Shown here piece after piece: positions 1-64,000 of a stretch of 64,000 nt of DNA. Origin of the DNA: Massilioclostridium coli (GTDB taxonomy: Bacteria > Bacillota > Clostridia > Oscillospirales > Ruminococcaceae); assembly GCF_900095865.1 (NCBI RefSeq), contig NZ_FMIZ01000006.1, positions 1 through 64,000 of the forward strand, read 5' to 3'. Numbering within the stretch: position 1 is the stretch's first letter; each line of letters begins with the position of its first letter. Below the pieces are notes generated by a model. The model searched no databases. It was not told the DNA's origin and worked only from the letters and a program-made list of their open reading frames with translations. A program made the translations under genes and the position numbers.

Positions 1-897
1 AATGCTCCCACGTCCTCTGATATCGCCGTCGTTGCACCATCCTAAATTACCGTTATTCAGTAAGTATGGATTGCGTGCGCCTTCTACAATACGGGTAATC
101 GTGCCTGTTTTCCACTCGGACGGAATTACTGCCTTATTGCTGTCTGTTTCTGTGCTAGATGCGTAGTAGCTGGATACGGTTACTACATCGCCAACACTAT
201 ATTGTGTCCCTGTTGGCTGGGGTGGGGTAGGGGAAGATCCAGCAACCCACCCGTTTAACCCTGCTGATTTGATCATTGCGGCATAATCTTTGTACGCAAT
301 ATTGGTATCACATCCTCCTACAGCATTATTTTTTACACCTGGCCAATGCCCGCCAGTTTCACCAATTTCATTCTGCCAAATACCGCAAGATTTATCTGGC
401 GCGGATTTATCAGGGCGGGCATACCAGAAATCATATGCGGTAAGCTGGCCTGGATATAATTTGTTTTCGTACCAGTCTTTATTTGCATACCACATTACAT
501 AATATCCGGCGGATTCAAGTTTTTGGCAAAAGTGTTTGATGATATCGGTAGCCATTTGGCGGGAAATACCACCCCTTTTAGCCTTATATCCATCCGCGTC
601 CTCCATGTCAATAACAATTGGATAGGATGGTTTACGGCCTTGTAACAGCCGTAGCATGTGATTAGCTTCGCTGTCTGCTTCGTCCATATTCATAGCGTAG
701 CTGTATAGATACGCTCCCCATTCAATACCGTTTGTCTCACAGCCTGTAATATATTCCACAAATTTTTTATCATCCTGGCTAGCGATATCACTGCCAACCC
801 CAGCCCGTAGCATCGCAAACTGTGCGCCTGCTGCTTTCACTGCCGCAAAATCTACTGTACCATTGTGATAAGATAAGTCAATTCCTCTAATGCTCAT
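1..897 (-). CDS. Phage endolysin, GH25 muramidase (C-terminal end outside window)
   Basis: This lysozyme cleaves the glycan of peptidoglycan to release progeny phage. Translation from the ATG at 895-897 gives 299 residues and is still open at position 1. Residues 1 to about 190 form a GH25 domain: it opens MSIRGIDLSYHNG, has the acidic strand PIVIDMED, and includes FWYARPDK and GIWQNE. A linker rich in P, S and T (around residues 220-230) leads to a wall-binding module beginning YSVGDVVTVSSYYASS. There is no signal peptide, so it relies on the holin gene 15 bases upstream. The ribosome binding site is AGGAGG about 6 nt before the start. Confidence 0.93.
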   Translation of the reverse strand, partial: MSIRGIDLSYHNGTVDFAAVKAAGAQFAMLRAGVGSDIASQDDKKFVEYITGCETNGIEWGAYLYSYAMNMDEADSEANHMLRLLQGRKPSYPIVIDMEDADGYKAKRGGISRQMATDIIKHFCQKLESAGYYVMWYANKDWYENKLYPGQLTAYDFWYARPDKSAPDKSCGIWQNEIGETGGHWPGVKNNAVGGCDTNIAYKDYAAMIKSAGLNGWVAGSSPTPPQPTGTQYSVGDVVTVSSYYASSTETDSNKAVIPSEWKTGTITRIVEGARNPYLLNNGNLGWCNDGDIRGRGSI

Positions 898-912
898 ATT
901 ATTTACCTCCTA

Positions 913-1188
913 TTAATCTTGTTTTGGGCTGTCATATGTAAGTGCCTGTGTACTGTCGGATGTACCCTTAGTGGTAGGGTCTGTGATGGCGGTCCATACG
1001 GACGCAATGACGGATACTACAATTACAGGGTTACAGATAGCGTCATATAACGCTTGTCCTAGTGATTTCCAGGTTGTCATATCACTCCATTGCAGCCCCA
1101 ACCCAACCAAAATAGGGGACACAATAGCAATGATGATCTGTGCCCACCATACAGGGTTTTTGATTCGTACTTTCCAGTTAATTTTCAT
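913..1188 (-). CDS. Phage holin, phi-LC3-like family
   Basis: Small membrane protein that permeabilises the membrane so the endolysin can reach the wall. The N-terminus MKINWKVRIKNPVWW is typical of phi-LC3-type holins. A hydrophobic segment follows at about residues 12-35, a second weaker one lies near residues 60-75, and the tail is hydrophilic. Three in-frame starts exist (TTG 1197, ATG 1194, ATG 1188); the ATG at 1188 is chosen because AAGGAG at 1198-1203 is 9 nt away from it and nearly abuts the others. It overlaps the end of the upstream gene by 11 bases, so translation is probably coupled. Confidence 0.85.
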   Translation of the reverse strand: MKINWKVRIKNPVWWAQIIIAIVSPILVGLGLQWSDMTTWKSLGQALYDAICNPVIVVSVIASVWTAITDPTTKGTSDSTQALTYDSPKQD

Positions 1189-1516
1189 TGTCATCAACTC
1201 CTTCCAAATCCAGGGGTAATTTTGTTACCCTTGTATATAGCTCTGTGCCTGTGCCGTTCCCGCCCAAACTGTGGTAGCTGCGGTATAGGTATTCTACGTT
1301 TTTAAGGGCATTTGGGGTGATTACCCCTTGCCCTAAATAGTATTGGCATAACTGATATAACCTATCGTGGAGTATTGCCAGTATGCCATCCTTAACATTT
1401 TCCTGTTCTTCCACTTTTTTGGCTAGCCTATGATATCCAGTAGATAGCACAGCGGTTAATCCTACGGCAAGTACCCCGAACAAAAATTCCACCCAATATT
1501 CGATTATAAAATCCAC
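1178..1516 (-). CDS. Phage membrane protein of the lysis cassette
   Basis: A 112-residue protein with one N-terminal membrane segment (about residues 5-25, EYWVEFLFGVLAVGLTAVLS), then a charged stretch and a cytoplasmic domain with no recognised motif. Genes like this often sit between the tail fibre genes and the holin in Firmicute siphophages, where they may be a second holin or a holin modulator. That role is inferred from position only. It begins one base after the upstream gene ends and overlaps the holin gene. Confidence 0.6.
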   Translation of the reverse strand: MDFIIEYWVEFLFGVLAVGLTAVLSTGYHRLAKKVEEQENVKDGILAILHDRLYQLCQYYLGQGVITPNALKNVEYLYRSYHSLGGNGTGTELYTRVTKLPLDLEGVDDNEN

Positions 1517-2221
1517 TTATTCTACCACCTCCCACGCTTGCGGGTATTCGCCGGGACTAAAATTTGTATCCTGTCTACATCTGTACACATTGCCGTCCTC
1601 CCAAATTGCGTATTCGCCACTATGATATATATCGTGAGAGCCCTGTACTGGCACAAATGGGCGGGCTGTTTCCGGACTTGTCCCGTGTAACGATCGCCAG
1701 AAGGTATACCATGCTGGGTTATCTGGCGTGATATCAGGATAGGTTGCTGTATCGTGGGATTGATAACACTCCCACGTCTGACCTCTAGCGTTGCATATAT
1801 CACCGGATGGATGATTTCCTTCCACCCATACTGGGTACAACCCTGATAACTCTAATTTTTGGGTGTCGTTTTCTGGTTTTATGGTGTTAAGTAGTATTCC
1901 TGCTAACGCCTGTGCGGATTGCTCCGCACTTGGTATGTATTTGCTATTTAGCCAGGCATTTTCCCCAGCTTCATAAATTTTAATCGCATCATCCATTGGA
2001 TGTGTTGTTTCTGGGATAGTAATACCATCTATCCATTCATCCGATGGATCAACCTCTATTGGTTGCACTGTCGCATCGTCATATCTATCACTGTATTGGT
2101 TTGCTTCCTGTTTGTCTACACAATAATACTGTTTATGTTGTTCGTCCTCTTGCCAAGCAACAACATACCGATATAACAATATTGTTAATCCTTGCACGCA
2201 AAATTTTTCTTCATATTTCAA
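1517..2221 (-). CDS. Tail tip protein with C-terminal carbohydrate-binding-like repeats
   Basis: A 234-residue virion-associated protein. The last 110 residues hold two tryptophan- and tyrosine-rich modules, one beginning SGLYPVWVEGNHPSGD and one containing YHSGEYAIWEDGNVYRCRQ. Both resemble the short chitin-binding-type (CBM5/12-like) modules found on tail fibres. The N-terminal half shows no domain I recognise. The start is TTG at 2219-2221, with GGTGG 6 nt upstream; the stop of the preceding gene overlaps it (TTGA). It probably helps bind the cell surface at the tail tip. Confidence 0.65.
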   Translation of the reverse strand: MKYEEKFCVQGLTILLYRYVVAWQEDEQHKQYYCVDKQEANQYSDRYDDATVQPIEVDPSDEWIDGITIPETTHPMDDAIKIYEAGENAWLNSKYIPSAEQSAQALAGILLNTIKPENDTQKLELSGLYPVWVEGNHPSGDICNARGQTWECYQSHDTATYPDITPDNPAWYTFWRSLHGTSPETARPFVPVQGSHDIYHSGEYAIWEDGNVYRCRQDTNFSPGEYPQAWEVVE

Positions 2222-3318
2222 TCTGTTCCACCCCCAGAAGCTTGGTTTTTTATGACGACATTATTTTCTACGACAATTTCTTTTCCTCCGGTCACTATTC
2301 CTGTGACAAACACTAAATTCCCAGTGACGAATGATTTAACACTGGATGGCAACATTTTGATGGAATTTGCCATGGCATGGTCGCCGCCTATAGTATTTCC
2401 AGAAATATTTCCAAAACTTCCTCCAAAAGCAATACCACTTGATTCCGATTGCTTGGTTTCAATGATGTTATTTTCAATGTTATACCACGATCCAGATTGT
2501 ACAAGCACCCCGTATCCCTTCACGTTGGAAATCACATTATTTGACACATTGAGGTGTTTGCACATATTGTTGATAATTGATATACCATCTTCTTCGTGAT
2601 CAATAATATAATTGCCGGAAATTATCGAATTGGTACAACTATTTATCTTAATAGCAGACAAGTTGTTTGCTCCTCCTACAAGTACATTATTAATAATACT
2701 GATATTATTAATGGCTCCGGCTGTAAAAGAAGCGATTTCAATTGTATTTCCTATAAACCCCGAACAATGTACATTACGCACCTCGGTATTGCTCCCCGTA
2801 ATTTTTATAGCAGTAGCCGTCCCACTCAGGTCTGTGGTTTCCAACAATAGCGATATATTTCGCAATGCACAATTTGACCCAGCGTACACCAACACTCCTT
2901 GAGGGCCAATGCTCGTGTCCGAATATATTTGTGTTGACAATCCATTACCAATAAGTTGTGTGTTATTTTTTAAATCAATTCCAGTAACAACATATCGTCC
3001 ATCAAGCAGCACAATTTCTCCGCCATCTTCCGGTAGGGCATCAATAGCAGCCTGAATTTTCACTTCATCTGATGTTCCATCACATAAATAATCACAGTCA
3101 TTTTCTGTCCATCCGGCTACTGCCGTGCCAACGACAACTCGGCAGGTACGGATGGACTTGCCGCCACCAGAGCCACTGGTCGATATTTGACTAATTAGAG
3201 TAGGATAGCCATCCAGTTTGGTTGATTCTGGCACTTGTACGCCTTTTGCTGCAATCGCCTCAGCTATAGCAGCTTTGGCGTTATTAAGCCTATCAATCTG
3301 TATTTTTTCGTTCCGCAT
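2218..3318 (-). CDS. Tail spike, right-handed parallel beta-helix
   Basis: A 366-residue tailspike or fibre protein. Residues 1-60 form a short N-terminal domain (KIQIDRLNNAKAAIAEAI) shared with the neighbouring tail gene at 3531-4190, so it is probably the particle attachment motif. After a Gly-rich linker comes the pectate-lyase-like entry motif DYLCDGTSDEVKIQAAID, then about 250 residues of N-rich repeating coils (for example NNISIINN, ISGNYIIDH, NVSNNVI, IENNII) typical of a beta-helix. It is likely to recognise or cleave surface glycans; no catalytic residues can be assigned by eye. Confidence 0.85.
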   Translation of the reverse strand: MRNEKIQIDRLNNAKAAIAEAIAAKGVQVPESTKLDGYPTLISQISTSGSGGGKSIRTCRVVVGTAVAGWTENDCDYLCDGTSDEVKIQAAIDALPEDGGEIVLLDGRYVVTGIDLKNNTQLIGNGLSTQIYSDTSIGPQGVLVYAGSNCALRNISLLLETTDLSGTATAIKITGSNTEVRNVHCSGFIGNTIEIASFTAGAINNISIINNVLVGGANNLSAIKINSCTNSIISGNYIIDHEEDGISIINNMCKHLNVSNNVISNVKGYGVLVQSGSWYNIENNIIETKQSESSGIAFGGSFGNISGNTIGGDHAMANSIKMLPSSVKSFVTGNLVFVTGIVTGGKEIVVENNVVIKNQASGGGTD

Positions 3319-3520
3319 TTAATCCCTCCAAATAGTCAGCCAATATTATTGGCAACTCATCAAGTCTTACTCCATCAGGTGTGGCGATACCGTATTTTTC
3401 AAAAACTTCCAAAAATCTTATTTTTGTCTCAATTGTTCGATAAAAAAATTTGTCGATTGTCCCTAATGGCTTGTTTTGAGATAGTGTCATAAGAAATCTT
3501 TCTTCCCGCTCATATTTCAC
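3293..3520 (-). CDS. Small phage protein of the tail fibre module
   Basis: A 75-residue, mostly helical and charged protein that I do not recognise. It overlaps the tailspike gene by 26 bases and follows the 219-residue tail protein by 10 bases, so it belongs to the fibre operon. The start is GTG at 3518-3520 behind a G-rich ribosome binding site. It may be a fibre chaperone, as is common for small genes between fibre genes, but nothing in the sequence proves this. Confidence 0.5.
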   Translation of the reverse strand: MKYEREERFLMTLSQNKPLGTIDKFFYRTIETKIRFLEVFEKYGIATPDGVRLDELPIILADYLEGLNAERKNTD

Positions 3521-3530
3521 CTTATCCCCC

Positions 3531-4190
3531 CTAGATAGCCGCTAGGGCGTTCGCAATATCGTCAGTAAGGGATATTGTCCCCTTGCCGTCATGATATCCC
3601 GCTGGAATGGTATAACTGCCTGTGGTTAGTCCGTCAATCGTAGCGGATACAGCCCCGTTGTTAACCATCGTACCTGCTGTTTTTGTGCCCGCCGCCGTCA
3701 CAAATGTTTTGGTCGCTAGCACGTCCGCCTCGGTTGCTGTTACTCCTGTTACATCTGCATAGTTAGCAGGGATTGCCTCTACCGTTACTTTGGATAACCC
3801 ATCATATCCTTCGTCAGGAGTAATATTCTGTTGGGCTTTTGTTGGGGTTACCGTCTTTTCCTGTAAGTCTACGCCTTCGCCAGCGTATGAGCCGGCTACC
3901 CCCAAAATGGTAACACCGCTCTTGATATTGCCGGCAATGATTTTAGCTTGTTCGACACTGGCAATCTGTACTTTCCCAGTGCCGTTGTGGTAGCCTGCTG
4001 GAACAGAGTATTGTTCCGCCACTGCACTGATATTACCGGACACTGCACCATTATCCGCAATCCCTTCCACAGCCGTTACACATGCCTCTAGATCATCACT
4101 AGATTTAGCAAGTCCCATTCCTACTAATTTTGTTCGCAATGCTTCTTTTTCTCCCTGCAAACGTTCGATTTGTATTTTTACATCTTCCAT
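3531..4190 (-). CDS. Tail fibre protein with internal repeats
   Basis: A 219-residue fibre component. It starts with a helical motif (DVKIQIERLQGEKEALRTK) resembling the N-terminus of the downstream spike. Two copies of a beta-rich repeat are visible, one containing YSVPAGYHNGTGKVQ at about residues 65-80 and one containing YTIPAGYHDGKGTIS near residues 195-210. Between them lies a stretch typical of Firmicute fibre repeats (GVTILGVAGSY, DGLSKVTVEAIPANYADV). It probably makes up part of the trimeric fibre between baseplate and spike. Confidence 0.7.
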   Translation of the reverse strand: MEDVKIQIERLQGEKEALRTKLVGMGLAKSSDDLEACVTAVEGIADNGAVSGNISAVAEQYSVPAGYHNGTGKVQIASVEQAKIIAGNIKSGVTILGVAGSYAGEGVDLQEKTVTPTKAQQNITPDEGYDGLSKVTVEAIPANYADVTGVTATEADVLATKTFVTAAGTKTAGTMVNNGAVSATIDGLTTGSYTIPAGYHDGKGTISLTDDIANALAAI

Positions 4191-4200
4191 GTCTGCCCTC

Positions 4201-6411
4201 CTAAATTTCTGCCAGTAAGGCTGCTATATTACCAATTTGGGCATATACCGCAGCCGATGTAACTGGCTTAGTATTGTCCCGCTCTACTTCCGTGGCAGTG
4301 TCTACAGATAATTTGTTACCCTCCAGCTTAAGTCCATCGCCGATTTTATAAGACGTTCCACCGCCGGAGTGGTTATCAATATATAATTTTGTGTCCGCAA
4401 CATACCGGACATCCATATGAGTATCACTATCGTTTTCGATATTGGTATCGGAATAATAGGTATGTACAGATTGGACATTCGGCGCCTCGCCCTTTTCCAG
4501 TTCTGATTCGGTAGGTGTGGCAATCTGATAGATTACTGTTAACGGAGTACCTGCGCTGTGTTGGGACGCAATCCACTTTTGGACACTGTCTTTTGTTTCA
4601 CCAACCACTGCTTTTGGCATGCGGAACACAATATAGTTGGAACTTAAATAGAATCCAACCTCATCTCCACCCCAAATTTCTTTATATTTGGCGTGGCTAC
4701 ATAACGCTGGTGCAAGGGAACTTTTGATATCGGCAACACTAATGTAAAATCTGGTTGTATTGGTAGATGAAGCGTTGACCGAATAGGTTTCCGAACCATC
4801 CAGCACAATGGTTTTCACAGGGCTAACCCGTTTGCCGGTACCATCAGAATATAGTTGAATAGTCTCTGATATATATTGCTGACCCTCTATTGTCACGTTT
4901 CCGCCGGAGGCTACCGGAATACCAGGTAATCCCCCTGTAGTATCCACTACAAGCGGTTGGGTACTTGTACTGTCATCGTCAACAGTTATAGTAATACTGC
5001 CACTATCTCCAACGTGATGGATTTTCTGCGGATATTCCGGAGTAGGGGAGGGAATTTCGTTGAAATATTCTTCCCAAGGTTGAGCGGAAGAACCAGCGTT
5101 TAACATCAGCTTGATGGTGTTGTTGGCATCTGTTGCCGCTGTGTTTGTCCATACCTTGAGGAACACGGTTTTTTCCTCTGTCAGGACAATTTCCTTTTCT
5201 GATTTTGTGTTAGTTGCAAAACTCAGATTGCCTCCAGTAGTGATACTGGTTCCAGAGGAATCTACAAGGCTAATGGTTGTATATTGTGTCTCTTTTGCCT
5301 CACCGGAAAATGTATAGGTACCAGCCGGTAAGACAAACTTACCAGAAAACGTAGTAGCCACATCATCGCCTGCACCGGTTGTTGACAATATACCGTTAAC
5401 GTAATGATATGAGGTAGTACCTTCAACTTGTTCTTCTGGGGCAGCCAATAATTGAGCGCCAGTTGTTTGAACTTGTTGGGATTTCCCATAAATAGTTAGC
5501 CCTTGTAGAGGTCTGTCGCTACTATCGGTTAACTGGATAGTTGTCCCGGTTGCGGTCACAATGATAGTATCACCGCCGGATCCATCTTCACCACGGGGGA
5601 CGCCAAAATTCAGCACTGCGTCTGTGGGTGTCCCAGTATTAGTTACCATAGCAGGCTGCCCTGGTGCTAGAGTGGTAACCGCTCCAACCTGGATGGTGGC
5701 GGCTTTTCCATCTGCCCCTGGTTGCCCAGGTTTCCCAGGTGTGCCCGGTTCTCCCTGTGGCCCTGCTGGACCTTGTATTCCTTGCGGTCCTGTTTCCCCT
5801 TGTATACCTTGTTCGCCCTGAGGACCAGCAGGCCCTCTAATATTTACAGGGTCAGGGTTGGGGAGTCCTTGCCCATTGATCCAGCTGATAACCCCTTCGG
5901 TAGAAACAGAGGGAATATATGTAGTGCCATCCTTAACGTTAGCCGCTGCCTGGTTTGCTTTTTCTGCTGCTGCGTTTGCTTTGTCCGCAGCTTCCTCCGC
6001 ATTATTTGTTGCCTTGGATAGTGACAAGTATTCGTCGCTGCTTTCCAGTGCGTTCGCATCGTATACACCAGGATGTACGGATACCTTAAACATTGCGCTG
6101 GTAAGTTGTTGGCTGCCCTTGTAAAATTGGATTTCGCAGGAGCAAAGCCCGGCAACTGTCAAGCATTGGTCACTTAACTCTATGGTTACAACATTTTCGG
6201 ATATGGTAACCGGATTGATCACTTGGGTACAATCCGGTTTAAGATATACATAAGAGACTGTGACACCGTCCTCTAGTTCCAACGGCTCACCGTTGTTGAG
6301 AACAGTGACACCTATGTATCTGGTTTCGCTGTCTCCTTTGATGACATTAACCCTTGGGGTTGGGATTAAATCTGGAACAACATCAACTGTGATAGATTGT
6401 ATGTTCTTCAT
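4201..6411 (-). CDS. Tail fibre with BppU-like N-terminus and collagen-like stalk
   Basis: A 736-residue receptor-binding fibre. Residues 1-115 resemble the BppU-type baseplate attachment domain (ITVDVVPDLIPTPRVNVIKGD, SVHPGVYD). A short Ala-rich coiled coil follows (AEEAADKANAAAEKANQAA, about residues 140-160), then roughly 45 residues of Gly-X-Y repeats (GPAGPQGEQGIQGETGPQG, about 193-238), then a beta-rich distal region of about 480 residues that should hold the receptor-binding part. The collagen run is a low-complexity DNA repeat and could vary in length between relatives. Confidence 0.8.
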   Translation of the reverse strand: MKNIQSITVDVVPDLIPTPRVNVIKGDSETRYIGVTVLNNGEPLELEDGVTVSYVYLKPDCTQVINPVTISENVVTIELSDQCLTVAGLCSCEIQFYKGSQQLTSAMFKVSVHPGVYDANALESSDEYLSLSKATNNAEEAADKANAAAEKANQAAANVKDGTTYIPSVSTEGVISWINGQGLPNPDPVNIRGPAGPQGEQGIQGETGPQGIQGPAGPQGEPGTPGKPGQPGADGKAATIQVGAVTTLAPGQPAMVTNTGTPTDAVLNFGVPRGEDGSGGDTIIVTATGTTIQLTDSSDRPLQGLTIYGKSQQVQTTGAQLLAAPEEQVEGTTSYHYVNGILSTTGAGDDVATTFSGKFVLPAGTYTFSGEAKETQYTTISLVDSSGTSITTGGNLSFATNTKSEKEIVLTEEKTVFLKVWTNTAATDANNTIKLMLNAGSSAQPWEEYFNEIPSPTPEYPQKIHHVGDSGSITITVDDDSTSTQPLVVDTTGGLPGIPVASGGNVTIEGQQYISETIQLYSDGTGKRVSPVKTIVLDGSETYSVNASSTNTTRFYISVADIKSSLAPALCSHAKYKEIWGGDEVGFYLSSNYIVFRMPKAVVGETKDSVQKWIASQHSAGTPLTVIYQIATPTESELEKGEAPNVQSVHTYYSDTNIENDSDTHMDVRYVADTKLYIDNHSGGGTSYKIGDGLKLEGNKLSVDTATEVERDNTKPVTSAAVYAQIGNIAALLAEI

Positions 6412-6413
6412 GG

Positions 6414-7247
6414 CTATACATCCTCTTCGTCCAAATCCACATCATCCAAATCATCAATCACACTGGCAATCCCAAAACCTACATACTGTACATCGCTTCC
6501 AAATGCTGGGGTGCTAAGGCGGATTTCTTGTTTTTCGTTGACCATTCCAACCCCTATTCCTGCCACTCCACCCGCTACCGTCATCCATACAGGGAAATAA
6601 AACGCTTCTTTTACGAATATTGGAGTATACCCAACCACTTCATCCGTATTGTGTTCTAATTGCGAACCACGAAAAACTGCTTGCAGTTGGAATTGCATTA
6701 GTTTATATCCAATTTTTCGATAAGTTAATATCCAAGGATCACGACTGGTTGTTTTGGAGGTTGTCCACGCTGCATTATCAGCATTGGTAAGTGTTTTACA
6801 CATTGGTATAATAGATTCGATTGCCAGACCATTCAACTTCACACGGTACAATCCTATTTGTGTAGTAGACGCGCCATCCCACAAACTGTTTGTGGTGACC
6901 GTTCCATTTTCACCTGCGTTTTTCTTTACAAATGTACTTACACTTTCGTCCCCGGCACCCGATTTGGTATATTGCAGTCCTATAATGTCATAACGGATTA
7001 CGCCTTGATTACCAGAATCAATCGTATAGTTTTGATAAGTGTTTGGATCAATCATATACAACCGTCCCTGATCGATTACGCATCCATCATAAATTCGTAT
7101 ACTGTTATTGCTAATCTTACTAGCGCGCATCTTTTCGCCAATTGGCAAGATACTGGCTTCCAGCCCTGCCAATCCGGCATACAAAGCAGCATCTTGTGCC
7201 GCTGTTACATTCTCACCGGTTTTCCCGGTAACTAGCCTTAACGCCAT
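6414..7247 (-). CDS. Baseplate or upper fibre structural protein
   Basis: A 277-residue protein between the baseplate gene and the BppU-like fibre. Residues 1-150 resemble lactococcal-type receptor-binding and baseplate proteins (LVTGKTGENVTAAQDAALYA, then IYDGCVIDQGRLYMID). The last 15 residues are strongly acidic (DDLDDVDLDEEDV). It begins two bases after its upstream neighbour. It probably links baseplate and fibre; assignment rests on position and general similarity. Confidence 0.65.
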   Translation of the reverse strand: MALRLVTGKTGENVTAAQDAALYAGLAGLEASILPIGEKMRASKISNNSIRIYDGCVIDQGRLYMIDPNTYQNYTIDSGNQGVIRYDIIGLQYTKSGAGDESVSTFVKKNAGENGTVTTNSLWDGASTTQIGLYRVKLNGLAIESIIPMCKTLTNADNAAWTTSKTTSRDPWILTYRKIGYKLMQFQLQAVFRGSQLEHNTDEVVGYTPIFVKEAFYFPVWMTVAGGVAGIGVGMVNEKQEIRLSTPAFGSDVQYVGFGIASVIDDLDDVDLDEEDV

Positions 7248-7248
7248 A

Positions 7249-8220
7249 TTATTCCTCCCCTCGGATTTGATAATCTACTGTCCATATACCGGACGATACT
7301 GTCAGTATTTTTCTTGTGACAGGTTTCTCTATATAAATACCATGGTCCCTATCACAGCCTACTACAATATCGCCAATTTCCAAGTCAATATCTTCTACCG
7401 ATACAATCTCTAATTTTTGATAATTGGCTAATTCCTGTAGTTTCTTTGTTCCATTATCGATTAAATCATCTAAGCTTTCCGCGTTCCCGTAGTCATAATA
7501 AGCGGTGCGCTCATCGAACCCAGTATAATATTTAGATTGCGATATACTGCCATCCAACTGTACATATAAATCAACACGTTGTCTAGCTTGTAGCTTACCA
7601 CTTCCCATGCACACTAGGTGGTTAATCCCCATACGGTAATCTGTTGTCTGTACATTGATTTTACTGTTATCTGTGTATTCTGTCTGATTTTTAGTAACTG
7701 GTACAGCGGCAAGGTACACTTGATAGGGTTCATTTGGTTCCCCTAACTCTGACCATATTTTTAACCGGTAATTGTGAACGGCCAGCATATCCATCAAACC
7801 TTCCAAGAGGGTTGTGTAGATGATAAATTGGTATGAGGATATGTTCAGCCCGGAATCTTCTTCTGGCACTTTAAAAAAACCGCCAAAAGCATCCGATACT
7901 AGGCTTCTAATAATCGTATTCGCTTCGCCTGAAACGATCCTATAATCATTTCCGGCCGGAGGGATGATGATGTCCTGTTTTAACAAGCCGCGCCAAGTTA
8001 ACCCGTTCCATGTCTGCTGGGTGGAACCAGTGTTTTTGACTTGCTGGCCGAAAATACCGCCGTATTCTGTGCCGGGGCAGATGATAGAGTAACCAAACTG
8101 GACGTTCTCTGTGGAAGTTTCAAAATCGTTGCTGGCTTCGGTATCGCCTATTTCCATGTCTATATTGGCAGTGTAAATACCAATTGGTTTTCTATTCCTA
8201 TCACATAAAATCATGTCCAT
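7249..8220 (-). CDS. Phage tail protein, Gp37-like (ReqiPepy6 type)
   Basis: A 323-residue baseplate protein. The N-terminus MDMILCDRNRKPIGIYTAN and the middle (WNGLTWRGLLKQDIIIPPAGNDY) match the siphovirus Gp37-like tail family, which occupies the place of the tail-associated lysin or Tal protein in many Firmicute phages. It overlaps the upstream Dit-like gene by 10 bases. No peptidase or lysozyme motif is evident, so it is likely structural. Confidence 0.75.
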   Translation of the reverse strand: MDMILCDRNRKPIGIYTANIDMEIGDTEASNDFETSTENVQFGYSIICPGTEYGGIFGQQVKNTGSTQQTWNGLTWRGLLKQDIIIPPAGNDYRIVSGEANTIIRSLVSDAFGGFFKVPEEDSGLNISSYQFIIYTTLLEGLMDMLAVHNYRLKIWSELGEPNEPYQVYLAAVPVTKNQTEYTDNSKINVQTTDYRMGINHLVCMGSGKLQARQRVDLYVQLDGSISQSKYYTGFDERTAYYDYGNAESLDDLIDNGTKKLQELANYQKLEIVSVEDIDLEIGDIVVGCDRDHGIYIEKPVTRKILTVSSGIWTVDYQIRGEE

Positions 8221-9062
8221 GCTGGTTCACTCCTTTCCTGGTATATGATAAGGTCAATACCAAATGTCCTGGAATAGCTGATGGTGTTATTGCCAGGTTC
8301 TATCTTTTTAAAAACATCAGAAGAAAAATCCTGATATTGGAACAAATTTGTCTGCTCCCCATATTGATTTGTCATGATAATGGTTTTGTTACGGCTGTCT
8401 ATTGTCATATATTCATTGGATTCCAGCTCATAATCTACTTGATACAAGTGGTCATTGATTTGAACATAAAAATCAGAAAACGGGCCATAAGCAATTAGTT
8501 TAAAGTCGGACGCAGAAAAATGGTCGTTATCAAACGGCTGTGCCCTGGAATCATCACCGTAAAGATATGGATACAAAAAAGGGTACTGTTTTACTTCTGT
8601 TGATTCCTGAGATTCTCCATCTTGTGGGTAAAAATTGTAGGTAATTTCCTTAATCCATTTTTGTTTTGGAGCAATTACCGAAAACTGATTAAACAGAAAT
8701 GGAATCCCCAGATTCCAATCGCTTTTTTTGCTCGCGAATATATTGCATTCCAGATAATATCCGGTAGAACTATACAGCTTCCCCAATTTATTGTTTACAA
8801 CATCGTATTCTAACAATTCCAACAGTTCATCTACATGTTGTTTTACCGCCTGCCGGCGTTGTTCCAATGACAGAGAAAAATCAGGTAAGACCGCCAATTT
8901 AACGGTCTTTTCCTGACTTTTTGATGTATATTCTATTTTATTGGTATTCTCTGCTACAGAATAACTATGGGAGTAATCCAATAAATCTCCTTCTTGGAAC
9001 AAATATGGATAATCATAAAAATTAACCCTTTGATCAGCTGAATTAACATAATAAAAATCCAT
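8211..9062 (-). CDS. Distal tail protein (Dit-like)
   Basis: A 283-residue protein directly after the tape measure gene, the standard position for the Dit hub that joins tail tube and baseplate. The N-terminal half looks like a Dit ring domain (VNSADQRVNFYDYPYLFQEGD; LPDFSLSLEQRRQAVKQHVD), and the C-terminal half is a beta-rich domain (SASDFKLIAYGPFSDFYVQI). The gene overlaps the next one, which supports co-translation. Confidence 0.75.
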   Translation of the reverse strand: MDFYYVNSADQRVNFYDYPYLFQEGDLLDYSHSYSVAENTNKIEYTSKSQEKTVKLAVLPDFSLSLEQRRQAVKQHVDELLELLEYDVVNNKLGKLYSSTGYYLECNIFASKKSDWNLGIPFLFNQFSVIAPKQKWIKEITYNFYPQDGESQESTEVKQYPFLYPYLYGDDSRAQPFDNDHFSASDFKLIAYGPFSDFYVQINDHLYQVDYELESNEYMTIDSRNKTIIMTNQYGEQTNLFQYQDFSSDVFKKIEPGNNTISYSRTFGIDLIIYQERSEPAWT

Positions 9063-9064
9063 GA

Positions 9065-12007
9065 TTACCCCCTAACAAATCCTAAATCAGCAATAAATCT
9101 GGCTTGTTCTCTGTTGTTTGCTACCATGCGCATTTTTCCGATCCCGTTTTGTACGCCATTCGCGATTTGTTCGCCTTGGGCAGTAACGGCTTCCACGATA
9201 TACGTGCCCAACGCGTATACATCCAAAGGTTCAGCTTGGGCGTTCGCTTTAGCGGATTCTTTCATATATCGTACAGATAAATCATGTGGAATAACCTGGC
9301 TTCCATTTGGCAGATAGGTCAATTCTCCGCGTCCACCTTCATTCATGTACGCGAATCCTCCCCGCCAGCTGTCAGTACCATGCAACAAATGGCCAATAGG
9401 ATCGATTTCTACGCCTGGAATTAAATTGATAACCCAGATAGCTCCATTAATGCCATCAATAACGCCATTAATTACACCTTTTACAGCGTTTACTACAGTG
9501 TCAAACGCACCTCTGATTCCATCAATAATCCCACTTACAAAACCAGTCAAACCTTCCCAAGCGTTTTTAATTCCGTCAAAAACTTTTGAAAAAATACTTC
9601 CTACTGTGTCCATAACCGTTTTGATGACATTTTTTATAGCGTTAAAAACTGTAGAAACTACATTTTTGATTACTTCAATTGATTTTTTAGCAGCTTCTAT
9701 TCTGGACATGACAAAATCGACAATAACACCAACCACAGCATCAATGATACCTTTAATCGTGTTAATAACACCTGAAATAAAATTGATAATAGGTTGAATC
9801 ACTGACATAATCGTTGAAATCAGACCAGAAACAAATGAAATAATAGTTCCGATTACATTAGCAACAAACGTGATGATAGGAGAAATAAAGCTGATAATCT
9901 GTGCTATCAATCCAGCGATAAATGTAATAATAGGGGATAAAAAGCTGATAATTTGAGCCACTAGCCCTGCAATAAATGTAATAATCGGAGTAATCACCTG
10001 AATCACGGTATTGATCACACCAGCTACAATTGTGATGATATTTGTAATTACAGGAATTAAAGTTGTAAGCAGTACTGTTACTATATTAGTGATAGTGGGT
10101 ATTAAACTAGAAACGATTGTTGTAATAATTGGGGTAAGAGTATTAAACAATTGAGTGATAATTGGCACCAGCGATGATATCAGCATCGTAACAACAGGAG
10201 CTAGTTGGGCTAAAAGATTTCCAACCGCTTCAACGATCATTCCTATTACTGGTACAAGAGCAGATAAAAGAGTTGATACAACAGGCAACAACGAGGTTAC
10301 CAACTGCATTACTGTATTAATTAACTGGGTAATAACAGGCATTAAAGTTGGAATAATGCCAACCAGTGTAGTAATTAATTGTGTAACAACAGGTGCTAGG
10401 GAAGCAAATGCTGTAGCAATTGTAGACGCTAATTGGGCAAACACAGGTGCCAAAGTTGTAGCTAAATTCGCAAAGGTTGTTCCTAATTCAGCGATTACCG
10501 GCTGCAATTGCGCCCAAACTTGTTGAACCATAGTTAGTAGTGATTGTAATACTGGTTCAAATGCTGCTTTGATTTGCTCCCATGATGATATGACGGTATC
10601 TCTAAATTGCTCGTTGGTGTTCCAAAGATATACCAACGCAGCGGCTACAGCGGCAATAATTGCTACTACTGGCAATATAGGCAATATTGCTGCTCCAATT
10701 GATTTACCCATAGAAAGCATGGAGGTTCCTACTGTCTTAGATACACTAGCCAAACGCGATCCTGCTGTGGTGGCAAATGACGCGATTGATGTTCCTGCTG
10801 TAGTTGCCATAGAAGTAAAAGACGTTGTTACATTTTTTGCGGTTGTGGCAATACTGCTCGCTGTACGAGTAGCGATATTTTTAAAGGAATTGATGGTATT
10901 AGTGCTAAATGTTTTGATGTTGCTTCCTGCGGTTGATAGCCCGCCTTTTAAGGTTGTCAGAGAATTAGATACGCTTTTTGCCATATTTGCCGCTGATGCT
11001 TTAATACTTGCAAAAGTAGCTGATTTGGAAAAATCGGACACGGCTTTAGATACATTCCCTATTGTCCTGGTCACGTTTCCTATTGTTGTTATAAACGTTC
11101 CGAAAGCGGTTGAGGCTGGTCCCATCGCAAGCGCCACACCAGCTACCTCAATTGCAGTCTGCTGTGCTTCCGGATTGAGTGACGCGAATTGCTTTACTAA
11201 ATTGGTAGCGTTTTGCACTAATGGCGTAATAGAAGGTAGCAAGTTTTGCCCTAACGCCACGCTTAAATCATCTACAGCAGCCTGGAATGTTCTTAAGCTG
11301 TTGGCTGTTCCGTCTGATGTTCTAGCGTAGTCACCTTGGGCATTTTTTGTCATTTCCATTACATAAGCGTATCGCAACTGAACCTGCTCAGCTTGTGTCA
11401 TTTCACTGGTTGTTTTTCCAAATCCGTTCGCCAAAGCAAAAGCGTCTAAATTGGTTTGTGTCATAACAATACCTAACTGTTTTAGACTTTCTGTTTCGCC
11501 TGTAAAAACACTCGCTAATGCCGTCATAGCCTGGTCAATTCCTATGTTTTTAAAGGAGGCAAGGTCTCCGGCAAGCCCGGTCAGTGAAGTGCTCATCGCA
11601 GCCGCTTCCGGTTGCAACAGCCCCATAGAAGTTGCCATATCCCCAAAAAGGGATGCAGCTTCTAACGCCTGATTTTGGGATAGTCCAAAGGCAGAATCTA
11701 CATTTTCTGCCCATTCCATAACCGTATTTGCCGAATTGCCAAACGCAACATCTATTTTATTGAGATTTTCGTTATAGTCGCTTGCGGCAGTCACTATTTT
11801 CTTACTAGCTAAAGTAAGTGGAGCGGTTATCCCTACTGTCATTTTTGTCCCAAGGCTAGTAAACGATTTTCCTACACTTGCTATTTTTGACGAAACAGAC
11901 TTCATCTTTGCTTCAAAACTATTTGCGGCCTTTTGAGCCGAGGAAAATGCCTTTTCGAACCCTTTGCTGTCCCCTGTAATCTTTGCGCTTAAAGTATAAT
12001 CAGCCAA
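9065..12007 (-). CDS. Tail tape measure protein
   Basis: A 980-residue protein that sets tail length and passes into the cell during injection. Residues 1-130 are helical (FEKAFSSAQKAANSFEAKM), and the middle contains the TP901-1-type core (SDYNENLNKIDVAFGNSA; FSSLGTKMTVG-like segment). From about residue 440 to 800 there is an unusually long hydrophobic region rich in I, V, T and P with approximate repeats (SPIITFIAGLIAQIISF), likely membrane-active. The C-terminus has GHLLHGTDSWRGGFAYMNEG, a common end motif of these proteins. No lytic domain is visible. Confidence 0.92.
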   Translation of the reverse strand: MADYTLSAKITGDSKGFEKAFSSAQKAANSFEAKMKSVSSKIASVGKSFTSLGTKMTVGITAPLTLASKKIVTAASDYNENLNKIDVAFGNSANTVMEWAENVDSAFGLSQNQALEAASLFGDMATSMGLLQPEAAAMSTSLTGLAGDLASFKNIGIDQAMTALASVFTGETESLKQLGIVMTQTNLDAFALANGFGKTTSEMTQAEQVQLRYAYVMEMTKNAQGDYARTSDGTANSLRTFQAAVDDLSVALGQNLLPSITPLVQNATNLVKQFASLNPEAQQTAIEVAGVALAMGPASTAFGTFITTIGNVTRTIGNVSKAVSDFSKSATFASIKASAANMAKSVSNSLTTLKGGLSTAGSNIKTFSTNTINSFKNIATRTASSIATTAKNVTTSFTSMATTAGTSIASFATTAGSRLASVSKTVGTSMLSMGKSIGAAILPILPVVAIIAAVAAALVYLWNTNEQFRDTVISSWEQIKAAFEPVLQSLLTMVQQVWAQLQPVIAELGTTFANLATTLAPVFAQLASTIATAFASLAPVVTQLITTLVGIIPTLMPVITQLINTVMQLVTSLLPVVSTLLSALVPVIGMIVEAVGNLLAQLAPVVTMLISSLVPIITQLFNTLTPIITTIVSSLIPTITNIVTVLLTTLIPVITNIITIVAGVINTVIQVITPIITFIAGLVAQIISFLSPIITFIAGLIAQIISFISPIITFVANVIGTIISFVSGLISTIMSVIQPIINFISGVINTIKGIIDAVVGVIVDFVMSRIEAAKKSIEVIKNVVSTVFNAIKNVIKTVMDTVGSIFSKVFDGIKNAWEGLTGFVSGIIDGIRGAFDTVVNAVKGVINGVIDGINGAIWVINLIPGVEIDPIGHLLHGTDSWRGGFAYMNEGGRGELTYLPNGSQVIPHDLSVRYMKESAKANAQAEPLDVYALGTYIVEAVTAQGEQIANGVQNGIGKMRMVANNREQARFIADLGFVRG

Positions 12008-12454
12008 TTATCTCCCCCCTTTCTTAAATGGAATATTATTTGCTTGATATACTTTTCTTACCCAACTGTCACCTTCTTGTTGATCTATTTGCTTAACTAT
12101 TTTCAAATTTTCATTAATTGTTTCCATATCAACTATTCTTTGTCCCCGTTTTTTCCAGAGCTTCAAAGGTTTTTTCCGTTTTGGGCGGTTTGCGTTGTAA
12201 ACAGCGGTAAACACCGCATTATACAGAAGATAACTGTCGGAAATGGTTTTGTTTTCCCACGCTTTATAAATAAACGCTTTTTCTTTTGGGGTAATAGCAT
12301 CATAATCCGCTTTTGAATACCCGAAATTGGCTACAAAAAAAGCGAAGTCTATCTCTCTCTGATACGGCTTCGCTATTTCTTGTTCTTTTTTTGTAGGAAG
12401 GCTACCTCCAAAATATTCAAAGTCAATTAGGGTGTTTGGCACAAAAAAGGGCAA
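12008..12454 (-). CDS. Tail assembly chaperone, downstream frame (gpT-like)
   Basis: A 148-codon frame overlapping the end of the upstream chaperone gene by 28 bases. Its only start at the overlap is a TTG (12452-12454) lacking a ribosome binding site, so it is probably made only as a -1 frameshift fusion with the upstream frame. It is lysine-rich and helical (YSKADYDAITPKEKAFIYKA; NRPKRKKPLKLWKKRGQR). Together with gpG-like protein it would chaperone the tape measure before tail tube polymerisation, as in other long-tailed phages. Confidence 0.8.
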   Translation of the reverse strand: MPFFVPNTLIDFEYFGGSLPTKKEQEIAKPYQREIDFAFFVANFGYSKADYDAITPKEKAFIYKAWENKTISDSYLLYNAVFTAVYNANRPKRKKPLKLWKKRGQRIVDMETINENLKIVKQIDQQEGDSWVRKVYQANNIPFKKGGR

Positions 12455-12735
12455 TCCCTTTCCAATGCTTCAAGTACCGCTTGTAACAAACCGGCATAGC
12501 CAAGGGATTCCACTAATTGCTGTGCAACCTCAAGCGCTTTTTTAATCGGAACAAAAATATCTTCTCCATTTTCTTTTAATCCGTACGCAAAATAAGTTTT
12601 TAAATCCGATAAACTTAACATATTATTGTTTTTGGCTAAATTAGCTAGTATCGGCGCATTAGTAGTGCTTTCAATCATCTCAATTCTTTGTTGGCTATAT
12701 CTAAGTACATACTGTTTTCCATTAAATTCAATCAT
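12427..12735 (-). CDS. Tail assembly chaperone, upstream frame (gpG-like)
   Basis: A 102-residue protein between the major tail gene and the tape measure, the usual chaperone position. It begins MIEFNGKQYVLRYSQQRIEM and is mostly helical. Near its end the codons CCT-TTT-TTG sit on a slippery tract; a -1 slip yields a fusion of about 240 residues with the next frame, covering 12008-12735. Unshifted ribosomes stop at TAA (12427-12429). Confidence 0.85.
   Translation of the reverse strand: MIEFNGKQYVLRYSQQRIEMIESTTNAPILANLAKNNNMLSLSDLKTYFAYGLKENGEDIFVPIKKALEVAQQLVESLGYAGLLQAVLEALERDCPFLCQTP
12442..12451 (-). promoter_or_regulatory. Programmed -1 ribosomal frameshift site
   Basis: On the minus strand the tract reads CCCTTTTTTG. 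Two in-phase slippery heptamers overlap: CCCTTTT (12445-12451) and TTTTTTG (12442-12448), both of the X-XXY-YYZ form. A one-base backward slip moves ribosomes from the gpG-like frame into the gpT-like frame about 5 codons before the gpG stop. Tail chaperones of most long-tailed phages are made this way. Confidence 0.8.
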
Positions 12736-12747
12736 ATTTACCCTCCA

Positions 12748-13554
12748 TTATGCTTTTGCAGTTACAGTTGCAATACCAGCTTTTAAAGCTTTATTGCTGG
12801 AATCGCATTCCACTACCATAATTTGATTGCCTGTAGTTGCTTTGATAGCCGTTGTGCCATCCCAGGTGGTAAGGCCGGAACAATCTTCTTGGTATGCGGG
12901 ATAAGCAATGCTAGACGATCCAGTCTTGTATTTATAAATATTACTTCCAGGCTTAACAGGATTAACATAAACCGCTGTATCACCACTTGAAGTTCCAGCT
13001 ACGGACACTACCGTTAAAGGGGATAAAGCGGCGCTCCCTTCTGGCATGGTATCCGGCGTTACCGGTTCTTCTGTCAAATCAGCCAAAGCCCCCATCCCTT
13101 CAAACGATAAACTAAATGTCATAGAATCATCGTGTGGAGCTTCTAAAGAATAATCAGTAATGACAGCAAGGCCACCGAACATGCCTTTTTTTGATTTTTT
13201 ATTAATAATTTTCAAACACACTGGATCAGCGTTACTATAGGCAGCGGACAAAATTTTGTGGCTTTCGTCAGATTGAGAAAACAGCCCGTCCGTATCAATA
13301 CTCCATTCCTTTGGCCCCGCAATTTTCGCTTTCCAGCCTCCTGCGGTATCTTTTGAAGTTACCTCAATACTATCAGCGGAACGGTTAATGGTTAACCCTT
13401 GCTGCCCAGAAATAGCTAGTAGTTTTGAGCCGTCTGAATTATATACCGCTAGAATAACATCTTGTCCTGCTACTGCTTTTGCGGCAGAGCTTATAAAGTC
13501 GCAATATTCGTTGTTGTCATAAGCAAACAACTGTAAATCAAGTTTTTTATTCAT
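12748..13554 (-). CDS. Major tail tube protein with Prp-type N-terminal tag and C-terminal decoration domain
   Basis: A 268-residue tail tube subunit. The first 11 residues, MNKKLDLQLFA, repeat the start of the capsid and scaffold proteins and look like a Prp protease site. Residues 12 to about 175 are the tube domain (WKAKIAGPKEWSIDTDG, FSLSFEGMGAL). The last 65 residues (from SNIYKYKTG) are similar to the C-terminus of the capsid protein and probably form a surface domain. It lies upstream of the chaperone pair, the canonical place. Confidence 0.88.
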   Translation of the reverse strand: MNKKLDLQLFAYDNNEYCDFISSAAKAVAGQDVILAVYNSDGSKLLAISGQQGLTINRSADSIEVTSKDTAGGWKAKIAGPKEWSIDTDGLFSQSDESHKILSAAYSNADPVCLKIINKKSKKGMFGGLAVITDYSLEAPHDDSMTFSLSFEGMGALADLTEEPVTPDTMPEGSAALSPLTVVSVAGTSSGDTAVYVNPVKPGSNIYKYKTGSSSIAYPAYQEDCSGLTTWDGTTAIKATTGNQIMVVECDSSNKALKAGIATVTAKA

Positions 13555-13564
13555 TTAATCACTC

Positions 13565-13981
13565 CTAAATTTTGCATTTAAAACCATAGCAAACCATAAA
13601 CTCATAAGCAATTACAGCGTGCTTTTCGTTTGATTCATCTGTTTTTATGGTTTGTACGCCATTGTTTGTCTGCATAATCAGTTGTACCCAATCAGGCAGT
13701 TCTATATCTTCCGTCAAAGCTTCTTCAAGATTATTGATTAACTGGTAAATTGGTACAGAAGAATCTTTTGGTTCCGCAATGGCATGAATCCAAACCGTGA
13801 AAATATCCCGATACATTGTTTTACTATGTGCGGGTCTCTTCCCGATCACTTCTACAAAGTAGAACGGGCTTGGCACATTATCCGGGACACAATCGTAACA
13901 TTTAACCCTTGTTCTATTTTCAACTTTTGTTTGTATTGCTTTGATCAGGTCTACTAATCCAAGTTGTTTATACATATTCAT
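13565..13981 (-). CDS. Tail terminator protein
   Basis: A 138-residue protein immediately before the major tail gene, the usual place of the tail terminator or tail completion protein (SPP1 gp17-like). It has the alpha-beta pattern of that family: a helical N-terminus (LGLVDLIKAIQTKVENRT), then YFVEVIGKRPAH and FTVWIHAIAEPKD. It starts within the last bases of the upstream gene (4-base overlap). The call rests on gene order plus general shape. Confidence 0.7.
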   Translation of the reverse strand: MNMYKQLGLVDLIKAIQTKVENRTRVKCYDCVPDNVPSPFYFVEVIGKRPAHSKTMYRDIFTVWIHAIAEPKDSSVPIYQLINNLEEALTEDIELPDWVQLIMQTNNGVQTIKTDESNEKHAVIAYEFMVCYGFKCKI

Positions 13982-14325
13982 CCTTTCCTAATAGCTTTTA
14001 ATAAGTCTTGATAATAAATAAACGCTTGTGTATCTACGTTCGCTTTTAAGAATCTTTGCCCGGGAACCCATCCGCCGTTTACCGTACGGTGTCCATATTC
14101 AACATGTGGAGCGTATTCCTTTGTATATCCAATTTCATCATTAGTTGTACTAGATGATGCTCTTAATTCTCCAGTGTCTACTGGCGTCCCTCCTGATTGT
14201 CGCGCTCTATTTAGCATTTGTGTAGTTTGCTTTTTTGTAACAGCATCAAATCTAATTCCATTTAAACGCTGTAGTTCTCTTTCAAGTTCTGGAATGCCAT
14301 CAATGCTTATTTTAACACCGGCCAT
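13978..14325 (-). CDS. HK97 gp10-like neck protein
   Basis: A 115-residue head-tail joining protein. MAGVKISIDGIPELERELQ, PVDTGELRASS and the motif YAPHVEYGHRTVNG are classic for the HK97 gp10 family. It sits between head closure and tail terminator genes, fitting a role in completing the connector or the first tail ring. Confidence 0.88.
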   Translation of the reverse strand: MAGVKISIDGIPELERELQRLNGIRFDAVTKKQTTQMLNRARQSGGTPVDTGELRASSSTTNDEIGYTKEYAPHVEYGHRTVNGGWVPGQRFLKANVDTQAFIYYQDLLKAIRKG

Positions 14326-14329
14326 AGTA

Positions 14330-14641
14330 TCACCTTTTATAAACTTTTACTTGTATTACTGTGTAACGGGGCGACAAGTCAATTTTCTGCGTGATTTCTT
14401 GCCGGATACCGTCAATCATAGCATGGGTACACTCTGGAAAAGAAGGAAAAGGGAAAGGGAGGACGAAACGCTGCTCGTTTTTGGTAATTTCCCGCCCTTC
14501 CAGCGAGATTTGGCCATCTGTCCAGGGGGTAAACCGGCAGACTGTTTCTTTCGCCGTTTGCCACTCACCACCTGTTGGATTACCCAGTTCATCTTCTGTC
14601 TGGTTGGCCTTTACTTGCAGTTTGCACGGTTTCCAAATCAC
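14330..14641 (-). CDS. Head closure protein (SPP1 gp16-like)
   Basis: A 103-residue beta-rich protein that would plug the portal after DNA packaging. Features include MIWKPCKLQVKANQ, LGNPTGGEWQTAKE and a C-terminal YTVIQVKVYKR strand. The order adaptor, closure, gp10-like, terminator matches SPP1- and HK97-like modules. It overlaps the adaptor gene by 4 bases. Confidence 0.72.
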   Translation of the reverse strand: MIWKPCKLQVKANQTEDELGNPTGGEWQTAKETVCRFTPWTDGQISLEGREITKNEQRFVLPFPFPSFPECTHAMIDGIRQEITQKIDLSPRYTVIQVKVYKR

Positions 14642-14979
14642 AGGAAATGCACCACCTTACCATTATACAGGCCATTGTTTGCTTGGGTATTTTTCCAATC
14701 CTCTATTTCCTGAGCATATTCCCCTAGGATATTTTCAACAAACGAAGTGGAAATGTTCGCTACTCCCTCTGAACTAATCCCTTCGTAATAGGTACGCCGT
14801 ACCATTTTAACAACTGCATCTGTACAGATAGATTCAAATACCTTGGGAAGTTCATTAGTCCCCAGTCGCAAACAAAGGCGGTCAGATACCGTCTGGATAT
14901 ATTCTTCCAAAAGGTCGTAGGATACCGTATCTTCCGGTATCCTTGTTTTAACCCGTCCTAATATCTTTGTGTTACACAT
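14638..14979 (-). CDS. Head-tail adaptor (gp6/gp15-like)
   Basis: A 113-residue helical protein just after the capsid gene. It has the typical pattern of the adaptor family: LGRVKTRIPEDTVSYDLLEE, TVSDRLCLRLG, AVVKMVRRTYYEGISSEG. It should form the ring beneath the portal that receives the closure protein. Two bases separate it from the capsid stop. Confidence 0.75.
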   Translation of the reverse strand: MCNTKILGRVKTRIPEDTVSYDLLEEYIQTVSDRLCLRLGTNELPKVFESICTDAVVKMVRRTYYEGISSEGVANISTSFVENILGEYAQEIEDWKNTQANNGLYNGKVVHFL

Positions 14980-14981
14980 TG

Positions 14982-16181
14982 CTACGCTTTAACCTGTGCT
15001 TCTACATCGCCAGAACGTACCGCTTTATAATTTGGGTCCGCTTCTACTACAGTGATATGATTGGCTGCTGTGGCTTTAATTGGGGATACACCGTCCCATC
15101 TAGTCCATGTTTTTACATCCATACCGTAAGTTACATCTGTAGCGGAACCAGCATTTTCTTTGTATTTGAATACATTGTTCATAGATAGCAACTGTTCAGC
15201 AACAGCGATATTGGTTGTTCCGGATTCTGGTCCTTCCGTAGATGTTACAGTAAGTGTACCAAGAGTTTGAGTATCAGATTCCCCTACAGATACATGTGCA
15301 ATAGCGTCTAAATATTCTACCATTAGCTGTACACCCATAATTGCGTACATGTCGGAAATCGCCCGTTCATAGTTACCTTGGATATGGAACCCGATAAACC
15401 CGGTTTCTGAATCTGTAGTATAGGACAAGCCTGCTTGTACAAATTCTGAATCTGCTGGATCGACATAATAGGCGATTAAGTTATTCAGTGGTGTCGCAAC
15501 TACGGTATCTTCCGCAATCTCGGAGGTAATAAACACGATATCAGCACCCAAGAAGTTTTCTACGTAATCCATTCCAAATGCTGTTTGGACAGTAATCGGT
15601 GTAGTGCCCAGATATTTATACAGGTCTAAGGTGTTAACGAACACAGCCACACCGGTAGAAGTACGGTGCATTTTATTGAATTTATCTTTTACCATGCCAA
15701 TAGACATAGCGACTGCCCGCTGCCAACTGGATTCATGTCCTACCAAGGAACCCATTCTCAAGACGTTATAAAAATTATTTAAAACAGCTTCCCGCAGGTC
15801 AGCCCTAAATTCTTCATCCGTCATTTCCACAGCAGCCTCATAGCCTTTGTCGGAAATGGCTTCCAGAGTTACTCCTTTGCGGTATTTTTTGATAGCAATC
15901 TTCCCAAATGTTTTTTCTGATACAGAATACTGAGATAAGGGGATAATATCTCCTTCCGCAACATCTCCGGATTGTAATACACCTGAAGCGGTTCTAACTT
16001 TCAGTTCAGAACCATTTTGTTTGCGGATCATCCTGGTAATCCCCATAATGTCCAGCAAGGATTGGATGTTTTTTGAAAAAGATGTTACAAAGTCAATTTC
16101 CCTTGCTTTTACCTGGATTTGTGCCGTGCCAGTCATGTTGTCCGGTGCGGCAAATAATTGTAAATCAAATTTTTTGTTCAT
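14982..16181 (-). CDS. Major capsid protein with Prp-type N-terminal tag and C-terminal decoration domain
   Basis: About 399 residues from the ATG at 16179-16181, chosen because GGAG lies 7-8 nt upstream and because it yields MNKKFDLQLFAAPDN, matching the tag on the scaffold and tail proteins. The body has an HK97-like coat pattern (FSKNIQSLLDIMGITRM; GVTLEAISDKGYEAAVEMTD; YVDPADSEFVQAGLSY). After about residue 310 a flexible segment leads to a 65-residue terminal domain (NNVFKYKEN to QVKA) homologous to the one on the major tail protein. It forms the icosahedral shell. Confidence 0.9.
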   Translation of the reverse strand: MNKKFDLQLFAAPDNMTGTAQIQVKAREIDFVTSFSKNIQSLLDIMGITRMIRKQNGSELKVRTASGVLQSGDVAEGDIIPLSQYSVSEKTFGKIAIKKYRKGVTLEAISDKGYEAAVEMTDEEFRADLREAVLNNFYNVLRMGSLVGHESSWQRAVAMSIGMVKDKFNKMHRTSTGVAVFVNTLDLYKYLGTTPITVQTAFGMDYVENFLGADIVFITSEIAEDTVVATPLNNLIAYYVDPADSEFVQAGLSYTTDSETGFIGFHIQGNYERAISDMYAIMGVQLMVEYLDAIAHVSVGESDTQTLGTLTVTSTEGPESGTTNIAVAEQLLSMNNVFKYKENAGSATDVTYGMDVKTWTRWDGVSPIKATAANHITVVEADPNYKAVRSGDVEAQVKA

Positions 16182-16191
16182 TTCATCACTC

Positions 16192-16842
16192 CTATTGAAA
16201 TAAATCAATGTGCTGCGCAATCAATTTCTGTCTTTCAGCAGGGTTTTTCACCTGCATAATCTGGTCTTTTGTGATCCCATTATTGGAGGATGTACCTGTT
16301 CTAGGAACATTCCCTTTCAGAGCGTCTTTGACTGCTGCCTGTACAGCAGCTTTAAAATTCTTGGTAAACGCTTCAACTGCCGCTTTTGTCTGTTCCGCGT
16401 CCTCGGATACCAGGTTCATGATAATTTCGTCCGGCGCGTTGATTTCTTCATCGGCCAGCATTTTTCGGGCTGTTTTCGCCATATCGGAAACCGCGTTCTG
16501 ACGTTTTAACTCATTGAGTTCTTTTTCCAGCTTCTTTGCCCGGTATTCCGCTTTTTCCTCCCTGGTCATCTGCGCCAGTTTTTCGGCTTCTGAAAGCTGG
16601 TCATCCGTTGTGGCTTTCCATTTCTTTTCAGCGTTTGATACAGCTGTTTTAATGGCTTTTTGTACACGGCGGTCAAACTCTGCCTGATTATCAGAATCTT
16701 TCAAGAAATCATCAAAAGTAGTAAGATTATTTGATTGCGTTTCTTCTGTGTTTGATGCTTCCGCTTCTGTGCCGCTGCTATTGCCGTCTGCCCCAGCCGC
16801 TTCATCTTCCGCGAAAAGCTGCAAATAAAATTTGTTCAGCAT
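16192..16842 (-). CDS. Capsid scaffold protein with Prp-type N-terminal tag
   Basis: A 216-residue, highly charged coiled-coil protein just upstream of the capsid gene, the standard scaffold position (DUF4355-like). It starts MLNKFYLQLFAEDEAAG, the same LQLFA tag as capsid and tail. Residues 65-145 are strongly helical (SEAEKLAQMTREEKAEYRAK). It would assemble inside the procapsid and leave before or during packaging. AAAGGAG precedes the ATG. Confidence 0.85.
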   Translation of the reverse strand: MLNKFYLQLFAEDEAAGADGNSSGTEAEASNTEETQSNNLTTFDDFLKDSDNQAEFDRRVQKAIKTAVSNAEKKWKATTDDQLSEAEKLAQMTREEKAEYRAKKLEKELNELKRQNAVSDMAKTARKMLADEEINAPDEIIMNLVSEDAEQTKAAVEAFTKNFKAAVQAAVKDALKGNVPRTGTSSNNGITKDQIMQVKNPAERQKLIAQHIDLFQ

Positions 16843-16896
16843 AACGCTCCTTTCTGCCCCGTTCCGTCCTAAGTCCGAACCGTTGCTAGTTTAACG

Positions 16897-17193
16897 TCAT
16901 TTCGGACTAATTATTTTGACATAGCAGGGGTATTCCTCTGCTATCATTTGAATACCAACAAAAAAGGAATCAATTAAAAGCTTGCTGCTTTCTGATAGAT
17001 TCCTATACTTTATCACTGATTTCCCTGCGGACAGTGAATATTCAATTTTATCCCGTGTTAATGTTTCAATGGATTTGATTAACGTTTGAACCAATGTGGA
17101 TACACCGGCACAAACGATATCTTTTCCTTGTTCAGCGTACCCAGCGTGCCCAGTAATGGAAACACTACGTTCTGATTTTTCCACAACAATCAT
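16897..17193 (-). CDS. prp: Prp-type cysteine protease (phage-encoded)
   Basis: A 98-residue cysteine protease of the family that trims ribosomal protein L27 and, in phage 80alpha, virion proteins. Diagnostic residues are visible in GHAGYAEQGKDIVCAGVST: the catalytic His (GHAGY) and Cys (VCAGVS). The longer frame starts at 17250, but ATG 17191-17193 is preferred because it overlaps the upstream stop as ATGA and gives the family N-terminus MIVVEKSERSVSITGHAG. It lies directly upstream of the scaffold gene, suggesting it processes the LQLFA-tagged virion proteins. Confidence 0.88.
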   Translation of the reverse strand: MIVVEKSERSVSITGHAGYAEQGKDIVCAGVSTLVQTLIKSIETLTRDKIEYSLSAGKSVIKYRNLSESSKLLIDSFFVGIQMIAEEYPCYVKIISPK

Positions 17194-17522
17194 AAACAGC
17201 CCGCTTCCTGGAATGCTTGAAAGATTTTTGGGGATTGTATTGCAATCCAATCGGTGATTTCTTCACTTTGCCCCCATGCGTATGCGGTGCCGCTGTTGTT
17301 CCAAAGCCCGCTTTCATACAAAAAGGCATGAATAATTTCATGCCTTAAAACCTTTTTCCTGTATTCATCTAAATCTTTCAGTGAGTTCCTGTCATATGAG
17401 AATTTAGCGATTTTGATTGCTTTAACCGACTGGTCCATACATCCGTCACAAGATTCAGGCATATCGCATTCATTTACATCAAAATAGATTTGATATTCAA
17501 TCCCTAATATATTTACTTTCAA
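17190..17522 (-). CDS. HExxH metallopeptidase-like phage protein
   Basis: A 110-residue protein with RHEIIHAFLYESG near residue 60, a zinc-peptidase HExxH motif, preceded by a CDMPESCDGCMDQ cysteine cluster. A second conserved-looking region is GQSEEITDWIAIQ, which offers the downstream acidic residue of a zincin site. Similar small genes occur in Firmicute phages and their substrate is unknown. It is translationally coupled to the Prp gene. Confidence 0.7.
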   Translation of the reverse strand: MKVNILGIEYQIYFDVNECDMPESCDGCMDQSVKAIKIAKFSYDRNSLKDLDEYRKKVLRHEIIHAFLYESGLWNNSGTAYAWGQSEEITDWIAIQSPKIFQAFQEAGCL

Positions 17523-17533
17523 AAAGTCACCTC

Positions 17534-17788
17534 CTAAATCAGCAACGCTTTCAATTTTTCTACAGGCGCAACTCCAGCAGCCTTAAAAATAGCCGTTTTG
17601 CCATCTATCACAACAATGGTAGGTAATTTGTCCACTAAATATTGGTCAGCTAAAAACGGCTCATTTTGAGCGTTAATACGCTGTATTTTTTCACTGCCTA
17701 TTTCCTGTTCCAGTGGTGTAATCACTTCCCGTTCTGCCAGCCGGCAGGGAGGGCACCAAGGCGCGTGGAAGAATAACAGTTTTTTCAT
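17534..17788 (-). CDS. Thioredoxin-like protein
   Basis: An 84-residue minimal thioredoxin fold. The redox motif is CPPC in FHAPWCPPCRLAE, and the cis-Pro segment is LPTIVVIDG. It is shorter than host thioredoxin (about 105), as is usual for phage versions. It might keep a viral enzyme reduced, for example the adjacent cysteine protease. That link is inferred from its position alone. Confidence 0.85.
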   Translation of the reverse strand: MKKLLFFHAPWCPPCRLAEREVITPLEQEIGSEKIQRINAQNEPFLADQYLVDKLPTIVVIDGKTAIFKAAGVAPVEKLKALLI

Positions 17789-17808
17789 AAAACCTCCATA
17801 TAGGTATC

Positions 17809-17839
17809 AAAAAAGCACCCTGCTTGCGCAAAGTGCTTT
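17809..17839 (-). terminator. Rho-independent terminator after the antirepressor gene
   Basis: AAAGCAC (17812-17818) pairs with GTGCTTT (17833-17839); on the minus strand the hairpin is followed by a run of T residues opposite 17809-17814. It can separate the antirepressor unit from the thioredoxin and head genes downstream. Confidence 0.65.
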
Positions 17840-17853
17840 GATTATTTAATTGT

Positions 17854-18630
17854 TTAGGATACCGCTTTTAAGTACAGCAGCCGGAAGGTTTCCCTTCCTT
17901 TTGGGGTAATGAGGGTTTGTGTCCCGCTCCAGTTTGTCTTTTCGTTGTACTGTTCTTTGAGTTGGAACAGCCCTTTTTGAACATGCTGCGCATATGGCGT
18001 GAGTTTACCTTTCTTATCACGGTACAGATATTTATGGTTGATTAGGAACTGGATAAACTTGCGTTCCTTAACGTTTAATTCTTTAGCGGTTTCCCGTAAG
18101 TTTGTTAGCAAGTTCCTGTCCACGAGTTCGTCAAAATAATCCGCTTTAGGCTGCATAATAGCGTTGTCAACAGTCAAGGCACTGTTTTCCGCTTGCAATA
18201 CCTTGTTTTTCTCCTGTTCATCCTTTAGGGCTGTGGCAATTTTAATAATGGTATCAGGGTTTAGCAAGGCTGCTTCCAGGGTTTCCGGTGTCATGTATGC
18301 GCCGTGTTTGCGGATGGAAGGAAGAACATCGGAAGTAACCCACCGTTTAAATTGTTTTGCCTTTGGAAGTTTGCTGCTAAGGATTAAGCTATAAAGACCA
18401 GATTCGTTGATGAGCCAACCGCCACGCTGCCCTAAATCTAATTCAAAACTCGGTAGCATTTTGCTATTGAGTTTATCTTCTACATCGACATGATCTTGAA
18501 TAGCTTCATTTGGATTGACATAACCAAGGATTTCCGATACATCTTTCCCCACAAAATATGGCTCATTATCAATAGTTACAGTCCTGATTTCTCCGAATTG
18601 TTCGTTTTTAAAGATTTGTAATTCGTTCAT
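17854..18630 (-). CDS. Phage antirepressor, BRO-N plus KilAC domains
   Basis: A 258-residue antirepressor that would inactivate a phage repressor. Residues 1-105 are a BRO-N domain (RTVTIDNEPYFVGKDVSEIL; GGWLINESGLYSLILSS; FKRWVTSDVLPSIRKHGAY). A helical linker (about 120-150) leads to a KilAC domain (residues 160-258: RETAKELNVKERKFIQFLI; LYRDKKGKLTPYAQ; GRETFRLLYL). It overlaps the upstream 95-residue gene by 4 bases (ATGA), so the two are translated together. Upstream sit an RHH regulator and an antisense RNA, which together resemble the P22 arc-sar-ant layout. Confidence 0.92.
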   Translation of the reverse strand: MNELQIFKNEQFGEIRTVTIDNEPYFVGKDVSEILGYVNPNEAIQDHVDVEDKLNSKMLPSFELDLGQRGGWLINESGLYSLILSSKLPKAKQFKRWVTSDVLPSIRKHGAYMTPETLEAALLNPDTIIKIATALKDEQEKNKVLQAENSALTVDNAIMQPKADYFDELVDRNLLTNLRETAKELNVKERKFIQFLINHKYLYRDKKGKLTPYAQHVQKGLFQLKEQYNEKTNWSGTQTLITPKGRETFRLLYLKAVS

Positions 18631-18914
18631 GCTATAACCTCCTGGCTTGTTTTGTTGCGTGTTTCGTCAATGTTACTGTAAGTGGCTGCAATGCGAAAGC
18701 CTTTATAGGTAAGAAAAGCAAGCTTATAACTTCCGCCATCAATGTAATATTCGCTCCAGTAACCAAGATTTTTATAATCCTGAAAACTTTTCGCAAATTC
18801 CATAGCAGCTTTACCGAATAATTTTTCTACTGCGTATTGTGGAATTACATCACGATCATTTATCAATATCGCTTCTTTTTCAAATAATTCTTGTACTTGT
18901 TTACTGTTTAACAT
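18627..18914 (-). CDS. Small phage protein co-translated with the antirepressor
   Basis: A 95-residue protein without a family I can name. It starts at ATG 18912-18914, chosen for its perfect GCAGGAGGT about 9 nt upstream rather than the longer frame to 18950. The middle has aromatic stretches (NLGYWSEYYIDGGSYKLAFLTYKGFRIAA split across two strands). As the first gene after the antisense RNA locus, it is the one whose leader the RNA opposes. The 4-base overlap with the antirepressor gene suggests that control of its translation also sets antirepressor output. Confidence 0.6.
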   Translation of the reverse strand: MLNSKQVQELFEKEAILINDRDVIPQYAVEKLFGKAAMEFAKSFQDYKNLGYWSEYYIDGGSYKLAFLTYKGFRIAATYSNIDETRNKTSQEVIA

Positions 18915-18944
18915 ATTAAAAAACCTCCTGCAATTTAAAAATGG

Positions 18945-18973
18945 TTGCAAGAAGTACGCTTCTGTAGTATAAT
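18945..18973 (+). promoter_or_regulatory. Sigma-A promoter of the antisense RNA
   Basis: TTGCAA (18945-18950), a 17-base spacer, and a perfect TATAAT (18968-18973) on the plus strand, opposite to all neighbouring genes. Transcription should start near 18980. Two palindromes of the form AGAAG-N4-CTTCT flank the -10 box (18950-18963 and 18982-18995). Confidence 0.75.
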
Positions 18974-18995
18974 GGATTTACAGAAGGTAACTTCT
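18950..18995. promoter_or_regulatory. Paired operator palindromes around the antisense RNA promoter
   Basis: AGAAGTACGCTTCT (18950-18963) and AGAAGGTAACTTCT (18982-18995) are both perfect 5-bp-arm palindromes with 4-bp centres. Their centres are 32 bp apart, about three helical turns, so dimers would sit on the same face, one over the promoter spacer and one over the start site. The binding protein is not known; the RHH protein encoded next door or one of the HTH proteins are candidates. Confidence 0.6.
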
Positions 18996-19050
18996 TTGTG
19001 TATAGCAATAACGTTAGTGCTTGGTCGTGCGGCGTTATTGCTATTTTTTT
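18980..19050 (+). ncRNA. Candidate antisense small RNA, about 70 nt (sar-like)
   Basis: A strong promoter starts transcription near 18980, and a clear intrinsic terminator ends it near 19050: TAGCAATAACG (19003-19013) pairs with CGTTATTGCTA (19033-19043), followed by seven T. There is no open frame with a ribosome binding site between. The RNA is fully complementary to the spacer between the RHH gene and the antirepressor pair and to the RHH stop codon (19041-19043). It does not reach the ribosome binding site at about 18921-18928, so it may act through mRNA structure, processing or transcription interference. Confidence 0.65.
19003..19050 (+). terminator. Terminator of the antisense RNA
   Basis: An 11-bp perfect stem, 19003-19013 with 19033-19043, followed by TTTTTTT at 19044-19050 on the plus strand. 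On the minus strand no T run follows the hairpin, so it terminates only rightward transcription although all coding genes nearby run leftward. Confidence 0.8.
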
Positions 19051-19217
19051 AATTTGGCATATTGCTGTTCAATTCCTTCTCGTACTACTTCGGAACGAGT
19101 AATGTTTTTAGTTTCACATATTACGTCTAGTTTCATCATGGATTCATTATCCATTCGTACACGTAACATATGAGACTTAGGGGAATCGGTCAACTTAGTG
19201 CCTTTTTTTATTCCCAA
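19041..19217 (-). CDS. Ribbon-helix-helix transcriptional regulator (Arc/CopG-like)
   Basis: A 58-residue gene that starts with TTG (19215-19217) behind AGGAGG at 8 nt. The core HMLRVRMDNESMMKLDVI gives the beta strand and first helix, and NITRSEVVREGIEQQY the second helix with the turn typical of RHH dimers. The likely role is repressor of its own promoter, since a 16-bp inverted repeat covers the -10 region. It is the first gene of the unit leading into the antirepressor pair, as Arc precedes Ant in P22. Confidence 0.85.
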   Translation of the reverse strand: MGIKKGTKLTDSPKSHMLRVRMDNESMMKLDVICETKNITRSEVVREGIEQQYAKLKK

Positions 19218-19230
19218 AAATTTTTCCTCC

Positions 19231-19276
19231 TTTTCTTTGTGGGTACAATCTAATTATAATGTAGCTACAAAGAAAA
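19231..19276. promoter_or_regulatory. Operator inverted repeat over the RHH gene promoter
   Basis: The arms are 19231-19246 (TTTTCTTTGTGGGTAC) and 19261-19276 (GTAGCTACAAAGAAAA), matching at 14 of 16 positions as an inverted repeat, with a 14-bp AT-rich centre that contains the -10 box. This fits autoregulation by the RHH protein. A related half-site TTCTTTGTG recurs at 18992-19000, at the start of the antisense RNA. Confidence 0.65.
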
Positions 19277-19281
19277 GTCAA
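19253..19281 (-). promoter_or_regulatory. Sigma-A promoter of the RHH-antirepressor unit
   Basis: On the minus strand: TTGACT (19276-19281), 17-base spacer, TATAAT (19253-19258). Transcription would begin near 19246, with the AGGAGG of the RHH gene shortly after. This gives the module an expression unit separate from the late operon. Confidence 0.8.
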
Positions 19282-19307
19282 GAGGTTTTCAAAAATTTTT
19301 CCATAAG

Positions 19308-19333
19308 AAAAGCACACCCGAAAGTGTGCTTTT
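19308..19333 (-). terminator. Terminator between MuF-linked small genes and the RHH unit
   Basis: AAAAGCACAC (19308-19317) pairs with GTGTGCTTTT (19324-19333) around a 6-base loop; T-rich tracts follow on both strands. It can stop leftward transcripts of the head genes before the RHH-antirepressor unit. Confidence 0.7.
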
Positions 19334-19349
19334 ATTTATAGCTTTCCAA

Positions 19350-19532
19350 TTACTTTTTCCAACTGTGGATTTCCCTATTCGGTACAAGCGGCCATCCGTC
19401 CAAATTTTTAAGGAGACGGTTGTATATTTCTCGCAAAACGCCAGATGTATATTGCCTTTTCTCAAGCTTGTCATATAAAAAGTCCTCTACCTTTTCCGCA
19501 AGCTCTTTGATGTCGATTATATCTTCATTCAT
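19350..19532 (-). CDS. Small phage protein of unknown function
   Basis: A 60-residue acidic helical protein, MNEDIIDIKELAEKVEDFLY and onward. The start at 19530-19532 is chosen because AGGAGG lies 7 nt upstream; an earlier ATG is only 2 nt from it. It follows another small gene in the head module and is the last before a terminator. I do not recognise the family. Confidence 0.5.
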   Translation of the reverse strand: MNEDIIDIKELAEKVEDFLYDKLEKRQYTSGVLREIYNRLLKNLDGWPLVPNREIHSWKK

Positions 19533-19580
19533 CGCATGACCTCCTAAAAACGGTTTCTTTTCCGGTGACATAGAAACACC

Positions 19581-19763
19581 TCAATCCTCATCGATAGAAT
19601 GTAATTCATCAATACTTTTGATCCGGCCTGCTTTAATTAAAATTTCCGCTAGTTCTTTTCGGGCTGCCATTTGTTCCTCTTTAGAAATTTCTCTATAGCC
19701 TGTAGTAACGCCTTTCATAGGGACATGCCAGCGGCGGTCAGAATATGGTTTCTTTTCCGGCAT
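19581..19763 (-). CDS. Small phage protein of unknown function
   Basis: A 60-residue protein (MPEKKPYSDRRWHVPMKGVT; EEQMAARKELAEILIKAGRI) that starts inside the last codons of the MuF gene, with GGAGG about 8 nt upstream. The overlap and ribosome binding site support it as a real coupled gene. The function is not known. Confidence 0.55.
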   Translation of the reverse strand: MPEKKPYSDRRWHVPMKGVTTGYREISKEEQMAARKELAEILIKAGRIKSIDELHSIDED

Positions 19764-21969
19764 CAGTTATTACCTCCTTCATAATGATGTTCGTAACACC
19801 ATCATCATCCACGGAAACGTCAAGTATTTCAAAGCTGCTCTTTCTTGGATAAAGGACTTCCAACTCGTTCTTATTATACGTGGAAATATCCCGTCCTCTA
19901 CTTGATTGTATCACATATATCTGGACCTGTCCACTTGCGTCATAAGGAATAGCGTCCTTTGTCATTGAAATATATTCATTATATGTTTTCGTTTTGCCCT
20001 TTTGATATTGTTTAAGAAATTCTTTCCTGTCCTCATCATAGTCAAACAATAAAGACCTATTTAAATTGCCTTGATATTTTGGCATTTTACGCAATGCGTT
20101 ATCCAAATGGTGTATGTATTCCTCATCTTCATCGTTCAATGGAGTGTTGTTCCTTAACTTGTCGTTGATAATATAGGCTTTCCCACTTACATACTGCTTT
20201 AGCGAATATTCTTCATCGTCTGTTAAAACCTTATCTGCTACATACTGATCCATCCAGGTATCCCAATCATCAACGACAATTTCAAAGGTACATCTGCAAT
20301 TACTTGTAATAATTCCATTGGCAATATATAATGTAGATAGAGAGGAGGCATCATACACATGCCCAAAGAAAGAATCGTGCTCGACACTAATAAGATCATC
20401 AAACTCTACAATTCCGGGAAAAGCATCAACGAACTCGCCAATATCTTTAACGTTTCTCGCCCGACTATCACTCGAAGACTTAAAAATTCTGGCATCGTAG
20501 TCCGTGGGCAAACGGAAGCTAATCAACTTATGATGAGTAAAAGAACCATTGAGGAGAACTTGCACAACGTCCGAGCCGCTCACAATGCCGTCCGCGGCAA
20601 GCCCCGCCCCCGTGAGCAAAAGCTCAAGACTGCGATAAGCAGACAAGCTAACTTTACTGGGTACAGGAGCCCCTACGAAAGAGATATCGCTAACGAACTT
20701 ATTAAGAGAAATATTGAGTTTGTCCCTCAGTTCGCTATTGATATTTATAATATCGATTTTGCTATTGGTGACAACATCGCCTTTGAGGTCTTTGGGGGTG
20801 GCTGGCACGCTTACGGGCGACACCGCTCCAGATTCAACGAGAGAAGCAAAAAGCTTTTCGATTGTGGGTACACCATCGTTATGTGCTGGGTTGGGTTTAA
20901 CTATAGATTCTCTCCATCCACAATAGTTGACTACCTTGTCTCCCTTGATAAGATTCTTCGCTCTGACCCATCCACGAGATGTAAGCACTATATGATTCGG
21001 GGTGATGGTAAGCCGACGGCCGTTGGAAGTAGTAATCTTGATTACATCACCTGAATACCAACTTTTAGTCATTGCTTCTATATTTGGGGCAATGACTTTT
21101 GTATCCGGCAAAACACACCAGGGATGGAATGGCGGAAAATTAACGCCTGCCTGGCGTTCTGATATTTGAAATGTTTCTTTGGCAATAGATTTACAAATAG
21201 GGCATACCCTGCCATCTTCAACAGTTGAAATTTTGTACTTTTCAAAATCTTCCATGAAGGGCTGTATTGTGCTTTCTGCCATCACATAAGTACCTTCGGT
21301 ATAAATTAAACGGTAAGCATCGTTACGGGTGACTTTGCTGAACCTCTCCCGAAGCTGACGCACAATTCTGTCATAGGAATCCCCACGGGCAAATGCCTGT
21401 GCTATATCTGTCCTCAAATAGTTGGAAAGTTTATCAACATTTTCCCATATACGCTGTGAAAAACTCTTGCCATTATTCCAGGCCACATTTACAAACAGTT
21501 TTGTGATATCTGGGTTGTTTGCGTAAAAATTCTTGCCAAACCCCATCGCTTCCGCTGCTGCGTTCACGCCGCGCTCCGCCTGTTTGTTCAAATACGCTGT
21601 GATTTGTTCATTGTTGACAGCGCCTATTTCAAGCTGTTGCATCCTAATGGAATACTGTAGCCCCTCCAGCCGGTTTAATTTGTAAATAGATTCCCTAACT
21701 GGCATTAAATCAGAGTATTGGGGGTATTTCTTCTCAAATTCATCCATCTGTTCTATCAACAGCTTTTTATCCGCGTCAGGCAAGTTTTCCATCAGCCGGC
21801 GGTATTCAATCACATTGTCTTTACCGTATTTTTGATAGTAAGCAGCTATTTCCTTTTCCAGACGCGCAAATTCAGCATCATAAAAGGACGATAGCCGTTT
21901 TTTCAATTTAGCTTCGTCCTTTTCCATCTGCCTATTCAATTGTTGTTGACGGTTCTGCCAGTATGTCAT
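19738..21969 (-). CDS. MuF minor head protein with intein and C-terminal ADP-ribosyltransferase-like domain
   Basis: A 743-codon gene after the portal. Residues 1-284 plus 558-575 form an SPP1 gp7/MuF-type head morphogenesis domain; its metal-binding-like signature (CPICKS ... FPPFHPW | CRCTFE) is split by an intein at residues 285-557. After splicing the protein would be 470 residues. The C-terminal part (about 590-743) resembles an ADP-ribosyltransferase: Arg638 in NLNRSLLF, an S-x-T-like ISMTK at 667-671, and the E-x-E pair in NELEVLYP (Glu702, Glu704). MuF fusions to toxin or effector domains are known in temperate phages, and such a protein could be injected with the DNA. It begins 3 bases after the frameshifted portal tail ends. 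Confidence 0.88.
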   Translation of the reverse strand: MTYWQNRQQQLNRQMEKDEAKLKKRLSSFYDAEFARLEKEIAAYYQKYGKDNVIEYRRLMENLPDADKKLLIEQMDEFEKKYPQYSDLMPVRESIYKLNRLEGLQYSIRMQQLEIGAVNNEQITAYLNKQAERGVNAAAEAMGFGKNFYANNPDITKLFVNVAWNNGKSFSQRIWENVDKLSNYLRTDIAQAFARGDSYDRIVRQLRERFSKVTRNDAYRLIYTEGTYVMAESTIQPFMEDFEKYKISTVEDGRVCPICKSIAKETFQISERQAGVNFPPFHPWCVLPDTKVIAPNIEAMTKSWYSGDVIKITTSNGRRLTITPNHIVLTSRGWVRAKNLIKGDKVVNYCGWRESIVKPNPAHNDGVPTIEKLFASLVESGAVSPVSVPATPKDLKGDVVTNSKIDIININSELRDKLNISLNKFVSDISFVGAPVPSKVSLSAYRSLELLLTGAGLAADGIVSGSDVVQVLLNGSFTHHKLISFRLPTDYDARIFKSSSDSRARNVKDIGEFVDAFPGIVEFDDLISVEHDSFFGHVYDASSLSTLYIANGIITSNCRCTFEIVVDDWDTWMDQYVADKVLTDDEEYSLKQYVSGKAYIINDKLRNNTPLNDEDEEYIHHLDNALRKMPKYQGNLNRSLLFDYDEDRKEFLKQYQKGKTKTYNEYISMTKDAIPYDASGQVQIYVIQSSRGRDISTYNKNELEVLYPRKSSFEILDVSVDDDGVTNIIMKEVITDAGKETIF
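20304..20332 (+). promoter_or_regulatory. Promoter of the antisense endonuclease gene, inside the intein
   Basis: TTGTAA (20304-20309), 17-base spacer and a perfect TATAAT (20327-20332) on the plus strand. The predicted start near 20339 lies just before AGAGGAGG (20341-20348), which is 10 nt from the ATG at 20359. The promoter is written across the conserved C-terminal splicing block of the intein on the minus strand. Confidence 0.6.
20359..21054 (+). CDS. Homing endonuclease with HTH and Vsr/EDxHD-like domain, antisense within the intein
   Basis: A 231-residue protein encoded on the plus strand entirely inside the minus-strand intein. Residues 12-46 form a resolvase-like helix-turn-helix (IIKLYNSGKSINELANIF; NVSRPTITRRLKNSGI). 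Residues 101-178 match the Vsr-like endonuclease core: SPYERDIANELIKR (Glu107), DIYNIDFAIGD (Asp133), IAFEVFGGGWHAYG (Glu143, His150) and KKLFDCGYTIVMCWV. A strong ribosome binding site and promoter precede it. Its codons align exactly with those of the intein and cover intein residues 22-253, including block B. It should cut intein-free copies of the MuF gene and so spread the intein. Antisense shadow frames elsewhere here lack all these marks. Confidence 0.87.
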   Translation: MPKERIVLDTNKIIKLYNSGKSINELANIFNVSRPTITRRLKNSGIVVRGQTEANQLMMSKRTIEENLHNVRAAHNAVRGKPRPREQKLKTAISRQANFTGYRSPYERDIANELIKRNIEFVPQFAIDIYNIDFAIGDNIAFEVFGGGWHAYGRHRSRFNERSKKLFDCGYTIVMCWVGFNYRFSPSTIVDYLVSLDKILRSDPSTRCKHYMIRGDGKPTAVGSSNLDYIT

Positions 21970-21972
21970 ATG

Positions 21973-22146
21973 CTATAATTCTCCATTTAAGATTGACCTA
22001 GCTTCTTCTTTGCTGATACCAATTGCTGTTGATATTAGATTAATAGCCTGTCCTTCTGATAAACTACCCGCTGTAAATTGTGCCATAATGGCAAGCAAGC
22101 TTTGGGTCTGCGCCCCATTAAGTGCTTTCCCTTGTACCTCCGTTAC
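21973..22146 (-). pseudogene. Frameshifted C-terminal tail of the portal protein
   Basis: A 57-residue frame with no start codon or ribosome binding site that continues the portal in the -1 frame after a run of nine G (22146-22154). It reads VTEVQGKALNGAQTQSLLAI and then SEGQAINLISTAIGISKEEA, the typical C-terminal end of many Gp6-like portal proteins. It stops 3 bases before the MuF start, closing what would otherwise be a 173-base gap in a packed operon. It may be reached by programmed slippage on the G run, or the run may be miscounted or mutated. Confidence 0.65.
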
Positions 22147-23501
22147 CCCCCCCCGATAGTTTCAGGCGGGATTTCATTTTCTGGTGCAGTTCCTGTTTCT
22201 ATAGTCCGGTTCGTTGGGTAGTCCGTGCTATATCCTTCTGTATCCTGTTCTGATTCAATCCGTTCCAGTTCCTGCTGGACATTATCCACAACGGATAATG
22301 TTTTCAGCTGTGTTTCTTTTGAGGTAATACCCGCCAGGTTGCCGGCGATCTGGGATTCCTCCAACACATTGGCGGGGAAGTTCTGTGTAAACTGGTATGA
22401 CAACTTCACCCAGTCATCTTTCTTCATTCCAGATACTGGATTGCTGAATAACAGCTTATACCGCCTGTTCATTCCGCTTGTGAACTTCCGTTCTTTTGTC
22501 TTGGCGAGGTTGCTCATAGCCTGTAGTTTGTATTTTAGAGAGATGCCAGAAGATGTACCAAAATTTTCATCCGAAATATTCGCTACCATGGATATTTGGA
22601 AAATAAGGCGCTCCAAACGGTTGAGCAGGTTTTCCTGCGTTGTGTCTCCATTTGGCTTTTGTAGGAACTCTACAATCAAGTTGCCATCATAGTTGCCTTC
22701 AAAGTTAATAACCTTATTGCTCCTAAGCTGTGCCAACTCCGATTCAGTTAACTGCGCCCCAAGGATTTTAAGGTAGGCATCTGCAAAATATGCTACATCG
22801 TTGGCTTTTTCGGAGATTGCTTCGTTGTATATGTTAATCATAGCAAGCACAGGCTCAAAAATCCCGATTTCTTCCTCATTTTCTCGGTATTCTGTTGCTG
22901 GGACGCCATCAAACCCATGCACTTTTTCATATTCGTCCAGCCATTCTATTTTTCCTTTTAAAACGAAATACCGTACCTTTGTTTCATCCGATATGCTGCC
23001 ATGCAGCACATTATCAGAATCCACATAGGTATGAATGAAATACCTGGGGCGTTCCAATACGGAATCGTCATAAATCATAAACCCATCTATGGGGGATACG
23101 TATGTAATGCAAAGGTTTCCTTCTTGGTCCACATAATACATTTCATATCCTTTCCCGTAGATATCGCACAGCTTAGATAATTCAGCATTGTTATCATCCT
23201 GGTCGTTATACTGGTCAAGTAGTTCAACATATTTCGCCACCTTATCATCATCACTTGTCACTTTAATTGGGATACCAATAAAAAATCCATTCATGGTATC
23301 TACAATATATTTGGCGAAGTTTACAGCGATGCGGCTATCCGGCTTCCAATCTGGCTTCGGTGTTTTGTGGAATATCGGATAATTTGTCATATACGCGTCC
23401 ATAAGCGGACGGTATCGGAACATAATTTCTGAATTGTGACACTGTAAAAATTCCCCTAGCTTTTGGTCTGTTAATTCTTCACTTGCTGGTAATTTAAACA
23501 A
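22143..23501 (-). CDS. Portal protein (SPP1 Gp6-like)
   Basis: A 452-residue subunit of the dodecameric portal through which DNA is packaged. Recognisable parts include YPIFHKTPKPDWKPDSRIAV, VDTMNGFFIGIPIKV, YVSPIDGFMIYDDS and SGISLKYKLQAMSNLAKTKE near residue 320, all typical of the Gp6-like family. The frame ends with three Gly codons inside a run of nine G; a -1 shift there would add 57 more conserved residues. It is placed between large terminase and MuF, as usual. Confidence 0.92.
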   Translation of the reverse strand: MFKLPASEELTDQKLGEFLQCHNSEIMFRYRPLMDAYMTNYPIFHKTPKPDWKPDSRIAVNFAKYIVDTMNGFFIGIPIKVTSDDDKVAKYVELLDQYNDQDDNNAELSKLCDIYGKGYEMYYVDQEGNLCITYVSPIDGFMIYDDSVLERPRYFIHTYVDSDNVLHGSISDETKVRYFVLKGKIEWLDEYEKVHGFDGVPATEYRENEEEIGIFEPVLAMINIYNEAISEKANDVAYFADAYLKILGAQLTESELAQLRSNKVINFEGNYDGNLIVEFLQKPNGDTTQENLLNRLERLIFQISMVANISDENFGTSSGISLKYKLQAMSNLAKTKERKFTSGMNRRYKLLFSNPVSGMKKDDWVKLSYQFTQNFPANVLEESQIAGNLAGITSKETQLKTLSVVDNVQQELERIESEQDTEGYSTDYPTNRTIETGTAPENEIPPETIGGG

Positions 23502-24761
23502 CTAAATTCCTCCTTTGATGGAACTATATCTTGCCCTTCTGCTAAATCGTTCGACTGCGTACCGCATAGCATCCATTAAATGGTTAAAATCATCTATAGG
23601 TTGGTTGATACTGTTTCCAAATTTGTCTTTATCCCAGGTGTAGTTGCTGATCTCTGTCAGGAAATTTACACATCGGGGGTGGATAATGATTTCAAAATCC
23701 TGTATGTACTGGATACCGTAAGAAATGCTGTCTTTCCCTTTCACTGCTGGTTGAATCCTTAGCCCGTATCTGCGTAGTTCATCATTTGACTTTGGTTCTG
23801 CGGAATCCGCGATGATAGTTTCTTTGGAATATCCCGCTAATTGTATTTCCTCAAATATTTTGCGGTTGCTCATCCCTTTTTGATAGATTTCATCCCAAAT
23901 GTATAGCTTCTTTTGATGTTCATCTAAAAATCCAATGAAAAAAGCGGTTGGATCATTGGTATAGCCATAATCCAGCCCGCTGATTGTAGTCAGTTCCTTT
24001 ATTTCATCTAATGTAAACGCTTGTTCTTTCCAATTTTCATAAACAAGCCCATCTACAATACCCCAGTTTCCAAGCCCTGCAACCTGGTATCTTCGAGGGT
24101 TATTTTTCTTCATGGTTTCAAAGACTTTTAAATCTGATTTATCCAGCCATTCATTGCACATGTAATTTGTTGTCATAGCAAGGACTTCATCGTCTGGGTT
24201 ATCAAAAAACCGTTTTTTCAGCCAGTGTTTTTCATTCCATGGGTTAAAGGTAATGGTAATCTGCTTAAACAGCCCTGTTTCTTCTGGGATGGCCCCACGA
24301 ATGGATTCATCCAGCATGTTGAAATCGGATTCATTGGTAATCTCGTAAGATTCCTCTACCCACGCCCAGCATAGATAACCAGTCTTTACCGTGATGGATG
24401 TTACTTTCAGTGGATCATCCAACCCTCTAAAATAGATTTTCTGACCGGTTGGCTTGTAGGTCATTTCTAGAGGGGATTCTTTAATTTCCCAATAGGCTTG
24501 TACCTGCAAGCGGTTAATTGCCCATTGCAATTCTGTGAAACAGGAATCTTTTAGGGTCCTGTATACCTTTCGGACTACTAATAGGTTTGCTCCTGGGTAT
24601 TTCATCATATTGGTGATAAACCATAGGGCTGTTGTCTTACTCTTTTTGGATGCACGGCTGCCTTTACAAACCCTGTAGCGGCCTTTGAACTTCCAAAAAT
24701 CTCTATAGCCTTTTCCGACTACCTTCGGAAGGCTGATAACGATTTTATTCTTCAAGTTCAT
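23502..24761 (-). CDS. terL: Terminase large subunit (PBSX-like)
   Basis: A 419-residue packaging motor. The Walker A-like region is CKGSRASKKSKTTALWF (about residues 32-48), the Walker B region is LCWAWVEESYEI, and the nuclease domain contains ISGLDYGYTNDPTAF and IIADSAEPKSNDELRRYG, with a C-terminal DDFNHLMDAMRYAVE acidic motif. These are the classical ATPase and RNase H-like nuclease signatures of PBSX-type TerL. It overlaps the small subunit gene by 17 bases. Confidence 0.96.
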   Translation of the reverse strand: MNLKNKIVISLPKVVGKGYRDFWKFKGRYRVCKGSRASKKSKTTALWFITNMMKYPGANLLVVRKVYRTLKDSCFTELQWAINRLQVQAYWEIKESPLEMTYKPTGQKIYFRGLDDPLKVTSITVKTGYLCWAWVEESYEITNESDFNMLDESIRGAIPEETGLFKQITITFNPWNEKHWLKKRFFDNPDDEVLAMTTNYMCNEWLDKSDLKVFETMKKNNPRRYQVAGLGNWGIVDGLVYENWKEQAFTLDEIKELTTISGLDYGYTNDPTAFFIGFLDEHQKKLYIWDEIYQKGMSNRKIFEEIQLAGYSKETIIADSAEPKSNDELRRYGLRIQPAVKGKDSISYGIQYIQDFEIIIHPRCVNFLTEISNYTWDKDKFGNSINQPIDDFNHLMDAMRYAVERFSRRARYSSIKGGI

Positions 24762-25236
24762 CTTCCCCTGTTATGACAATAGGGATGGCTCCATCAATAT
24801 TGATGTTGTCCTTGAATATCCCAAAACGTTTGCCCAGAAGTTCAGCTGCTTTGTTCGCGTCTGATAGTTTAGCAGGGATTTCTACAATCTGAGGGGTTTC
24901 CTTTTTTATTGTCTGTTTCCTTGGTATCCCTCTTTCATCTGGAACATAGTTTGAGATTTCATCCGTTAAAGTGACAACGATATATTCTTTCTTTTCCCTG
25001 CGCATTACGGCGGTAAGGTATTCCATGATTTCTGTAATATCCGCAATCTTATCAGACCTAATTTTTTCCAACGTATCTTCTATATATTTCTTGATGTTAG
25101 CATTTGTTAGCAATCTACTTGCGTTTGTTCTAGCTGTTTCATCTTTCTTGATATTCGGATATGCCGCTTTGTAAGCCCTTGTGGCATTACAATCAATCAG
25201 ATATTCTTCACAAAATCGTTTTTGTTTTTCTGTCAC
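24745..25236 (-). CDS. terS: Terminase small subunit
   Basis: A 163-residue DNA-recognition subunit of the Terminase_2 family: MTEKQKRFCEEYLIDCNATR, AYKAAYPNIK and RTNASRLLTNANIKKYIE. The start is GTG with GAGAGG about 8 nt upstream. A terminator-like hairpin lies just upstream at 25262-25294, so expression needs read-through or its own promoter. Confidence 0.93.
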   Translation of the reverse strand: MTEKQKRFCEEYLIDCNATRAYKAAYPNIKKDETARTNASRLLTNANIKKYIEDTLEKIRSDKIADITEIMEYLTAVMRREKKEYIVVTLTDEISNYVPDERGIPRKQTIKKETPQIVEIPAKLSDANKAAELLGKRFGIFKDNINIDGAIPIVITGEDELEE

Positions 25237-25261
25237 GCAAGCTCACCTCTCTTTGTAAAAT

Positions 25262-25294
25262 AAAAAGCAAAGGATAAGTAATCCTCTGCTTTTT
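25262..25294 (-). terminator. Terminator or attenuator between tRNA genes and terminase
   Basis: Complementary arms AAAAAGCA...AGGAT and ATCCT...TGCTTTTT form an interrupted 13-bp stem; on the minus strand it is followed by TTTTTATTTT. Placed after the two tRNA-type genes and before terS, it may let the phage make tRNAs without late structural genes until antitermination occurs. Confidence 0.6.
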
Positions 25295-25335
25295 GTGGTG
25301 TTATGGTATGAGTATTTGTTGGATGCCTTTAAGGC

Positions 25336-25416
25336 TGGTAGGACAAGTGGGAATCGAACCCGCTGCAGGAATAACATATACCCCGTAAAAATATGTTTTC
25401 TGCATCCAATTGTCCC
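25336..25416 (-). tRNA. tRNA-like gene lacking a normal D arm
   Basis: 81 nt with encoded CCA (25336-25338). The acceptor stem GGGACAA/TTGTCCT and a T arm with GGTTCGATTCC are clear. The middle does not fold into D and anticodon arms. Instead TGCAG pairs with CTGCA and CATAT with ATATG, giving one long hairpin with loop TTTTACGGGGT. If forced into a cloverleaf the anticodon would be UAC (Val). It could be a divergent phage tRNA, a decayed one, or a tRNA-like structure. Confidence 0.5.
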
Positions 25417-25420
25417 ATAT

Positions 25421-25444
25421 TAGCCCGCTATAATCAACGGGCTA
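25421..25444 (-). repeat. Hairpin immediately upstream of the tRNA-like gene
   Basis: TAGCCCG (25421-25427) pairs with CGGGCTA (25438-25444). Only ATAT separates the hairpin from the first G of the tRNA-like gene. The same arrangement precedes tRNA-Met, which suggests a shared processing or insertion signal. Confidence 0.6.
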
Positions 25445-25510
25445 AAAAAGGAAAATAAAAATATGAAAATCGGGTACAGCGTTGACTTCATGCGGTTTCC
25501 GCTGCATATC

Positions 25511-25526
25511 CCGCCCAAACGGGCGG
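25511..25526 (-). repeat. GC-rich hairpin between the two tRNA-type genes
   Basis: CCGCCC (25511-25516) pairs with GGGCGG (25521-25526) around four bases. On the minus strand it is followed by GATATG and then about 60 bases containing a further short stem (CAGCG/CGCTG). This may be the remnant of a third unit of the hairpin-ATAT-tRNA type, but no tRNA is recognisable there. Confidence 0.45.
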
Positions 25527-25556
25527 TAGAATAAAGGAAAAAGTCAGTGAGGACAA

Positions 25557-25633
25557 TGGTGGGCTTTCCAGGGATTGAACCCGGAGCCTTCCGGTTATGA
25601 GCCGGATGCTCTAACCAATTGAGTTAAAAGCCC
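25557..25633 (-). tRNA. tRNA-Met (CAU), possibly tRNA-Ile2
   Basis: A 77-nt canonical cloverleaf: acceptor GGGCTTT/AAAGCCC, anticodon loop CTCATAA with CAU, T arm CCGGG-TTCAATC-CCTGG, discriminator A and encoded CCA. A CAU anticodon can serve elongator Met or, if the C is modified to lysidine, Ile (AUA); the sequence alone does not decide. It lies in the late operon leader upstream of terminase. Confidence 0.93.
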
Positions 25634-25638
25634 ATATT

Positions 25639-25663
25639 ACCCGCCGCATTGGGGCTGGCGGGT
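25639..25663 (-). repeat. Hairpin immediately upstream of tRNA-Met
   Basis: ACCCGCC (25639-25645) pairs with GGCGGGT (25657-25663). AATAT links it to the first base of the tRNA. It parallels the hairpin upstream of the tRNA-like gene. Confidence 0.6.
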
Positions 25664-25716
25664 TAAAACTAACTAAGGAGGATTTCGGTGTTTCATCCAT
25701 GTTCCCTATAATAGCA

Positions 25717-25745
25717 ATTATACTACATATAGGTGATTAAGTCAA
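25717..25745 (-). promoter_or_regulatory. Strong promoter of the tRNA/late operon
   Basis: On the minus strand TTGACT (25740-25745), 17-base spacer, TATAAT (25717-25722). Transcription would start near 25710, about 75 bases before tRNA-Met. It is the only strong minus-strand promoter I see between the DUF1492-like regulator and terminase. The intergenic stretch 25237-25769 otherwise holds only the two tRNA-type genes and hairpins. Confidence 0.8.
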
Positions 25746-25769
25746 TAGTAAATACAATATTTTGTGTTT

Positions 25770-26177
25770 TTATTTAAACTCTTTTAATGCTTTTTTGTGT
25801 ATGTATTGCCTTGCGTGGTTTTTGCTTACACCTAATTTTCTAGCAATCGCTGCCCATGTCATAAACTTTATGTATTTGCACCTTAACAAGATTCTGCACT
25901 CCCTTGTGGGACATTGTTTAATCCGTTCCAACAGTTCTTTTTTTATTGCTTCTTTCTGGTCTATCAGTCGATTGACTTCCTCTTGCGCTGCCTGTACTCT
26001 CTCTATCCCTAATTCAATTTTATTGTGTTTACCATTCCCGCTAGGCAAGCCGGAATAATTGATAGCAGTGCTGTTTAATGCAGCAATAGCTTCAATCCGT
26101 TCCTCGTCTGCTTTTTTGATTTGTTCCTCCAATGTTCTAAGCTGTAGTAGGCATTGTTTTTTATCTGCTGTCGTCAT
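25770..26177 (-). CDS. Phage sigma-like late regulator (DUF1492/ArpU-like)
   Basis: A 135-residue protein with a long N-terminal coiled coil (residues 5-85) and a C-terminal sigma-70 region 4-like helix-turn-helix: RILLRCKYIKFMTWAAIARK then LGVSKNHARQYIHKKAL. Proteins of this type close the early operon of many Firmicute phages and control late transcription. It is located right before the tRNA and packaging genes, as expected of that role. Confidence 0.82.
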   Translation of the reverse strand: MTTADKKQCLLQLRTLEEQIKKADEERIEAIAALNSTAINYSGLPSGNGKHNKIELGIERVQAAQEEVNRLIDQKEAIKKELLERIKQCPTRECRILLRCKYIKFMTWAAIARKLGVSKNHARQYIHKKALKEFK

Positions 26178-26325
26178 CGATTTGCTCCTTTTGATTCTTT
26201 CGCCTTTCTTTTAGTCCGTGATAAATCGTGCAGATTAGGGCAACGGTACAGCTGCCAAAGATCGTGCCGCACAATACCAGAGTGACAACAGCCCATAATG
26301 GGGATATTATGTATTCATTCAGCAT
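26161..26325 (-). CDS. Small phage membrane protein
   Basis: A 54-residue protein with one transmembrane segment (about residues 8-32, ending GSCTVALICTIYHGL) and a charged tail (KERRKNQKEQIDDD). The ATG at 26323-26325 has GAGG about 6 nt upstream and lies within the last codons of the Tad2-like gene. It overlaps the next gene too, so it is part of a coupled trio. The function is unknown. Confidence 0.6.
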   Translation of the reverse strand: MLNEYIISPLWAVVTLVLCGTIFGSCTVALICTIYHGLKERRKNQKEQIDDDSR

Positions 26326-26827
26326 TTTCTTCCTCTTTATAAAACACCCAATCATCCGCTAACATATCTGCTTGTGATGCAAGCCATCCCATCTGTATAC
26401 CAGATGTTCCAACAAAAGCGATAGCATAATTCCCAATCGCCCGATGATTGCAATTTGTGACCACTCCGTCCGGAGAAATATAGCTAATGTTCTTTGCTAG
26501 TTCGATATGTTGGTTTTTGCCGTTCCAGCCTAAGCGTTTTACCTTAAATCCTCGTTTTATATACTTGATTGCATCGCCAAAACCAAACGCAGGAACGCCA
26601 CCTAGAATTGAGCAATTTTCTCCATCCGCCGAGATCCATTCATCAGAAAGCACGTTATGTAGCGTAGACTCTACGTTTTCTGTTTCTCTGATATCTATTC
26701 TTTGATGGTCCTTCGTATACACGATAATTGTATTGGTATCATTGTCCCAACACCAATATCCACCCCACGATGGGAGTTTCATTGGAATACCTTTTTTCAT
26801 CTGTCTTAACGCTTTTGTAAAATTCAT
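26315..26827 (-). CDS. Tad2-like anti-Thoeris protein with two DUF2829 units
   Basis: A 170-residue protein. Residues 82-165 match the DUF2829/Tad2 fold: FGFGDAIKYIKRGFKVKRLG, WNGKNQHIELA, and MGWLASQADMLADDWVF at the end. Residues 1-70 look like a diverged second copy (MNFTKALRQMKKGIPMKLPSW ... LSDEWISADG). Tad2 proteins bind and sequester the cyclic ADP-ribose-type signal of Thoeris defence, and some bind other cyclic nucleotides. Position near the end of the early operon suits an anti-defence gene. Whether this copy binds a signal is not known. Confidence 0.8.
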   Translation of the reverse strand: MNFTKALRQMKKGIPMKLPSWGGYWCWDNDTNTIIVYTKDHQRIDIRETENVESTLHNVLSDEWISADGENCSILGGVPAFGFGDAIKYIKRGFKVKRLGWNGKNQHIELAKNISYISPDGVVTNCNHRAIGNYAIAFVGTSGIQMGWLASQADMLADDWVFYKEEENAE

Positions 26828-26836
26828 AATAACACC

Positions 26837-27199
26837 TCAATTATTCTCAACTTCTACTGTGATTTCCGTTCTTGGATAATTTTTGTCATAGTGCCCATTC
26901 AGCTGTAGCTGAATGCAGCTGAATGAATCATCTTGGATAATACTACTCTTAACCAATCCATCCAAAATCATTTTACCCGCATAATTGTCCGGGTCATGCC
27001 GCCGCCTATCGCCAAAATAATACGTCAATGTTACTTTGGCGTAGGGAATTGGCCCTTGTGGTCTTGGCTTGCAAAGTAAAGCAATCAAATCCGCCCAGCG
27101 TTTTTTCTCTGTTTGGTATTCCCATCGGGCGTTACGTCCGATATATTTGTTATTGCTAGGCGGGATTTCTGGGATTATGTATTTATATTTCTGGCACAT
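26837..27199 (-). CDS. RusA-family Holliday junction resolvase
   Basis: A 120-residue endonuclease that cuts branched DNA before packaging. The family motifs are PEIPPSNNKYIGRNARWEYQ at the N-terminus and RRHDPDNYAGKMILDGLVKS with the catalytic Asp residues, then IIQDDSF. The start at 27197-27199 gives the usual RusA length; the longer frame to 27283 overlaps the upstream gene. It begins within the last codons of the replication gene. Confidence 0.92.
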   Translation of the reverse strand: MCQKYKYIIPEIPPSNNKYIGRNARWEYQTEKKRWADLIALLCKPRPQGPIPYAKVTLTYYFGDRRRHDPDNYAGKMILDGLVKSSIIQDDSFSCIQLQLNGHYDKNYPRTEITVEVENN

Positions 27200-27926
27200 A
27201 CATACCTCGTTTCGCAAGTTCTTCCAGATCATAGGACGGCGGTGTGCCGCCAAATGTTCCGGTGTCCTCCGGCTTATTATCATAATTGCCGTCCAGGATT
27301 TTAGCTATATTGGCATCTTTGATCATCCAGTCAAAGTTAGCAGTCCAATCCCTTGCATTCTTACCACGCAGGAAATCACTGCTTTGAGCTTTCTCAAACG
27401 CCTTCTTGAAATCATCCAAGGTAACACCACTGTTAAGCCTAGCGTTAACAGCCCTTTTGCGGGAATCTGATAATTTCGTACAGCGTGGGTAAGATACGCA
27501 AATCTGGTTATATAGCTCCATCACCTGATTAGCAAGGGAGGGGGAACAGGGGGAAATATTACCCCCTTGTATAGTATTTGTCTTTGTCTTATTCTTTGTA
27601 TTTGTCTTTTTCTTTGTCTTAGTATCGTTCGTATCATCAGAAATACAGTCGTATACGTCCGTATTATTTGTATTCCATCGTTTGGAAATATTCTCCTTAC
27701 CCTGTTGGCATTTTTTATCATATGCTTTCCGGTCCCGGTCAATTTGTGCTGAGAGGAAAGAAAACGCCATTTGTGAAGCAGGGTCTAATTCTGGGGCGAT
27801 TCCATATTCTGCGTAGTCGAACAACGCTAGCAACAACTTTCCTCGTTGTTCATCTGTAAGCAGTTCTAAATGTTGCCTACAGTCAAAGAACAGCATGATA
27901 AAATTGAAACGTTTCTTTTCAGCCAT
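27183..27926 (-). CDS. Phage replication protein (DUF6291-like N-terminus)
   Basis: A 247-residue protein. Residues 1-90 resemble the DUF6291 domain (FNFIMLFFDCRQHLELLTDE, AFSFLSAQIDRDRKAYDKKC) seen in phage replication initiators. A low-complexity Thr/Lys/Asn linker (about 95-120) joins a C-terminal helical domain (LNSGVTLDDFKKAFEKAQSS; NARDWTANFDWMIKDANIAK) similar to the DnaD/replisome-organiser tail. Position between SSB and RusA supports a replication role. The helicase loader is not obvious elsewhere, so host DnaB is presumably recruited directly. Confidence 0.78.
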   Translation of the reverse strand: MAEKKRFNFIMLFFDCRQHLELLTDEQRGKLLLALFDYAEYGIAPELDPASQMAFSFLSAQIDRDRKAYDKKCQQGKENISKRWNTNNTDVYDCISDDTNDTKTKKKTNTKNKTKTNTIQGGNISPCSPSLANQVMELYNQICVSYPRCTKLSDSRKRAVNARLNSGVTLDDFKKAFEKAQSSDFLRGKNARDWTANFDWMIKDANIAKILDGNYDNKPEDTGTFGGTPPSYDLEELAKRGMYVPEI

Positions 27927-27937
27927 TCTATCACCTC

Positions 27938-28396
27938 CTAGAATGGCAAATCATCATCAGGCATTCCAATTTCCTCAAAACCGTCCAGACTATCGAAAGG
28001 CTTTATATTTGGGCTGGATTGATTATCAGGCTGGCTATTGTCTTTGGTTACATTGCCGTTAGTCGCCTGTCTATTATCGTTGCTTTTGCCGCCGCAGAAA
28101 CATACACGTCTTGCTATTACCTCAAACGCAATGCGGTTGTTCCCGTTCTTATCTTCGTAAGGTCTTGTTTGGATACATCCTTCCAAAGCGATCATTTGCC
28201 CCTTACTAAAGTATTTGCTGACAAACTCTGCCGTCTGTCTCCATGCAACAATGTTGATAAAATCTGCCTGTTGGTTGCCATCTTTGGAATATGGGCGGTC
28301 AACTGCGATACAAAAGGACAATACCGAAACGCCGTTGTAGGTTTGTTTCAATTCAGGGTCGGCGGTAAGCCGGCCCATTAAGGATACATTATTCAT
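27938..28396 (-). CDS. ssb: Single-stranded DNA-binding protein
   Basis: A 152-residue SSB. The OB fold is clear (NVSLMGRLTADPELKQTYNG; VSVLSFCIAVDRPY; FINIVAWRQTAEFVSKYF), followed by a flexible N/Q/S-rich tail and the terminal DDDLPF peptide used to recruit partners. ATG 28394-28396 is preferred, with AGGTGG 5 nt upstream; a GTG at 28405 is possible. It overlaps the recT gene by 8 bases, a normal recombination operon. Confidence 0.95.
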   Translation of the reverse strand: MNNVSLMGRLTADPELKQTYNGVSVLSFCIAVDRPYSKDGNQQADFINIVAWRQTAEFVSKYFSKGQMIALEGCIQTRPYEDKNGNNRIAFEVIARRVCFCGGKSNDNRQATNGNVTKDNSQPDNQSSPNIKPFDSLDGFEEIGMPDDDLPF

Positions 28397-29234
28397 CTGG
28401 TCCACCTACCACTTCCCCAGTTGATTTATCAACGGTGACTACATCGTCAATCACAACTGCTTCCGTTTCAGGTGTATTTTGGGAAACTGTGATTGTACTT
28501 CCATCAAAAGCAACAGCCTTTTCAATTGCTGTGGATTCCATTGGCTCAATTGACATTGGGGCATACTTTAATGCTTTAATCAATACAGTCTTCAGCGCCA
28601 TACTGACATAATGGTCGGACCAGGGACCAAATACATTTCCGCTTTTATCCCTAGATTTCGTGAATTTATCCCGGTGGCGGTTTACTTGATCTTTTGTCAT
28701 TACCGCAAATCCACGCCCACCTCCATGTAAGGTATAGTAGGCGTAGAAATGGGTAATCTTTTCAGGGTCATCCTCCCCGCAGGGGATATGTACCAGCTTT
28801 TCATCGAACCCATAGGAATACTCGAATTTATCCCCTTCGTATACTTCATGGGCCGCTATAGTCTGGACCTGTCCGCTTCTGCGGGCTAGTTCAATCAACC
28901 CTTTATAACCCACTTGTAGCTGCGCTTCCATCTGCTTTGTCTTGCCGTTATAAAATGGCACGATATATGCGTGTCCTATCAGATTAGGCTCTAACCCCAA
29001 TGAAGCGGAAGCGATGATTGCGCCCACGATTGTTTCCACAGAACACTGCTGTAGCTTCTCATTCCGTGTCAGGGCGTTTAATGCCACACGGCACAGCCGT
29101 TCTGGTGTAACTCCCCGGGGTACAATATTTTTAATTGCCTTAAATTGTGCGTTCAGCTGCTGCTTCACCACATTTGTCAATGGATTTGCTGGTTTTGATT
29201 CTATACTTTGCTTTAGGCTTGTATTCGTTGCCAT
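28389..29234 (-). CDS. recT: RecT single-strand annealing protein
   Basis: A 281-residue annealing recombinase. Hallmarks are RVALNALTRNEKLQQCSVET, IIASASLGLEPNLIGHAYIV, MEAQLQVGYKGLIELARRSG and GPWSDHYVSMALKTVLIKAL. It acts with the YqaJ exonuclease encoded directly upstream to recombine phage DNA. The C-terminal 50 residues are acidic and flexible. Confidence 0.96.
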   Translation of the reverse strand: MATNTSLKQSIESKPANPLTNVVKQQLNAQFKAIKNIVPRGVTPERLCRVALNALTRNEKLQQCSVETIVGAIIASASLGLEPNLIGHAYIVPFYNGKTKQMEAQLQVGYKGLIELARRSGQVQTIAAHEVYEGDKFEYSYGFDEKLVHIPCGEDDPEKITHFYAYYTLHGGGRGFAVMTKDQVNRHRDKFTKSRDKSGNVFGPWSDHYVSMALKTVLIKALKYAPMSIEPMESTAIEKAVAFDGSTITVSQNTPETEAVVIDDVVTVDKSTGEVVGGPDE

Positions 29235-30164
29235 TTATTTTACCTCCTTCAATAAGAAACGCCTAGTTGTGCTTGCCTTGCACACATTACTATAAACTTC
29301 TGGATATTTTTCTTTTAGCTTTTTACTGTCCACAACGTTCCTAGTGGATGATTTATAGCTTACTTTGTATTCTGCCCCCAGAGCGTAACTGCTGTCTTTC
29401 ATTTTTTGTTTGATTCTTGTCTGTAGTTCTGTGATCTGGCCCTCAATAGCGGATTTGGATTCCATCAGCTGGGACAAGATACGCAGCTGGTTTTCATCCT
29501 CATCGTCCAGGTTGATAACCCCACCAGAATCAATAGGGTACATGATTTCCAGCGCTTTTTTGCTTGCTTTATCCGCTGCTGGCGGTATCCCTTTCTGGAC
29601 AAAGTTCAGCCAGAAATCCTTTTCTTTTTCTATAATAATAGAAATCAGTTCTTCGTCCCTCTGGATTTCTTTCCATGTAAATTGATTCCCGCCGATTAGG
29701 ACGGCTATGTACATCTTTTCAAACCCCATAACAGCCATATAATGTTGGCATTGTAAAATATATGATGGGGGGATCTCTTCGCCATCCCACTGCCTTTTTC
29801 CATAGGCATTTGTTGTCTTGCATTCCAATCCAGCGTTTTCCCCAATAACGATACGGTCCACATCCGCAACCATCCAGGGATATTCTTCACTGCGGAACAT
29901 AAAGTTAGAGTTCCGCACCTTTTTCCCTGTGCGTTTGGAAAACTCCTTCGCTACGATATCTTCCAGAATGTTCCCCCAATACATATATTCGTTTTCTTCA
30001 TTCTGGGGAAGTTTGTTGAGCTTATCCAGGTAGATATCAAGGATACCAGCCCAGGGGTTAAACCCCATAATCGCCCCAACATCAGAGCCGCCAACGCCAG
30101 TGTGCCGGAGGTCAAGCCACTGTTCTCGAGACAACCCCGCCTTTGATATTTTAGTATTCATCAT
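29235..30164 (-). CDS. YqaJ-family phage exonuclease
   Basis: A 309-residue lambda-exonuclease-like nuclease. Visible motifs are WLDLRHTGVGGSDVGAIMGF, NPWAGILDIYLDKL, the catalytic region AGLECKTTNAYGKRQWDGEE and the bridge helix ILQCQHYMAVMGFEKMYIAV. It resects DNA ends to load RecT. One base separates it from recT. Confidence 0.95.
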   Translation of the reverse strand: MMNTKISKAGLSREQWLDLRHTGVGGSDVGAIMGFNPWAGILDIYLDKLNKLPQNEENEYMYWGNILEDIVAKEFSKRTGKKVRNSNFMFRSEEYPWMVADVDRIVIGENAGLECKTTNAYGKRQWDGEEIPPSYILQCQHYMAVMGFEKMYIAVLIGGNQFTWKEIQRDEELISIIIEKEKDFWLNFVQKGIPPAADKASKKALEIMYPIDSGGVINLDDEDENQLRILSQLMESKSAIEGQITELQTRIKQKMKDSSYALGAEYKVSYKSSTRNVVDSKKLKEKYPEVYSNVCKASTTRRFLLKEVK

Positions 30165-30297
30165 AAATACCCTCCATCATTTCAGCTTGTTCCTGCTCCA
30201 TGCAATCAAGGCATACACGTCCCTCATAGGTCTGTCCACAGTTTGGGCAAATTTCCGTTTCCGACCAGTATCCATCTATCATTTGGTTCCATTCCAC
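30151..30297 (-). CDS. Small zinc-ribbon-like phage protein
   Basis: A 48-residue protein starting GTG at 30295-30297 behind AGGAGG at 7 nt, overlapping the start of the exonuclease gene. It holds two Cys pairs, CPNCGQTYEGRVCLDC, which suit a zinc knuckle, then an acidic tail (EQEQAEMMEGIYDEY). Its role is unknown; the ribosome binding site and Cys spacing support a real gene. Confidence 0.65.
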   Translation of the reverse strand: MEWNQMIDGYWSETEICPNCGQTYEGRVCLDCMEQEQAEMMEGIYDEY

Positions 30298-30398
30298 TTG
30301 ACATCCTCCTCATAGTGGGTTACAATAACAGTGTTGTATTTTGTTAATTGCTCTTGCATACGGTGCCAGCCGTTGCAGGAGCTTTTTTTATGCTGCAT
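30279..30398 (-). CDS. Putative 39-residue phage protein
   Basis: A short frame, MQHKKSSCNGWHRMQEQ and onward, starting inside the last codons of the upstream membrane protein gene and ending inside the next gene. A GAGG lies 9 nt upstream. It fills the only gap in this stretch of the operon, which favours coding, but composition alone cannot prove it. Confidence 0.4.
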   Translation of the reverse strand: MQHKKSSCNGWHRMQEQLTKYNTVIVTHYEEDVKWNGTK

Positions 30399-30621
30399 GG
30401 TTGTCGACCTCTTCTTTTGATTTTTTATGCAACCGGATTGCTTGTGCTATCCGTGGTATCCAGATAACAGCTGCTATCATTGCCATGCCGATACTACAAC
30501 GGATCAAGCATTCGCCAAATGATATTGCCAGGTTATCTGATGCCCCTAACGCACCTTGGATCAACAATACGCCAAAGACGATCAAGGCAACTTGTCCGGT
30601 TTTTATAATGATCTGTTTCAT
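30388..30621 (-). CDS. Small phage membrane protein
   Basis: A 77-residue protein with two hydrophobic segments (TGQVALIVFGVLLIQGALGA and LIRCSIGMAMIAAVIWIPRI) and a basic/acidic C-terminal tail. It overlaps its upstream neighbour by 4 bases. It could affect superinfection or host membrane functions; no family is recognised. Confidence 0.6.
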   Translation of the reverse strand: MKQIIIKTGQVALIVFGVLLIQGALGASDNLAISFGECLIRCSIGMAMIAAVIWIPRIAQAIRLHKKSKEEVDNHAA

Positions 30622-30860
30622 GCTTCCTCCTGATCCTGCGGCATGAAAAACACACGATACCCATCATTGTAGGATCTGTATATGTCTCTCAACACTCGTT
30701 TAGCCATAGATGATGTTCTGTATTCCCCCATAAGTACAGCGTAATCGGGATATTCACATGATATGCTGTAACGGTCGTTTCTTCGATCGTAGGTAATTTC
30801 AACGGTTTGCAATGTGTCCATATTTATAAGTTTCTCTTCATTTTGGCTGCATATTAGCAT
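30618..30860 (-). CDS. Small early phage protein
   Basis: An 80-residue protein with a beta-rich core (TVEITYDRRNDRYSISCEYP; YAVLMGEYRTSSMAKRVL; YRVFFMPQDQEEA). It overlaps the HTH gene upstream by 7 bases and the membrane protein gene downstream by 4. I do not recognise it. A second in-frame ATG 13 codons in is possible but lacks a better ribosome binding site. Confidence 0.6.
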   Translation of the reverse strand: MLICSQNEEKLINMDTLQTVEITYDRRNDRYSISCEYPDYAVLMGEYRTSSMAKRVLRDIYRSYNDGYRVFFMPQDQEEA

Positions 30861-31063
30861 TGTTTTCCACCCTCCAATCTAATTGGGCTTATATTGAGTG
30901 CCCGGGCTATTTTTTTGATTGTATCTTTGCTGGTATGCTGGGTTATGTTGTCCATAGCAAGTTGTATTGTTTTGCGTGATACTCCGCTATCTCTTTCCAA
31001 GTCTGCAACGGTCATTCCTTTGGACCTCATTGCATCCATCAATTTGTTTCCATCAATTTTCAT
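30854..31063 (-). CDS. XRE-family HTH regulator (Cro-like)
   Basis: A 69-residue single-domain regulator: LMDAMRSKGMTVADLERDSG then VSRKTIQLAMDN and KIARALNISPIRL. TAGGAGA precedes the ATG. It is the second of two small HTH genes opening the leftward early operon, so it may act as a Cro-like switch or early activator. Confidence 0.82.
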   Translation of the reverse strand: MKIDGNKLMDAMRSKGMTVADLERDSGVSRKTIQLAMDNITQHTSKDTIKKIARALNISPIRLEGGKQC

Positions 31064-31072
31064 TTTTTTCTC

Positions 31073-31306
31073 CTATCGCTGAAATAATTCTGTGATTGGA
31101 ATATGTAGATAGTTACATATCCTATCCAATTCTTCAACGCTGAATTGTCCTGGATTCTTTCGCCTGGTATACATTGTTTTAACTGATATTCTGGCTGCGT
31201 TTGCAAGCCTGTCTATAGCAACCCCCTGTAGCTCAGCGTAATAATTGATTTTGGCAATTATTAGATTATCCCGCTGTTCTACCGGGGATTTTTTCAGTTT
31301 TGGCAC
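31073..31306 (-). CDS. XRE-family HTH regulator, first early gene
   Basis: A 77-residue helix-turn-helix protein: AELQGVAIDRLANAARISVK, TMYTRRKNPGQFSVEELDRI, CNYLHIPITELF. The start is GTG with AGGAGG about 7 nt upstream. It is the first gene of the leftward early operon, just downstream of an SOS-box-like sequence at 31350-31361. Confidence 0.82.
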   Translation of the reverse strand: MPKLKKSPVEQRDNLIIAKINYYAELQGVAIDRLANAARISVKTMYTRRKNPGQFSVEELDRICNYLHIPITELFQR

Positions 31307-31349
31307 AGGATCGCCTCCTTTATTAATTATCTATAAAAATTTTATTTTA

Positions 31350-31361
31350 GAACACATGTTC
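31350..31361. promoter_or_regulatory. SOS box-like site (LexA) upstream of the early operon
   Basis: GAACACATGTTC is a palindrome matching the core of the Gram-positive LexA consensus GAAC-RNRY-GTTC. It lies 44 bases before the first early gene, in the AT-rich intergenic region where the leftward promoter should be. It offers a direct link between DNA damage and prophage induction. The outer flanking bases (A and A) depart from the strict consensus. Confidence 0.5.
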
Positions 31362-31407
31362 ATAAATACTACATATTGAATTTACAAAATAGATATTACA
31401 CTATATA

Positions 31408-31436
31408 TTGATATTTAATATTTGTTGTGATATACC
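31408..31436 (+). promoter_or_regulatory. Possible promoter of the YjzC-like gene
   Basis: TTGATA (31408-31413), 17-base spacer, TATACC (31431-31436) on the plus strand. The -10 match is imperfect. The region is very AT-rich, so chance matches are likely; the best support is its placement upstream of a plus-strand gene with AAAGGAGG. Confidence 0.35.
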
Positions 31437-31471
31437 GAATTATATCTTATTATAGAAAGGAGGTAGTATGT

Positions 31472-31642
31472 ATTAATAACTTTCTGTACAAGCCGGGAGA
31501 GGATAATAAACCGGCAGGAGATTATATAGAAGTTGGTCCTAGAGGTGGTCAAGTCAATGATCCTAGAATCGTTAGTATTGATCCTGGCGATCGTTTACCA
31601 CCGACTTCTGAACCTAAACACAAATGGAAAAAGATTAATTAG
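31472..31642 (+). CDS. YjzC-like small protein
   Basis: About 56 residues with the YjzC pattern: YKPGEDNKPAGDYIEVGPRG, GGQVNDPRIVSIDPGDRLPP and a final KHKWKK. The start is uncertain. AAAGGAGG at 31456-31463 is followed at 5 nt by ATG-TAT-TAA, a two-codon frame; the coding frame offers ATT at 31472 with ideal spacing or a distant GTG at 31427 lacking a ribosome binding site. A rare ATT start or reinitiation is therefore implied, or an indel has damaged the start. Function of the family is unknown. It is a plus-strand accessory gene of the lysogeny region. Confidence 0.6.
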   Translation: MNNFLYKPGEDNKPAGDYIEVGPRGGQVNDPRIVSIDPGDRLPPTSEPKHKWKKIN

Positions 31643-31646
31643 CTTG

Positions 31647-31680
31647 AATAAGCCTATACTTTTTGTGTAGGCTTATTTTA
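31647..31680 (+). terminator. Terminator of the YjzC-like gene
   Basis: AATAAGCCTA pairs with TAGGCTTATT and is followed by a T-rich stretch (TTTATTTTTAA), five bases after the stop codon. A single-gene plus-strand transcript is implied. Confidence 0.75.
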
Positions 31681-31797
31681 TTTTTAATTTCTTTTTTGAA
31701 AAACAAAACACTTGTCCCAAAAAATTAATTTGTATCCAAGAAACGACAAATAATACTCCATCCTGTCTATATTTTGTTATATAGTGATGTATCATCT

Positions 31798-31992
31798 TTA
31801 TTCCTTCAAAAACAGGTCAGCGGAAACGTCTAAACACTTAATAATCTTTGCAAATTCTTCAACTCCAAGTTTCCGTTTTCCGTTCAACGATAGCGAAAGT
31901 TTATTAGCTGCTATACCTGTTTTTATGGCAACAGAGCGTTGGCTAATATCATGTTTTACTAAATAGAGTTTGATATTTTTCTCTATTTCCAT
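31798..31992 (-). CDS. XRE-family HTH regulator, small
   Basis: A 64-residue helix-turn-helix protein: LYLVKHDISQRSVAIKTGIA, ANKLSLSLNGKRKLGVEEFA, KIIKCLDVSADLFL. The ATG at 31990-31992 follows GGAGGTGGTGAA, giving it over the longer frame. It is a monocistronic-looking minus-strand gene facing the YjzC-like gene. It probably belongs to the immunity circuit. Confidence 0.8.
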   Translation of the reverse strand: MEIEKNIKLYLVKHDISQRSVAIKTGIAANKLSLSLNGKRKLGVEEFAKIIKCLDVSADLFLKE

Positions 31993-32093
31993 TTCACCAC
32001 CTCCTGCACTGGTTTGTCTTGCTTTTTTACAAAACATTTCCTATACTATAATTATTGATTGACGTTTAATTATTTTGAAAGGAATGATTTTTA

Positions 32094-32354
32094 GTGCTTT
32101 ATAACCCAATACATCTTCAGTTTCCTGAAATTGAAATGCCGGAACCATGTGAATATGAAGATACGTATTTCAAAGATATGGCAGATGATATAAAGAATAC
32201 TCAAGAAGAAACGAATAAAATCATAAGCCAACTTGTTGAAGATAGTAAAAAGACAGATGCTATTAATAGAAAAATCGCTATTGCCACTTTAGTGATTTCT
32301 ATTCTTACTTTAATCGCCACTATTGTAGGAATTATTGTATCTATCCTTCAATAA
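32094..32354 (+). CDS. Tail-anchored small membrane protein of the immunity region
   Basis: An 86-residue protein, acidic N-terminal half with a coiled-coil stretch (ADDIKNTQEETNKIISQLVE) and a C-terminal membrane segment (IAIATLVISILTLIATIVGI). The start is GTG at 32094 with AAAGGA about 10 nt away. A promoter TTGCTT-17-TATACT lies about 60 bases upstream. Its place next to repressor genes suggests superinfection exclusion, but this is inferred from position only. Confidence 0.6.
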   Translation: MLYNPIHLQFPEIEMPEPCEYEDTYFKDMADDIKNTQEETNKIISQLVEDSKKTDAINRKIAIATLVISILTLIATIVGIIVSILQ

Positions 32355-32477
32355 CTCTTTTAACATATCGTTCTGTATCTTAGCGTTTGCCACTAAGTAA
32401 TCTAATTGGCTTCTCATTCTATTAAAGGCTTCATCCAACTTTTCCGGTGAAGTCTTTTTTTGTTCCCGTTCTTTCAC
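32310..32477 (-). CDS. Small helical phage protein
   Basis: A 55-residue frame starting GTG (32475-32477) behind AGGAGG at 6 nt: VKEREQKKTSPEKLDEAFNR and MRSQLDYLVANAKIQ. Predicted to be a short coiled coil. Its 3' end overlaps 45 bases of the convergent membrane-protein gene, so both ends share DNA on opposite strands. The family is unknown. Confidence 0.5.
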   Translation of the reverse strand: MKEREQKKTSPEKLDEAFNRMRSQLDYLVANAKIQNDMLKELLKDRYNNSYNSGD

Positions 32478-32497
32478 CTCGCACCTCCTATAAAATG

Positions 32498-32668
32498 TTA
32501 TAGTTCTAATTTTGTTTCATACAGTTGATTTTCGGCGTATTTAAGAATATCCAAAATTGATGCAATATTTTGAAATTTATCGGGACATGCCCTTTTTATC
32601 GTTTTAAGAACTTCTAGGGCTATCTCCCTTTTTTCATTTTCTTCTCTTGGAGTAGTTATCATTTTCAC
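32498..32668 (-). CDS. Small helical phage protein
   Basis: A 56-residue frame starting GTG (32666-32668) behind AGGAGG at 5 nt: VKMITTPREENEKREIALEV, LKTIKRACPDKFQNIASILD. An ATG two codons later is also possible. It is part of a minus-strand trio of micro-genes led by the promoter at 32893-32921. The function is unknown. Confidence 0.55.
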   Translation of the reverse strand: MKMITTPREENEKREIALEVLKTIKRACPDKFQNIASILDILKYAENQLYETKLEL

Positions 32669-32677
32669 TGCTACCTC

Positions 32678-32860
32678 CTAGGCTGGTTTTGTTGTTATCA
32701 TTGCCAGACAGTCCTCAAAGCCTTTTATATAGTTTAGTGCTTCTTTTTCTCCTTCATCCTCAATTTTTATAAGGCTTTTTACCAGTTTTTCTGTTCGTTC
32801 TAATTTTTGTGGGTCAACGAACAGTTCAATGTTTGTTTTTCGCTTCGCACTTTTTCCCAT
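32678..32860 (-). CDS. Small phage protein, first gene after the leftward immunity promoter
   Basis: A 60-residue charged helical protein (MGKSAKRKTNIELFVDPQKL; LNYIKGFEDCLAMITTK). The ATG at 32858-32860 is preceded by AAAGGAGGTG at 9 nt. It is transcribed from a near-consensus promoter divergent from the repressor gene, the position of a cro-type gene, but it shows no helix-turn-helix. Confidence 0.55.
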   Translation of the reverse strand: MGKSAKRKTNIELFVDPQKLERTEKLVKSLIKIEDEGEKEALNYIKGFEDCLAMITTKPA

Positions 32861-32892
32861 TGTTTTCACCTCCTTTGTTATATCCTAGATAT

Positions 32893-32921
32893 ATAATATC
32901 ATGTCTAAGAACTGATGTCAA
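32893..32921 (-). promoter_or_regulatory. Leftward immunity-region promoter
   Basis: On the minus strand TTGACA (32916-32921), 17-base spacer, TATTAT (32893-32898). It drives the three micro-genes at 32310-32860. The sequence ATGTC occurs three times nearby (ATGTCTAAG, ATGTCAAGC, ATGTCTGGG), a possible operator series for the divergent repressor. Confidence 0.75.
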
Positions 32922-32951
32922 GCCGTTTTTTATGTCTGGGAAATATTTTTC

Positions 32952-32980
32952 TTGACTTTATTATTTTGATATGATTTAAT
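32952..32980 (+). promoter_or_regulatory. Promoter of the repressor gene
   Basis: TTGACT (32952-32957), 17-base spacer, TTTAAT (32975-32980). It faces away from the leftward promoter 30 bases away, the standard cI/cro-type divergent layout. Confidence 0.65.
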
Positions 32981-33004
32981 AAATGTAAAAGGAGGCGTGT
33001 TTAT

Positions 33005-33427
33005 TTGGAAACAATTAATCAAAGAATCGCTAAATGTATAGAAGAAAGTGGATTAACTAAAACAGCTTTTGCAGACAAGATTAATGTTTCACAATCTTTT
33101 ATATCTAATTTATGCTTAGGGAAAAAAATCCCTAGCGATCGTACCATAGCGGATATTTGCCGCGAATTTAATATTAATGAAAACTGGCTTAGAACTGGAG
33201 AAGGAGAAATGCGCATCCAATTAACAGAAAATGCCCAGTTTGATTTGGTGTGCCAAGAATTAAAATTCTCTGGCAAGCATGAAATAATTAAACAAATCTT
33301 AATGGTCTATTGGGATTTGCCGGACGATAAAAAAGATATCGTTGATAAATTAGTTGAGGATATCGCAGAAAAAATCGTAAAAGGAAAGCAACAAAAAAGC
33401 CCGAGTAAAAACTCGGGCAGTAAGTAA
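33005..33427 (+). CDS. CI-like HTH repressor without peptidase domain
   Basis: A 140-residue regulator. Residues 5-65 are an XRE helix-turn-helix (IAKCIEESGLTKTAFADKIN, VSQSFISNLCLGKKIPSD, RTIADICREFNINENWLRTG). The C-terminal part is helical and short (KHEIIKQILMVYWDLPDDKK), with no LexA-type autoprotease residues, so release probably depends on the antirepressor or another protein. The start is TTG with AGGAGG 9 nt upstream. A hairpin (GCCCGAG/CTCGGGC) lies within its last codons. Confidence 0.85.
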   Translation: METINQRIAKCIEESGLTKTAFADKINVSQSFISNLCLGKKIPSDRTIADICREFNINENWLRTGEGEMRIQLTENAQFDLVCQELKFSGKHEIIKQILMVYWDLPDDKKDIVDKLVEDIAEKIVKGKQQKSPSKNSGSK

Positions 33428-33431
33428 ACAA

Positions 33432-33569
33432 TTATTTGTATTTATGATAAGCCTTTTCAAATTGAATTACTGTTGTAAGCAATTCTTTGAGAAATTTTTT
33501 ATCATTACAATTACGATTGATAATTGTCTTAATTTGTTTTATAATTCCTCTACACTTATTTTTTTGCAT
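33432..33569 (-). CDS. Putative 45-residue phage protein
   Basis: A minus-strand frame convergent with the repressor gene: MQKNKCRGIIKQIKTIINRN then LKELLTTVIQFEKAYHKY. AAAGGA lies 9 nt before the ATG. It is lysine-rich and helical. The ribosome binding site argues for it; no similarity is recognised. Confidence 0.45.
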   Translation of the reverse strand: MQKNKCRGIIKQIKTIINRNCNDKKFLKELLTTVIQFEKAYHKYK

Positions 33570-33832
33570 AACTTTAAATCCTTTCTGCTATCAGTACCAA
33601 CGGCTTTTATTTGTTAGTAGCAAAAGGATATCCTTGCATACTAAGCATACCATTTTTTAACAGGCTATACAATACACATTACTACCAAAATTCTACATGA
33701 TTTTATTTTTTATGCCATTTTGTTAATGTCAAACAATTTATATCAGATTAAAACAGAAAAATAAAATTTTATTTCTTTTTTTCGTATTAATTATGGATGG
33801 ACTTATTTTCCTGTAAATGATACAATTATTAC

Positions 33833-33853
33833 GTCAAATAGCCTATATTTGAC
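33833..33853. promoter_or_regulatory. Operator-like inverted repeat before the membrane-protein operon
   Basis: GTCAAATA (33833-33840) and TATTTGAC (33846-33853) are perfect inverted arms around 5 bases. They lie after a weak promoter (TGGACT-17-TACAAT, -10 near 33820) and just before the AAAAGGAG of the gene at 33881. From 33570 to 33880 I see no gene, only this regulatory region. Confidence 0.5.
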
Positions 33854-33880
33854 ATAATTATTTTAAAAGGAGAATAATTT

Positions 33881-34678
33881 ATGAGTGAAAACAGTAGTAA
33901 AAAGTGGTATAGCAGTTTATGGTTTACAATCATTTGGCTAATTATTTTCCCACCGGTGGGCATTATCTTACTTTGGGTATTCCAAAAACAACTAACGCCA
34001 TTAGTAAAAGGGATTCTTACAGCCGCTTCCGCAATTTGGTTAATTATTGCAATCGCTATTGGAGGTTCACAAGGCGACACCAATCAAACAGACGTTTCTA
34101 GCTCTAGTTCTATTTCCTCTAGCAGCCAAGTAAGTTCAGAGGTTTCATCTGAACCAGCATCTTCTACCCCATCTTCTGAACCCGCTTCCAGTACTAGCGA
34201 ACCAGAAACAACATCCTACAAAGCCGGAACATATAAAATCGGCGTTGATATGCCGGCAGGTGAATATGTAATTACCGCAACTAGCGATTTTTCAACGTCC
34301 TATATGGAAATTGCTTCTGATTCCAATGGCACATTAGATTCTATTGTGGCGAATGATAACTATAAAAATAGAATCTATGTAACTGTTTCTGATGGACAGT
34401 ATTTTAAATTCCAAGGGACAGCAACACCAGCGGCAGAAACACCCGCTTATACAGGAGCCTACGAAGAAGGCATGTATTTGGTTGGAAAAGATATTCCAGC
34501 AGGTGAATATAAAATATCCCCTATTAAAGAGGGAGATACCGCATACTTCGAGGTTGATTCTGATTCGCTTCATGTTTTAGATTCTATTATTACCAATGAA
34601 AACGTTGAAGGCAGCGTTTATCAAACTCTTACCGATGGCCAATATATTAAATTAAGTGGTACTAAAATAGAACAATAA
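33881..34678 (+). CDS. Membrane-anchored surface protein with two GxYxVGxDIPAGEY modules
   Basis: A 265-residue protein. Two membrane segments (about residues 12-32 and 42-62) are followed by a Ser/Pro/Glu-rich linker (70-110) and two copies of an extracellular beta module: YKAGTYKIGVDMPAGEYVIT (about 112) and YEEGMYLVGKDIPAGEYKIS (about 190), each ending in a DGQY(F/I)K element. Such modules are common on Firmicute exported proteins. It forms an operon with the next gene, likely lysogenic conversion. The exact function is not known. Confidence 0.72.
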   Translation: MSENSSKKWYSSLWFTIIWLIIFPPVGIILLWVFQKQLTPLVKGILTAASAIWLIIAIAIGGSQGDTNQTDVSSSSSISSSSQVSSEVSSEPASSTPSSEPASSTSEPETTSYKAGTYKIGVDMPAGEYVITATSDFSTSYMEIASDSNGTLDSIVANDNYKNRIYVTVSDGQYFKFQGTATPAAETPAYTGAYEEGMYLVGKDIPAGEYKISPIKEGDTAYFEVDSDSLHVLDSIITNENVEGSVYQTLTDGQYIKLSGTKIEQ

Positions 34679-34691
34679 GGAGATAACAAAA

Positions 34692-34904
34692 ATGACATGC
34701 CCAAAATGTAATAGTGAAAATGTTCAGGTTCAAGCTGTATCAGAAATGAAAAGTCGTGGTTGCTTTACTGTATTGTTGTATATTATTTTGCTTTGTATTC
34801 CTATTATTGGATGGATTGCGTTGTTTATGTTACTAAAAGGTCGTAAATCCAAAACAGTTCAATATGCTGTATGCCAAAACTGTGGGCATAAATGGAAGGT
34901 GTAA
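34692..34904 (+). CDS. Zinc-ribbon membrane protein
   Basis: A 70-residue protein, N-terminal CPKCNSENV and C-terminal CQNCGHKWKV forming a zinc ribbon whose halves are separated by a hydrophobic segment (GCFTVLLYIILLCIPIIGWI). AGGAGA is 8 nt upstream, 13 bases after the preceding stop, so both are one operon. It may be a partner of the upstream surface protein. Confidence 0.7.
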   Translation: MTCPKCNSENVQVQAVSEMKSRGCFTVLLYIILLCIPIIGWIALFMLLKGRKSKTVQYAVCQNCGHKWKV

Positions 34905-34913
34905 TAAGTATTC

Positions 34914-34947
34914 AACCCGCTTGATAAATTGTAATCAGGCGGGTTTT
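34914..34947 (+). terminator. Terminator of the membrane-protein operon
   Basis: AACCCGC (34914-34920) pairs with GCGGGTT (34939-34945), extended by TTGAT/ATCA, and is followed by TTTTATGAT. Confidence 0.75.
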
Positions 34948-34969
34948 ATGATAACTATACATTAAAAGT

Positions 34970-35075
34970 AGAGGACGGAACGGGCAGCCGTCGCCCATTG
35001 TTAGGAGATGTGGGAGTGTCGCCCCGCCTGCTGTACCATTTTGCCAACGCCGACAAAATGGTATAGATTAAAGCA
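34970..35075 (+). promoter_or_regulatory. Possible structured leader RNA
   Basis: A GC-rich island in an AT-rich region with no open frame that fits. GACGG/CCGTC and a perfect 10-bp hairpin, TACCATTTTG (35034-35043) with CAAAATGGTA (35054-35063), are visible, ending about 25 bases before the ribosome binding site of the next gene. No known riboswitch class is recognised. Confidence 0.35.
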
Positions 35076-35097
35076 AATAAATAGAAAGAGGATAAAT

Positions 35098-35490
35098 ATG
35101 AATATCATAAAATATAATGATGTATTATCAGTAGAAGAAGCGATAAAGCAAGATGAGCCATTGATGGCGGTAATTTCATTTGACGGGGAAGAAGCAGTGG
35201 TTTCCCACATTGACGAAGCAATGGAACACCATATTCTGCTAGAAAAAGCTGGATTGGATAGCCGAAATATTGATAAGTATTTCCGTATTATCTTTGATAA
35301 AGAGGGATGTGACTGGACTTTTATTTGTCCATCTGATTACCGCAATATCAAGGACAGACAAAAAAGGATTATGGCTTTCTATAAGGATGGATTTACCGCA
35401 ATCGCTGATTTCCTTTCCCAGATGGGCTATTTTGTAGATATCAAGATACCGCAACGGTATAGACGACATTTTCAGGCTATGGGAGAGTAA
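35098..35490 (+). CDS. Phage protein of unknown function near the integrase
   Basis: A 130-residue protein from the ATG at 35098, preceded by AGAGGA; the frame extends upstream to 35008 without a ribosome binding site. It is acidic at the N-terminus (NIIKYNDVLSVEEAIKQDEP; VISFDGEEAVVSHIDEAMEH) and basic at the end (KIPQRYRRHFQAMGE). Similar proteins sit beside integrases in Clostridia prophages. No domain is recognised. Confidence 0.6.
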   Translation: MNIIKYNDVLSVEEAIKQDEPLMAVISFDGEEAVVSHIDEAMEHHILLEKAGLDSRNIDKYFRIIFDKEGCDWTFICPSDYRNIKDRQKRIMAFYKDGFTAIADFLSQMGYFVDIKIPQRYRRHFQAMGE

Positions 35491-35497
35491 TAAAAAA

Positions 35498-35523
35498 CCG
35501 CCCAGCGCTGCAACACTGGACGG
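35498..35523 (-). terminator. Leftward terminator before the integrase
   Basis: CCGCCCAG (35498-35505) pairs with CTGGACGG (35516-35523) with one mismatch; the T run (six) is on the minus strand only. No minus-strand gene lies to its right within the prophage, so it may block antisense transcription entering from the chromosome or from an excised circle. A weaker inverted repeat ATATCA/TGATAT follows at about 35565-35580. Confidence 0.5.
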
Positions 35524-35604
35524 AAAAACAATAAATAACAAAGAAGTTTGTACTTTGCTTATTATATCATATTCTGATATGACAAGCAATAGAAAGGATA
35601 AGAA

Positions 35605-36663
35605 ATGGCTAACGCTAAAAAGCTGCCTAGCGGAAGTTGGAGGGTGCAAGTATACGCTGGAAAAGATGCGTCCGGAAAAAGAATGTATCAATCATTTACA
35701 GCACCTACTAAAAAAGAAGCTGAATTTTTGGCAGCTGAATATATTTATAAAAGAAAAAATACAACCAGAGAAAAACTTACTTTTCAAGAAGCAAGTGACC
35801 AATATATAGAAAATCGACAGAACATCTTATCACCATCTACCATTAGATGCTATAGGATTATACAACGAAATTCTGTTCCTAATTTATTAAATATCAAAAT
35901 TGATAGATTGGCTGACGGCTTTCTGATTCAGCAGCAAATGAACGAGAATGCCAAAAGATATTCTGCGAAAAGCTTAAGAAATCAATTGGGTTTTATTACA
36001 GCAGTAATGGGATTTTTTAAATACCATATTAGTGATATTGCAATTAAGCCAAAAGAAAACCACAGTATCCTGGTGCCTACTAAAAACGATGCTGAAAAGA
36101 TTATGCAATTATTAAAAGAAGCACCTGATATTGAATGTCAGGCGTTGCTAGCCATTACTTGCAGTTTACGTCAAAGCGAAATAGCGGCGATTACTCCGGC
36201 AGATATAAAAGGGGAGTTGTTAAGTGTACATGGGGCCAGGATACCAGATGAACATAATAAGCTGGTATACAAAGAAACCAATAAATCAGATGCAGGATGG
36301 CGTTCGGTATTAATGCCAGAATATTTGGCAAAAAGAATGGGAGAGCTATGCGCCAGCAAACAGTCCAATGATTGGGTATTTGATACGACACCCTCGCAAG
36401 TTTTGCGTAAGTTTAAGAGATTGCTTATATCTCATGATATGCCACCGTATACAATGCACTCTTTACGCCATTGTTTTGCTGCTATTATGCATGCTCGCAA
36501 TGTACCAGATAAATACATCATGGAAATGGGCGGCTGGTCTAGTGATAACGTGATGAAAAAAGTGTATCAATACACCTTCGAGGATGAGACAAACAGAGCA
36601 AAACAACAGGTCAATCAATATTTTGATAACTTGATTTCTGATGATTCTGAAAAGCAAAATTGA
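35605..36663 (+). CDS. int: Tyrosine integrase
   Basis: A 352-residue site-specific recombinase that inserts and excises the prophage. An N-terminal AP2-like arm-binding domain (KKLPSGSWRVQVYAGKDASG), a SAM-like core-binding domain (about 60-160) and the catalytic domain follow. Active-site residues: Arg in ITCSLRQSEIAAIT, His-x-x-Arg in MHSLRHCFAAIMHA, the GGWSS motif and Tyr in VMKKVYQYTFED. The attachment site lies 75 bases after the gene. Confidence 0.96.
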   Translation: MANAKKLPSGSWRVQVYAGKDASGKRMYQSFTAPTKKEAEFLAAEYIYKRKNTTREKLTFQEASDQYIENRQNILSPSTIRCYRIIQRNSVPNLLNIKIDRLADGFLIQQQMNENAKRYSAKSLRNQLGFITAVMGFFKYHISDIAIKPKENHSILVPTKNDAEKIMQLLKEAPDIECQALLAITCSLRQSEIAAITPADIKGELLSVHGARIPDEHNKLVYKETNKSDAGWRSVLMPEYLAKRMGELCASKQSNDWVFDTTPSQVLRKFKRLLISHDMPPYTMHSLRHCFAAIMHARNVPDKYIMEMGGWSSDNVMKKVYQYTFEDETNRAKQQVNQYFDNLISDDSEKQN

Positions 36664-36737
36664 TACTATGCAACACGAAATACAACACAAACAAAAATAA
36701 ACCCTTTATTTTAGGCACTTTATAGATGTTTTATGAA

Positions 36738-36762
36738 GGTTCGAGTCCCTCCTTCTCCGCCA
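36738..36762 (+). other. attR: 3' end of a tRNA-Ser gene
   Basis: GGTTCGAGTCCCTCCTTC plus TCCGCCA is the end of a tRNA-Ser (T loop, acceptor 3' strand CTTCTCC, discriminator G, CCA). No tRNA body precedes it; the bases to its left are phage sequence. The full tRNA-Ser should therefore lie at attL, outside the window. The prophage restores the tRNA 3' end on integration, the usual strategy. Confidence 0.85.
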
Positions 36763-36765
36763 AAC

Positions 36766-36803
36766 AATAATGGGCACTGCTTCATGAAGCAGTGCCCATT
36801 ATT
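36766..36803 (+). terminator. Long perfect palindrome after attR, terminator of the original tRNA-Ser
   Basis: A 38-base perfectly self-complementary sequence centred on TTCATGAA, with arms AATAATGGGCACTGC. In RNA it forms a hairpin of about 17 bp with a CATG loop, four bases after the tRNA CCA. No long T run follows. It probably ended the tRNA-Ser transcript before the phage split them. Confidence 0.65.
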
Positions 36804-36828
36804 CAAAATTTACTTAGGAGAGATCTGT

Positions 36829-37020
36829 ATGCCAGACTATAAGGCTATGTATTATCACTTGGCAGGGCGCATGGCGACTGCTATTGATGCGCTGGAAGCT
36901 ACCACCAATGCGTTGGTTGACATTACTGAAAAGCTGAAACTGGCGCAACAGAGTACAGAGGAAATGTTTATTTCCAGTCCTGATGACAATGAGGATTCTC
37001 TGGACAACATTTCAGAATAA
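36829..37020 (+). CDS. Small host protein of unknown function
   Basis: A 63-residue protein starting MPDYKAMYYHLAGRMATAID, helical, with an acidic end (SSPDDNEDSLDNISE). TAGGAGAG precedes the ATG. It is the first gene on the chromosomal side of attR. It may be a host gene or a relic of an earlier element at the same tRNA. Similar short proteins are common in Clostridia, but no function is known. Confidence 0.6.
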   Translation: MPDYKAMYYHLAGRMATAIDALEATTNALVDITEKLKLAQQSTEEMFISSPDDNEDSLDNISE

Positions 37021-37186
37021 GAACCGCAATCCGCAAATTCCATAAGCGGCAGCTGTAGTGACGGGATATTACACGTCAACATGAGTTGCACTCGCTTGTA
37101 ACGCATGCACAACGGGTTTTTCTATTTTGAAGTTTTGTATGCGCATTTGCGGTGGATATCTATTTCGTAACAGTCAGACTAAAGCG

Positions 37187-37230
37187 AACAACCCTTAAGC
37201 TATAGTGGTTTGAGGGTTGTTCTGTTTTTT
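37187..37230 (+). terminator. Intrinsic terminator
   Basis: AACAACCCT (37187-37195) pairs with AGGGTTGTT (37213-37221), followed by CTGTTTTTT. It would end the transcript of the 63-residue gene. Between 37021 and 37273 I see no gene, only this hairpin and a weak CCGCAAAT/ATTTGCGG repeat. Confidence 0.65.
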
Positions 37231-37273
37231 CTAAATAAAAAATATTTTGTGCAAATAATTTTGGAGGTGTTCA

Positions 37274-38025
37274 GTGAAATCTAGACTTCTTAAAAACTTT
37301 ATTCAAGAAATACAATTTAAAAATCGCAATCCAAAAGAAACAAGAGTTCTTGCATTATTAGATGATATATCTACAAATCCGGAAAGAATATTTCAACAGG
37401 GAGAAAAATTATATCGTAGCCGAATTATTTTAAATGAAGAAGAAATTAATAAAAAAACAGGATTCTATGGATATGATGCAGAACAAAGTTTTATACCGCC
37501 ATGGAGAATAACCCGTGATCTTCGAGCAAATTATCGGTACATTCCTTATTTGTATTGTTCTAATCATCCATATAAGAGGTTCGACCTCGAATAGGAGCTA
37601 AAATTAGCATTGCAACTATTTTGGTAAATCAAAACATTAATCTATTAGATTTTACTATCCAAAATAAACCTACGAAGATGTCGGAAACCAAATATAATCT
37701 ATTTGTAGAATTATCTAATTTATATTCTAAACCAATAGCAAATGATGACGATACATTAGACTATATTCCTACTCAATTTATAGCGGAGTATGCGAAAAAT
37801 CTTGGATATGATGGTATAGCTTTTACAAGTTCTCTAGCACCAGAAATAAATAATACAAATTTAGAACGTTTTAATGTGGTTATATTTAATTATCAAAAAT
37901 GTTCTGCTATTAAATCTAATGTTATATGTTTAGAAGCTAATCATTCTGAATTTCATCAAATTGATAATGATTTAGATAAATTGAACACTGATTGCTATGT
38001 TTTAGAGCAATTAATAGCTTTATAA
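37274..38025 (+). pseudogene. RES-domain toxin gene, frameshifted
   Basis: Two frames together make one RES protein. The first (37274-37594, GTG start behind GGAGG) encodes the N-terminus and the Arg/Tyr-containing part (KLYRSRIILNEE; RANYRYIPYLYCSNHPY) and runs into a stop. The second continues from about 37576 as VRPRIGAKISIATILVNQNI and ends GYDGIAFTSSL with NVVIFNYQKCSAI (to 38025). In intact RES proteins the link reads like A-I-S-E-V-R-P; here the segment holding the catalytic Glu is missing. RES toxins degrade NAD. This copy looks inactivated by a small deletion. Confidence 0.75.
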
Positions 38026-38061
38026 TATTTTTTTATTGCAAATAATTATTGGAAGAAGATT

Positions 38062-38097
38062 GCCGTACCTCAGCTTTCGCTTTGGTATGGCTTTTTT
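38062..38097 (+). terminator. Terminator after the RES pseudogene
   Basis: GCCGTACC (38062-38069) pairs with GGTATGGC (38084-38091, one G-T pair), with an inner AGC/GCT, followed by six T. Confidence 0.75.
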
Positions 38098-38244
38098 ATT
38101 CCAATCTATTGCCAAAAATAAAAGTATCAAGCAATGCTGTGCTCCATAGTACTATTTTAAGTCGCTATTTTTTTCGTGCCTTTCACTTTTCAACTCGCAT
38201 AAATCTCATCGTTATTACTTTTTCTACGTCTAAATATACCATAA

Positions 38245-38278
38245 AAAACCACCATCCTATTAAAAGGATGGTGGTTTT
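38245..38278 (-). terminator. Terminator of the rhamnosidase gene
   Basis: AAAACCACCATCC pairs with GGATGGTGGTTTT around an 8-base loop. On the minus strand TTTTTT follows, about 50 bases after the rhamnosidase stop; a short T run also follows on the plus strand. The rest of 38026-38326 holds no gene I can support. Confidence 0.85.
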
Positions 38279-38326
38279 CATCTCTAGTGAAACACTTTTT
38301 ATGCGTGCAAATTAGAGACATTGTTT

Positions 38327-41300
38327 TTATTTTTTGTGCTTTTTGGTAGCTACAAGAGCTGCACCAGCTAGAGCAATCATAGCAACTGCTGCTACTGGAG
38401 CTGCAACATCGCCAGTCTTACTTGCATTTGCTTTTGGAGTAGTCGTCTCCTGTCCGGTTTGTGTTGCATTATTATCGGTAGCAGATGTTCCTCCATTTGT
38501 TACTCCGTCCACTGCCACCAATCCCTTAATTGCAGCCTGCACATTTTCTACTGCTGTATCTACTTCGTCCTGAGTTGCGTTATCGTTATTGTATACTTCT
38601 TCAGCTGTTGCCAAAGCTGCTGTCAATACCGCATAGCTTTCCGCTGTATATGAATTTGCATCTACCGCTTTACCATTCTGGATTACTTGGTCAAGGATCG
38701 CCTTATCAGCTTTAAATCTCAAATTCAACATTGCTTGCAGTAATGCTGTAGATACTTCGTCAATTTCTGCCTGCATTGCATCACCATCATTGAAAGTAGT
38801 ACGTGCATTTGCTAAAGCAGTGATAAATACCTCTTTCCCTTCATCAACGTATTTATCAAGATTAGCTTCGATGGTTCCAGCTGCTGAGATCAAAGATTCC
38901 AAGCTAGATTTATCTCCTTGTACAAATCCAAGTTTATGGATTTCGTTCAACAGTTTTGTCCAAGCATTGTAAACATCTGTTTCGGTTGCTGTAATATCTG
39001 CTGCTACTTCTTTTGCTTCCTGTAATACTGCTTTGAAGCTTTCCTGTACAGATGGAATTACCTGATTAAAGTTTTCGTCCGCCATTTCATCTTCAGCATA
39101 TGCGATTACTTTGTTCAGGATGGTCTTATCGGCTGTGCTAGCAACAATATAACCATCTGCGATAGAGACTGTCAACTTGCCATCTTTTACAGCAAAATCA
39201 TAAGAACCAGATGCTAAACTAAATGTTGCAACTTGTACGTTATTACGGATTGTCATACCTGTATAGGTAACACCTGCGATGTTTTCAAAATCTGCTACTA
39301 CAGATTCATCTTCTACAGGCAGATATAAGGTTGCGGTTGTGTTTGCAGGAACAGTTGCACTATATGTGTCAATAGTGCCTTCTGTTGCGGTCCAATCACT
39401 TTCAATTGTACCATAGTTGGATTCATAGGAACCTTCCAAACCAGTATAAATACCGCCAGCCAATGGCTGCAATACAAAATCTTGGTAGCCAGCATCACCG
39501 TTTGCGTGGTCAGTTGTAATACCCATCTGGTATTCATACATCCAGGAGCCCACAGCACCCAACGCAAAGTGGTTAAAGGAGTTCATAGCGCTATTTCCGT
39601 TCATTTGGAATGCTAATTCATAGGAGTTCCAACGTTCCCACATGGTAGTTGCGCCTTTTGTTACAGGATACAGCCAAGAAGCGTATTCTGTACAAGTAAA
39701 CATATTATATGCGTCATCAATATTACCGCCTCGAGTTAATGCTGGTAAGATATTTGGTGTTGCGTTAAATCCAGTTGTAATAGAGTATGCTGGACAATCC
39801 AATTTTTGTCCACTGCTTCCTCCAGGGCCACTGTTTCCTTGAACAACACCTGCGCCATTGCTGCTCTGGTTAGGATCCTGTGCCAATACAGACAAACGTG
39901 CATTTGCCGCTTTTAAGTTTTCATCACTTACACAGTTAAAGTTCAATGGTGCTGCATAGGATGCCTGAGTATCCATAATTTCACCATTTTTGTCTGTAGT
40001 CATACCTAATTCGGAATTAAAGTAAACTTCATTCCATTCTTGTTTTGCTAAATCATGGCGGGATTGAATTTCATCCGCAATGTCAGTTCTACCAATGACA
40101 CGTGCCATTTCAGCAGTAGCTTCCATCAAGTAAATATAAATTGCATTGTTTAATAAATCAGAATCTGTACTGCCGTCTACTGCTAACCAGTCTGCTTTAC
40201 CGTTTGTCATGCTAGATAAGCCCGTATAGGTTTTGCCTTTTGCTTCTAAGTCATAGCTATCCATACCATCTAACCAAAGTTTCATGGCATCCATGTTTTC
40301 TTCAATAATGCGGGTATCACCATACTGGGTATACATCTGCCATGGAACCATACAAACAGCGCCGCCCCACGTGGTACTGTTCGCAAAGCTATCAAATTCT
40401 TGTTTTGGATCACTGGAGCTGTACTCTGGAACAGTATCACCGATAGAACCATTTCCGTACTGGTCATCACGGAGGGCTACCATCCACTGACGGAAGAAGT
40501 TCAAGGTGTTCGCATTATAAGTGGAGGTTCTAGAGAATGCCTGGGCATCCCCTGTCCAACCCATACGTTCATTTCTTTGTGGACAGTCAGTTGGGATAGA
40601 CATAAAGTTACCTAGTTGACTACGCTGGATATTTTTAAACAATTGGTTAACATAACCTGTAATCGTATCATCAGTTGTGGTAGCGTCATAGGTACCAGAT
40701 AATTCGTCAATCGAAGATATTACAACGCCTTTTACATTCTCTGCTGGTAAGGCTTTCCCTAAACCAGGAACAGTAATTTGAATATAACGATATCCACGGA
40801 AGGTAAAGCTTGGCTGAATTACTACATCACGGGTTTCATCTTCTTTGGTTGCGGTGTAAAAATCAGTTGCCATAGCTGCACGATAGGTGTCATGAAGGAC
40901 ACGACCCGCTACATTTGGACGGTATTCTCCATCCGGTCCATATAGGTTAGTATATTCTTCATTTGTATTTTGAGAATCTTCGTTTCCTGGATAGATATCT
41001 TCACCATAGCGGAAAATAACGGTATCTCCCTCTTTCAGGGTACCTGCTGGGATTGTAACGGAAGGAACCCCTACCATTGCGACACCCATATCATAGGTCC
41101 AAGTATCATTATCATTGCTGTGGGTATTTAAGATACGAGTTGTATCCAAACGTTCAAACTCCCGGATTGGCGTATCGTATCTGGCAACAATGTCAAAATC
41201 AATCCAATCCCGTTGTTCTACTACTTCACATGGTTCCCAGGCGGAATCATCATAAGCTGTTGTAGACCAACCATTGGTATCTCCATTTACAGAAATGGCA

Positions 41301-42940
41301 GCTTCTTTGTTTGCATTGTATCTTTCCCCTTGGAAGAAACTAGAATACTCAATTGGTCCGTCGTTGAACATTTTCCAATCGTCAGGATTGGAGGATACTA
41401 CCTGAGTGGAACCATCTTCATAAGTAATAACCAGTTTGGATAATAGTCCTTCTGTATCACCAAAGAAGTTCATATTACCAGGAGAGAATGTCATATAGCC
41501 AGTGTACCATCCGCCTGCAAGGATAGCGCCCATCGCATTTTCCCCATCCTGGATCATATCGGTAACATCGTAAGCATGGTAAGTCAAAGTATCACGGTAT
41601 TGGCTATCCGCTGGATTAAACCAATCTTCTCCCATACGTCCACCATTGATGTACATTTCATAAATTCCCATTGCAGTAGCATACATTTTAGCGCTCTTTA
41701 CTTTTTTGCTAGTATCTGTACTAAATGTAGTACGAACCATATTCAAAGAGCCATAACTTGGATCCGCATAGGACAAGATCCCTTCCGCACCGCCGGATAC
41801 ACGGATCGCCTTATTATTAGTAATGCTGACACCATTCAAGCCTCTAAAAATATCATAGGTAGCACCAGTATCTTTGCCAAATACTACTTTATGCGCTTCA
41901 TCCGTTTTCCCAGTAGTATGAATTACATAGTTGGTAACTTCAAATTCTTCCCCTGGATTCGCGGCAAAACCAACAGATGCCAAGTTTGGGAAAGTATTGT
42001 AGTTGTTGCCTGTACTCATTGCACTGATAGAGAAGGAACTATTTCTGCCAGATCCTTCTTTAATCGCTTGGCCATCAATTTTTACAGTAATAGAACCTGT
42101 GGAAACATCAATATTGATGTTATGTGGTCCATACATATTTTCTGGAGTAAAGATACCAGCTTTAATATCAATGGTTTGGTCTAAAATTTCAGTACCATCA
42201 TTTTCTACATAATCATAGCCTTGTTTATAAACATTTAATTTAGCACCTGTTCCATCTGCTTGTACGCCATCTACATCCAATTCCAGGCGAACCCAGTTTT
42301 CACCTTCCGCATTCCATACATTCTGGAATTGATCGTTCAAACGGTAATCGTCCGCACCAAATACCAAGCTTGCTTTTGTACCCTGTGTCAATTCAACATC
42401 AGCGTTAATCGCGTATACACAAGCGCTTGCGGCATCCAATGTCATTTCATTGGTACCGATAAACTGAGCGTTTTCACCCCAAGCGCTGATGTCCGGATTC
42501 ATCAAACCTGTTTCAAATTTGCTTTCCTGGGTATAGCTTTGTCCAAAAGCATCCCAAACAGTCAAATCCCAACTGTAAGCTGTTTCCGCTGTTAATGCTT
42601 CCCCTTCGTAGTAAATATCAGTGCTTTCATTGCTCTCAACCTTACCACTGTCCCACATAGTAGCACCATCAGAATCCCTGGTAACTATAATTTGATAAGC
42701 GGTTTGCTGTTGCCCAATAACAGTAGAATCCATTTCCCAACTAAAAACAGGTTTTTCATCTTCCACAGCTAAAGGAACATCATAATCATTGGTTTTAAGG
42801 TTTAAAATCTCGGTTGCCCTGCTGTATGTACTGGAAACAGCAGCAGCATTTACCGCTGATGCAACAGGGACAGCCACTGTTGCCAGTAAGGCTGTGGAGA
42901 CGCATACCGCAGCAATTTTCATGAATAATTTTGATTTCAT
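38327..42940 (-). CDS. Secreted cell-wall-associated alpha-L-rhamnosidase (GH78) with FIVAR repeats
   Basis: A protein of about 1537 residues that removes rhamnose from glycans outside the cell. Signal peptide MKSKLFMKIAAVCVSTALLA to VASAVNA; an N-terminal beta domain (FSWEMDSTVIGQQQTAYQII); an inserted LamG-like domain (about 160-350); the rhamnosidase beta domain (about 400-760); and the (alpha/alpha)6 catalytic domain with DCPQRNERMGWTGDAQ near residue 790 and the second acidic motif TTMWERWNSY near 1110. Three helical FIVAR-like repeats (about 1280-1490) are followed by NASKTGD, a membrane segment and KKHKK, an atypical sortase signal. The start at 42940 has GAGGAG at 9 nt; ATG 42967 or 42946 are alternatives. 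Confidence 0.93.
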   Translation of the reverse strand: MKSKLFMKIAAVCVSTALLATVAVPVASAVNAAAVSSTYSRATEILNLKTNDYDVPLAVEDEKPVFSWEMDSTVIGQQQTAYQIIVTRDSDGATMWDSGKVESNESTDIYYEGEALTAETAYSWDLTVWDAFGQSYTQESKFETGLMNPDISAWGENAQFIGTNEMTLDAASACVYAINADVELTQGTKASLVFGADDYRLNDQFQNVWNAEGENWVRLELDVDGVQADGTGAKLNVYKQGYDYVENDGTEILDQTIDIKAGIFTPENMYGPHNINIDVSTGSITVKIDGQAIKEGSGRNSSFSISAMSTGNNYNTFPNLASVGFAANPGEEFEVTNYVIHTTGKTDEAHKVVFGKDTGATYDIFRGLNGVSITNNKAIRVSGGAEGILSYADPSYGSLNMVRTTFSTDTSKKVKSAKMYATAMGIYEMYINGGRMGEDWFNPADSQYRDTLTYHAYDVTDMIQDGENAMGAILAGGWYTGYMTFSPGNMNFFGDTEGLLSKLVITYEDGSTQVVSSNPDDWKMFNDGPIEYSSFFQGERYNANKEAAISVNGDTNGWSTTAYDDSAWEPCEVVEQRDWIDFDIVARYDTPIREFERLDTTRILNTHSNDNDTWTYDMGVAMVGVPSVTIPAGTLKEGDTVIFRYGEDIYPGNEDSQNTNEEYTNLYGPDGEYRPNVAGRVLHDTYRAAMATDFYTATKEDETRDVVIQPSFTFRGYRYIQITVPGLGKALPAENVKGVVISSIDELSGTYDATTTDDTITGYVNQLFKNIQRSQLGNFMSIPTDCPQRNERMGWTGDAQAFSRTSTYNANTLNFFRQWMVALRDDQYGNGSIGDTVPEYSSSDPKQEFDSFANSTTWGGAVCMVPWQMYTQYGDTRIIEENMDAMKLWLDGMDSYDLEAKGKTYTGLSSMTNGKADWLAVDGSTDSDLLNNAIYIYLMEATAEMARVIGRTDIADEIQSRHDLAKQEWNEVYFNSELGMTTDKNGEIMDTQASYAAPLNFNCVSDENLKAANARLSVLAQDPNQSSNGAGVVQGNSGPGGSSGQKLDCPAYSITTGFNATPNILPALTRGGNIDDAYNMFTCTEYASWLYPVTKGATTMWERWNSYELAFQMNGNSAMNSFNHFALGAVGSWMYEYQMGITTDHANGDAGYQDFVLQPLAGGIYTGLEGSYESNYGTIESDWTATEGTIDTYSATVPANTTATLYLPVEDESVVADFENIAGVTYTGMTIRNNVQVATFSLASGSYDFAVKDGKLTVSIADGYIVASTADKTILNKVIAYAEDEMADENFNQVIPSVQESFKAVLQEAKEVAADITATETDVYNAWTKLLNEIHKLGFVQGDKSSLESLISAAGTIEANLDKYVDEGKEVFITALANARTTFNDGDAMQAEIDEVSTALLQAMLNLRFKADKAILDQVIQNGKAVDANSYTAESYAVLTAALATAEEVYNNDNATQDEVDTAVENVQAAIKGLVAVDGVTNGGTSATDNNATQTGQETTTPKANASKTGDVAAPVAAVAMIALAGAALVATKKHKK

Positions 42941-42963
42941 GGTCATACTCTCCTCAATTATCT

Positions 42964-43005
42964 TCATCTTTTGATTTTTATTTTGATTGTATCAGCAGAA
43001 CCCAT
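42964..43005 (-). CDS. Possible 13-residue leader peptide upstream of the rhamnosidase
   Basis: MGSADTIKIKIKR, with AAAGGAGG 9 nt before its ATG, a far stronger ribosome binding site than expected by chance. Its stop TGA overlaps an ATG (42965-42967) in frame with the rhamnosidase. It could couple translation or sense ribosome supply. Too short for any homology argument. Confidence 0.4.
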   Translation of the reverse strand: MGSADTIKIKIKR

Positions 43006-43198
43006 AATTACTTTCCTCCTTTCGTTATATTTGCTGATATCAATCTCCTCTCTCAACTTAACTTTGTTGAGCATAGTTAAATTTTAGCATGATTTTGATG
43101 CGAAAAATATAATAATATCGTATTAGAAATTCCTCATTTATAGGCAAATCGTACTTTTTTACTGAAGATAATCGTTTTATCAATTTGAAAAACCAAAA

Positions 43199-43249
43199 AG
43201 TAAAACCCTTGTTACGTTCTATTATTTTTGACGTAACAAGAGTTTTACT
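43199..43249 (-). repeat. Long inverted repeat in the rhamnosidase upstream region
   Basis: 19-base arms (43199-43217 and 43231-43249; AGTAAAACCCTTGTTACGT and its complement) with one mismatch around 13 bases. On the minus strand it is followed by TTTTTGGTTTTTC, as in a terminator, yet no minus-strand gene ends nearby. The whole stretch 43006-43580 holds no gene I can support; it is AT-rich and includes the rhamnosidase promoter region. Confidence 0.6.
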
Positions 43250-43582
43250 CCATGAGTGCCTTATTGACACTACTAAAAGGCTCTATTAAAAAGGAAAAGA
43301 GAAAAGAAGAAAAATCCAAATCTGTTATGAAATAAACAGTAATTGGAATAATTCTATTTTAAATGAGAATAAAAGAAAATTCTATATTACAATCAGACCA
43401 TTTGTTTTTATTTTATAGGAGAATCGTACCTATTAATGAATATCTACTATGTTAGCACACCGAATGAAAACCTTAATCCCAATAATAAGTTGATATAATT
43501 TCCTTTGGCTTATTATATTCAAATCGAATTTTTATGCTTATATATCAGATAAATCATGATCCATAATAGAATAAATAGAAAA

Positions 43583-43611
43583 ATAGGCCTTGCTAATTTC
43601 GCAAGGCCTAT
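43583..43611 (-). terminator. Terminator of the CD1247-like gene
   Basis: ATAGGCCTTGC pairs with GCAAGGCCTAT around 7 bases, and TTTTTC follows on the minus strand, 13 bases after the stop codon. Confidence 0.85.
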
Positions 43612-43623
43612 TCATTACAAACA

Positions 43624-44055
43624 TTATTCTGCTGGTTCTTCTTCCATATCCAGATCAGGACCGAAATCAAACTCTAAATTTTCGCCGCAATTTGGGCATG
43701 CAATTGCACCTTCATCCAACATTTCTTCGTTGACACAGATTGTATCACCGCAAGTTGGGCAGGTTACTTCATATAAATCTTCGTCATCATCACAACAATC
43801 ACAGTCGTCCTCTTCACAGCCACAACCACAATCTTCGCCATAGACAACTTCTTCTACTGCACCCAAATCTTCATCCAGAACATCCAACAGTTCTGTTGTT
43901 TCATCAGCAGCGTCTTCTAAATCCGCCACAGTCAATGCCAGGTCTTCCAGCAAATCGGTAATTGCTTTGAGTACTTTTACTTCATCTTTATTGTCATCTA
44001 ATTTCAAGCCATCGGTCAGGCCTTTAATGTATGCCACTTTTTCTGTTAAATTCAT
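43624..44055 (-). CDS. CD1247 N-terminal domain protein with zinc-ribbon tail
   Basis: A 143-residue acidic protein. Residues 1-60 are the helical CD1247-type domain (MNLTEKVAYIKGLTDGLKLD, KVLKAITDLLEDLA). A Cys/Asp cluster (CGCGCEEDDCDCCDDDED) precedes a zinc ribbon (CPTCGDTICVNEE and CPNCGENLEF). It is conserved beside efp in Clostridia. The function is unknown; metal binding is suggested by the Cys pairs. Confidence 0.85.
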   Translation of the reverse strand: MNLTEKVAYIKGLTDGLKLDDNKDEVKVLKAITDLLEDLALTVADLEDAADETTELLDVLDEDLGAVEEVVYGEDCGCGCEEDDCDCCDDDEDLYEVTCPTCGDTICVNEEMLDEGAIACPNCGENLEFDFGPDLDMEEEPAE

Positions 44056-44162
44056 ACCTTTTACCTCCCTTATGCAGAAAAACCTGCATGGTATCTAAAA
44101 CTTTTACCTGTGTTATTATTCCCCTGATAAAAGCCCCTTATGACGGATATTTTAAGAAAAGA

Positions 44163-44720
44163 TTATGCTCTTTCCATATATTCGCCTGTTCTTGTATCAA
44201 TGCGGATTTTATCGCCTGGTTCAATAAACAGAGGAACTTTAATTTCCGCACCAGTTTCCAGTGTAGCTGGTTTGGTTGCGTTTGTTGCAGTATTGCCTTT
44301 AAAGCCTGGGTCAGTTTCAGTAACTTCCAGTTCTACAAAGTTTGGAGGTTCTACCCCAAACACATTGCCTTTGTAGGACAATACTTTTACTTCCATTTCT
44401 TCTTTTACAAATTTGAACGCTGGACCCAGTTTGCTTTCATCAATAGGTTCCTGTTCGTAGGTTTCCATATCCATAAAGTAATACAGGGAACCATCCGCAT
44501 ACACATATTGCATGTTACGGCGTTCAATATATGCTGTTGGGAATTTTTCTGTTGGGTTAAAGGTTCTTTCGATTACGCTACCTGTAATAACATTTTTTAC
44601 TTTAGCACGAACGAAAGCAGCACCTTTCCCTGGTTTTACATGTTGGAACTCAACAACTTGAAGAACGTTGCCGTCCATGTCAAAAGTAACACCATTTTTA
44701 AAATCGCCAGCTGAAATCAT
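44163..44720 (-). CDS. efp: Elongation factor P
   Basis: A 185-residue translation factor that rescues ribosomes stalled at polyproline. It opens [20 protein letters not shown] with the KOW-like domain, has [20 protein letters not shown] with the modified Lys position, and ends with the OB domain signature [17 protein letters not shown]. Length and motifs are standard. Confidence 0.98.
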
Positions 44721-44788
44721 ATACTACCTCCATAATGTTCTTATCTTTAACCATTTTATCTTAAAATCAAACAATTTGCAACCCCTAT

Positions 44789-45856
44789 TTATAAACAAAT
44801 CAATTCTTTTTTACAATTTGTAAGGTTACGGCATCCATTTTCGGTTACAACAACCATATCTTCAATTCTTACACCAAATTTTCCCGGGAGATATAGACCT
44901 GGTTCCACTGTTACTACCATCCCTTTTTGTAAGATAGTTTGAGAACGGGGGCTTAAATTGGGCTGTTCATGGATTTCCATTCCAACGCCATGCCCTAAAC
45001 TATGTCCAAAAGCTCCTTGGTAACCTTGCTGATCAAAATATTCCCGAACTACATTATCCACTTCCTGGCCTTTCTTTCCAGCGCAGACTGCTTCCAACCC
45101 CATTTTTTGACCTTCCAAGACAGTTTGGTACAAATGTTCCATTTCCTCAGTGGGTTTACCAATTACTACAGTTCTGGTCATATCACTATGGTATCCGTGA
45201 ACCATAGCTCCAAAATCCATGGTGAGGAAATCACCGGATTCCAAAGGCTTTTCGGTTGGAGTACCATGAGGGGAAGAAGAATTTTTTCCCGATACTGCGA
45301 TTGTTTCAAACGAGATATCATCTGCTCCATGAGAACGCATATATTGATCAAGCTCAAATGCAACCTGTTTTTCTGTAACCCCTGGTTTGATAAAATTCAA
45401 AATATGGTCAAAAGCCTTTTCAGTAATTTCCTGCGCCGCTAAAATCTCATAAATTTCATCCGGTGTTTTGACCATCCGTAGCTGATTAATTAAATCACTA
45501 AAAGTGGATGTAGTATCAAAAGCATAGTCGGTAAAATAATCCTTTAAACGGAGATATTCCGCCAATGTAACCCGTTCAATCTCCACCGCAATAGTTTTAC
45601 ACTGGTGTTTTTTCAAAATTTCTTCCAATTGTTTATTGTAGTCTTCCAGTAAAACCACCTGGCACCCTTGGATTTCACGGGCGGCTTTTTCATAATACCG
45701 AAAATCAATAATCAAATAAGCTTGCTCTTTGGTTACTACTAGCATCCCTGCACTGGACAAAAATCCAGTAAAATACTGCCGATTGGTAGGAGACATAATG
45801 ACCCCACAGTCAATTTCTCGTGGCAATTGTTGCATCAATTGGTTTAAACGCAACAT
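44789..45856 (-). CDS. Xaa-Pro aminopeptidase (M24 family)
   Basis: A 355-residue metallopeptidase that removes N-terminal residues before proline. Residues 1-125 are the creatinase-like domain, 130-355 the pita-bread catalytic domain: [20 protein letters not shown] (metal Asp pair), [16 protein letters not shown] (His), [12 protein letters not shown] (Glu) and [10 protein letters not shown] (Glu). Neighbouring efp fits polyproline metabolism. It is 13 bases downstream of aroQ. Confidence 0.95.
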
Positions 45857-45869
45857 TATTCATCACTTC

Positions 45870-46304
45870 CTAAATTAATTCTTTAATTGCGTGCAACGCA
45901 AGAATGTAGCTGTATTTTCCAAACCCCGCAATCTGTCCAACACAAACAGGTGCAATAACAGAATTGTGACGAAATTCTTCCCGGGCGTGAATATTGGAAC
46001 AATGTACTTCTACACAAGGAATTTTAATGGCAGCAATGGCATCTCGAATAGCATAACTGTAATGGGTATAAGCACCTGCGTTGATGATAACACCATCAAA
46101 TTGTTCCCTAGCCTGTTGGATGGTGTCAATCAGATCCCCCTCATGGTTGGATTGATAAATGGAACAATCCAAACCCAATTCAGCAGCTTTTGCGGAAATC
46201 TGCTCATTAATACTTTGAAAGCTTTCTTTTCCATAAATCCCAGTTTCACGTACGCCAATCAGGTTGATGTTTGGCCCATGGATGACAATAATTTTTTTCT
46301 TCAT
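45870..46304 (-). CDS. aroQ: Type II 3-dehydroquinate dehydratase
   Basis: A 144-residue enzyme of the shikimate pathway. MKKKIIVIHGPNINLIGVRE carries the N-P-N-L motif, IYGKESF the active Tyr loop, IINAGAYTHYSYAIRDAI the substrate site, and EVHCSNIHAREEFRHNSV the catalytic His region. Full length. Confidence 0.97.
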   Translation of the reverse strand: MKKKIIVIHGPNINLIGVRETGIYGKESFQSINEQISAKAAELGLDCSIYQSNHEGDLIDTIQQAREQFDGVIINAGAYTHYSYAIRDAIAAIKIPCVEVHCSNIHAREEFRHNSVIAPVCVGQIAGFGKYSYILALHAIKELI

Positions 46305-46321
46305 GTTTGACTTCCTTCCAT

Positions 46322-47179
46322 TTATTTTAAATATTTTTGATACATTTGTTTCATACTGCTGGCATCTTCCGCCTGTGTACCAGCGGATTCACAGATAAAG
46401 GTGGGAGACAAATCCCGCTGAGCAATCAATTCTGCCAAAGGCTCGAATTCTGGCCCAAAAGTTTGGTCTTCAAAGGTTAAATGTGCCTTTTCTCCTCCTT
46501 TTAAGGTATATTCAATCTTGCTGAAATGAGAATGAAATCTTTTTGCACGGTCGTTTCCTAATTTGTTTTGAATGGCATCCAAAATAGCTACGTAATCCTG
46601 TTGGGTTGCGATTCCACCAAAAGTCCTGGCATTTAAGTGGCCAAAATCAATGCAGGGAACCAACCTTTCATCCAACGAGCAAAGTTCCAACACTTCCTCC
46701 AAATTTCCCAGCTGATTTACCTTTCCCATGGTTTCCGGGCAAACAGTAATATCTCCAAGGCCCAGTTCATCCAAGGTAACCAACGCTCTGGACAAAGTAT
46801 CTTTTGCCAACTCTAAAGCGTGTTCCCTTGTGATTTTTCCACAGGAACCAGAATGGGCTATAATCCGGGTTGCGCCCATCGCTTTGGCTGCTTTCGCACT
46901 GTCTACCAAATAACGGATGCTATTGTCCCGTTTTTCTTCCTCAACACTGGACAGCGAAATATAGTAGGGGGCGTGGATGGATAAACGGATACCTTTTTCC
47001 TTTGCCAGTTCCCCAAACGCTTTTGCCTTTTCCTCCGAAATTTTTACACCACGTCCACATTGGTATTCAAAACAATCCAAGCCAAACGAAAGTAAATAAT
47101 CAGGCACTTCGTGCAGATGTTTATGTCCTCGTGCTTTAAAACTCTCGCTGTTCCCAGCAGGTCCAAATAGAGCAGGCAT
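46322..47179 (-). CDS. nfo: Endonuclease IV-like AP endonuclease
   Basis: A 285-residue TIM-barrel zinc enzyme that incises DNA at abasic sites. Metal-binding segments are visible: RLSIHAPYYISLSS (His), IIAHSGSCGKI (His), TVCPETMGKVNQLG (Glu), PCIDFGHLNARTFG (Asp, His) and RFHSHFSKIEY (His). Final FICESAGTQAEDAS supplies a Glu. It lies between aroQ and yqeG with 3-18 base gaps, so it is in the same operon. Confidence 0.9.
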   Translation of the reverse strand: MPALFGPAGNSESFKARGHKHLHEVPDYLLSFGLDCFEYQCGRGVKISEEKAKAFGELAKEKGIRLSIHAPYYISLSSVEEEKRDNSIRYLVDSAKAAKAMGATRIIAHSGSCGKITREHALELAKDTLSRALVTLDELGLGDITVCPETMGKVNQLGNLEEVLELCSLDERLVPCIDFGHLNARTFGGIATQQDYVAILDAIQNKLGNDRAKRFHSHFSKIEYTLKGGEKAHLTFEDQTFGPEFEPLAELIAQRDLSPTFICESAGTQAEDASSMKQMYQKYLK

Positions 47180-47182
47180 ATA

Positions 47183-47680
47183 TTAATTTCCTTTCTTTTT
47201 ATATTTATTTAACCAAGGCCGTTCCAACTTTCTTTTAATACGGAATAAGATTCCATCTTCCAGTAAAAATGGTTCCACTAAAATACTGTGGGTTTTTCCT
47301 AGATTTGCACCTAAAATATCTGTATAAATCTGGTCTCCCACCAAGGCAACCTGGTCTTTTTGTAAGCCAAATCTCTTTACTGCCTTGTTTAATCCAATTG
47401 GGATGGGCTTACATGCCCTAGAAATAAATTCTAAACCAAGTTTTTTTGCAAAGGGCTGAACCCGTTCGGTAGTATTGTTGGAAAGAATCATCAACTGTAT
47501 ACCGTCCCGCCTCATCTGCTCCAACCATTCTATCACACCTTGAGACGGCTCCGGATGGCCATGTGTGGTTAATGTATTATCCACATCCAAAATCAGCCCT
47601 TTAATGCCAAAACGCTGCAATAGATTGTAATCGATATCCATTACATGCTTTACTGCGATTTCAGGTAAAAATAAAGACAT
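47183..47680 (-). CDS. YqeG-family HAD phosphatase
   Basis: A 165-residue HAD-IIIA phosphatase. GLILDVDNTLTTHG carries the nucleophile Asp, MILSNNT motif II, and VALVGDQIYTDILGANLGKT motif III. YqeG proteins usually sit near translation and shikimate genes; the substrate is not settled. Confidence 0.92.
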   Translation of the reverse strand: MSLFLPEIAVKHVMDIDYNLLQRFGIKGLILDVDNTLTTHGHPEPSQGVIEWLEQMRRDGIQLMILSNNTTERVQPFAKKLGLEFISRACKPIPIGLNKAVKRFGLQKDQVALVGDQIYTDILGANLGKTHSILVEPFLLEDGILFRIKRKLERPWLNKYKKKGN

Positions 47681-47723
47681 ACCATCCCTCCTTATTCATC
47701 TATTTTATTATTATACCACAACA

Positions 47724-47765
47724 AAAAAGCCAAAGGCAAAACAATTTTTTTACCTTTGGCTTTTT
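47724..47765. terminator. Bidirectional terminator-like hairpin
   Basis: AAAAAGCCAAAGG pairs with CCTTTGGCTTTTT across a 16-base loop, giving T runs on both strands. It lies between yqeG and rpsU. Confidence 0.8.
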
Positions 47766-47783
47766 GTCAACCCATAAAAACAC

Positions 47784-47808
47784 AAAAGCCCGAAAAAATC
47801 GGGCTTTT
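47784..47808 (-). terminator. Terminator of rpsU
   Basis: AAAAGCCCGA pairs with TCGGGCTTTT around five A, 27 bases after the rpsU stop; T residues follow on the minus strand. Confidence 0.85.
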
Positions 47809-47835
47809 AGTATTACACGGTTCTGTGTGCAAATA

Positions 47836-48012
47836 TTATCTGTATTTGCGTTTACGTGCTGCTTCGGATTTCTTTTTACGTTTTACAGAAGGTTTTTCGT
47901 AGTGTTCTCTTTTGCGAACTTCGGAGATAATTCCGGATTTTGCACAAGATCTTTTAAATCTTCTTAACGCACTGTCCAAAGACTCGTTTTCTTTTACACG
48001 AATTTCTGCCAA
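47836..48012 (-). CDS. rpsU: Ribosomal protein bS21
   Basis: A 58-residue small-subunit protein: [20 protein letters not shown], then [20 protein letters not shown] and a basic end [13 protein letters not shown]. The start is TTG at 48010-48012, with GGAGG 8 nt upstream; this gives the family length, unlike the longer frame to 48036. It appears monocistronic. Confidence 0.97.
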
Positions 48013-48173
48013 TTTATTTCCCTCCCTTTGCCACACAGACAGAGGTGTTATTTTATCAAGAAAGACATGCCAATAAAAAGCATAGGTATATTATATCTTA
48101 TTACCATCAATAAGTCAAGTTCAAATCTGACAATTGACATTTTATACAAAAAAAGATACAAAATTTATCCAGA

Positions 48174-50588
48174 TTATTTTACTACGATGTTTACTAGTTT
48201 ACCTGAAACATAAATTTCTTTTACAATCTGTTTGCCGTCCATTGATGCTGCTACCTTTTCGGAAGATTTTGCAGCGTTTAAGGCGTCCTCTTTGGAAGAT
48301 TCCGCATCAATGACAATCTTATCACGGATTTTACCATTTACCTGTACAGCAATTTCTACCTGGGAATCTTTACATTTTGCTTCATCATAAGTCACCCAGC
48401 TCTGCTGGTTCAACATTCCTTCAAATCCTACTTGCTGATAGATTTCCTCTGTAATATGAGGTGCAAATGGATTCAGCATAATCAAAAATGCTTTTAATTC
48501 CCCTTTGGTAATGCCATCTGTAGCAGTAATTACATTTAACAAGGACATCATAGCAGCCAAAGCAGTATTGAATTTTAAGTTTTCAATATCTTCAGATACT
48601 TTTTTGATGGTTTTGTGCATTTCACTTTCTACTTCTTTGCGATAACCATCCTGGTCAATCACGCTGTTTTGTAGGTTCCAAACACGGTCCAGAAAACGTT
48701 TACATCCTTTGATGCTGGCAGAACTCCATGGAGCTGCCTTTTCAAAATCACCGATGAACATTTCATACAGACGCATGGTGTCTGCACCATATTCTTTCAC
48801 AATATCATCTGGATTTACCACATTGCCGCGGGATTTACTCATTTTCTCGCCGTTTTCACCTAAAATCATACCATGACTAGTACGTTTTTGGTATGGTTCC
48901 TTGCAGCTTACCACGCCGATATCATACAGGAATTTATGCCAGAAACGGGAATAAAGCAAGTGCAAAGTAGTGTGCTCCATACCACCATTATACCAGTCAA
49001 CCGGCAACCAGTAATCCAACGCTTCTTTTGCTGCCAAGGCATTGACATTGTGTGGATCACAATAACGGAGGAAATACCAGGAAGAACCAGCCCACTGTGG
49101 CATAGTATCGGTTTCACGTTTTGCAGGTCTTCCACAAACTGGACAGGTTGTATTCACAAATTCCGGAAGGTTTGCCAGTGGGGATTCCCCATCTTGAGTC
49201 GGTTCATAAGATTCTACTTCAGGCAATTTCAAAGGCAATTGGTCTTCTGGGATTGGAACAGCACCACAATGTTCACAGTGAACAATCGGAATTGGTTCCC
49301 CCCAATAACGCTGACGGGCAAATACCCAGTCACGCAGCTTAAAGTTTACTTTTGGTTCGCCTTTTCCGTTTTCTTTTAACCAGTCCACAATTTTCACTTT
49401 AGCTTCTTCTACACTTAAGCCGTCCAACATACCGGAGTTTACCATTGTGCCAGTTGCACAATCGGTAAAGGCTTCTTTGGTAATATCACCACCAGCGACT
49501 ACTTCAATAATTGGCAGATCAAAGGTTTTTGCGAACTCATAGTCACGGGTATCATGGGCAGGTACTGCCATGATTGCACCAGTACCATAGCTCATCAGTA
49601 CATAATCAGATACGAAAATAGGAATTTCTTTATTGTTTACTGGATTGATAGCACGTACACCTTGTAGTTGTACACCAGTTTTATCTTTATTGACTTCCGC
49701 ACGTTCAAAATCAGATTTTTTGGCAGCAGCATCCTGATAAGATTTTACTTCGTCATAATTAGTGAGGACATCTTTATATTTTTCAATAATAGGATGTTCT
49801 GGAGCAATAACCATATAGGTAGCACCAAACAAGGTATCTGGACGAGTGGTATAAATCACCAGGTCATCCCCTTGAGTAGTGGTAAAGGTCACTTCCGCAC
49901 CGTGGGAACGCCCAATCCAATTGCGTTGCTGAATTTTAACTGGGTTAATATAATCCACATCGTCTAAATCGTCAATCAAACGGTCCGCATAAGCGGTAAT
50001 TTTCAACATCCACTGAGATTTTTTCTTATGTACCACTTCACTGCCACAGCGTTCACAAACACCATTGACTACTTCTTCATTCGCCAACACGCATTTACAG
50101 GAAGTACACCAGTTAACAGCCATTTCTTTTTTATAAGCCAAACCTTTTTTAAACAGCTGGAGGAAAATCCACTGGGTCCAATGGTAATAGCCTGGATCTG
50201 TTGTATTAATTTCCCGGTTCCAGTCAAAGGACAATCCCAAAGATTTTAACTGGGATTTAAAACGGGCTACGTTTTTTTCTGTTACAATTTCCGGATGGAT
50301 GTGGTTTTTAATCGCAAAGTTTTCGGTTGGCAAACCAAAAGCATCCCAGCCCATTGGATACAGCACATTGTAACCTTCCAAACGGCGTTTTCTCGCAACA
50401 ATATCCAAAGCGGTGTAAGAACGTGGGTGCCCTACATGTAGACCTTGTCCAGATGGATAAGGGAACTCTACCAGAGCATAATATTTTTTCAAAGAATAGT
50501 CATTTTTTGCGGCAAAGGTATTTTCTTTATCCCAAATATCCTGCCACTTTTTTTCGATTTTCGCAAAATCGTACGTCAATTTTTTCAA
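48174..50588 (-). CDS. leuS: Leucyl-tRNA synthetase
   Basis: An 804-residue class I synthetase. HIGH-type motif is in [20 protein letters not shown]; the zinc insert has [21 protein letters not shown]; the editing domain includes [19 protein letters not shown]; the KMSKS motif is [16 protein letters not shown]; and the C-terminal domain ends in [10 protein letters not shown]. Complete. It is downstream of rsfS. Confidence 0.99.
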
Positions 50589-50627
50589 CTCCCATATTTA
50601 TTTTGGTAAAAACCAAATGTTTCTTAA

Positions 50628-50993
50628 TCAATCTTTTGTTTCTTCTAATAATTCTGATACAGAAATCTGTTCGCCATCTTTCCAGAGACGTTCTAAGTCA
50701 TAAAATTCTCGTGCTTCTTTGTAGAACATATGTACTACTACATCGGTGTAATCCAAAATAATCCAGTTGGCAGAAGTATCCCGTTCAATTCGAGTTGGTG
50801 TTTTTCCAACCTGTTTGGTTTGGTATTCTACTTCGTCTACTAAAGATTTTACATGGGTGCTGTTCGTACCATCCGCAATGATAAAGTATTCCCCTAAAAT
50901 TGTAAGATCCCCTACACGGATTACCTGAATATCCTCTGCTTTTTTATCATCTAAGGTTTTTACAACCTTTTTTACTAATTCTAAAGTAGTCAT
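50628..50993 (-). CDS. rsfS: Ribosomal silencing factor RsfS
   Basis: A 121-residue protein that binds uL14 and blocks subunit joining during starvation. The family core is DIQVIRVGDLTILGEYFIIA, DGTNSTHVKSLVDEVEYQ and DTSANWIILDYTDVVVHMFY with the terminal REFYDLERLWKDGE. It overlaps the LCP gene by 4 bases, in the common nadD-LCP-rsfS order. Confidence 0.97.
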   Translation of the reverse strand: MTTLELVKKVVKTLDDKKAEDIQVIRVGDLTILGEYFIIADGTNSTHVKSLVDEVEYQTKQVGKTPTRIERDTSANWIILDYTDVVVHMFYKEAREFYDLERLWKDGEQISVSELLEETKD

Positions 50994-52144
50994 TCGTCAC
51001 TACCCCCTTCTGTAGTTCCGGAAGATGTATCATCCGTTCCTCCGGTCAACTCATTTGCACTTCCTCCAACATTATCCAAATAGCTAACCGTATTCGCAAT
51101 TTCCTCAAGTCCCAAATCATCCACCGTAATTGGAGCCAAGCCATAACGGAAATTCTGGTTAATTAAGTCTACCAACAGTTGAGCATGGATACTATATACC
51201 GACTGATTGCCATAAGAGCTGGTTTTTACCGTAGCGCTTTCCCCTGGTACCATAGTAAATGTGATATTAGAAGAATTTAATTTCAATACTTCTGACCCAA
51301 TGGAAGCCATATCTCCTACTGTCATATCAGTTGTCATTTCTTTTGCCAAACCAGGAAGCATGGTAACTAACTGTGTTTTGCTAGTACTAAGCAATTTATT
51401 TACCAAAGAGGCCATAAACAGACGTTGCATTTCCAAACGGTCAATATCACCGTTACTATAGCCTTCCCCATGTCGTTGACGTACAAATTTTTCTGCCTGG
51501 TCTCCATTTAGCACTTGTTTACCAGGGTCTAATTCTACCCCATCCAAATTAATTGGATTTGGAACATCTACTTCAACGCCGCCAATTTGGTCAATTACCT
51601 GACGGAAACCTTTCATCGTAATAGTAGCATAATGGTCAATTGGGATATTCAGCTTATCATAAATAAACTGTGCTAACCCCTCAATCCCTTTATATTCCTC
51701 AACATGAGAAGAGGCATATAGGGCATTAATTTTACCTGTACTAGTATATTCTTCTCCAATATAGGTATCCCTTGGAATTTGCAATACCGTCACATTTTTA
51801 TCTTTTACATGGAAACTAACCACCAAAATAGTATCCGTCAATTGGTTAGTTTCCCGTCCATCATCCTGGTCAATCCCCACCACTAAAAAGTTGATAACAT
51901 CCTCTTCCACGTTTTTGATGGAATCATCCAATCCTGCTCCATTAGTATCCGTATTATTGGCAAACAAGCTGGAATTCCAAAATGCCATCCCCGCAATCGA
52001 TAAAGCGGAAATCACAATTAGGACGATACAAATTGCGATTAAAGGGCTTTTCCGCCTTTTCTTTTTATATTGTTTTTTTCCTTTTGTAGGGGAAGCCGCT
52101 TGTTTTCTTACACGTCTTGAATTGCTGTAAATATCTTTTGCCAT
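50990..52144 (-). CDS. LytR-CpsA-Psr (LCP) family protein
   Basis: A 384-residue membrane enzyme that attaches wall polymers to peptidoglycan. A basic cytoplasmic N-terminus and one membrane segment (SPLIAICIVLIVISALSIAG, about residues 35-55) precede the LCP domain: NFLVVGIDQDDGRETNQLTD, TVLQIPRDTYIGEEYTSTGK, GGVEVDVPNPINLDGVELDP and RQRHGEGYSNGDIDRLEMQR, which include the conserved Arg and Asp residues. A Ser/Thr/Gly/Asp-rich tail ends it. Confidence 0.95.
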   Translation of the reverse strand: MAKDIYSNSRRVRKQAASPTKGKKQYKKKRRKSPLIAICIVLIVISALSIAGMAFWNSSLFANNTDTNGAGLDDSIKNVEEDVINFLVVGIDQDDGRETNQLTDTILVVSFHVKDKNVTVLQIPRDTYIGEEYTSTGKINALYASSHVEEYKGIEGLAQFIYDKLNIPIDHYATITMKGFRQVIDQIGGVEVDVPNPINLDGVELDPGKQVLNGDQAEKFVRQRHGEGYSNGDIDRLEMQRLFMASLVNKLLSTSKTQLVTMLPGLAKEMTTDMTVGDMASIGSEVLKLNSSNITFTMVPGESATVKTSSYGNQSVYSIHAQLLVDLINQNFRYGLAPITVDDLGLEEIANTVSYLDNVGGSANELTGGTDDTSSGTTEGGSDE

Positions 52145-53319
52145 TATAAAACCTCCGGTATCTTCTTGATCAAATCATGATAAGCTTGTACACTGTCAGG
52201 ATGAAGTGGCTTCTGCTTTTGTATGAGCATCCCCAAATTATATTTTAAACTGTATAGTATAGCGTAATCCAAATTTTTTTCTGCTAACTTCCGTTGAACC
52301 TCCACTCCATCATAATTACGTTCTTCACTGGTACAATCCGCAATATAAATGATTTTTTCCAGTAAAGACATGCCTTTCCGGGCAGTAGTATGATAACGCA
52401 CCGCATTGATCACATCCTGATCATGGATTTGTAGCTCGGTTTGGATATATGCCGCGCCAGCAATGGAATGCCATAATGGAGGACTATTTCTTTCAATATC
52501 AGTTAGTATTATACCATTTGTTAAAAAATATTGCAATAAATAATTTGGTTCCTTATTTTTCATCACATCATGCAATAATGCAGCCAGTTTTGCTTTTTGT
52601 TTATCGCCATGATGGATTTCCGCCAACTCTACTGCTTTTTTTACAACACATAATGTATGATGGTAACGCTCCGGCGTCAGTTCATGTTGCACAATATCCT
52701 GTAATTCGGGAAAGGATATTGTTTGATATAAATGGTGATGCTGAATATACTCCTGAACTTTTACGTCCAATAACTTTTCACAAGATTCTCCTGATTTTAT
52801 TTTTCTACGAATTTCTGTAGAAGACATTGGCAATATATCTGTGGATATAATTTCTACAGTACCAGCCACCCGCATTAACTCCTTAGCTTTTTGCTGCATG
52901 GCTTGGTATTCGTTTTCTCCTCTAGCTCCAGCGAAAACAATCACTTGCTGTAATATTTTTTGGTAATCCTTCCACTGGTCAAAGGTAAGAATCATATCGC
53001 TTCCCACAATTAAAAACAACTGGTCGTTTGGATATTGCCGTTTTAAATATTCCAAGGTGCGGATGGTATAGCTCTGCCCACCCAGTTGAAACTCCACATC
53101 CGAAACAGTATAGCCTTCTGTTTCAGGAAAGACCAGTTGACACATAGCAAGCCTATGATGGTTATCCACCAAATCCTCTGCTGTTTTATGTGGGGGACGG
53201 TTAGTGGGAATAACCAAAATTTGGTCCAGTCCTTTTTTCTCCTTGATTTGTTGGACCATCTGCTGGTGTCCTAAATGGACAGGGTTAAATGTGCCACCAA
53301 AAATTCCAATCTTAGCCAT
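52144..53319 (-). CDS. nadD: NadD-YqeK fusion: nicotinate-nucleotide adenylyltransferase plus HD hydrolase
   Basis: A 391-residue bifunctional protein. Residues 1-200 are NadD (KIGIFGGTFNPVHLGHQQMV with the GxFxPxHxGH motif; FLIVGSDMILTFDQWKDYQK; SSTEIRRKI), which makes NaAD in NAD synthesis. Residues 205-391 are a YqeK HD domain (YHHTLCVVKKAVELAEIHHG; AALLHDVMKN with the HD pair; AVRYHTTARKGMSLLEKIIY; IADCTSEER), a family that hydrolyses Ap4A. The two are usually separate adjacent genes. Confidence 0.95.
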   Translation of the reverse strand: MAKIGIFGGTFNPVHLGHQQMVQQIKEKKGLDQILVIPTNRPPHKTAEDLVDNHHRLAMCQLVFPETEGYTVSDVEFQLGGQSYTIRTLEYLKRQYPNDQLFLIVGSDMILTFDQWKDYQKILQQVIVFAGARGENEYQAMQQKAKELMRVAGTVEIISTDILPMSSTEIRRKIKSGESCEKLLDVKVQEYIQHHHLYQTISFPELQDIVQHELTPERYHHTLCVVKKAVELAEIHHGDKQKAKLAALLHDVMKNKEPNYLLQYFLTNGIILTDIERNSPPLWHSIAGAAYIQTELQIHDQDVINAVRYHTTARKGMSLLEKIIYIADCTSEERNYDGVEVQRKLAEKNLDYAILYSLKYNLGMLIQKQKPLHPDSVQAYHDLIKKIPEVL

Positions 53320-53606
53320 TATAATTCAATCACCGGCTCCTCTGGATTTGGACGGTATAACACAAACCGCATTCCAATGACCTGAACGACATCCGCATTT
53401 AACGCCTCAGCCAATTGCTGTGCCGCTTCCCTGGCAAAGACAGGGGCAGTTTCCAACACACTCAGCTTAATCAGCTCTTTTGGCAATAGCGCTTCTTCTA
53501 CTTGTGCCACTACCTCTGGAGTAATACCGTTTTTTCCAATTTGGAACAAGGTTGGCAGCTGGTTTGCCATTCCCCGTAATTTTGCTCGTTGTTTACTTGT
53601 CAGCAT
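53319..53606 (-). CDS. YhbY-family RNA-binding protein
   Basis: A 95-residue CRS1-YhbY (CRM) protein associated with the large ribosomal subunit. MLTSKQRAKLRGMANQLPTL, FQIGKNGITPEVVAQVEEAL and VQVIGMRFVLYRPN are typical. ATG 53604-53606 is chosen with AAGGAG at about 7 nt and overlaps the end of the pyrophosphatase gene. Confidence 0.93.
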   Translation of the reverse strand: MLTSKQRAKLRGMANQLPTLFQIGKNGITPEVVAQVEEALLPKELIKLSVLETAPVFAREAAQQLAEALNADVVQVIGMRFVLYRPNPEEPVIEL

Positions 53607-54195
53607 AATGGTTCTCCTTTTCACTTTGTTGGATATATTTCGCCATTGCCCGCAATGCTTTACCACGGTGGCTAATAGCGTCTTTTTCTTCCGCCGTATA
53701 TTGGCCGAAGCTACGGTCTCCAATCATAAACAGAGGATCATAACCAAATCCTTCCGTCCCTTTCCGTTCAAAGCCGATTTCTCCCTTACAGGTTCCAGTA
53801 AAATAATGGGCTTGTCCTTGTTGGTCAAGGTAACAGATGCAGCAGACATACTGGGCTTCACGGTTAGATTTTCCCTGTAATTCTTCCAACAATTTATCAT
53901 TGTTCTGTTCATCGGTAGCGTGTTCCCCTGAATATCTGGCGGAATAGACGCCTGGGCGGTTATCCAAAGCTGTTACTTCTAATCCGCTATCATCCGCAAT
54001 GGTCGGGCAGTGGAATTGTTGGTAAATAGCGTCCGCCTTTAAATAAGCGTTTTCTGCAAAAGTTGTACCCGTTTCTTCTACCGAACCGGTAAAACCCGCT
54101 TCGGATTGGGAACAAACTTCAAACCCCAATGGGTTTAAAATACGGGAAAATTCCCGTAACTTTCCTGGATTTCCTGTTGCAATAATTACTTTCAC
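53593..54195 (-). CDS. rdgB: XTP/dITP diphosphatase (RdgB/HAM1)
   Basis: A 200-residue house-cleaning pyrophosphatase that removes non-canonical purine nucleotides. KVIIATGNPGKLREFSRIL, TIADDSGLEVTALDNRPGVY, SARYSG and EGFGYDPLFMI with ISHRGKALRAM are the family motifs. Full length. Confidence 0.97.
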   Translation of the reverse strand: MKVIIATGNPGKLREFSRILNPLGFEVCSQSEAGFTGSVEETGTTFAENAYLKADAIYQQFHCPTIADDSGLEVTALDNRPGVYSARYSGEHATDEQNNDKLLEELQGKSNREAQYVCCICYLDQQGQAHYFTGTCKGEIGFERKGTEGFGYDPLFMIGDRSFGQYTAEEKDAISHRGKALRAMAKYIQQSEKENHYADK

Positions 54196-54206
54196 AGCCA
54201 GCCCTC

Positions 54207-55115
54207 CTATTCTTCAAACAGTGCGTTAACAAAATCAGTCGGATTAAACGGCTGTAAATCATCCAGTTGCTCCCCAACGCCAATGTATTTAATCGGCAAG
54301 CCAAGGTCTTCTTTGATGGCAATCACTACGCCGCCTTTTGCGGTACCATCCAGTTTGGTCAAAATAATTCCAGTGATACCAGCTGCTTCTTTAAATTCCC
54401 TTGCCTGGTTGACACCATTTTGTCCTGTAGTAGCATCTACTACCAGCAATACTTCTTTATCGCAGCCTTCTGCTTCCCTCTCAATGACACGGGAGATTTT
54501 GTTCAGCTCGTTCATCAAATTTTTCTTGTTATGCAACCTCCCAGCAGTATCACAAATGGCAACATCCATATTTCTGCTTTTCGCTGCTGCAATAGTATCA
54601 AATACCACAGCTGCTGGGTCAGATCCTTCATCATGGCGCACCATTTGCACCCCACTGCGTTCCGCCCAGATTTCTAACTGGTCGATAGCTGCTGCACGGA
54701 AAGTATCTGCTGCACCTAAAATTACCTTTTTCCCCTGTGATTTTAAATGGGCTGCCAATTTACCAATCGTTGTTGTTTTGCCTACCCCGTTTACACCAAT
54801 GACTAATATCATGGATGGCTGTGTGGAAATATTCAATTCTTCCCCACCGGAAAGCATATCAATCATAATTTCTTTTAACAGCTCCCTTACTTGTGCAGGG
54901 TCTTTTATTCCACGTTCTTTTACGGTTTTGCGGAGTTGTTCACAAATCCGCATAGAGGTATTTACCCCAACATCGGACATGATCAAAATTTCTTCCAGTT
55001 CTTCAAATAGTTCTTCATCAATCTTGGTAAAAGAATGGAAAACATGTTCCATCTGTTTTACCATGTTCTCTTTTGTCTTTTTTAATCCGTTTTTAATCTT
55101 ATCAAAAAAGCCCAC
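54207..55115 (-). CDS. ftsY: Signal recognition particle receptor FtsY
   Basis: A 302-residue SRP receptor GTPase. The GTG start at 55113-55115 follows AGGAGG at 9 nt and gives a short N domain (GFFDKIKNGLKKTKENMVKQ) without the acidic A domain. G motifs: GVNGVGKTTTIGKLAAHL (G1), DTFRAAAIDQL (G2), DTAGRLHNKKNLMNEL (G3), TKLDGTAKGGVVI (G4) and GVGEQLDDLQPFNP. The gene follows smc by 13 bases, the usual order. Confidence 0.97.
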   Translation of the reverse strand: MGFFDKIKNGLKKTKENMVKQMEHVFHSFTKIDEELFEELEEILIMSDVGVNTSMRICEQLRKTVKERGIKDPAQVRELLKEIMIDMLSGGEELNISTQPSMILVIGVNGVGKTTTIGKLAAHLKSQGKKVILGAADTFRAAAIDQLEIWAERSGVQMVRHDEGSDPAAVVFDTIAAAKSRNMDVAICDTAGRLHNKKNLMNELNKISRVIEREAEGCDKEVLLVVDATTGQNGVNQAREFKEAAGITGIILTKLDGTAKGGVVIAIKEDLGLPIKYIGVGEQLDDLQPFNPTDFVNALFEE

Positions 55116-55128
55116 GGAAATATCCCTC

Positions 55129-58100
55129 CTAAGCATTCTGCAACTGCATTTTTTGTTCAATCTCTGTCACTTTTAACTCCAGCAATTTAGAAACCCCCTG
55201 CTCCTGCATGGTAACGCCATATAAAACATCAGCCTGTTCCATAGTACCACGACGGTGGGTAATAACAATAAATTGGGTTTTATCATCTATTGTTTTTAAA
55301 TAGGACGCAAATTTTGCAACGTTAACATCATCCAGTGCCGCTTCAATCTCATCCAAAATACAGAATGGAGATGGATTTACTTTCAGGATGGCAAAGTAAA
55401 TAGCAATCGCTACCAACGCCTTTTCACCACCGGATAGAGCAGATAGATTTTTAATAATCTTCCCTGGAGGTTGTACCTGAATCTCGATCCCACATTCCAG
55501 AATATTTTCCTCATCATCTAGGTTTAAACTAGCTGTACCGCCACCAAATAATTCTACAAAAATTTCACGAAAATGATGGTTGATTTGGTCAAAGGTAGCC
55601 CGGAACATCATGGTCATATCGCTAGTCAAATCCCGGATTAAACGTTCCAGTTCCTGTTTGGAATGTTCCACATCCTGAACTTGGCTGTTCATAAATTCAT
55701 ACCGTTCTGATACTTCCTGATATTCTTCAATCGCGCCAACATTGACTGAACCCAACCCTTTAATTTTCGATTTTACCAAATTCAGTTCTTTTTGGAATTG
55801 GAATGGGTCATCAAATGACACCGCGATTTCTTGTGCTTCTGTTGGGGCAACCTGATATTCCTCCCACATCCTAGAAATAATCGAATCATACTCTTTTTGC
55901 ATAGAAGTTTTCCGTTCCTCTAAGCGTGCTAGATTTTGTCCGATTTTTTCACGGGAAGAGGTTTGTTCTTGCTCTTTCCGACGCAACTCGGTTGTCTGTT
56001 GTTCCAATTGATTTTTATTCAGAATAGACTGTTCGATTTTAGCGGTTAAAATAGCCTGCTGTTCTGTAAAATTGTTGGATTCTTCTTCCAACAGGACAAT
56101 TTGCTGCTCTAACTGTTTGATTTGCTGTTGGTGGGTTTGGATGTTTTGCTCTAAATCCCCTAAACGGTCCTGAGCAGAACGGGAACGGTTTTCCAACTCC
56201 TGCAAAAACATCTGGGCGTTTTCCAGCTCTTTTCCACGTTCCGCACGTTGAATCCGCAATTGGTTCATCTGGTCATCCAGTTCTTTTCGTTGTCCGACCA
56301 GGTCATCACGGGATTCCTTCAAGCCAGAAAGCTCCTGTTCCACCGCTTTCATCTCGGTTTCCGACTGTTCCACAACCTGCTCCGCCTGCTTGATTTCCTG
56401 CTGGAAACGTTCGATTTCCAAAGCACACCGATCAGTTTGTGATTGTATGTCCCGCAAACGCTGTTGTTGTTGTTCCTCCAATTGAGAAAGACGTTTTTGC
56501 TCCCCAGTATAACGGATCATATCCTCATTCAAGACGGTCATTTCACTGTCAATGCCCTGTAGCTGTGCTTCCAGTTGGGACACCTGGGAATCTAACTGCT
56601 GTTTGGTCCCTTGATAACTTTCCTGTTTTTCAACCAAACGTTTTACCCCTTGTTGCAGCTCTGAAATTTCATTTTTTCGATTGAGCAAGCCTGCGTTTTT
56701 GTTTTGGGAACCGCCTGTAAATGAACCGCCTGCGTTTACCAATTGTCCATCTAATGTGACAATCCGGAATTTATATTGGTATTTCTTCGCAATTACTGTG
56801 GCGTCATCCAAATCCTCTACCACAACAGTGCGTCCTAACGCATTTAAGATAATCTGTTCATAAGCAGGGTCATAATGGACCAAATCCGAAGCAAGCCCCA
56901 AATATCCCTCTTCATTCTGTAAATTCTGCTGTAACTTGTTGCCTCTTATTGATGTCAATGGTAAAAAGGTTGCACGCCCCGCTTTTTTTTCCTTTAAAAA
57001 ACGGATTGCCCGTTTTGCCGCGTTTTCATTTTCCACAACAACATGTTGCAACGAACCGCCCAAAGCGGTTTCGATCGCAATGGCGTATTTAGAAGGAAGC
57101 TCAATCAACTGGGCAATTGTCCCATGAATTCCAGGGAGCTGCCCATGTTGGCTTTCCTTCATAATTGTTTTTACACTGTAGGCAAATCCTTCTAAGCTAT
57201 TTTCCAAATCAGAAAGGATTTTAATCCGCTGTTGATAGCTAGATATCTCTGTATTCAGCCTGTCGAGATAATCGTTTAATTCCTGCTGTTTTTTCTTACG
57301 GCTTTCCAGTTTTAACTGGTATCCTTGTTTGGAATTGGACAAACTACCTCGGTTTTCTTCCAACTGTTCCAACAGCTGTTTTACTTCCATCAGTTCTTCC
57401 TGATTGGCATTGGCTTCAGACTGTCCACGAGAATAGTTCTGTTGTAATAATTCCTGTTGATGATACTGCTGTTGAAGCTGGTCCTGTTTTGTAACAATCC
57501 CCAATTTATTTTTAGAGCGTTCCAATACTAAATGGTTTAAACGCTGGTTTAATTGCTCGTAATAATCAGAAAAATCAGAACCCTGTTGGGACAACTGCAA
57601 TAACTGTTGTTCTAATTGCTCCAGCTTTATTTGTAGTTCTTCCATTGCAGTTTGCAAGGTTTGGATTTCTTCTGCTTTTTGCAGTTTTTGTTGTTCCAAC
57701 TGTTCCGATGTTGCGGAAAACGCCCGAATTTCCTCTTGGAAACGTTGTATCGTCTCCTGGTTATGTTCAATATCGTTGTGCAATACCGCTATTTTGGCAA
57801 TGCGCTGGGAACTTGTTTGTTCATTCTGTTCTTTTTGCAAACGTAATTGTTCTGTTTGCATTTGCAACTGCTGGATTTGCTCATATACCTTTTGGGTTTG
57901 TTCTTCGATTGTGTTCAATTCACGTACAACAGTATCATAATTTTGGCGTGCCAATAATAGCTCATCTTCCTGTTGGCGCAGGTTTTGTTTGGAGGATTCC
58001 AATGTATGCACCCATAAAGAGATTTCCAGTGTTTTTTTCTGGTCTGCCAACTCCAAAAACTGTTTTGCTTTTTCAGACTGCTCTTTTAACGGTCCAATAC

Positions 58101-58701
58101 GGGATTCCAATTCCCCTAAAATATCCCTCAAACGCACCAAGTTTTCTTCTGCCTTTTGCAATTTCCGTTCGGATTCCTGTTTGCGGTAACGGTATTTTGT
58201 AATTCCAGCCGCTTCCTCAAAAATTTCACGGCGGTCACCGGAACGGGCAGAAACAATTTCATCAATACGCCCTTGTCCAATGATGGAATATCCATCTCTG
58301 CCAAGTCCAGTATCCATAAAAAGTTCTACAATATTTTTTAGTAAAACAGGTTTTCCATTAATGAAATACTCACTCTCACCAGAACGGTAATACTTTCTGG
58401 TAACAACTACTTCGTCCCCTTCCCAATCCAATAGATGGGTAGTATTATCAAACGCCAACGAGACCTGTGCGAATCCCTGTGGCTTGCGGTCCTGCGTACC
58501 GCCAAAAATAACATCCTCCATTTTGCTGCCACGCAAGCTTTTCGAGGAGGTTTCTCCCAATACCCAACGCACCGCGTCACTGATATTGCTTTTTCCACTT
58601 CCGTTTGGGCCTACAACCGCAGTCACGCCCTGATGGAAGTCCAGTTTTGTCTTATCTGGAAACGACTTAAAGCCTTGCATTTCCAAAGATTTTAACAGCA
58701 A
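55129..58701 (-). CDS. smc: Chromosome segregation protein SMC
   Basis: A 1190-residue condensin ATPase. Walker A is AVVGPNGSGKSNISDAVRWV near residue 30; two long Gln- and Glu-rich coiled coils flank the hinge (GLAYSVKTIMKE-like start near 505; GGSFTGGSQNKNAGLLNRKN near 660); the C-terminal head has LSALSGGEKALVAIAIYFAI (signature) and FCILDEIEAALDDVNVAKFA (Walker B). The coiled coils are unusually rich in glutamine. Confidence 0.98.
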   Translation of the reverse strand: MLLKSLEMQGFKSFPDKTKLDFHQGVTAVVGPNGSGKSNISDAVRWVLGETSSKSLRGSKMEDVIFGGTQDRKPQGFAQVSLAFDNTTHLLDWEGDEVVVTRKYYRSGESEYFINGKPVLLKNIVELFMDTGLGRDGYSIIGQGRIDEIVSARSGDRREIFEEAAGITKYRYRKQESERKLQKAEENLVRLRDILGELESRIGPLKEQSEKAKQFLELADQKKTLEISLWVHTLESSKQNLRQQEDELLLARQNYDTVVRELNTIEEQTQKVYEQIQQLQMQTEQLRLQKEQNEQTSSQRIAKIAVLHNDIEHNQETIQRFQEEIRAFSATSEQLEQQKLQKAEEIQTLQTAMEELQIKLEQLEQQLLQLSQQGSDFSDYYEQLNQRLNHLVLERSKNKLGIVTKQDQLQQQYHQQELLQQNYSRGQSEANANQEELMEVKQLLEQLEENRGSLSNSKQGYQLKLESRKKKQQELNDYLDRLNTEISSYQQRIKILSDLENSLEGFAYSVKTIMKESQHGQLPGIHGTIAQLIELPSKYAIAIETALGGSLQHVVVENENAAKRAIRFLKEKKAGRATFLPLTSIRGNKLQQNLQNEEGYLGLASDLVHYDPAYEQIILNALGRTVVVEDLDDATVIAKKYQYKFRIVTLDGQLVNAGGSFTGGSQNKNAGLLNRKNEISELQQGVKRLVEKQESYQGTKQQLDSQVSQLEAQLQGIDSEMTVLNEDMIRYTGEQKRLSQLEEQQQQRLRDIQSQTDRCALEIERFQQEIKQAEQVVEQSETEMKAVEQELSGLKESRDDLVGQRKELDDQMNQLRIQRAERGKELENAQMFLQELENRSRSAQDRLGDLEQNIQTHQQQIKQLEQQIVLLEEESNNFTEQQAILTAKIEQSILNKNQLEQQTTELRRKEQEQTSSREKIGQNLARLEERKTSMQKEYDSIISRMWEEYQVAPTEAQEIAVSFDDPFQFQKELNLVKSKIKGLGSVNVGAIEEYQEVSERYEFMNSQVQDVEHSKQELERLIRDLTSDMTMMFRATFDQINHHFREIFVELFGGGTASLNLDDEENILECGIEIQVQPPGKIIKNLSALSGGEKALVAIAIYFAILKVNPSPFCILDEIEAALDDVNVAKFASYLKTIDDKTQFIVITHRRGTMEQADVLYGVTMQEQGVSKLLELKVTEIEQKMQLQNA

Positions 58702-59705
58702 CCCGACACATCCTTTACTATAATCTCATTTCCTGCAATTTGTTTATTTTGTACTACGGTAACTTGATATCCCATCTGCTCTAAAATATGTATATTGCTT
58801 TTTTTCTGTCCAATCAGCTGGGATACCCATCTAGGGTTTACCTCAATGGTAATCTGTTTCGATTGCATTGTTTCCAATTGGCGCAATACCTTTTTGAGCA
58901 CCCGTTTGCTTTCACACAATTCTCGGAAAGCAGGATGATATATCCCACCAACCATTTTTTGTTGCATTTCATCCTGGGCATGTAGTCCCAGACGAATAAC
59001 ACGGATATGGTTGTCCTCAAACATTCCCAACAAATCAGCACAGATATCCACCGCCTTTTCCAGAGAGAAAGGATGGTATTTCCCCTGCTGCAACAATTCC
59101 GCCAAACGGGTGTTGGGCAATACCACTGTTGGATAAATCCGAACTGTGTCAGGCCTACACGCAATGAGTTGCTCCGCTGTTTTATATGCACTTTCTTCCG
59201 ATTCTCCATATAATCCTACCATCATCTGAAGACCCAAAGAAAATCCATAAAAACGAATCCGACTGCTGGCATCCCGCACCTGCTGGGCGGTATGACCACG
59301 CCCATTGAGTGCCAGCACGTTGTCATCCATACTTTGTGCGCCTAACTCAATTGCTGTTACACTGTATTGCTGTAACAGTTGCAACATATCATCCGGCACA
59401 CAGTCTGGACGGGTGGAAATCCGGATTCCAGAAAAACCATCTTTTCCAAGAAAGGGCTGTGCTGCCTGCAATAATGCCAGCATTTTTGGCTGCGGAATGG
59501 CCGTAAAGCTTCCCCCAAAAAACGCGATCTCAGTCTTTGCCCACTGGGATTTTGGTATTTCCCTACATGCTTGTTCACAAACCTTTTGCACAGTTGTCCC
59601 ATCTGGCTCCACATGGGTAGCGGAAATCACATGTTGGTCACAAAAGCTACACTGGTAAGGACATCCCAGATGGGGGACGAAAATCGAAATATTAGCATGT
59701 TTCAT
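58692..59705 (-). CDS. Radical SAM protein, Elp3-like without acetyltransferase domain
   Basis: A 337-residue radical SAM enzyme. The cluster motif CPYQCSFCDQ (C-x3-C-x2-C) lies in IFVPHLGCPYQCSFCDQ. EIAFFGGSFTAIPQPKMLAL, ISTRPDCVPDD and TAIELGAQSMDDNVLALNGR match the Elp3/HemN-like core. It is conserved between smc and rnc in Clostridia. The substrate is unknown. It overlaps smc by 10 bases and rnc by 14. Confidence 0.88.
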   Translation of the reverse strand: MKHANISIFVPHLGCPYQCSFCDQHVISATHVEPDGTTVQKVCEQACREIPKSQWAKTEIAFFGGSFTAIPQPKMLALLQAAQPFLGKDGFSGIRISTRPDCVPDDMLQLLQQYSVTAIELGAQSMDDNVLALNGRGHTAQQVRDASSRIRFYGFSLGLQMMVGLYGESEESAYKTAEQLIACRPDTVRIYPTVVLPNTRLAELLQQGKYHPFSLEKAVDICADLLGMFEDNHIRVIRLGLHAQDEMQQKMVGGIYHPAFRELCESKRVLKKVLRQLETMQSKQITIEVNPRWVSQLIGQKKSNIHILEQMGYQVTVVQNKQIAGNEIIVKDVSGCC

Positions 59706-60405
59706 AGCCCATCAATTCCAGCGCCTTTTGTGCGGCAGCTTGCTCCGCCTGCTTTTTGCTTTTTCCAATCCCTGTTCCAATAATATTGGAATTGAGATGG
59801 ACTTCAACTTCAAAGGATTTATCATGGTCAGGACCACTCTCGCTTACCAACACATAAGTTAGCTTTTCTTCTGGATTTTTTTGGATAATTTCCTGCAGGG
59901 TCGTTTTAAAATCACTGGTTACCCTGATTTTAGAAGGGTCTAAATTGTCTGGTATAAATTTTAAGACAAATACCCTCGCCTGTTCCAAGCCACTATCCAA
60001 ATAAATCGCTCCAACCAGGGCTTCAAAAGCATCCTCCAAATTGGAGATCCGTTCCCGGCCGCCGGAGTTCTCTTCTCCACAGCCCATGAGCAAATAATCC
60101 CCCAAATGGATAGATTGGGCAAATTTTGCCAAACTTCGGCTGCAAACCAAAGCAGCCCTGGTTTTAGTCAGTTCTCCTTCTGGAAGATCTGGAAATTGAA
60201 GGAATAAATAGTTAGCCACAATAACGGATAAAACAGAATCCCCTAAAAACTCTAGGCGTTCGTTGTTCTTATGTCTCTTTCTTCCTTCATTGGTATAGGA
60301 GGAATGGGTTAGAGCCTCCCGTAATAAATGTTCTTTTTTAAACTGATATCCAATTATTTGTTGAAAATCTTTCATGGTATGTTCCAATGTTGATTTTACC
60401 TCCAT
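59692..60405 (-). CDS. rnc: Ribonuclease III
   Basis: A 237-residue double-strand RNA endonuclease. The RNase III signature is NERLEFLGDSVLSVIVANYL; the second acidic site is NLEDAFEALVGAIYLDSGLE; the dsRNA-binding domain starts about residue 165 and ends in GIGKSKKQAEQAAAQKALEL. Full length. Confidence 0.98.
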   Translation of the reverse strand: MEVKSTLEHTMKDFQQIIGYQFKKEHLLREALTHSSYTNEGRKRHKNNERLEFLGDSVLSVIVANYLFLQFPDLPEGELTKTRAALVCSRSLAKFAQSIHLGDYLLMGCGEENSGGRERISNLEDAFEALVGAIYLDSGLEQARVFVLKFIPDNLDPSKIRVTSDFKTTLQEIIQKNPEEKLTYVLVSESGPDHDKSFEVEVHLNSNIIGTGIGKSKKQAEQAAAQKALELMGYETC

Positions 60406-61388
60406 TATAAATTGGCTATAATTTCATGAATAACTTCTTTCTGTACAAATTCTTTTGCCTGTCGGATAGCATTTTTAAATGCATTTGGGTTGGAACTGCC
60501 ATGGGCTTTAATCACAGGTTTCGCAATTCCCATCAAAGGCGCCCCACCATATTCTGTGTAATCCATTCGCTTTTTAAACTGCTTTAATTGAGCTTTTAAT
60601 AATAATGCCGCTATTTTTGTTTTGGTAGAAGCAAAAAACATATCCTTTAGCTCTTTAATCATCAACGCACCCATGCCTTCTACTGATTTTAAAATCATAT
60701 TTCCAGCAAAACCATCTGCTACCACAACATCACAAGCACCCAAAGGAATGTCCCTTGCTTCTACATTGCCAATAAAGTTGATATTGCTTTGTTTTAACAA
60801 TTGGTACGCTTCTAGCTGCAATTCCCCACCTTTGGTTTCCTCAGCGCCAATATTAGCAAGGCCGACCCTAGGGGAAGGTACTTCCATAATTTTATTGATA
60901 TAAATAGAACCCATTAGTCCGAACTGTTGCAACATCTCTGGACGACAGTCCAAATTTGCTCCGCCATCAATCAGCATAAAACAACCAGTAGCAGAGGGCA
61001 TAATCGGCGCCAAAGCTGCACGTTTTACCCCTTTAATCCGTTTGACAAAAGCGGTGGCTCCTACCAATAAAGCCCCTGTACTTCCTGCGCTTAAAAAGGC
61101 ATCTCCATTACCTGCTGCCAGTTCTTTTAAGCCAACTGCCATAGAACTATTAGACATGGAACGGCGGATTTCAACTGGATCAGTATGGATATCAAAAATA
61201 TCATCCGCTTGGATTAGTTCCATTTGCGATAGATCAATTTGATGTTCAGAAGCCACTTTTTTCATAGTAGGAATATCTCCCACCAATGTAATCTCTACTC
61301 CATCATATTCTTTCAGTGCCAGTTCACATCCCTGCAGCACTGCTAATGGAGCATCATCTCCTCCAAACGCGTCTACAATTACTCTCAA
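60405..61388 (-). CDS. plsX: Phosphate acyltransferase PlsX
   Basis: A 327-residue enzyme that converts acyl-ACP to acyl-phosphate for phospholipid synthesis. LRVIVDAFGGDDAPLAVLQG at the start, AFLSAGSTGALLVGATAFVK, LIDGGANLDCRPEMLQQFG and DVVVADGFAGNMILKSVEGM are typical. The TTG at 61386-61388, with GGAGG at 7 nt, gives the family start. rnc follows with a 1-base overlap; the acpP gene often found between them is absent here. Confidence 0.95.
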   Translation of the reverse strand: MRVIVDAFGGDDAPLAVLQGCELALKEYDGVEITLVGDIPTMKKVASEHQIDLSQMELIQADDIFDIHTDPVEIRRSMSNSSMAVGLKELAAGNGDAFLSAGSTGALLVGATAFVKRIKGVKRAALAPIMPSATGCFMLIDGGANLDCRPEMLQQFGLMGSIYINKIMEVPSPRVGLANIGAEETKGGELQLEAYQLLKQSNINFIGNVEARDIPLGACDVVVADGFAGNMILKSVEGMGALMIKELKDMFFASTKTKIAALLLKAQLKQFKKRMDYTEYGGAPLMGIAKPVIKAHGSSNPNAFKNAIRQAKEFVQKEVIHEIIANL

Positions 61389-62695
61389 ACTGATTCCTCC
61401 AAACATCTATGTAAAGATTCTAAGCCTCTTGCTGCAATTGTTTCATACCGCAACTGCTTATTTTTAATTCTTTCCGTTAATGGTGGTAAAATTCCCATAT
61501 TTGCCCCCATTGGTTGAAAGTCCTCTACCATAGGATTACTGATATAGGCGGATAACGCCCCTAACATGGTATCCTGAGGCAGAGTAATTTCCGACTTGTG
61601 GTTCAGCTGGTTCGCCAAGGTAAGTCCTGCGTAAATACCGGACGCAGCAGATTCCACATAGCCTTCTACACCGGTAATCTGCCCTGCAAATAAAATACGT
61701 GGATTCTGCTTCAAACGAAAATGGTTGTCCAATAGTCGGGGACTATCCAAAAAGGTATTCCGGTGCATTACCCCATACCGAACAAACTCCGCGTTTTCCA
61801 AACCGGGTATCATAGAAAAAATACGCTTTTGTTCCCCAAACTTCAGGTTCGTCTGGAATCCAACCAGATTATACATACTACCCTGGGTATTTTCTTTCCT
61901 CAGTTGCAAAACAGCATAGTATTTTTGTCCAGTTTCTGGATGATTCAATCCTACCGGTTTTAATGGACCAAAACGCAGGGTATTCTCCCCACGCTTTGCC
62001 ATCACTTCTACTGGCATACATCCTTCGTATACTTTAAAATCCCGTCGGTCAAACTCATGCAACGGAGCAACTTCCCCGTGGATTAATTCTTGATAGAATG
62101 CTTTATATTCCTGTTCATTCATACCGCAATTGATATAATCCGCATCCCCTCTCCCATATCGGGCAGCAAAGTAAGCTTTTTCCATATCAATGCTTTCCAC
62201 GGTTACAATTGGAGCAGCGGCATCGTAAAAACTCAACCGCTTTCCTCCAACTAGTTGAAAAATACAATCCGCAAAATCATCGGATGTCAATGGTCCTGTG
62301 GCAATGATCACATATCCTTCTGGTATTTGGGTTACTTCCCCTGTAATGACTTGAATATTGGGATGGGAAGTAATCTGTTCAGTCACCAAATCAGAAAATA
62401 ATTTTCGGTCTACTGCTAACGCACCGCCAGCGCCAACCGAAGATTTTGCTGCGCATGCCATGGTCAATGAACCTAAAATCCGCATTTCTTCTTTCAACAT
62501 TCCAGCAGCGGAACCAATTCTAGCGGCTTTTAAGGAATTGGAACAAACCAATTCTGCAAAGCCCTGATATTTATGTGCCGGGGTATAGCGTTCCGGCTTC
62601 ATTTCATATAAATTTACAGGGATACCAGCCTGCGCCAACTGCCAAGCAGCCTCACAGCCTGCTAATCCTGCGCCAATTACGGAAACTGGATTCAT
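61385..62695 (-). CDS. trmFO: Folate-dependent tRNA U54 methyltransferase TrmFO
   Basis: A 436-residue flavoprotein that methylates U54 of tRNA using methylenetetrahydrofolate. FAD motif VIGAGLAGCEAAWQLAQAGI, then NLYEMKPERYTPAHKYQGFA, ELVCSNSLKAARIGSAAGML (reactive Cys region) and FAGQITGVEGYVESAASGIY. Full length; overlaps topA by 4 bases, the usual pair. Confidence 0.98.
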   Translation of the reverse strand: MNPVSVIGAGLAGCEAAWQLAQAGIPVNLYEMKPERYTPAHKYQGFAELVCSNSLKAARIGSAAGMLKEEMRILGSLTMACAAKSSVGAGGALAVDRKLFSDLVTEQITSHPNIQVITGEVTQIPEGYVIIATGPLTSDDFADCIFQLVGGKRLSFYDAAAPIVTVESIDMEKAYFAARYGRGDADYINCGMNEQEYKAFYQELIHGEVAPLHEFDRRDFKVYEGCMPVEVMAKRGENTLRFGPLKPVGLNHPETGQKYYAVLQLRKENTQGSMYNLVGFQTNLKFGEQKRIFSMIPGLENAEFVRYGVMHRNTFLDSPRLLDNHFRLKQNPRILFAGQITGVEGYVESAASGIYAGLTLANQLNHKSEITLPQDTMLGALSAYISNPMVEDFQPMGANMGILPPLTERIKNKQLRYETIAARGLESLHRCLEESV

Positions 62696-64000
62696 TCCTC
62701 TTTCCCTTTCACATAGCCACAGTTTTCGGTTGCACAGTAAATCTTTCCAGATTTACCTTTTTTCTTAAACATTGTTTTACCACACTTTGGACAAACATCT
62801 TTTACCGGTTCATCCCAACTCATAAAACCACATTCTGGATTGTGTTCACAACCATAATAAATTTTCCCTTTTGCGGATTTTTTCTGAAGGATTTTTCCAC
62901 CACAAGTTGGGCAGATTCCCGGTGTGGTGACAACAATCTTTTTGGTGTTTTTACAATCCGGGTAGCCGCTGCAAGCCATAAACTTGCCAAAACGCCCCAT
63001 TTTGATGACCATCGGTTTTCCACACTTTTCACATACCTCATCGGTTGGCTCATCTGGAATATGGATTCTCTGACCTTCCATTGCCTTTTCGGCTTTCTCC
63101 AGATTCTTTTCAAAACCACCATAGAAATTCACAATGGTGTCCTTCCAAGGATGTTTTCCTTCCTCAATTTCGTCCAAATCTTCTTCCATATTCGCAGTAA
63201 AATCCACATCCACAATATTAGAAAAATGGTCTTTCATCAACTGGGTGGTCACTTCCCCTAAAAAGGTGGGTTTTAACTGTTTGTTATCCCGTTCCACATA
63301 ATTCCTCATCACAATAGTAGTAATGGTTGGAGCATAAGTACTTGGACGTCCAATTCCTAATTCTTCTAGAGATTTAATTAAAGAAGCTTCGGTATATCGT
63401 GCAGGAGGTTGGGTAAAGTGCTGGTTTCCAGACAAAGAGTCCAGCTGTACAGGATCTTGTTTTTTCAAATCTGGTAAACTGCCCTGTTTTTCAGTTTCCT
63501 CATCTTTGCTTTCTTCGTACAACACCGTATAACCTGGAAACCTTACGGTATATCCAGACGCTTTAAAGGTATATTCTTTTGCGTTAATATCAGCAGATAC
63601 AGTATCTAAAATAGCATTTGCCATCTGGCTGGCGATAAAACGTTCCCAAACCAGCTTATACAGTTTATACTGGTCCGATGTCAAGCTCGCTTTAATATCC
63701 TGTGGGACAACGTTTGGCATGGTTGGACGGATTGCCTCATGCCCATCCTGGGAACTGGATTTACTTTTATAAACCCGTGGCTTTTCTGGCAAATATTTCT
63801 CCCCATAACGGCTGGTGATAAACTCCGCAGCCGCCTGTTTTGCCTCATCAGAAATCCTTGTAGAATCTGTTCTCATATAAGTAATCAGACCAACAGCTCC
63901 TAAGCCTTCCACTGTGACACCTTCATAAAGTTCCTGAGCGGCTTTCATGGTGCGGTAAGCCTGGAATCCAAGTTTCCGGGAAGCTTCCTGTTGCATGGTG
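62692..64000 (-). CDS. topA: DNA topoisomerase I, C-terminal part (start outside window)
   Basis: About 436 codons of the relaxing topoisomerase. The catalytic Tyr is in GLITYMRTDSTRISDEAKQA; HEAIRPTMPNVVPQ and GIGRPSTYAPTITTIVMRNY follow. Three C-terminal zinc ribbons are visible, CEKCGKPMVIKMGRFGKFMA with CSGYPDC, CPTCGGKILQKKS with CEHNPEC, and CPKCGKTMFKKKG with CATENCGY. The N-terminal Toprim part is beyond position 64000. Confidence 0.97.
   Translation of the reverse strand, partial: TMQQEASRKLGFQAYRTMKAAQELYEGVTVEGLGAVGLITYMRTDSTRISDEAKQAAAEFITSRYGEKYLPEKPRVYKSKSSSQDGHEAIRPTMPNVVPQDIKASLTSDQYKLYKLVWERFIASQMANAILDTVSADINAKEYTFKASGYTVRFPGYTVLYEESKDEETEKQGSLPDLKKQDPVQLDSLSGNQHFTQPPARYTEASLIKSLEELGIGRPSTYAPTITTIVMRNYVERDNKQLKPTFLGEVTTQLMKDHFSNIVDVDFTANMEEDLDEIEEGKHPWKDTIVNFYGGFEKNLEKAEKAMEGQRIHIPDEPTDEVCEKCGKPMVIKMGRFGKFMACSGYPDCKNTKKIVVTTPGICPTCGGKILQKKSAKGKIYYGCEHNPECGFMSWDEPVKDVCPKCGKTMFKKKGKSGKIYCATENCGYVKGKEE

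What the first reader, a model, noticed from the sequence alone, without database searches (positions are those of the whole stretch)
20299..21117. Intein whose homing endonuclease is encoded antisense inside it, with its own promoter
The minus-strand MuF gene contains a complete 273-residue intein (Cys1, TPNH block B, block F, final Asn, Cys+1) with no endonuclease motif in that frame. The plus strand of the same DNA encodes a 231-residue protein with a helix-turn-helix and a Vsr/EDxHD-like nuclease core (E107, D133, E143, H150). It has AGAGGAGG 10 nt before ATG and a TTGTAA-17-TATAAT promoter. Codons on the two strands align exactly, so about 85% of intein codons, including block B, are dual-coding; the promoter overlaps the C-terminal splicing block. 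Standard inteins carry the endonuclease in the splicing frame, and other known arrangements use free-standing endonuclease genes. Here two functions share one stretch on opposite strands. I have a general memory of MuF inteins with similar middle segments, so a wider family may exist.
Basis: partly seen in the sequence, partly recalled or inferred. Interest (0 to 1): 0.93.

Follow-up and report, generated by a model that had tools for sequence, protein, structure and literature searches.

The report
Intein with backwards-encoded homing nuclease
A phage capsid gene holds an insert predicted to splice itself out of the protein, and the opposite strand of that same DNA, codon against codon, encodes a nuclease predicted to be Vsr-like that likely copies the insert into empty genes; the same double-use layout recurs in phages and in bacterial genomes of many phyla, so two proteins are tied together on one piece of DNA.

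Summary
Window 20299-21117 (-) is a 273-residue intein in a phage MuF gene. The opposite strand, in codon-aligned register, encodes a 231-residue protein with a helix-turn-helix and a Vsr-like (EDxHD-type) nuclease core. A promoter-like site, Shine-Dalgarno, ORF and terminator-like hairpin all lie inside the intein's 819 bp.

The layout recurs in 80 of 80 loci kept by nuclease similarity, 80 of 80 kept by intein similarity (sets overlap) and 25 of 27 loci from bacterial genomes. The nuclease frame is open in 99 of 100 delimited inteins and more conserved than the intein frame in 25 of 25 close pairs. In 48 of 72 the nuclease start lies opposite one fixed block F histidine; in 27 of 72 a near-consensus promoter lies opposite block G. 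Three homologues without an intein have stops in the opposite frame.

The nuclease model is confident; the intein model mainly in its splicing core. Splicing, cleavage, homing and antisense transcription are inferred. Ten searches of open PMC papers found no description; one preprint on "non-canonical" phage inteins could not be read.

The parts
19738..21969 (-). host gene: MuF-like minor capsid protein, 743 aa with intein; its C-terminal part carries an ADP-ribosyltransferase-like domain
   Evidence: ORF; Phage_Mu_F E 6.5e-12, ADPrib_exo_Tox E 1.4e-10 (residues 575-735)
20299..21117 (-). intein, 273 aa, Cys1 to Asn273, Cys+1 follows
   Evidence: boundaries; Intein_splicing E 4.7e-9; the seven Foldseek matches with E <= 0.001 are all inteins
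20359..21054 (+). antisense ORF, 231 aa, predicted homing endonuclease
   Evidence: MTES_1575 E 1.4e-7 (below its curated cut-off) and HTH_7 E 1.8e-6 (above it)
20304..20332 (+). sigma-70-like promoter TTGTAA-17-TATAAT, wholly inside the intein, opposite block G (LYIANGIITSN)
   Evidence: fixed register in relatives, (window: 10 of 12 matches, p 0.007 against synonymous recoding)
20341..20348 (+). Shine-Dalgarno AGAGGAGG
   Evidence: 45 of 48 relatives that start at codon 20 have an SD core
20359..20361 (+). ATG start, reverse complement of the CAT codon of intein His253 (block F HVYD)
   Evidence: a start codon at this exact place, opposite His, in 48 of 72 inteins
20677..20679 (+). E107, predicted catalytic
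   Evidence: 70 of 71
20755..20757 (+). D133, predicted catalytic
   Evidence: 71 of 71
20785..20787 (+). E143, predicted catalytic; reverse strand reads intein Leu111 of the D(F/L)(H/K)GD motif
   Evidence: 71 of 71
20806..20808 (+). H150, possible catalytic residue
   Evidence: 59 of 71
20992..21003 (.). intein block B TPNH (-) and nuclease MIRG 212-215 (+) on the same 12 bp
   Evidence: intein H42 71 of 71, nuclease I213 60 of 71, G215 61 of 71
21067..21097 (+). terminator-like hairpin 13 nt after the nuclease stop, inside the intein
   Evidence: stems of 11-14 pairs followed by T-rich stretches in 9 of 70 relatives counting the window

Best explanation
This is an intein, predicted to splice, whose likely homing endonuclease is encoded on the opposite strand of the same DNA in codon-aligned register, with what look like its own promoter, ribosome binding site and terminator. 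Shown by sequence: the layout, its recurrence across distant phages and prophages, conservation of both frames, and fixed placement of start codon, SD and promoter against the intein's C-terminal splicing blocks. Inferred: (1) MuF precursor is made from the minus strand and the intein splices out, restoring the conserved CRC site; (2) the nuclease is made separately from the plus strand; (3) it binds the intein-free MuF site with its HTH and neighbouring helices and cuts with its Vsr-like core; (4) repair from the intein-bearing copy moves the whole 819-bp stretch. Because the nuclease has its own promoter facing against the late capsid gene, it would be made early or in the prophage and be damped once late transcription crosses it.
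Confidence: 0.88

Rival explanations
1. The antisense ORF is a by-product: the intein protein is conserved and the codon-aligned opposite frame merely mirrors it.
For: In this register conserved sense residues give conserved antisense residues, and in G+C-rich genomes the opposite frame is often open by chance (for instance L011 log10 P -1.3).
Against: The antisense protein matches independent families (38 of 40 MTES_1575, various HTH), folds confidently, is the better conserved of the two in 25 of 25 pairs, keeps Asp133 and Glu143 in 71 of 71 with only its own third positions free, and exists as a gene without an intein.
Confidence: 0.03
2. The reverse: only the nuclease is real and the intein reading is a degenerate, open-by-chance frame that no longer splices, so the insert is carried as an in-frame linker, somewhat like the ShiLan element.
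For: Most of the intein middle is predicted disordered (residues 128-162 and 177-224 below pLDDT 50); penultimate His is Ser in 45 of 72.
Against: Cys1 in 70 and Ala1 in 2 of 72, Cys+1 in 72 of 72, a TxxH block B in 69 of 72 by a simple pattern, final Asn (set by the delimiting rule, so not independent), HINT core confidently predicted, intein His42 and Asp114 conserved with only their own wobble free. Homologues without an intein opposite have 12, 2 and 6 stops there, so the open sense frame is not a side effect of the nuclease.
Confidence: 0.05
3. The antisense protein is not for homing but regulates or serves the phage, for example as an antisense repressor of the capsid gene or an anti-competitor nuclease.
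For: HTH plus nuclease, own promoter-like site facing the late gene; free-standing phage homing endonucleases can exclude competing phages (general knowledge).
Against: The gene is confined within an intein; host genes differ (MuF, RtcB, dCMP deaminase); uninterrupted alleles exist; one member has a broken nuclease frame with an intact intein (L049), as expected of a selfish nuclease between homing rounds.
Confidence: 0.06

Closest known systems
Canonical intein with nested endonuclease domain (LAGLIDADG or HNH read in the splicing frame)
   Same: Intein at a conserved functional site plus a nuclease expected to cut the empty site; PMC6801210 (passages) says the nested domains seen in inteins sit at one conserved insertion point.
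   Different: Here the nuclease is a separate protein on the opposite strand; no endonuclease domain was found in frame.
EDxHD (Vsr-like) homing endonucleases, type I-Bth0305I
   Same: Closest homing-endonuclease structure in every structure search; conserved E107, D133, E143. Review PMC3943268 (passages) lists EDxHD as a phage family with tethered DNA-binding regions.
   Different: I-Bth0305I is intron-encoded (3r3p is titled a mobile intron protein). The original papers (Taylor 2011; Dassa 2009) were not held, so details of those arrangements are recalled.
Antisense homing endonuclease genes in nuclear rDNA group I introns (PMC9548176; passages)
   Same: Nuclease encoded on the strand opposite the self-splicing element, apparently with its own promoter.
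   Different: There the gene is an insertion in a peripheral loop of an RNA element and is a His-Cys box nuclease; here two proteins are read from the same codons.
ShiLan hidden HNH endonuclease (PMC11855218; abstract and passages)
   Same: Nuclease hidden out of frame inside an in-frame insertion of a phage gene.
   Different: Another forward frame, HNH family, no splicing domain detected by its authors.
Fractured genes with split inteins and free-standing EDxHD nuclease (Dassa 2009; title seen only as a reference, rest recalled)
   Same: EDxHD-type nuclease together with inteins.
   Different: Here the host gene and intein are uninterrupted and the nuclease overlaps the intein.
Intein-containing capsid morphogenesis proteins of Jerseyvirus/Kagunavirus (PMC8425127 passages; record MK931441)
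   Same: The same family: these inteins carry the antisense nuclease.
   Different: The authors' passages and the record name the intein; record PV446483 lists the antisense frame only as hypothetical proteins.

Membership tests
Intein (class 1) | Cys/Ser/Thr1, block B TxxH, C-terminal Asn, Cys/Ser/Thr +1 | tested here: met
   window: C1, TPNH, N273, C+1; 70 of 72 Cys1 and 72 of 72 Cys+1 in relatives
Intein (class 1) | HINT fold | tested here: met
   core; the seven matches with E <= 0.001 are all inteins (best 7qst, 1.3e-5); Intein_splicing E 4.7e-9
Intein (class 1) | penultimate His | tested here: not met
   Ser272 in the window; Ser in 45, His in 20, Arg in 4, Lys in 3 of 72 relatives. Functional inteins without it are known from general knowledge, so this is not treated as excluding
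Intein (class 1) | protein splicing | not testable with these tools
   -
In-frame bifunctional intein | endonuclease domain in the splicing frame | tested here: not met
EDxHD / Vsr-like homing endonuclease | Vsr-like catalytic fold | tested here: met
EDxHD / Vsr-like homing endonuclease | catalytic E, D, H, D residues | tested here: inconclusive
   E107, D133, E143 conserved in 70, 71, 71 of 71; H150 in 59 of 71; residue-by-residue equivalence with I-Bth0305I not established
EDxHD / Vsr-like homing endonuclease | cleaves the intein-free site | not testable with these tools
   empty sites exist
ShiLan-type out-of-frame insertion | same-strand nuclease and no splicing domain | tested here: not met
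   opposite strand, splicing domain present
Fractured gene / split intein | host gene and intein split into separate ORFs | tested here: not met
   one 743-aa ORF

The most novel reading that the evidence does not exclude
A widespread class of homing element in which intein and nuclease are obligately dual-coded on opposite strands: the splicing blocks themselves carry the nuclease's expression signals (block G the sigma-70 promoter, block F the Shine-Dalgarno and start codon, block B a nuclease core strand), some inteins have given up the penultimate catalytic His for Ser where the promoter's -35 box lies, and the opposed promoter makes the nuclease early and lets late capsid transcription switch it off.
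Probability: 0.5. Interest if true: 0.96.

Novelty: new variant of a known kind. Interest (0 to 1): 0.92.

Why it matters
It would be a new architecture for inteins and one of the better documented cases of long-term antisense dual coding between two folded proteins with testable functions. It explains why the middle of many MuF inteins is conserved yet predicted partly disordered: it shadows a nuclease active site. It offers a natural system for asking how two proteins share codons over deep divergence, how a selfish nuclease uncouples its expression from its host gene, and how often gene callers miss antisense genes (in most records fetched only the capsid gene is annotated). The trade between a -35 box and a catalytic residue is directly testable.

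Tried and rejected
By-product and intein-is-dead readings: see rivals. Chance promoter and terminator: the window alone gives no excess, so I rest on the family register test. L030 (Gordonia phage Nordenberg) has another intein at the same site (Hint_2/Vint matches); I assigned it no nuclease and left it out of all counts. L015 was not found by my motif and was left out. Six IMG/VR loci without a delimited intein end (L042, L054, L056, L095, L111, L112) and duplicates above 93% nucleotide identity were dropped: 26 phage plus 74 IMG/VR gave 100 inteins, 72 non-redundant. L036 and L049 gave no start in the range scanned. L049 has one stop in its nuclease frame. The Prevotella phage hits match only residues 9-76 (HTH) and are not counted as members. 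Genome scan with the single window protein found nothing; with alignment A3 it found 27 loci. L235 is not a member: its nuclease-like domain lies in a long ORF with 6 stops opposite. No Rfam family reached its gathering score near the element at E 0.1. Same-genus and close relatives: 1 of 61 genomes, the window's own, has the nuclease. Host genes of L163, L195, L158 and L160 stayed unidentified. L034 and L221 neighbours were judged MuF-like by reading, not by Pfam.

Literature: ten searches of open PMC papers listed none that, from titles, abstracts and the passages I opened, describes an antisense endonuclease gene inside an intein. [quoted passage not shown] It may well treat the Gordonia members; novelty is conditional on that.

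Full report
What is there. The window carries phage head genes on the minus strand. The MuF gene (19738-21969) holds an intein at 20299-21117, splitting HPW^CRC. Pfam finds Phage_Mu_F, Intein_splicing and, in the C-terminal part of the host protein, an ADP-ribosyltransferase-like domain, and no endonuclease. On the plus strand, ORF 20359-21054 encodes 231 residues with HTH_7 (E 1.8e-6) and MTES_1575 REase (E 1.4e-7, under its curated cut-off). The two frames are codon-aligned: plus-strand residue i lies opposite intein residue 254-i.

A family. tblastn of the antisense protein found 124 phage records, 105 of them over at least 80% of its length and all below 60% identity. The intein query gives a similar set. 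I read 24 more records besides three read earlier. In 26 of the 28 loci tried by motif, counting the window, I could delimit an intein with the antisense frame open across it, starting near the intein's C-terminal end and stopping 2-23 codons short of residue 1 (L015 failed, L030 is another intein). In genomes of named bacteria 25 of 27 loci do, under titles from Firmicutes, Actinobacteria, Proteobacteria, Chloroflexi, Cyanobacteria, Bacteroidota, Gemmatimonadales and Peregrinibacteria, many of them metagenome bins.

Sites and hosts. Residues at the junction are mainly H-P-N^C-R-C: H at -3 in 59, P at -2 in 48, N at -1 in 51, R at +2 in 56, C at +3 in 59 of 72. Escherichia phages KMB36 and Ec1 carry it at another MuF site (T^C...N^CRARDG). 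Rctr197k carries it in a dCMP deaminase, L167 in RtcB, L173 in a portal-containing protein.

Both frames are selected. Codons whose complement is a stop are nearly absent from the overlap: 0 of 1,676 Leu as TTA/CTA and 2 of 1,714 Ser as TCA, against 359 of 2,061 and 184 of 1,303 in exteins (the overlap was taken as the longest open stretch, so the fairer number is: 99 of 100 inteins have no stop in the nuclease frame more than 30 codons from either end). In 25 of 25 pairs above 50% identity the antisense protein is more conserved than the intein, and sense position 1, which is the nuclease's third position, changes most; exteins show the usual third-position pattern in 24 of 25 (pairs share members). 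Codon shuffles that hold one protein fixed always lower the similarity of the other (24 of 24 pairs, both ways), most tellingly for distant pairs such as window/L013 (z 5.8 and 6.1).

Who owns which motif. Over 71 nuclease sequences, Tyr130, Asn131, Asp133, Ala141, Glu143 and Arg162 are invariant. At Asp133 and Glu143 only the nuclease's third base varies (entropy 1.00 and 0.98 bit, other positions 0). Intein His42 of TPNH is invariant with only its own wobble base free, and Asp114 is kept in 70 of 71 likewise. At Gly113/Ala141 all three bases are nearly fixed: locked from both sides. The conserved intein string D(F/L)(H/K)GD is in part the reverse-strand reading of (I/V)A(V)E143(V), and TPNH that of (V/M)I(R)G.

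Expression signals. A start codon lies exactly 20 codons from the intein end, opposite the His of HVY, in 48 of 72; 45 of those have an SD core, the intein's block F codons reading GGAGG on the other strand. At fixed register in block G, 27 of 72 match the sigma-70 consensus at 10 or more of 12 positions and 10 at all 12, TTGACA-17-TATAAT; synonymous recoding gives a mean of 5.69 against 7.92 observed. All 27 have Ser before the final Asn (27 of 45), none of the 20 with His; this is confounded with clade. Terminator-like hairpins of 11-14 pairs follow the nuclease stop in nine (window, L001, L002, L043, L044, L045, L050, L051, L052), with both stem arms differing between members; five more are weak and 56 of 70 have none.

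Structure. Nuclease: mean pLDDT 90, pTM 0.69, HTH then helices then a Vsr-like core; best matches Vsr and I-Bth0305I. Intein: mean pLDDT 66.6, above 85 at most of both ends, below 50 at 70-81, 128-162 and 177-224; it matches inteins.

Controls. Three homologues without an intein opposite have 12 (L034), 2 (L221) and 6 (L235) stops in the opposite codon-aligned frame. L034 (Acinetobacter phage IME285) and L221 are stand-alone genes facing an uninterrupted MuF-like gene, a likely ancestral state. L049 shows the converse, an intact intein with a stop in its nuclease frame.

Mobility. 11 of 119 genomes of the window's family have the N-extein; the 10 besides the window's own are uninterrupted at this site. 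Nearly identical exteins can carry quite different inteins (L045/L049: 96% and 47%), and unlike exteins similar ones (window/L046: 25% and 50%).

How it likely works, and what is not shown. Splicing of MuF, cleavage of the empty site, copying by repair, and independent early expression of the nuclease are inferred from anatomy and family knowledge. The timing idea (early nuclease, shut off by late transcription) is the least supported step.

Novelty. Antisense homing genes are known in group I introns (PMC9548176, passages) and an out-of-frame forward one in a non-splicing insertion (PMC11855218, abstract and passages). I saw no antisense, dual-coded intein in the papers searched; the unread preprint named above could change that.

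Noticed in passing
window 19741-20298 (-): The C-terminal part of the host MuF protein carries an ADP-ribosyltransferase-like domain (PF03496, E 1.4e-10), a toxin-like MuF architecture.
   Followed up: no
L031 616-1968 (-): Record KX853510 calls this a putative head morphogenesis protein, but Pfam sees a dCMP deaminase interrupted by this intein family.
   Followed up: partly
L167 1664-3712 (+): RtcB RNA ligase (PF01139 E 2.2e-122) interrupted by an intein with the antisense nuclease.
   Followed up: partly
L034 455-1348 (+) and 1342-2055 (-): Stand-alone nuclease gene facing an uninterrupted MuF-like gene, ends overlapping by 7 nt.
   Followed up: partly
L030 1866-2690 (+): A different intein (Hint_2/Vint-like) occupies the same MuF site in Gordonia phage Nordenberg; I assigned no nuclease to it.
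   Followed up: partly
window 54207-55176: Another long opposite-strand ORF pair (317 aa on -, 297 aa on +), seen; may be chance.
   Followed up: no
window 44031-44720: Opposite-strand ORF pair (227 aa on +, 185 aa on -), seen.
   Followed up: no
window 17534-17788 (-): Small ORF with a CPPC thioredoxin-like motif (motif recognised from memory) among phage head genes.
   Followed up: no
window 19269-19340 (+): Sub-threshold Rfam match to STnc370 (36.1 bits, gathering 54; E 0.016); likely chance.
   Followed up: no
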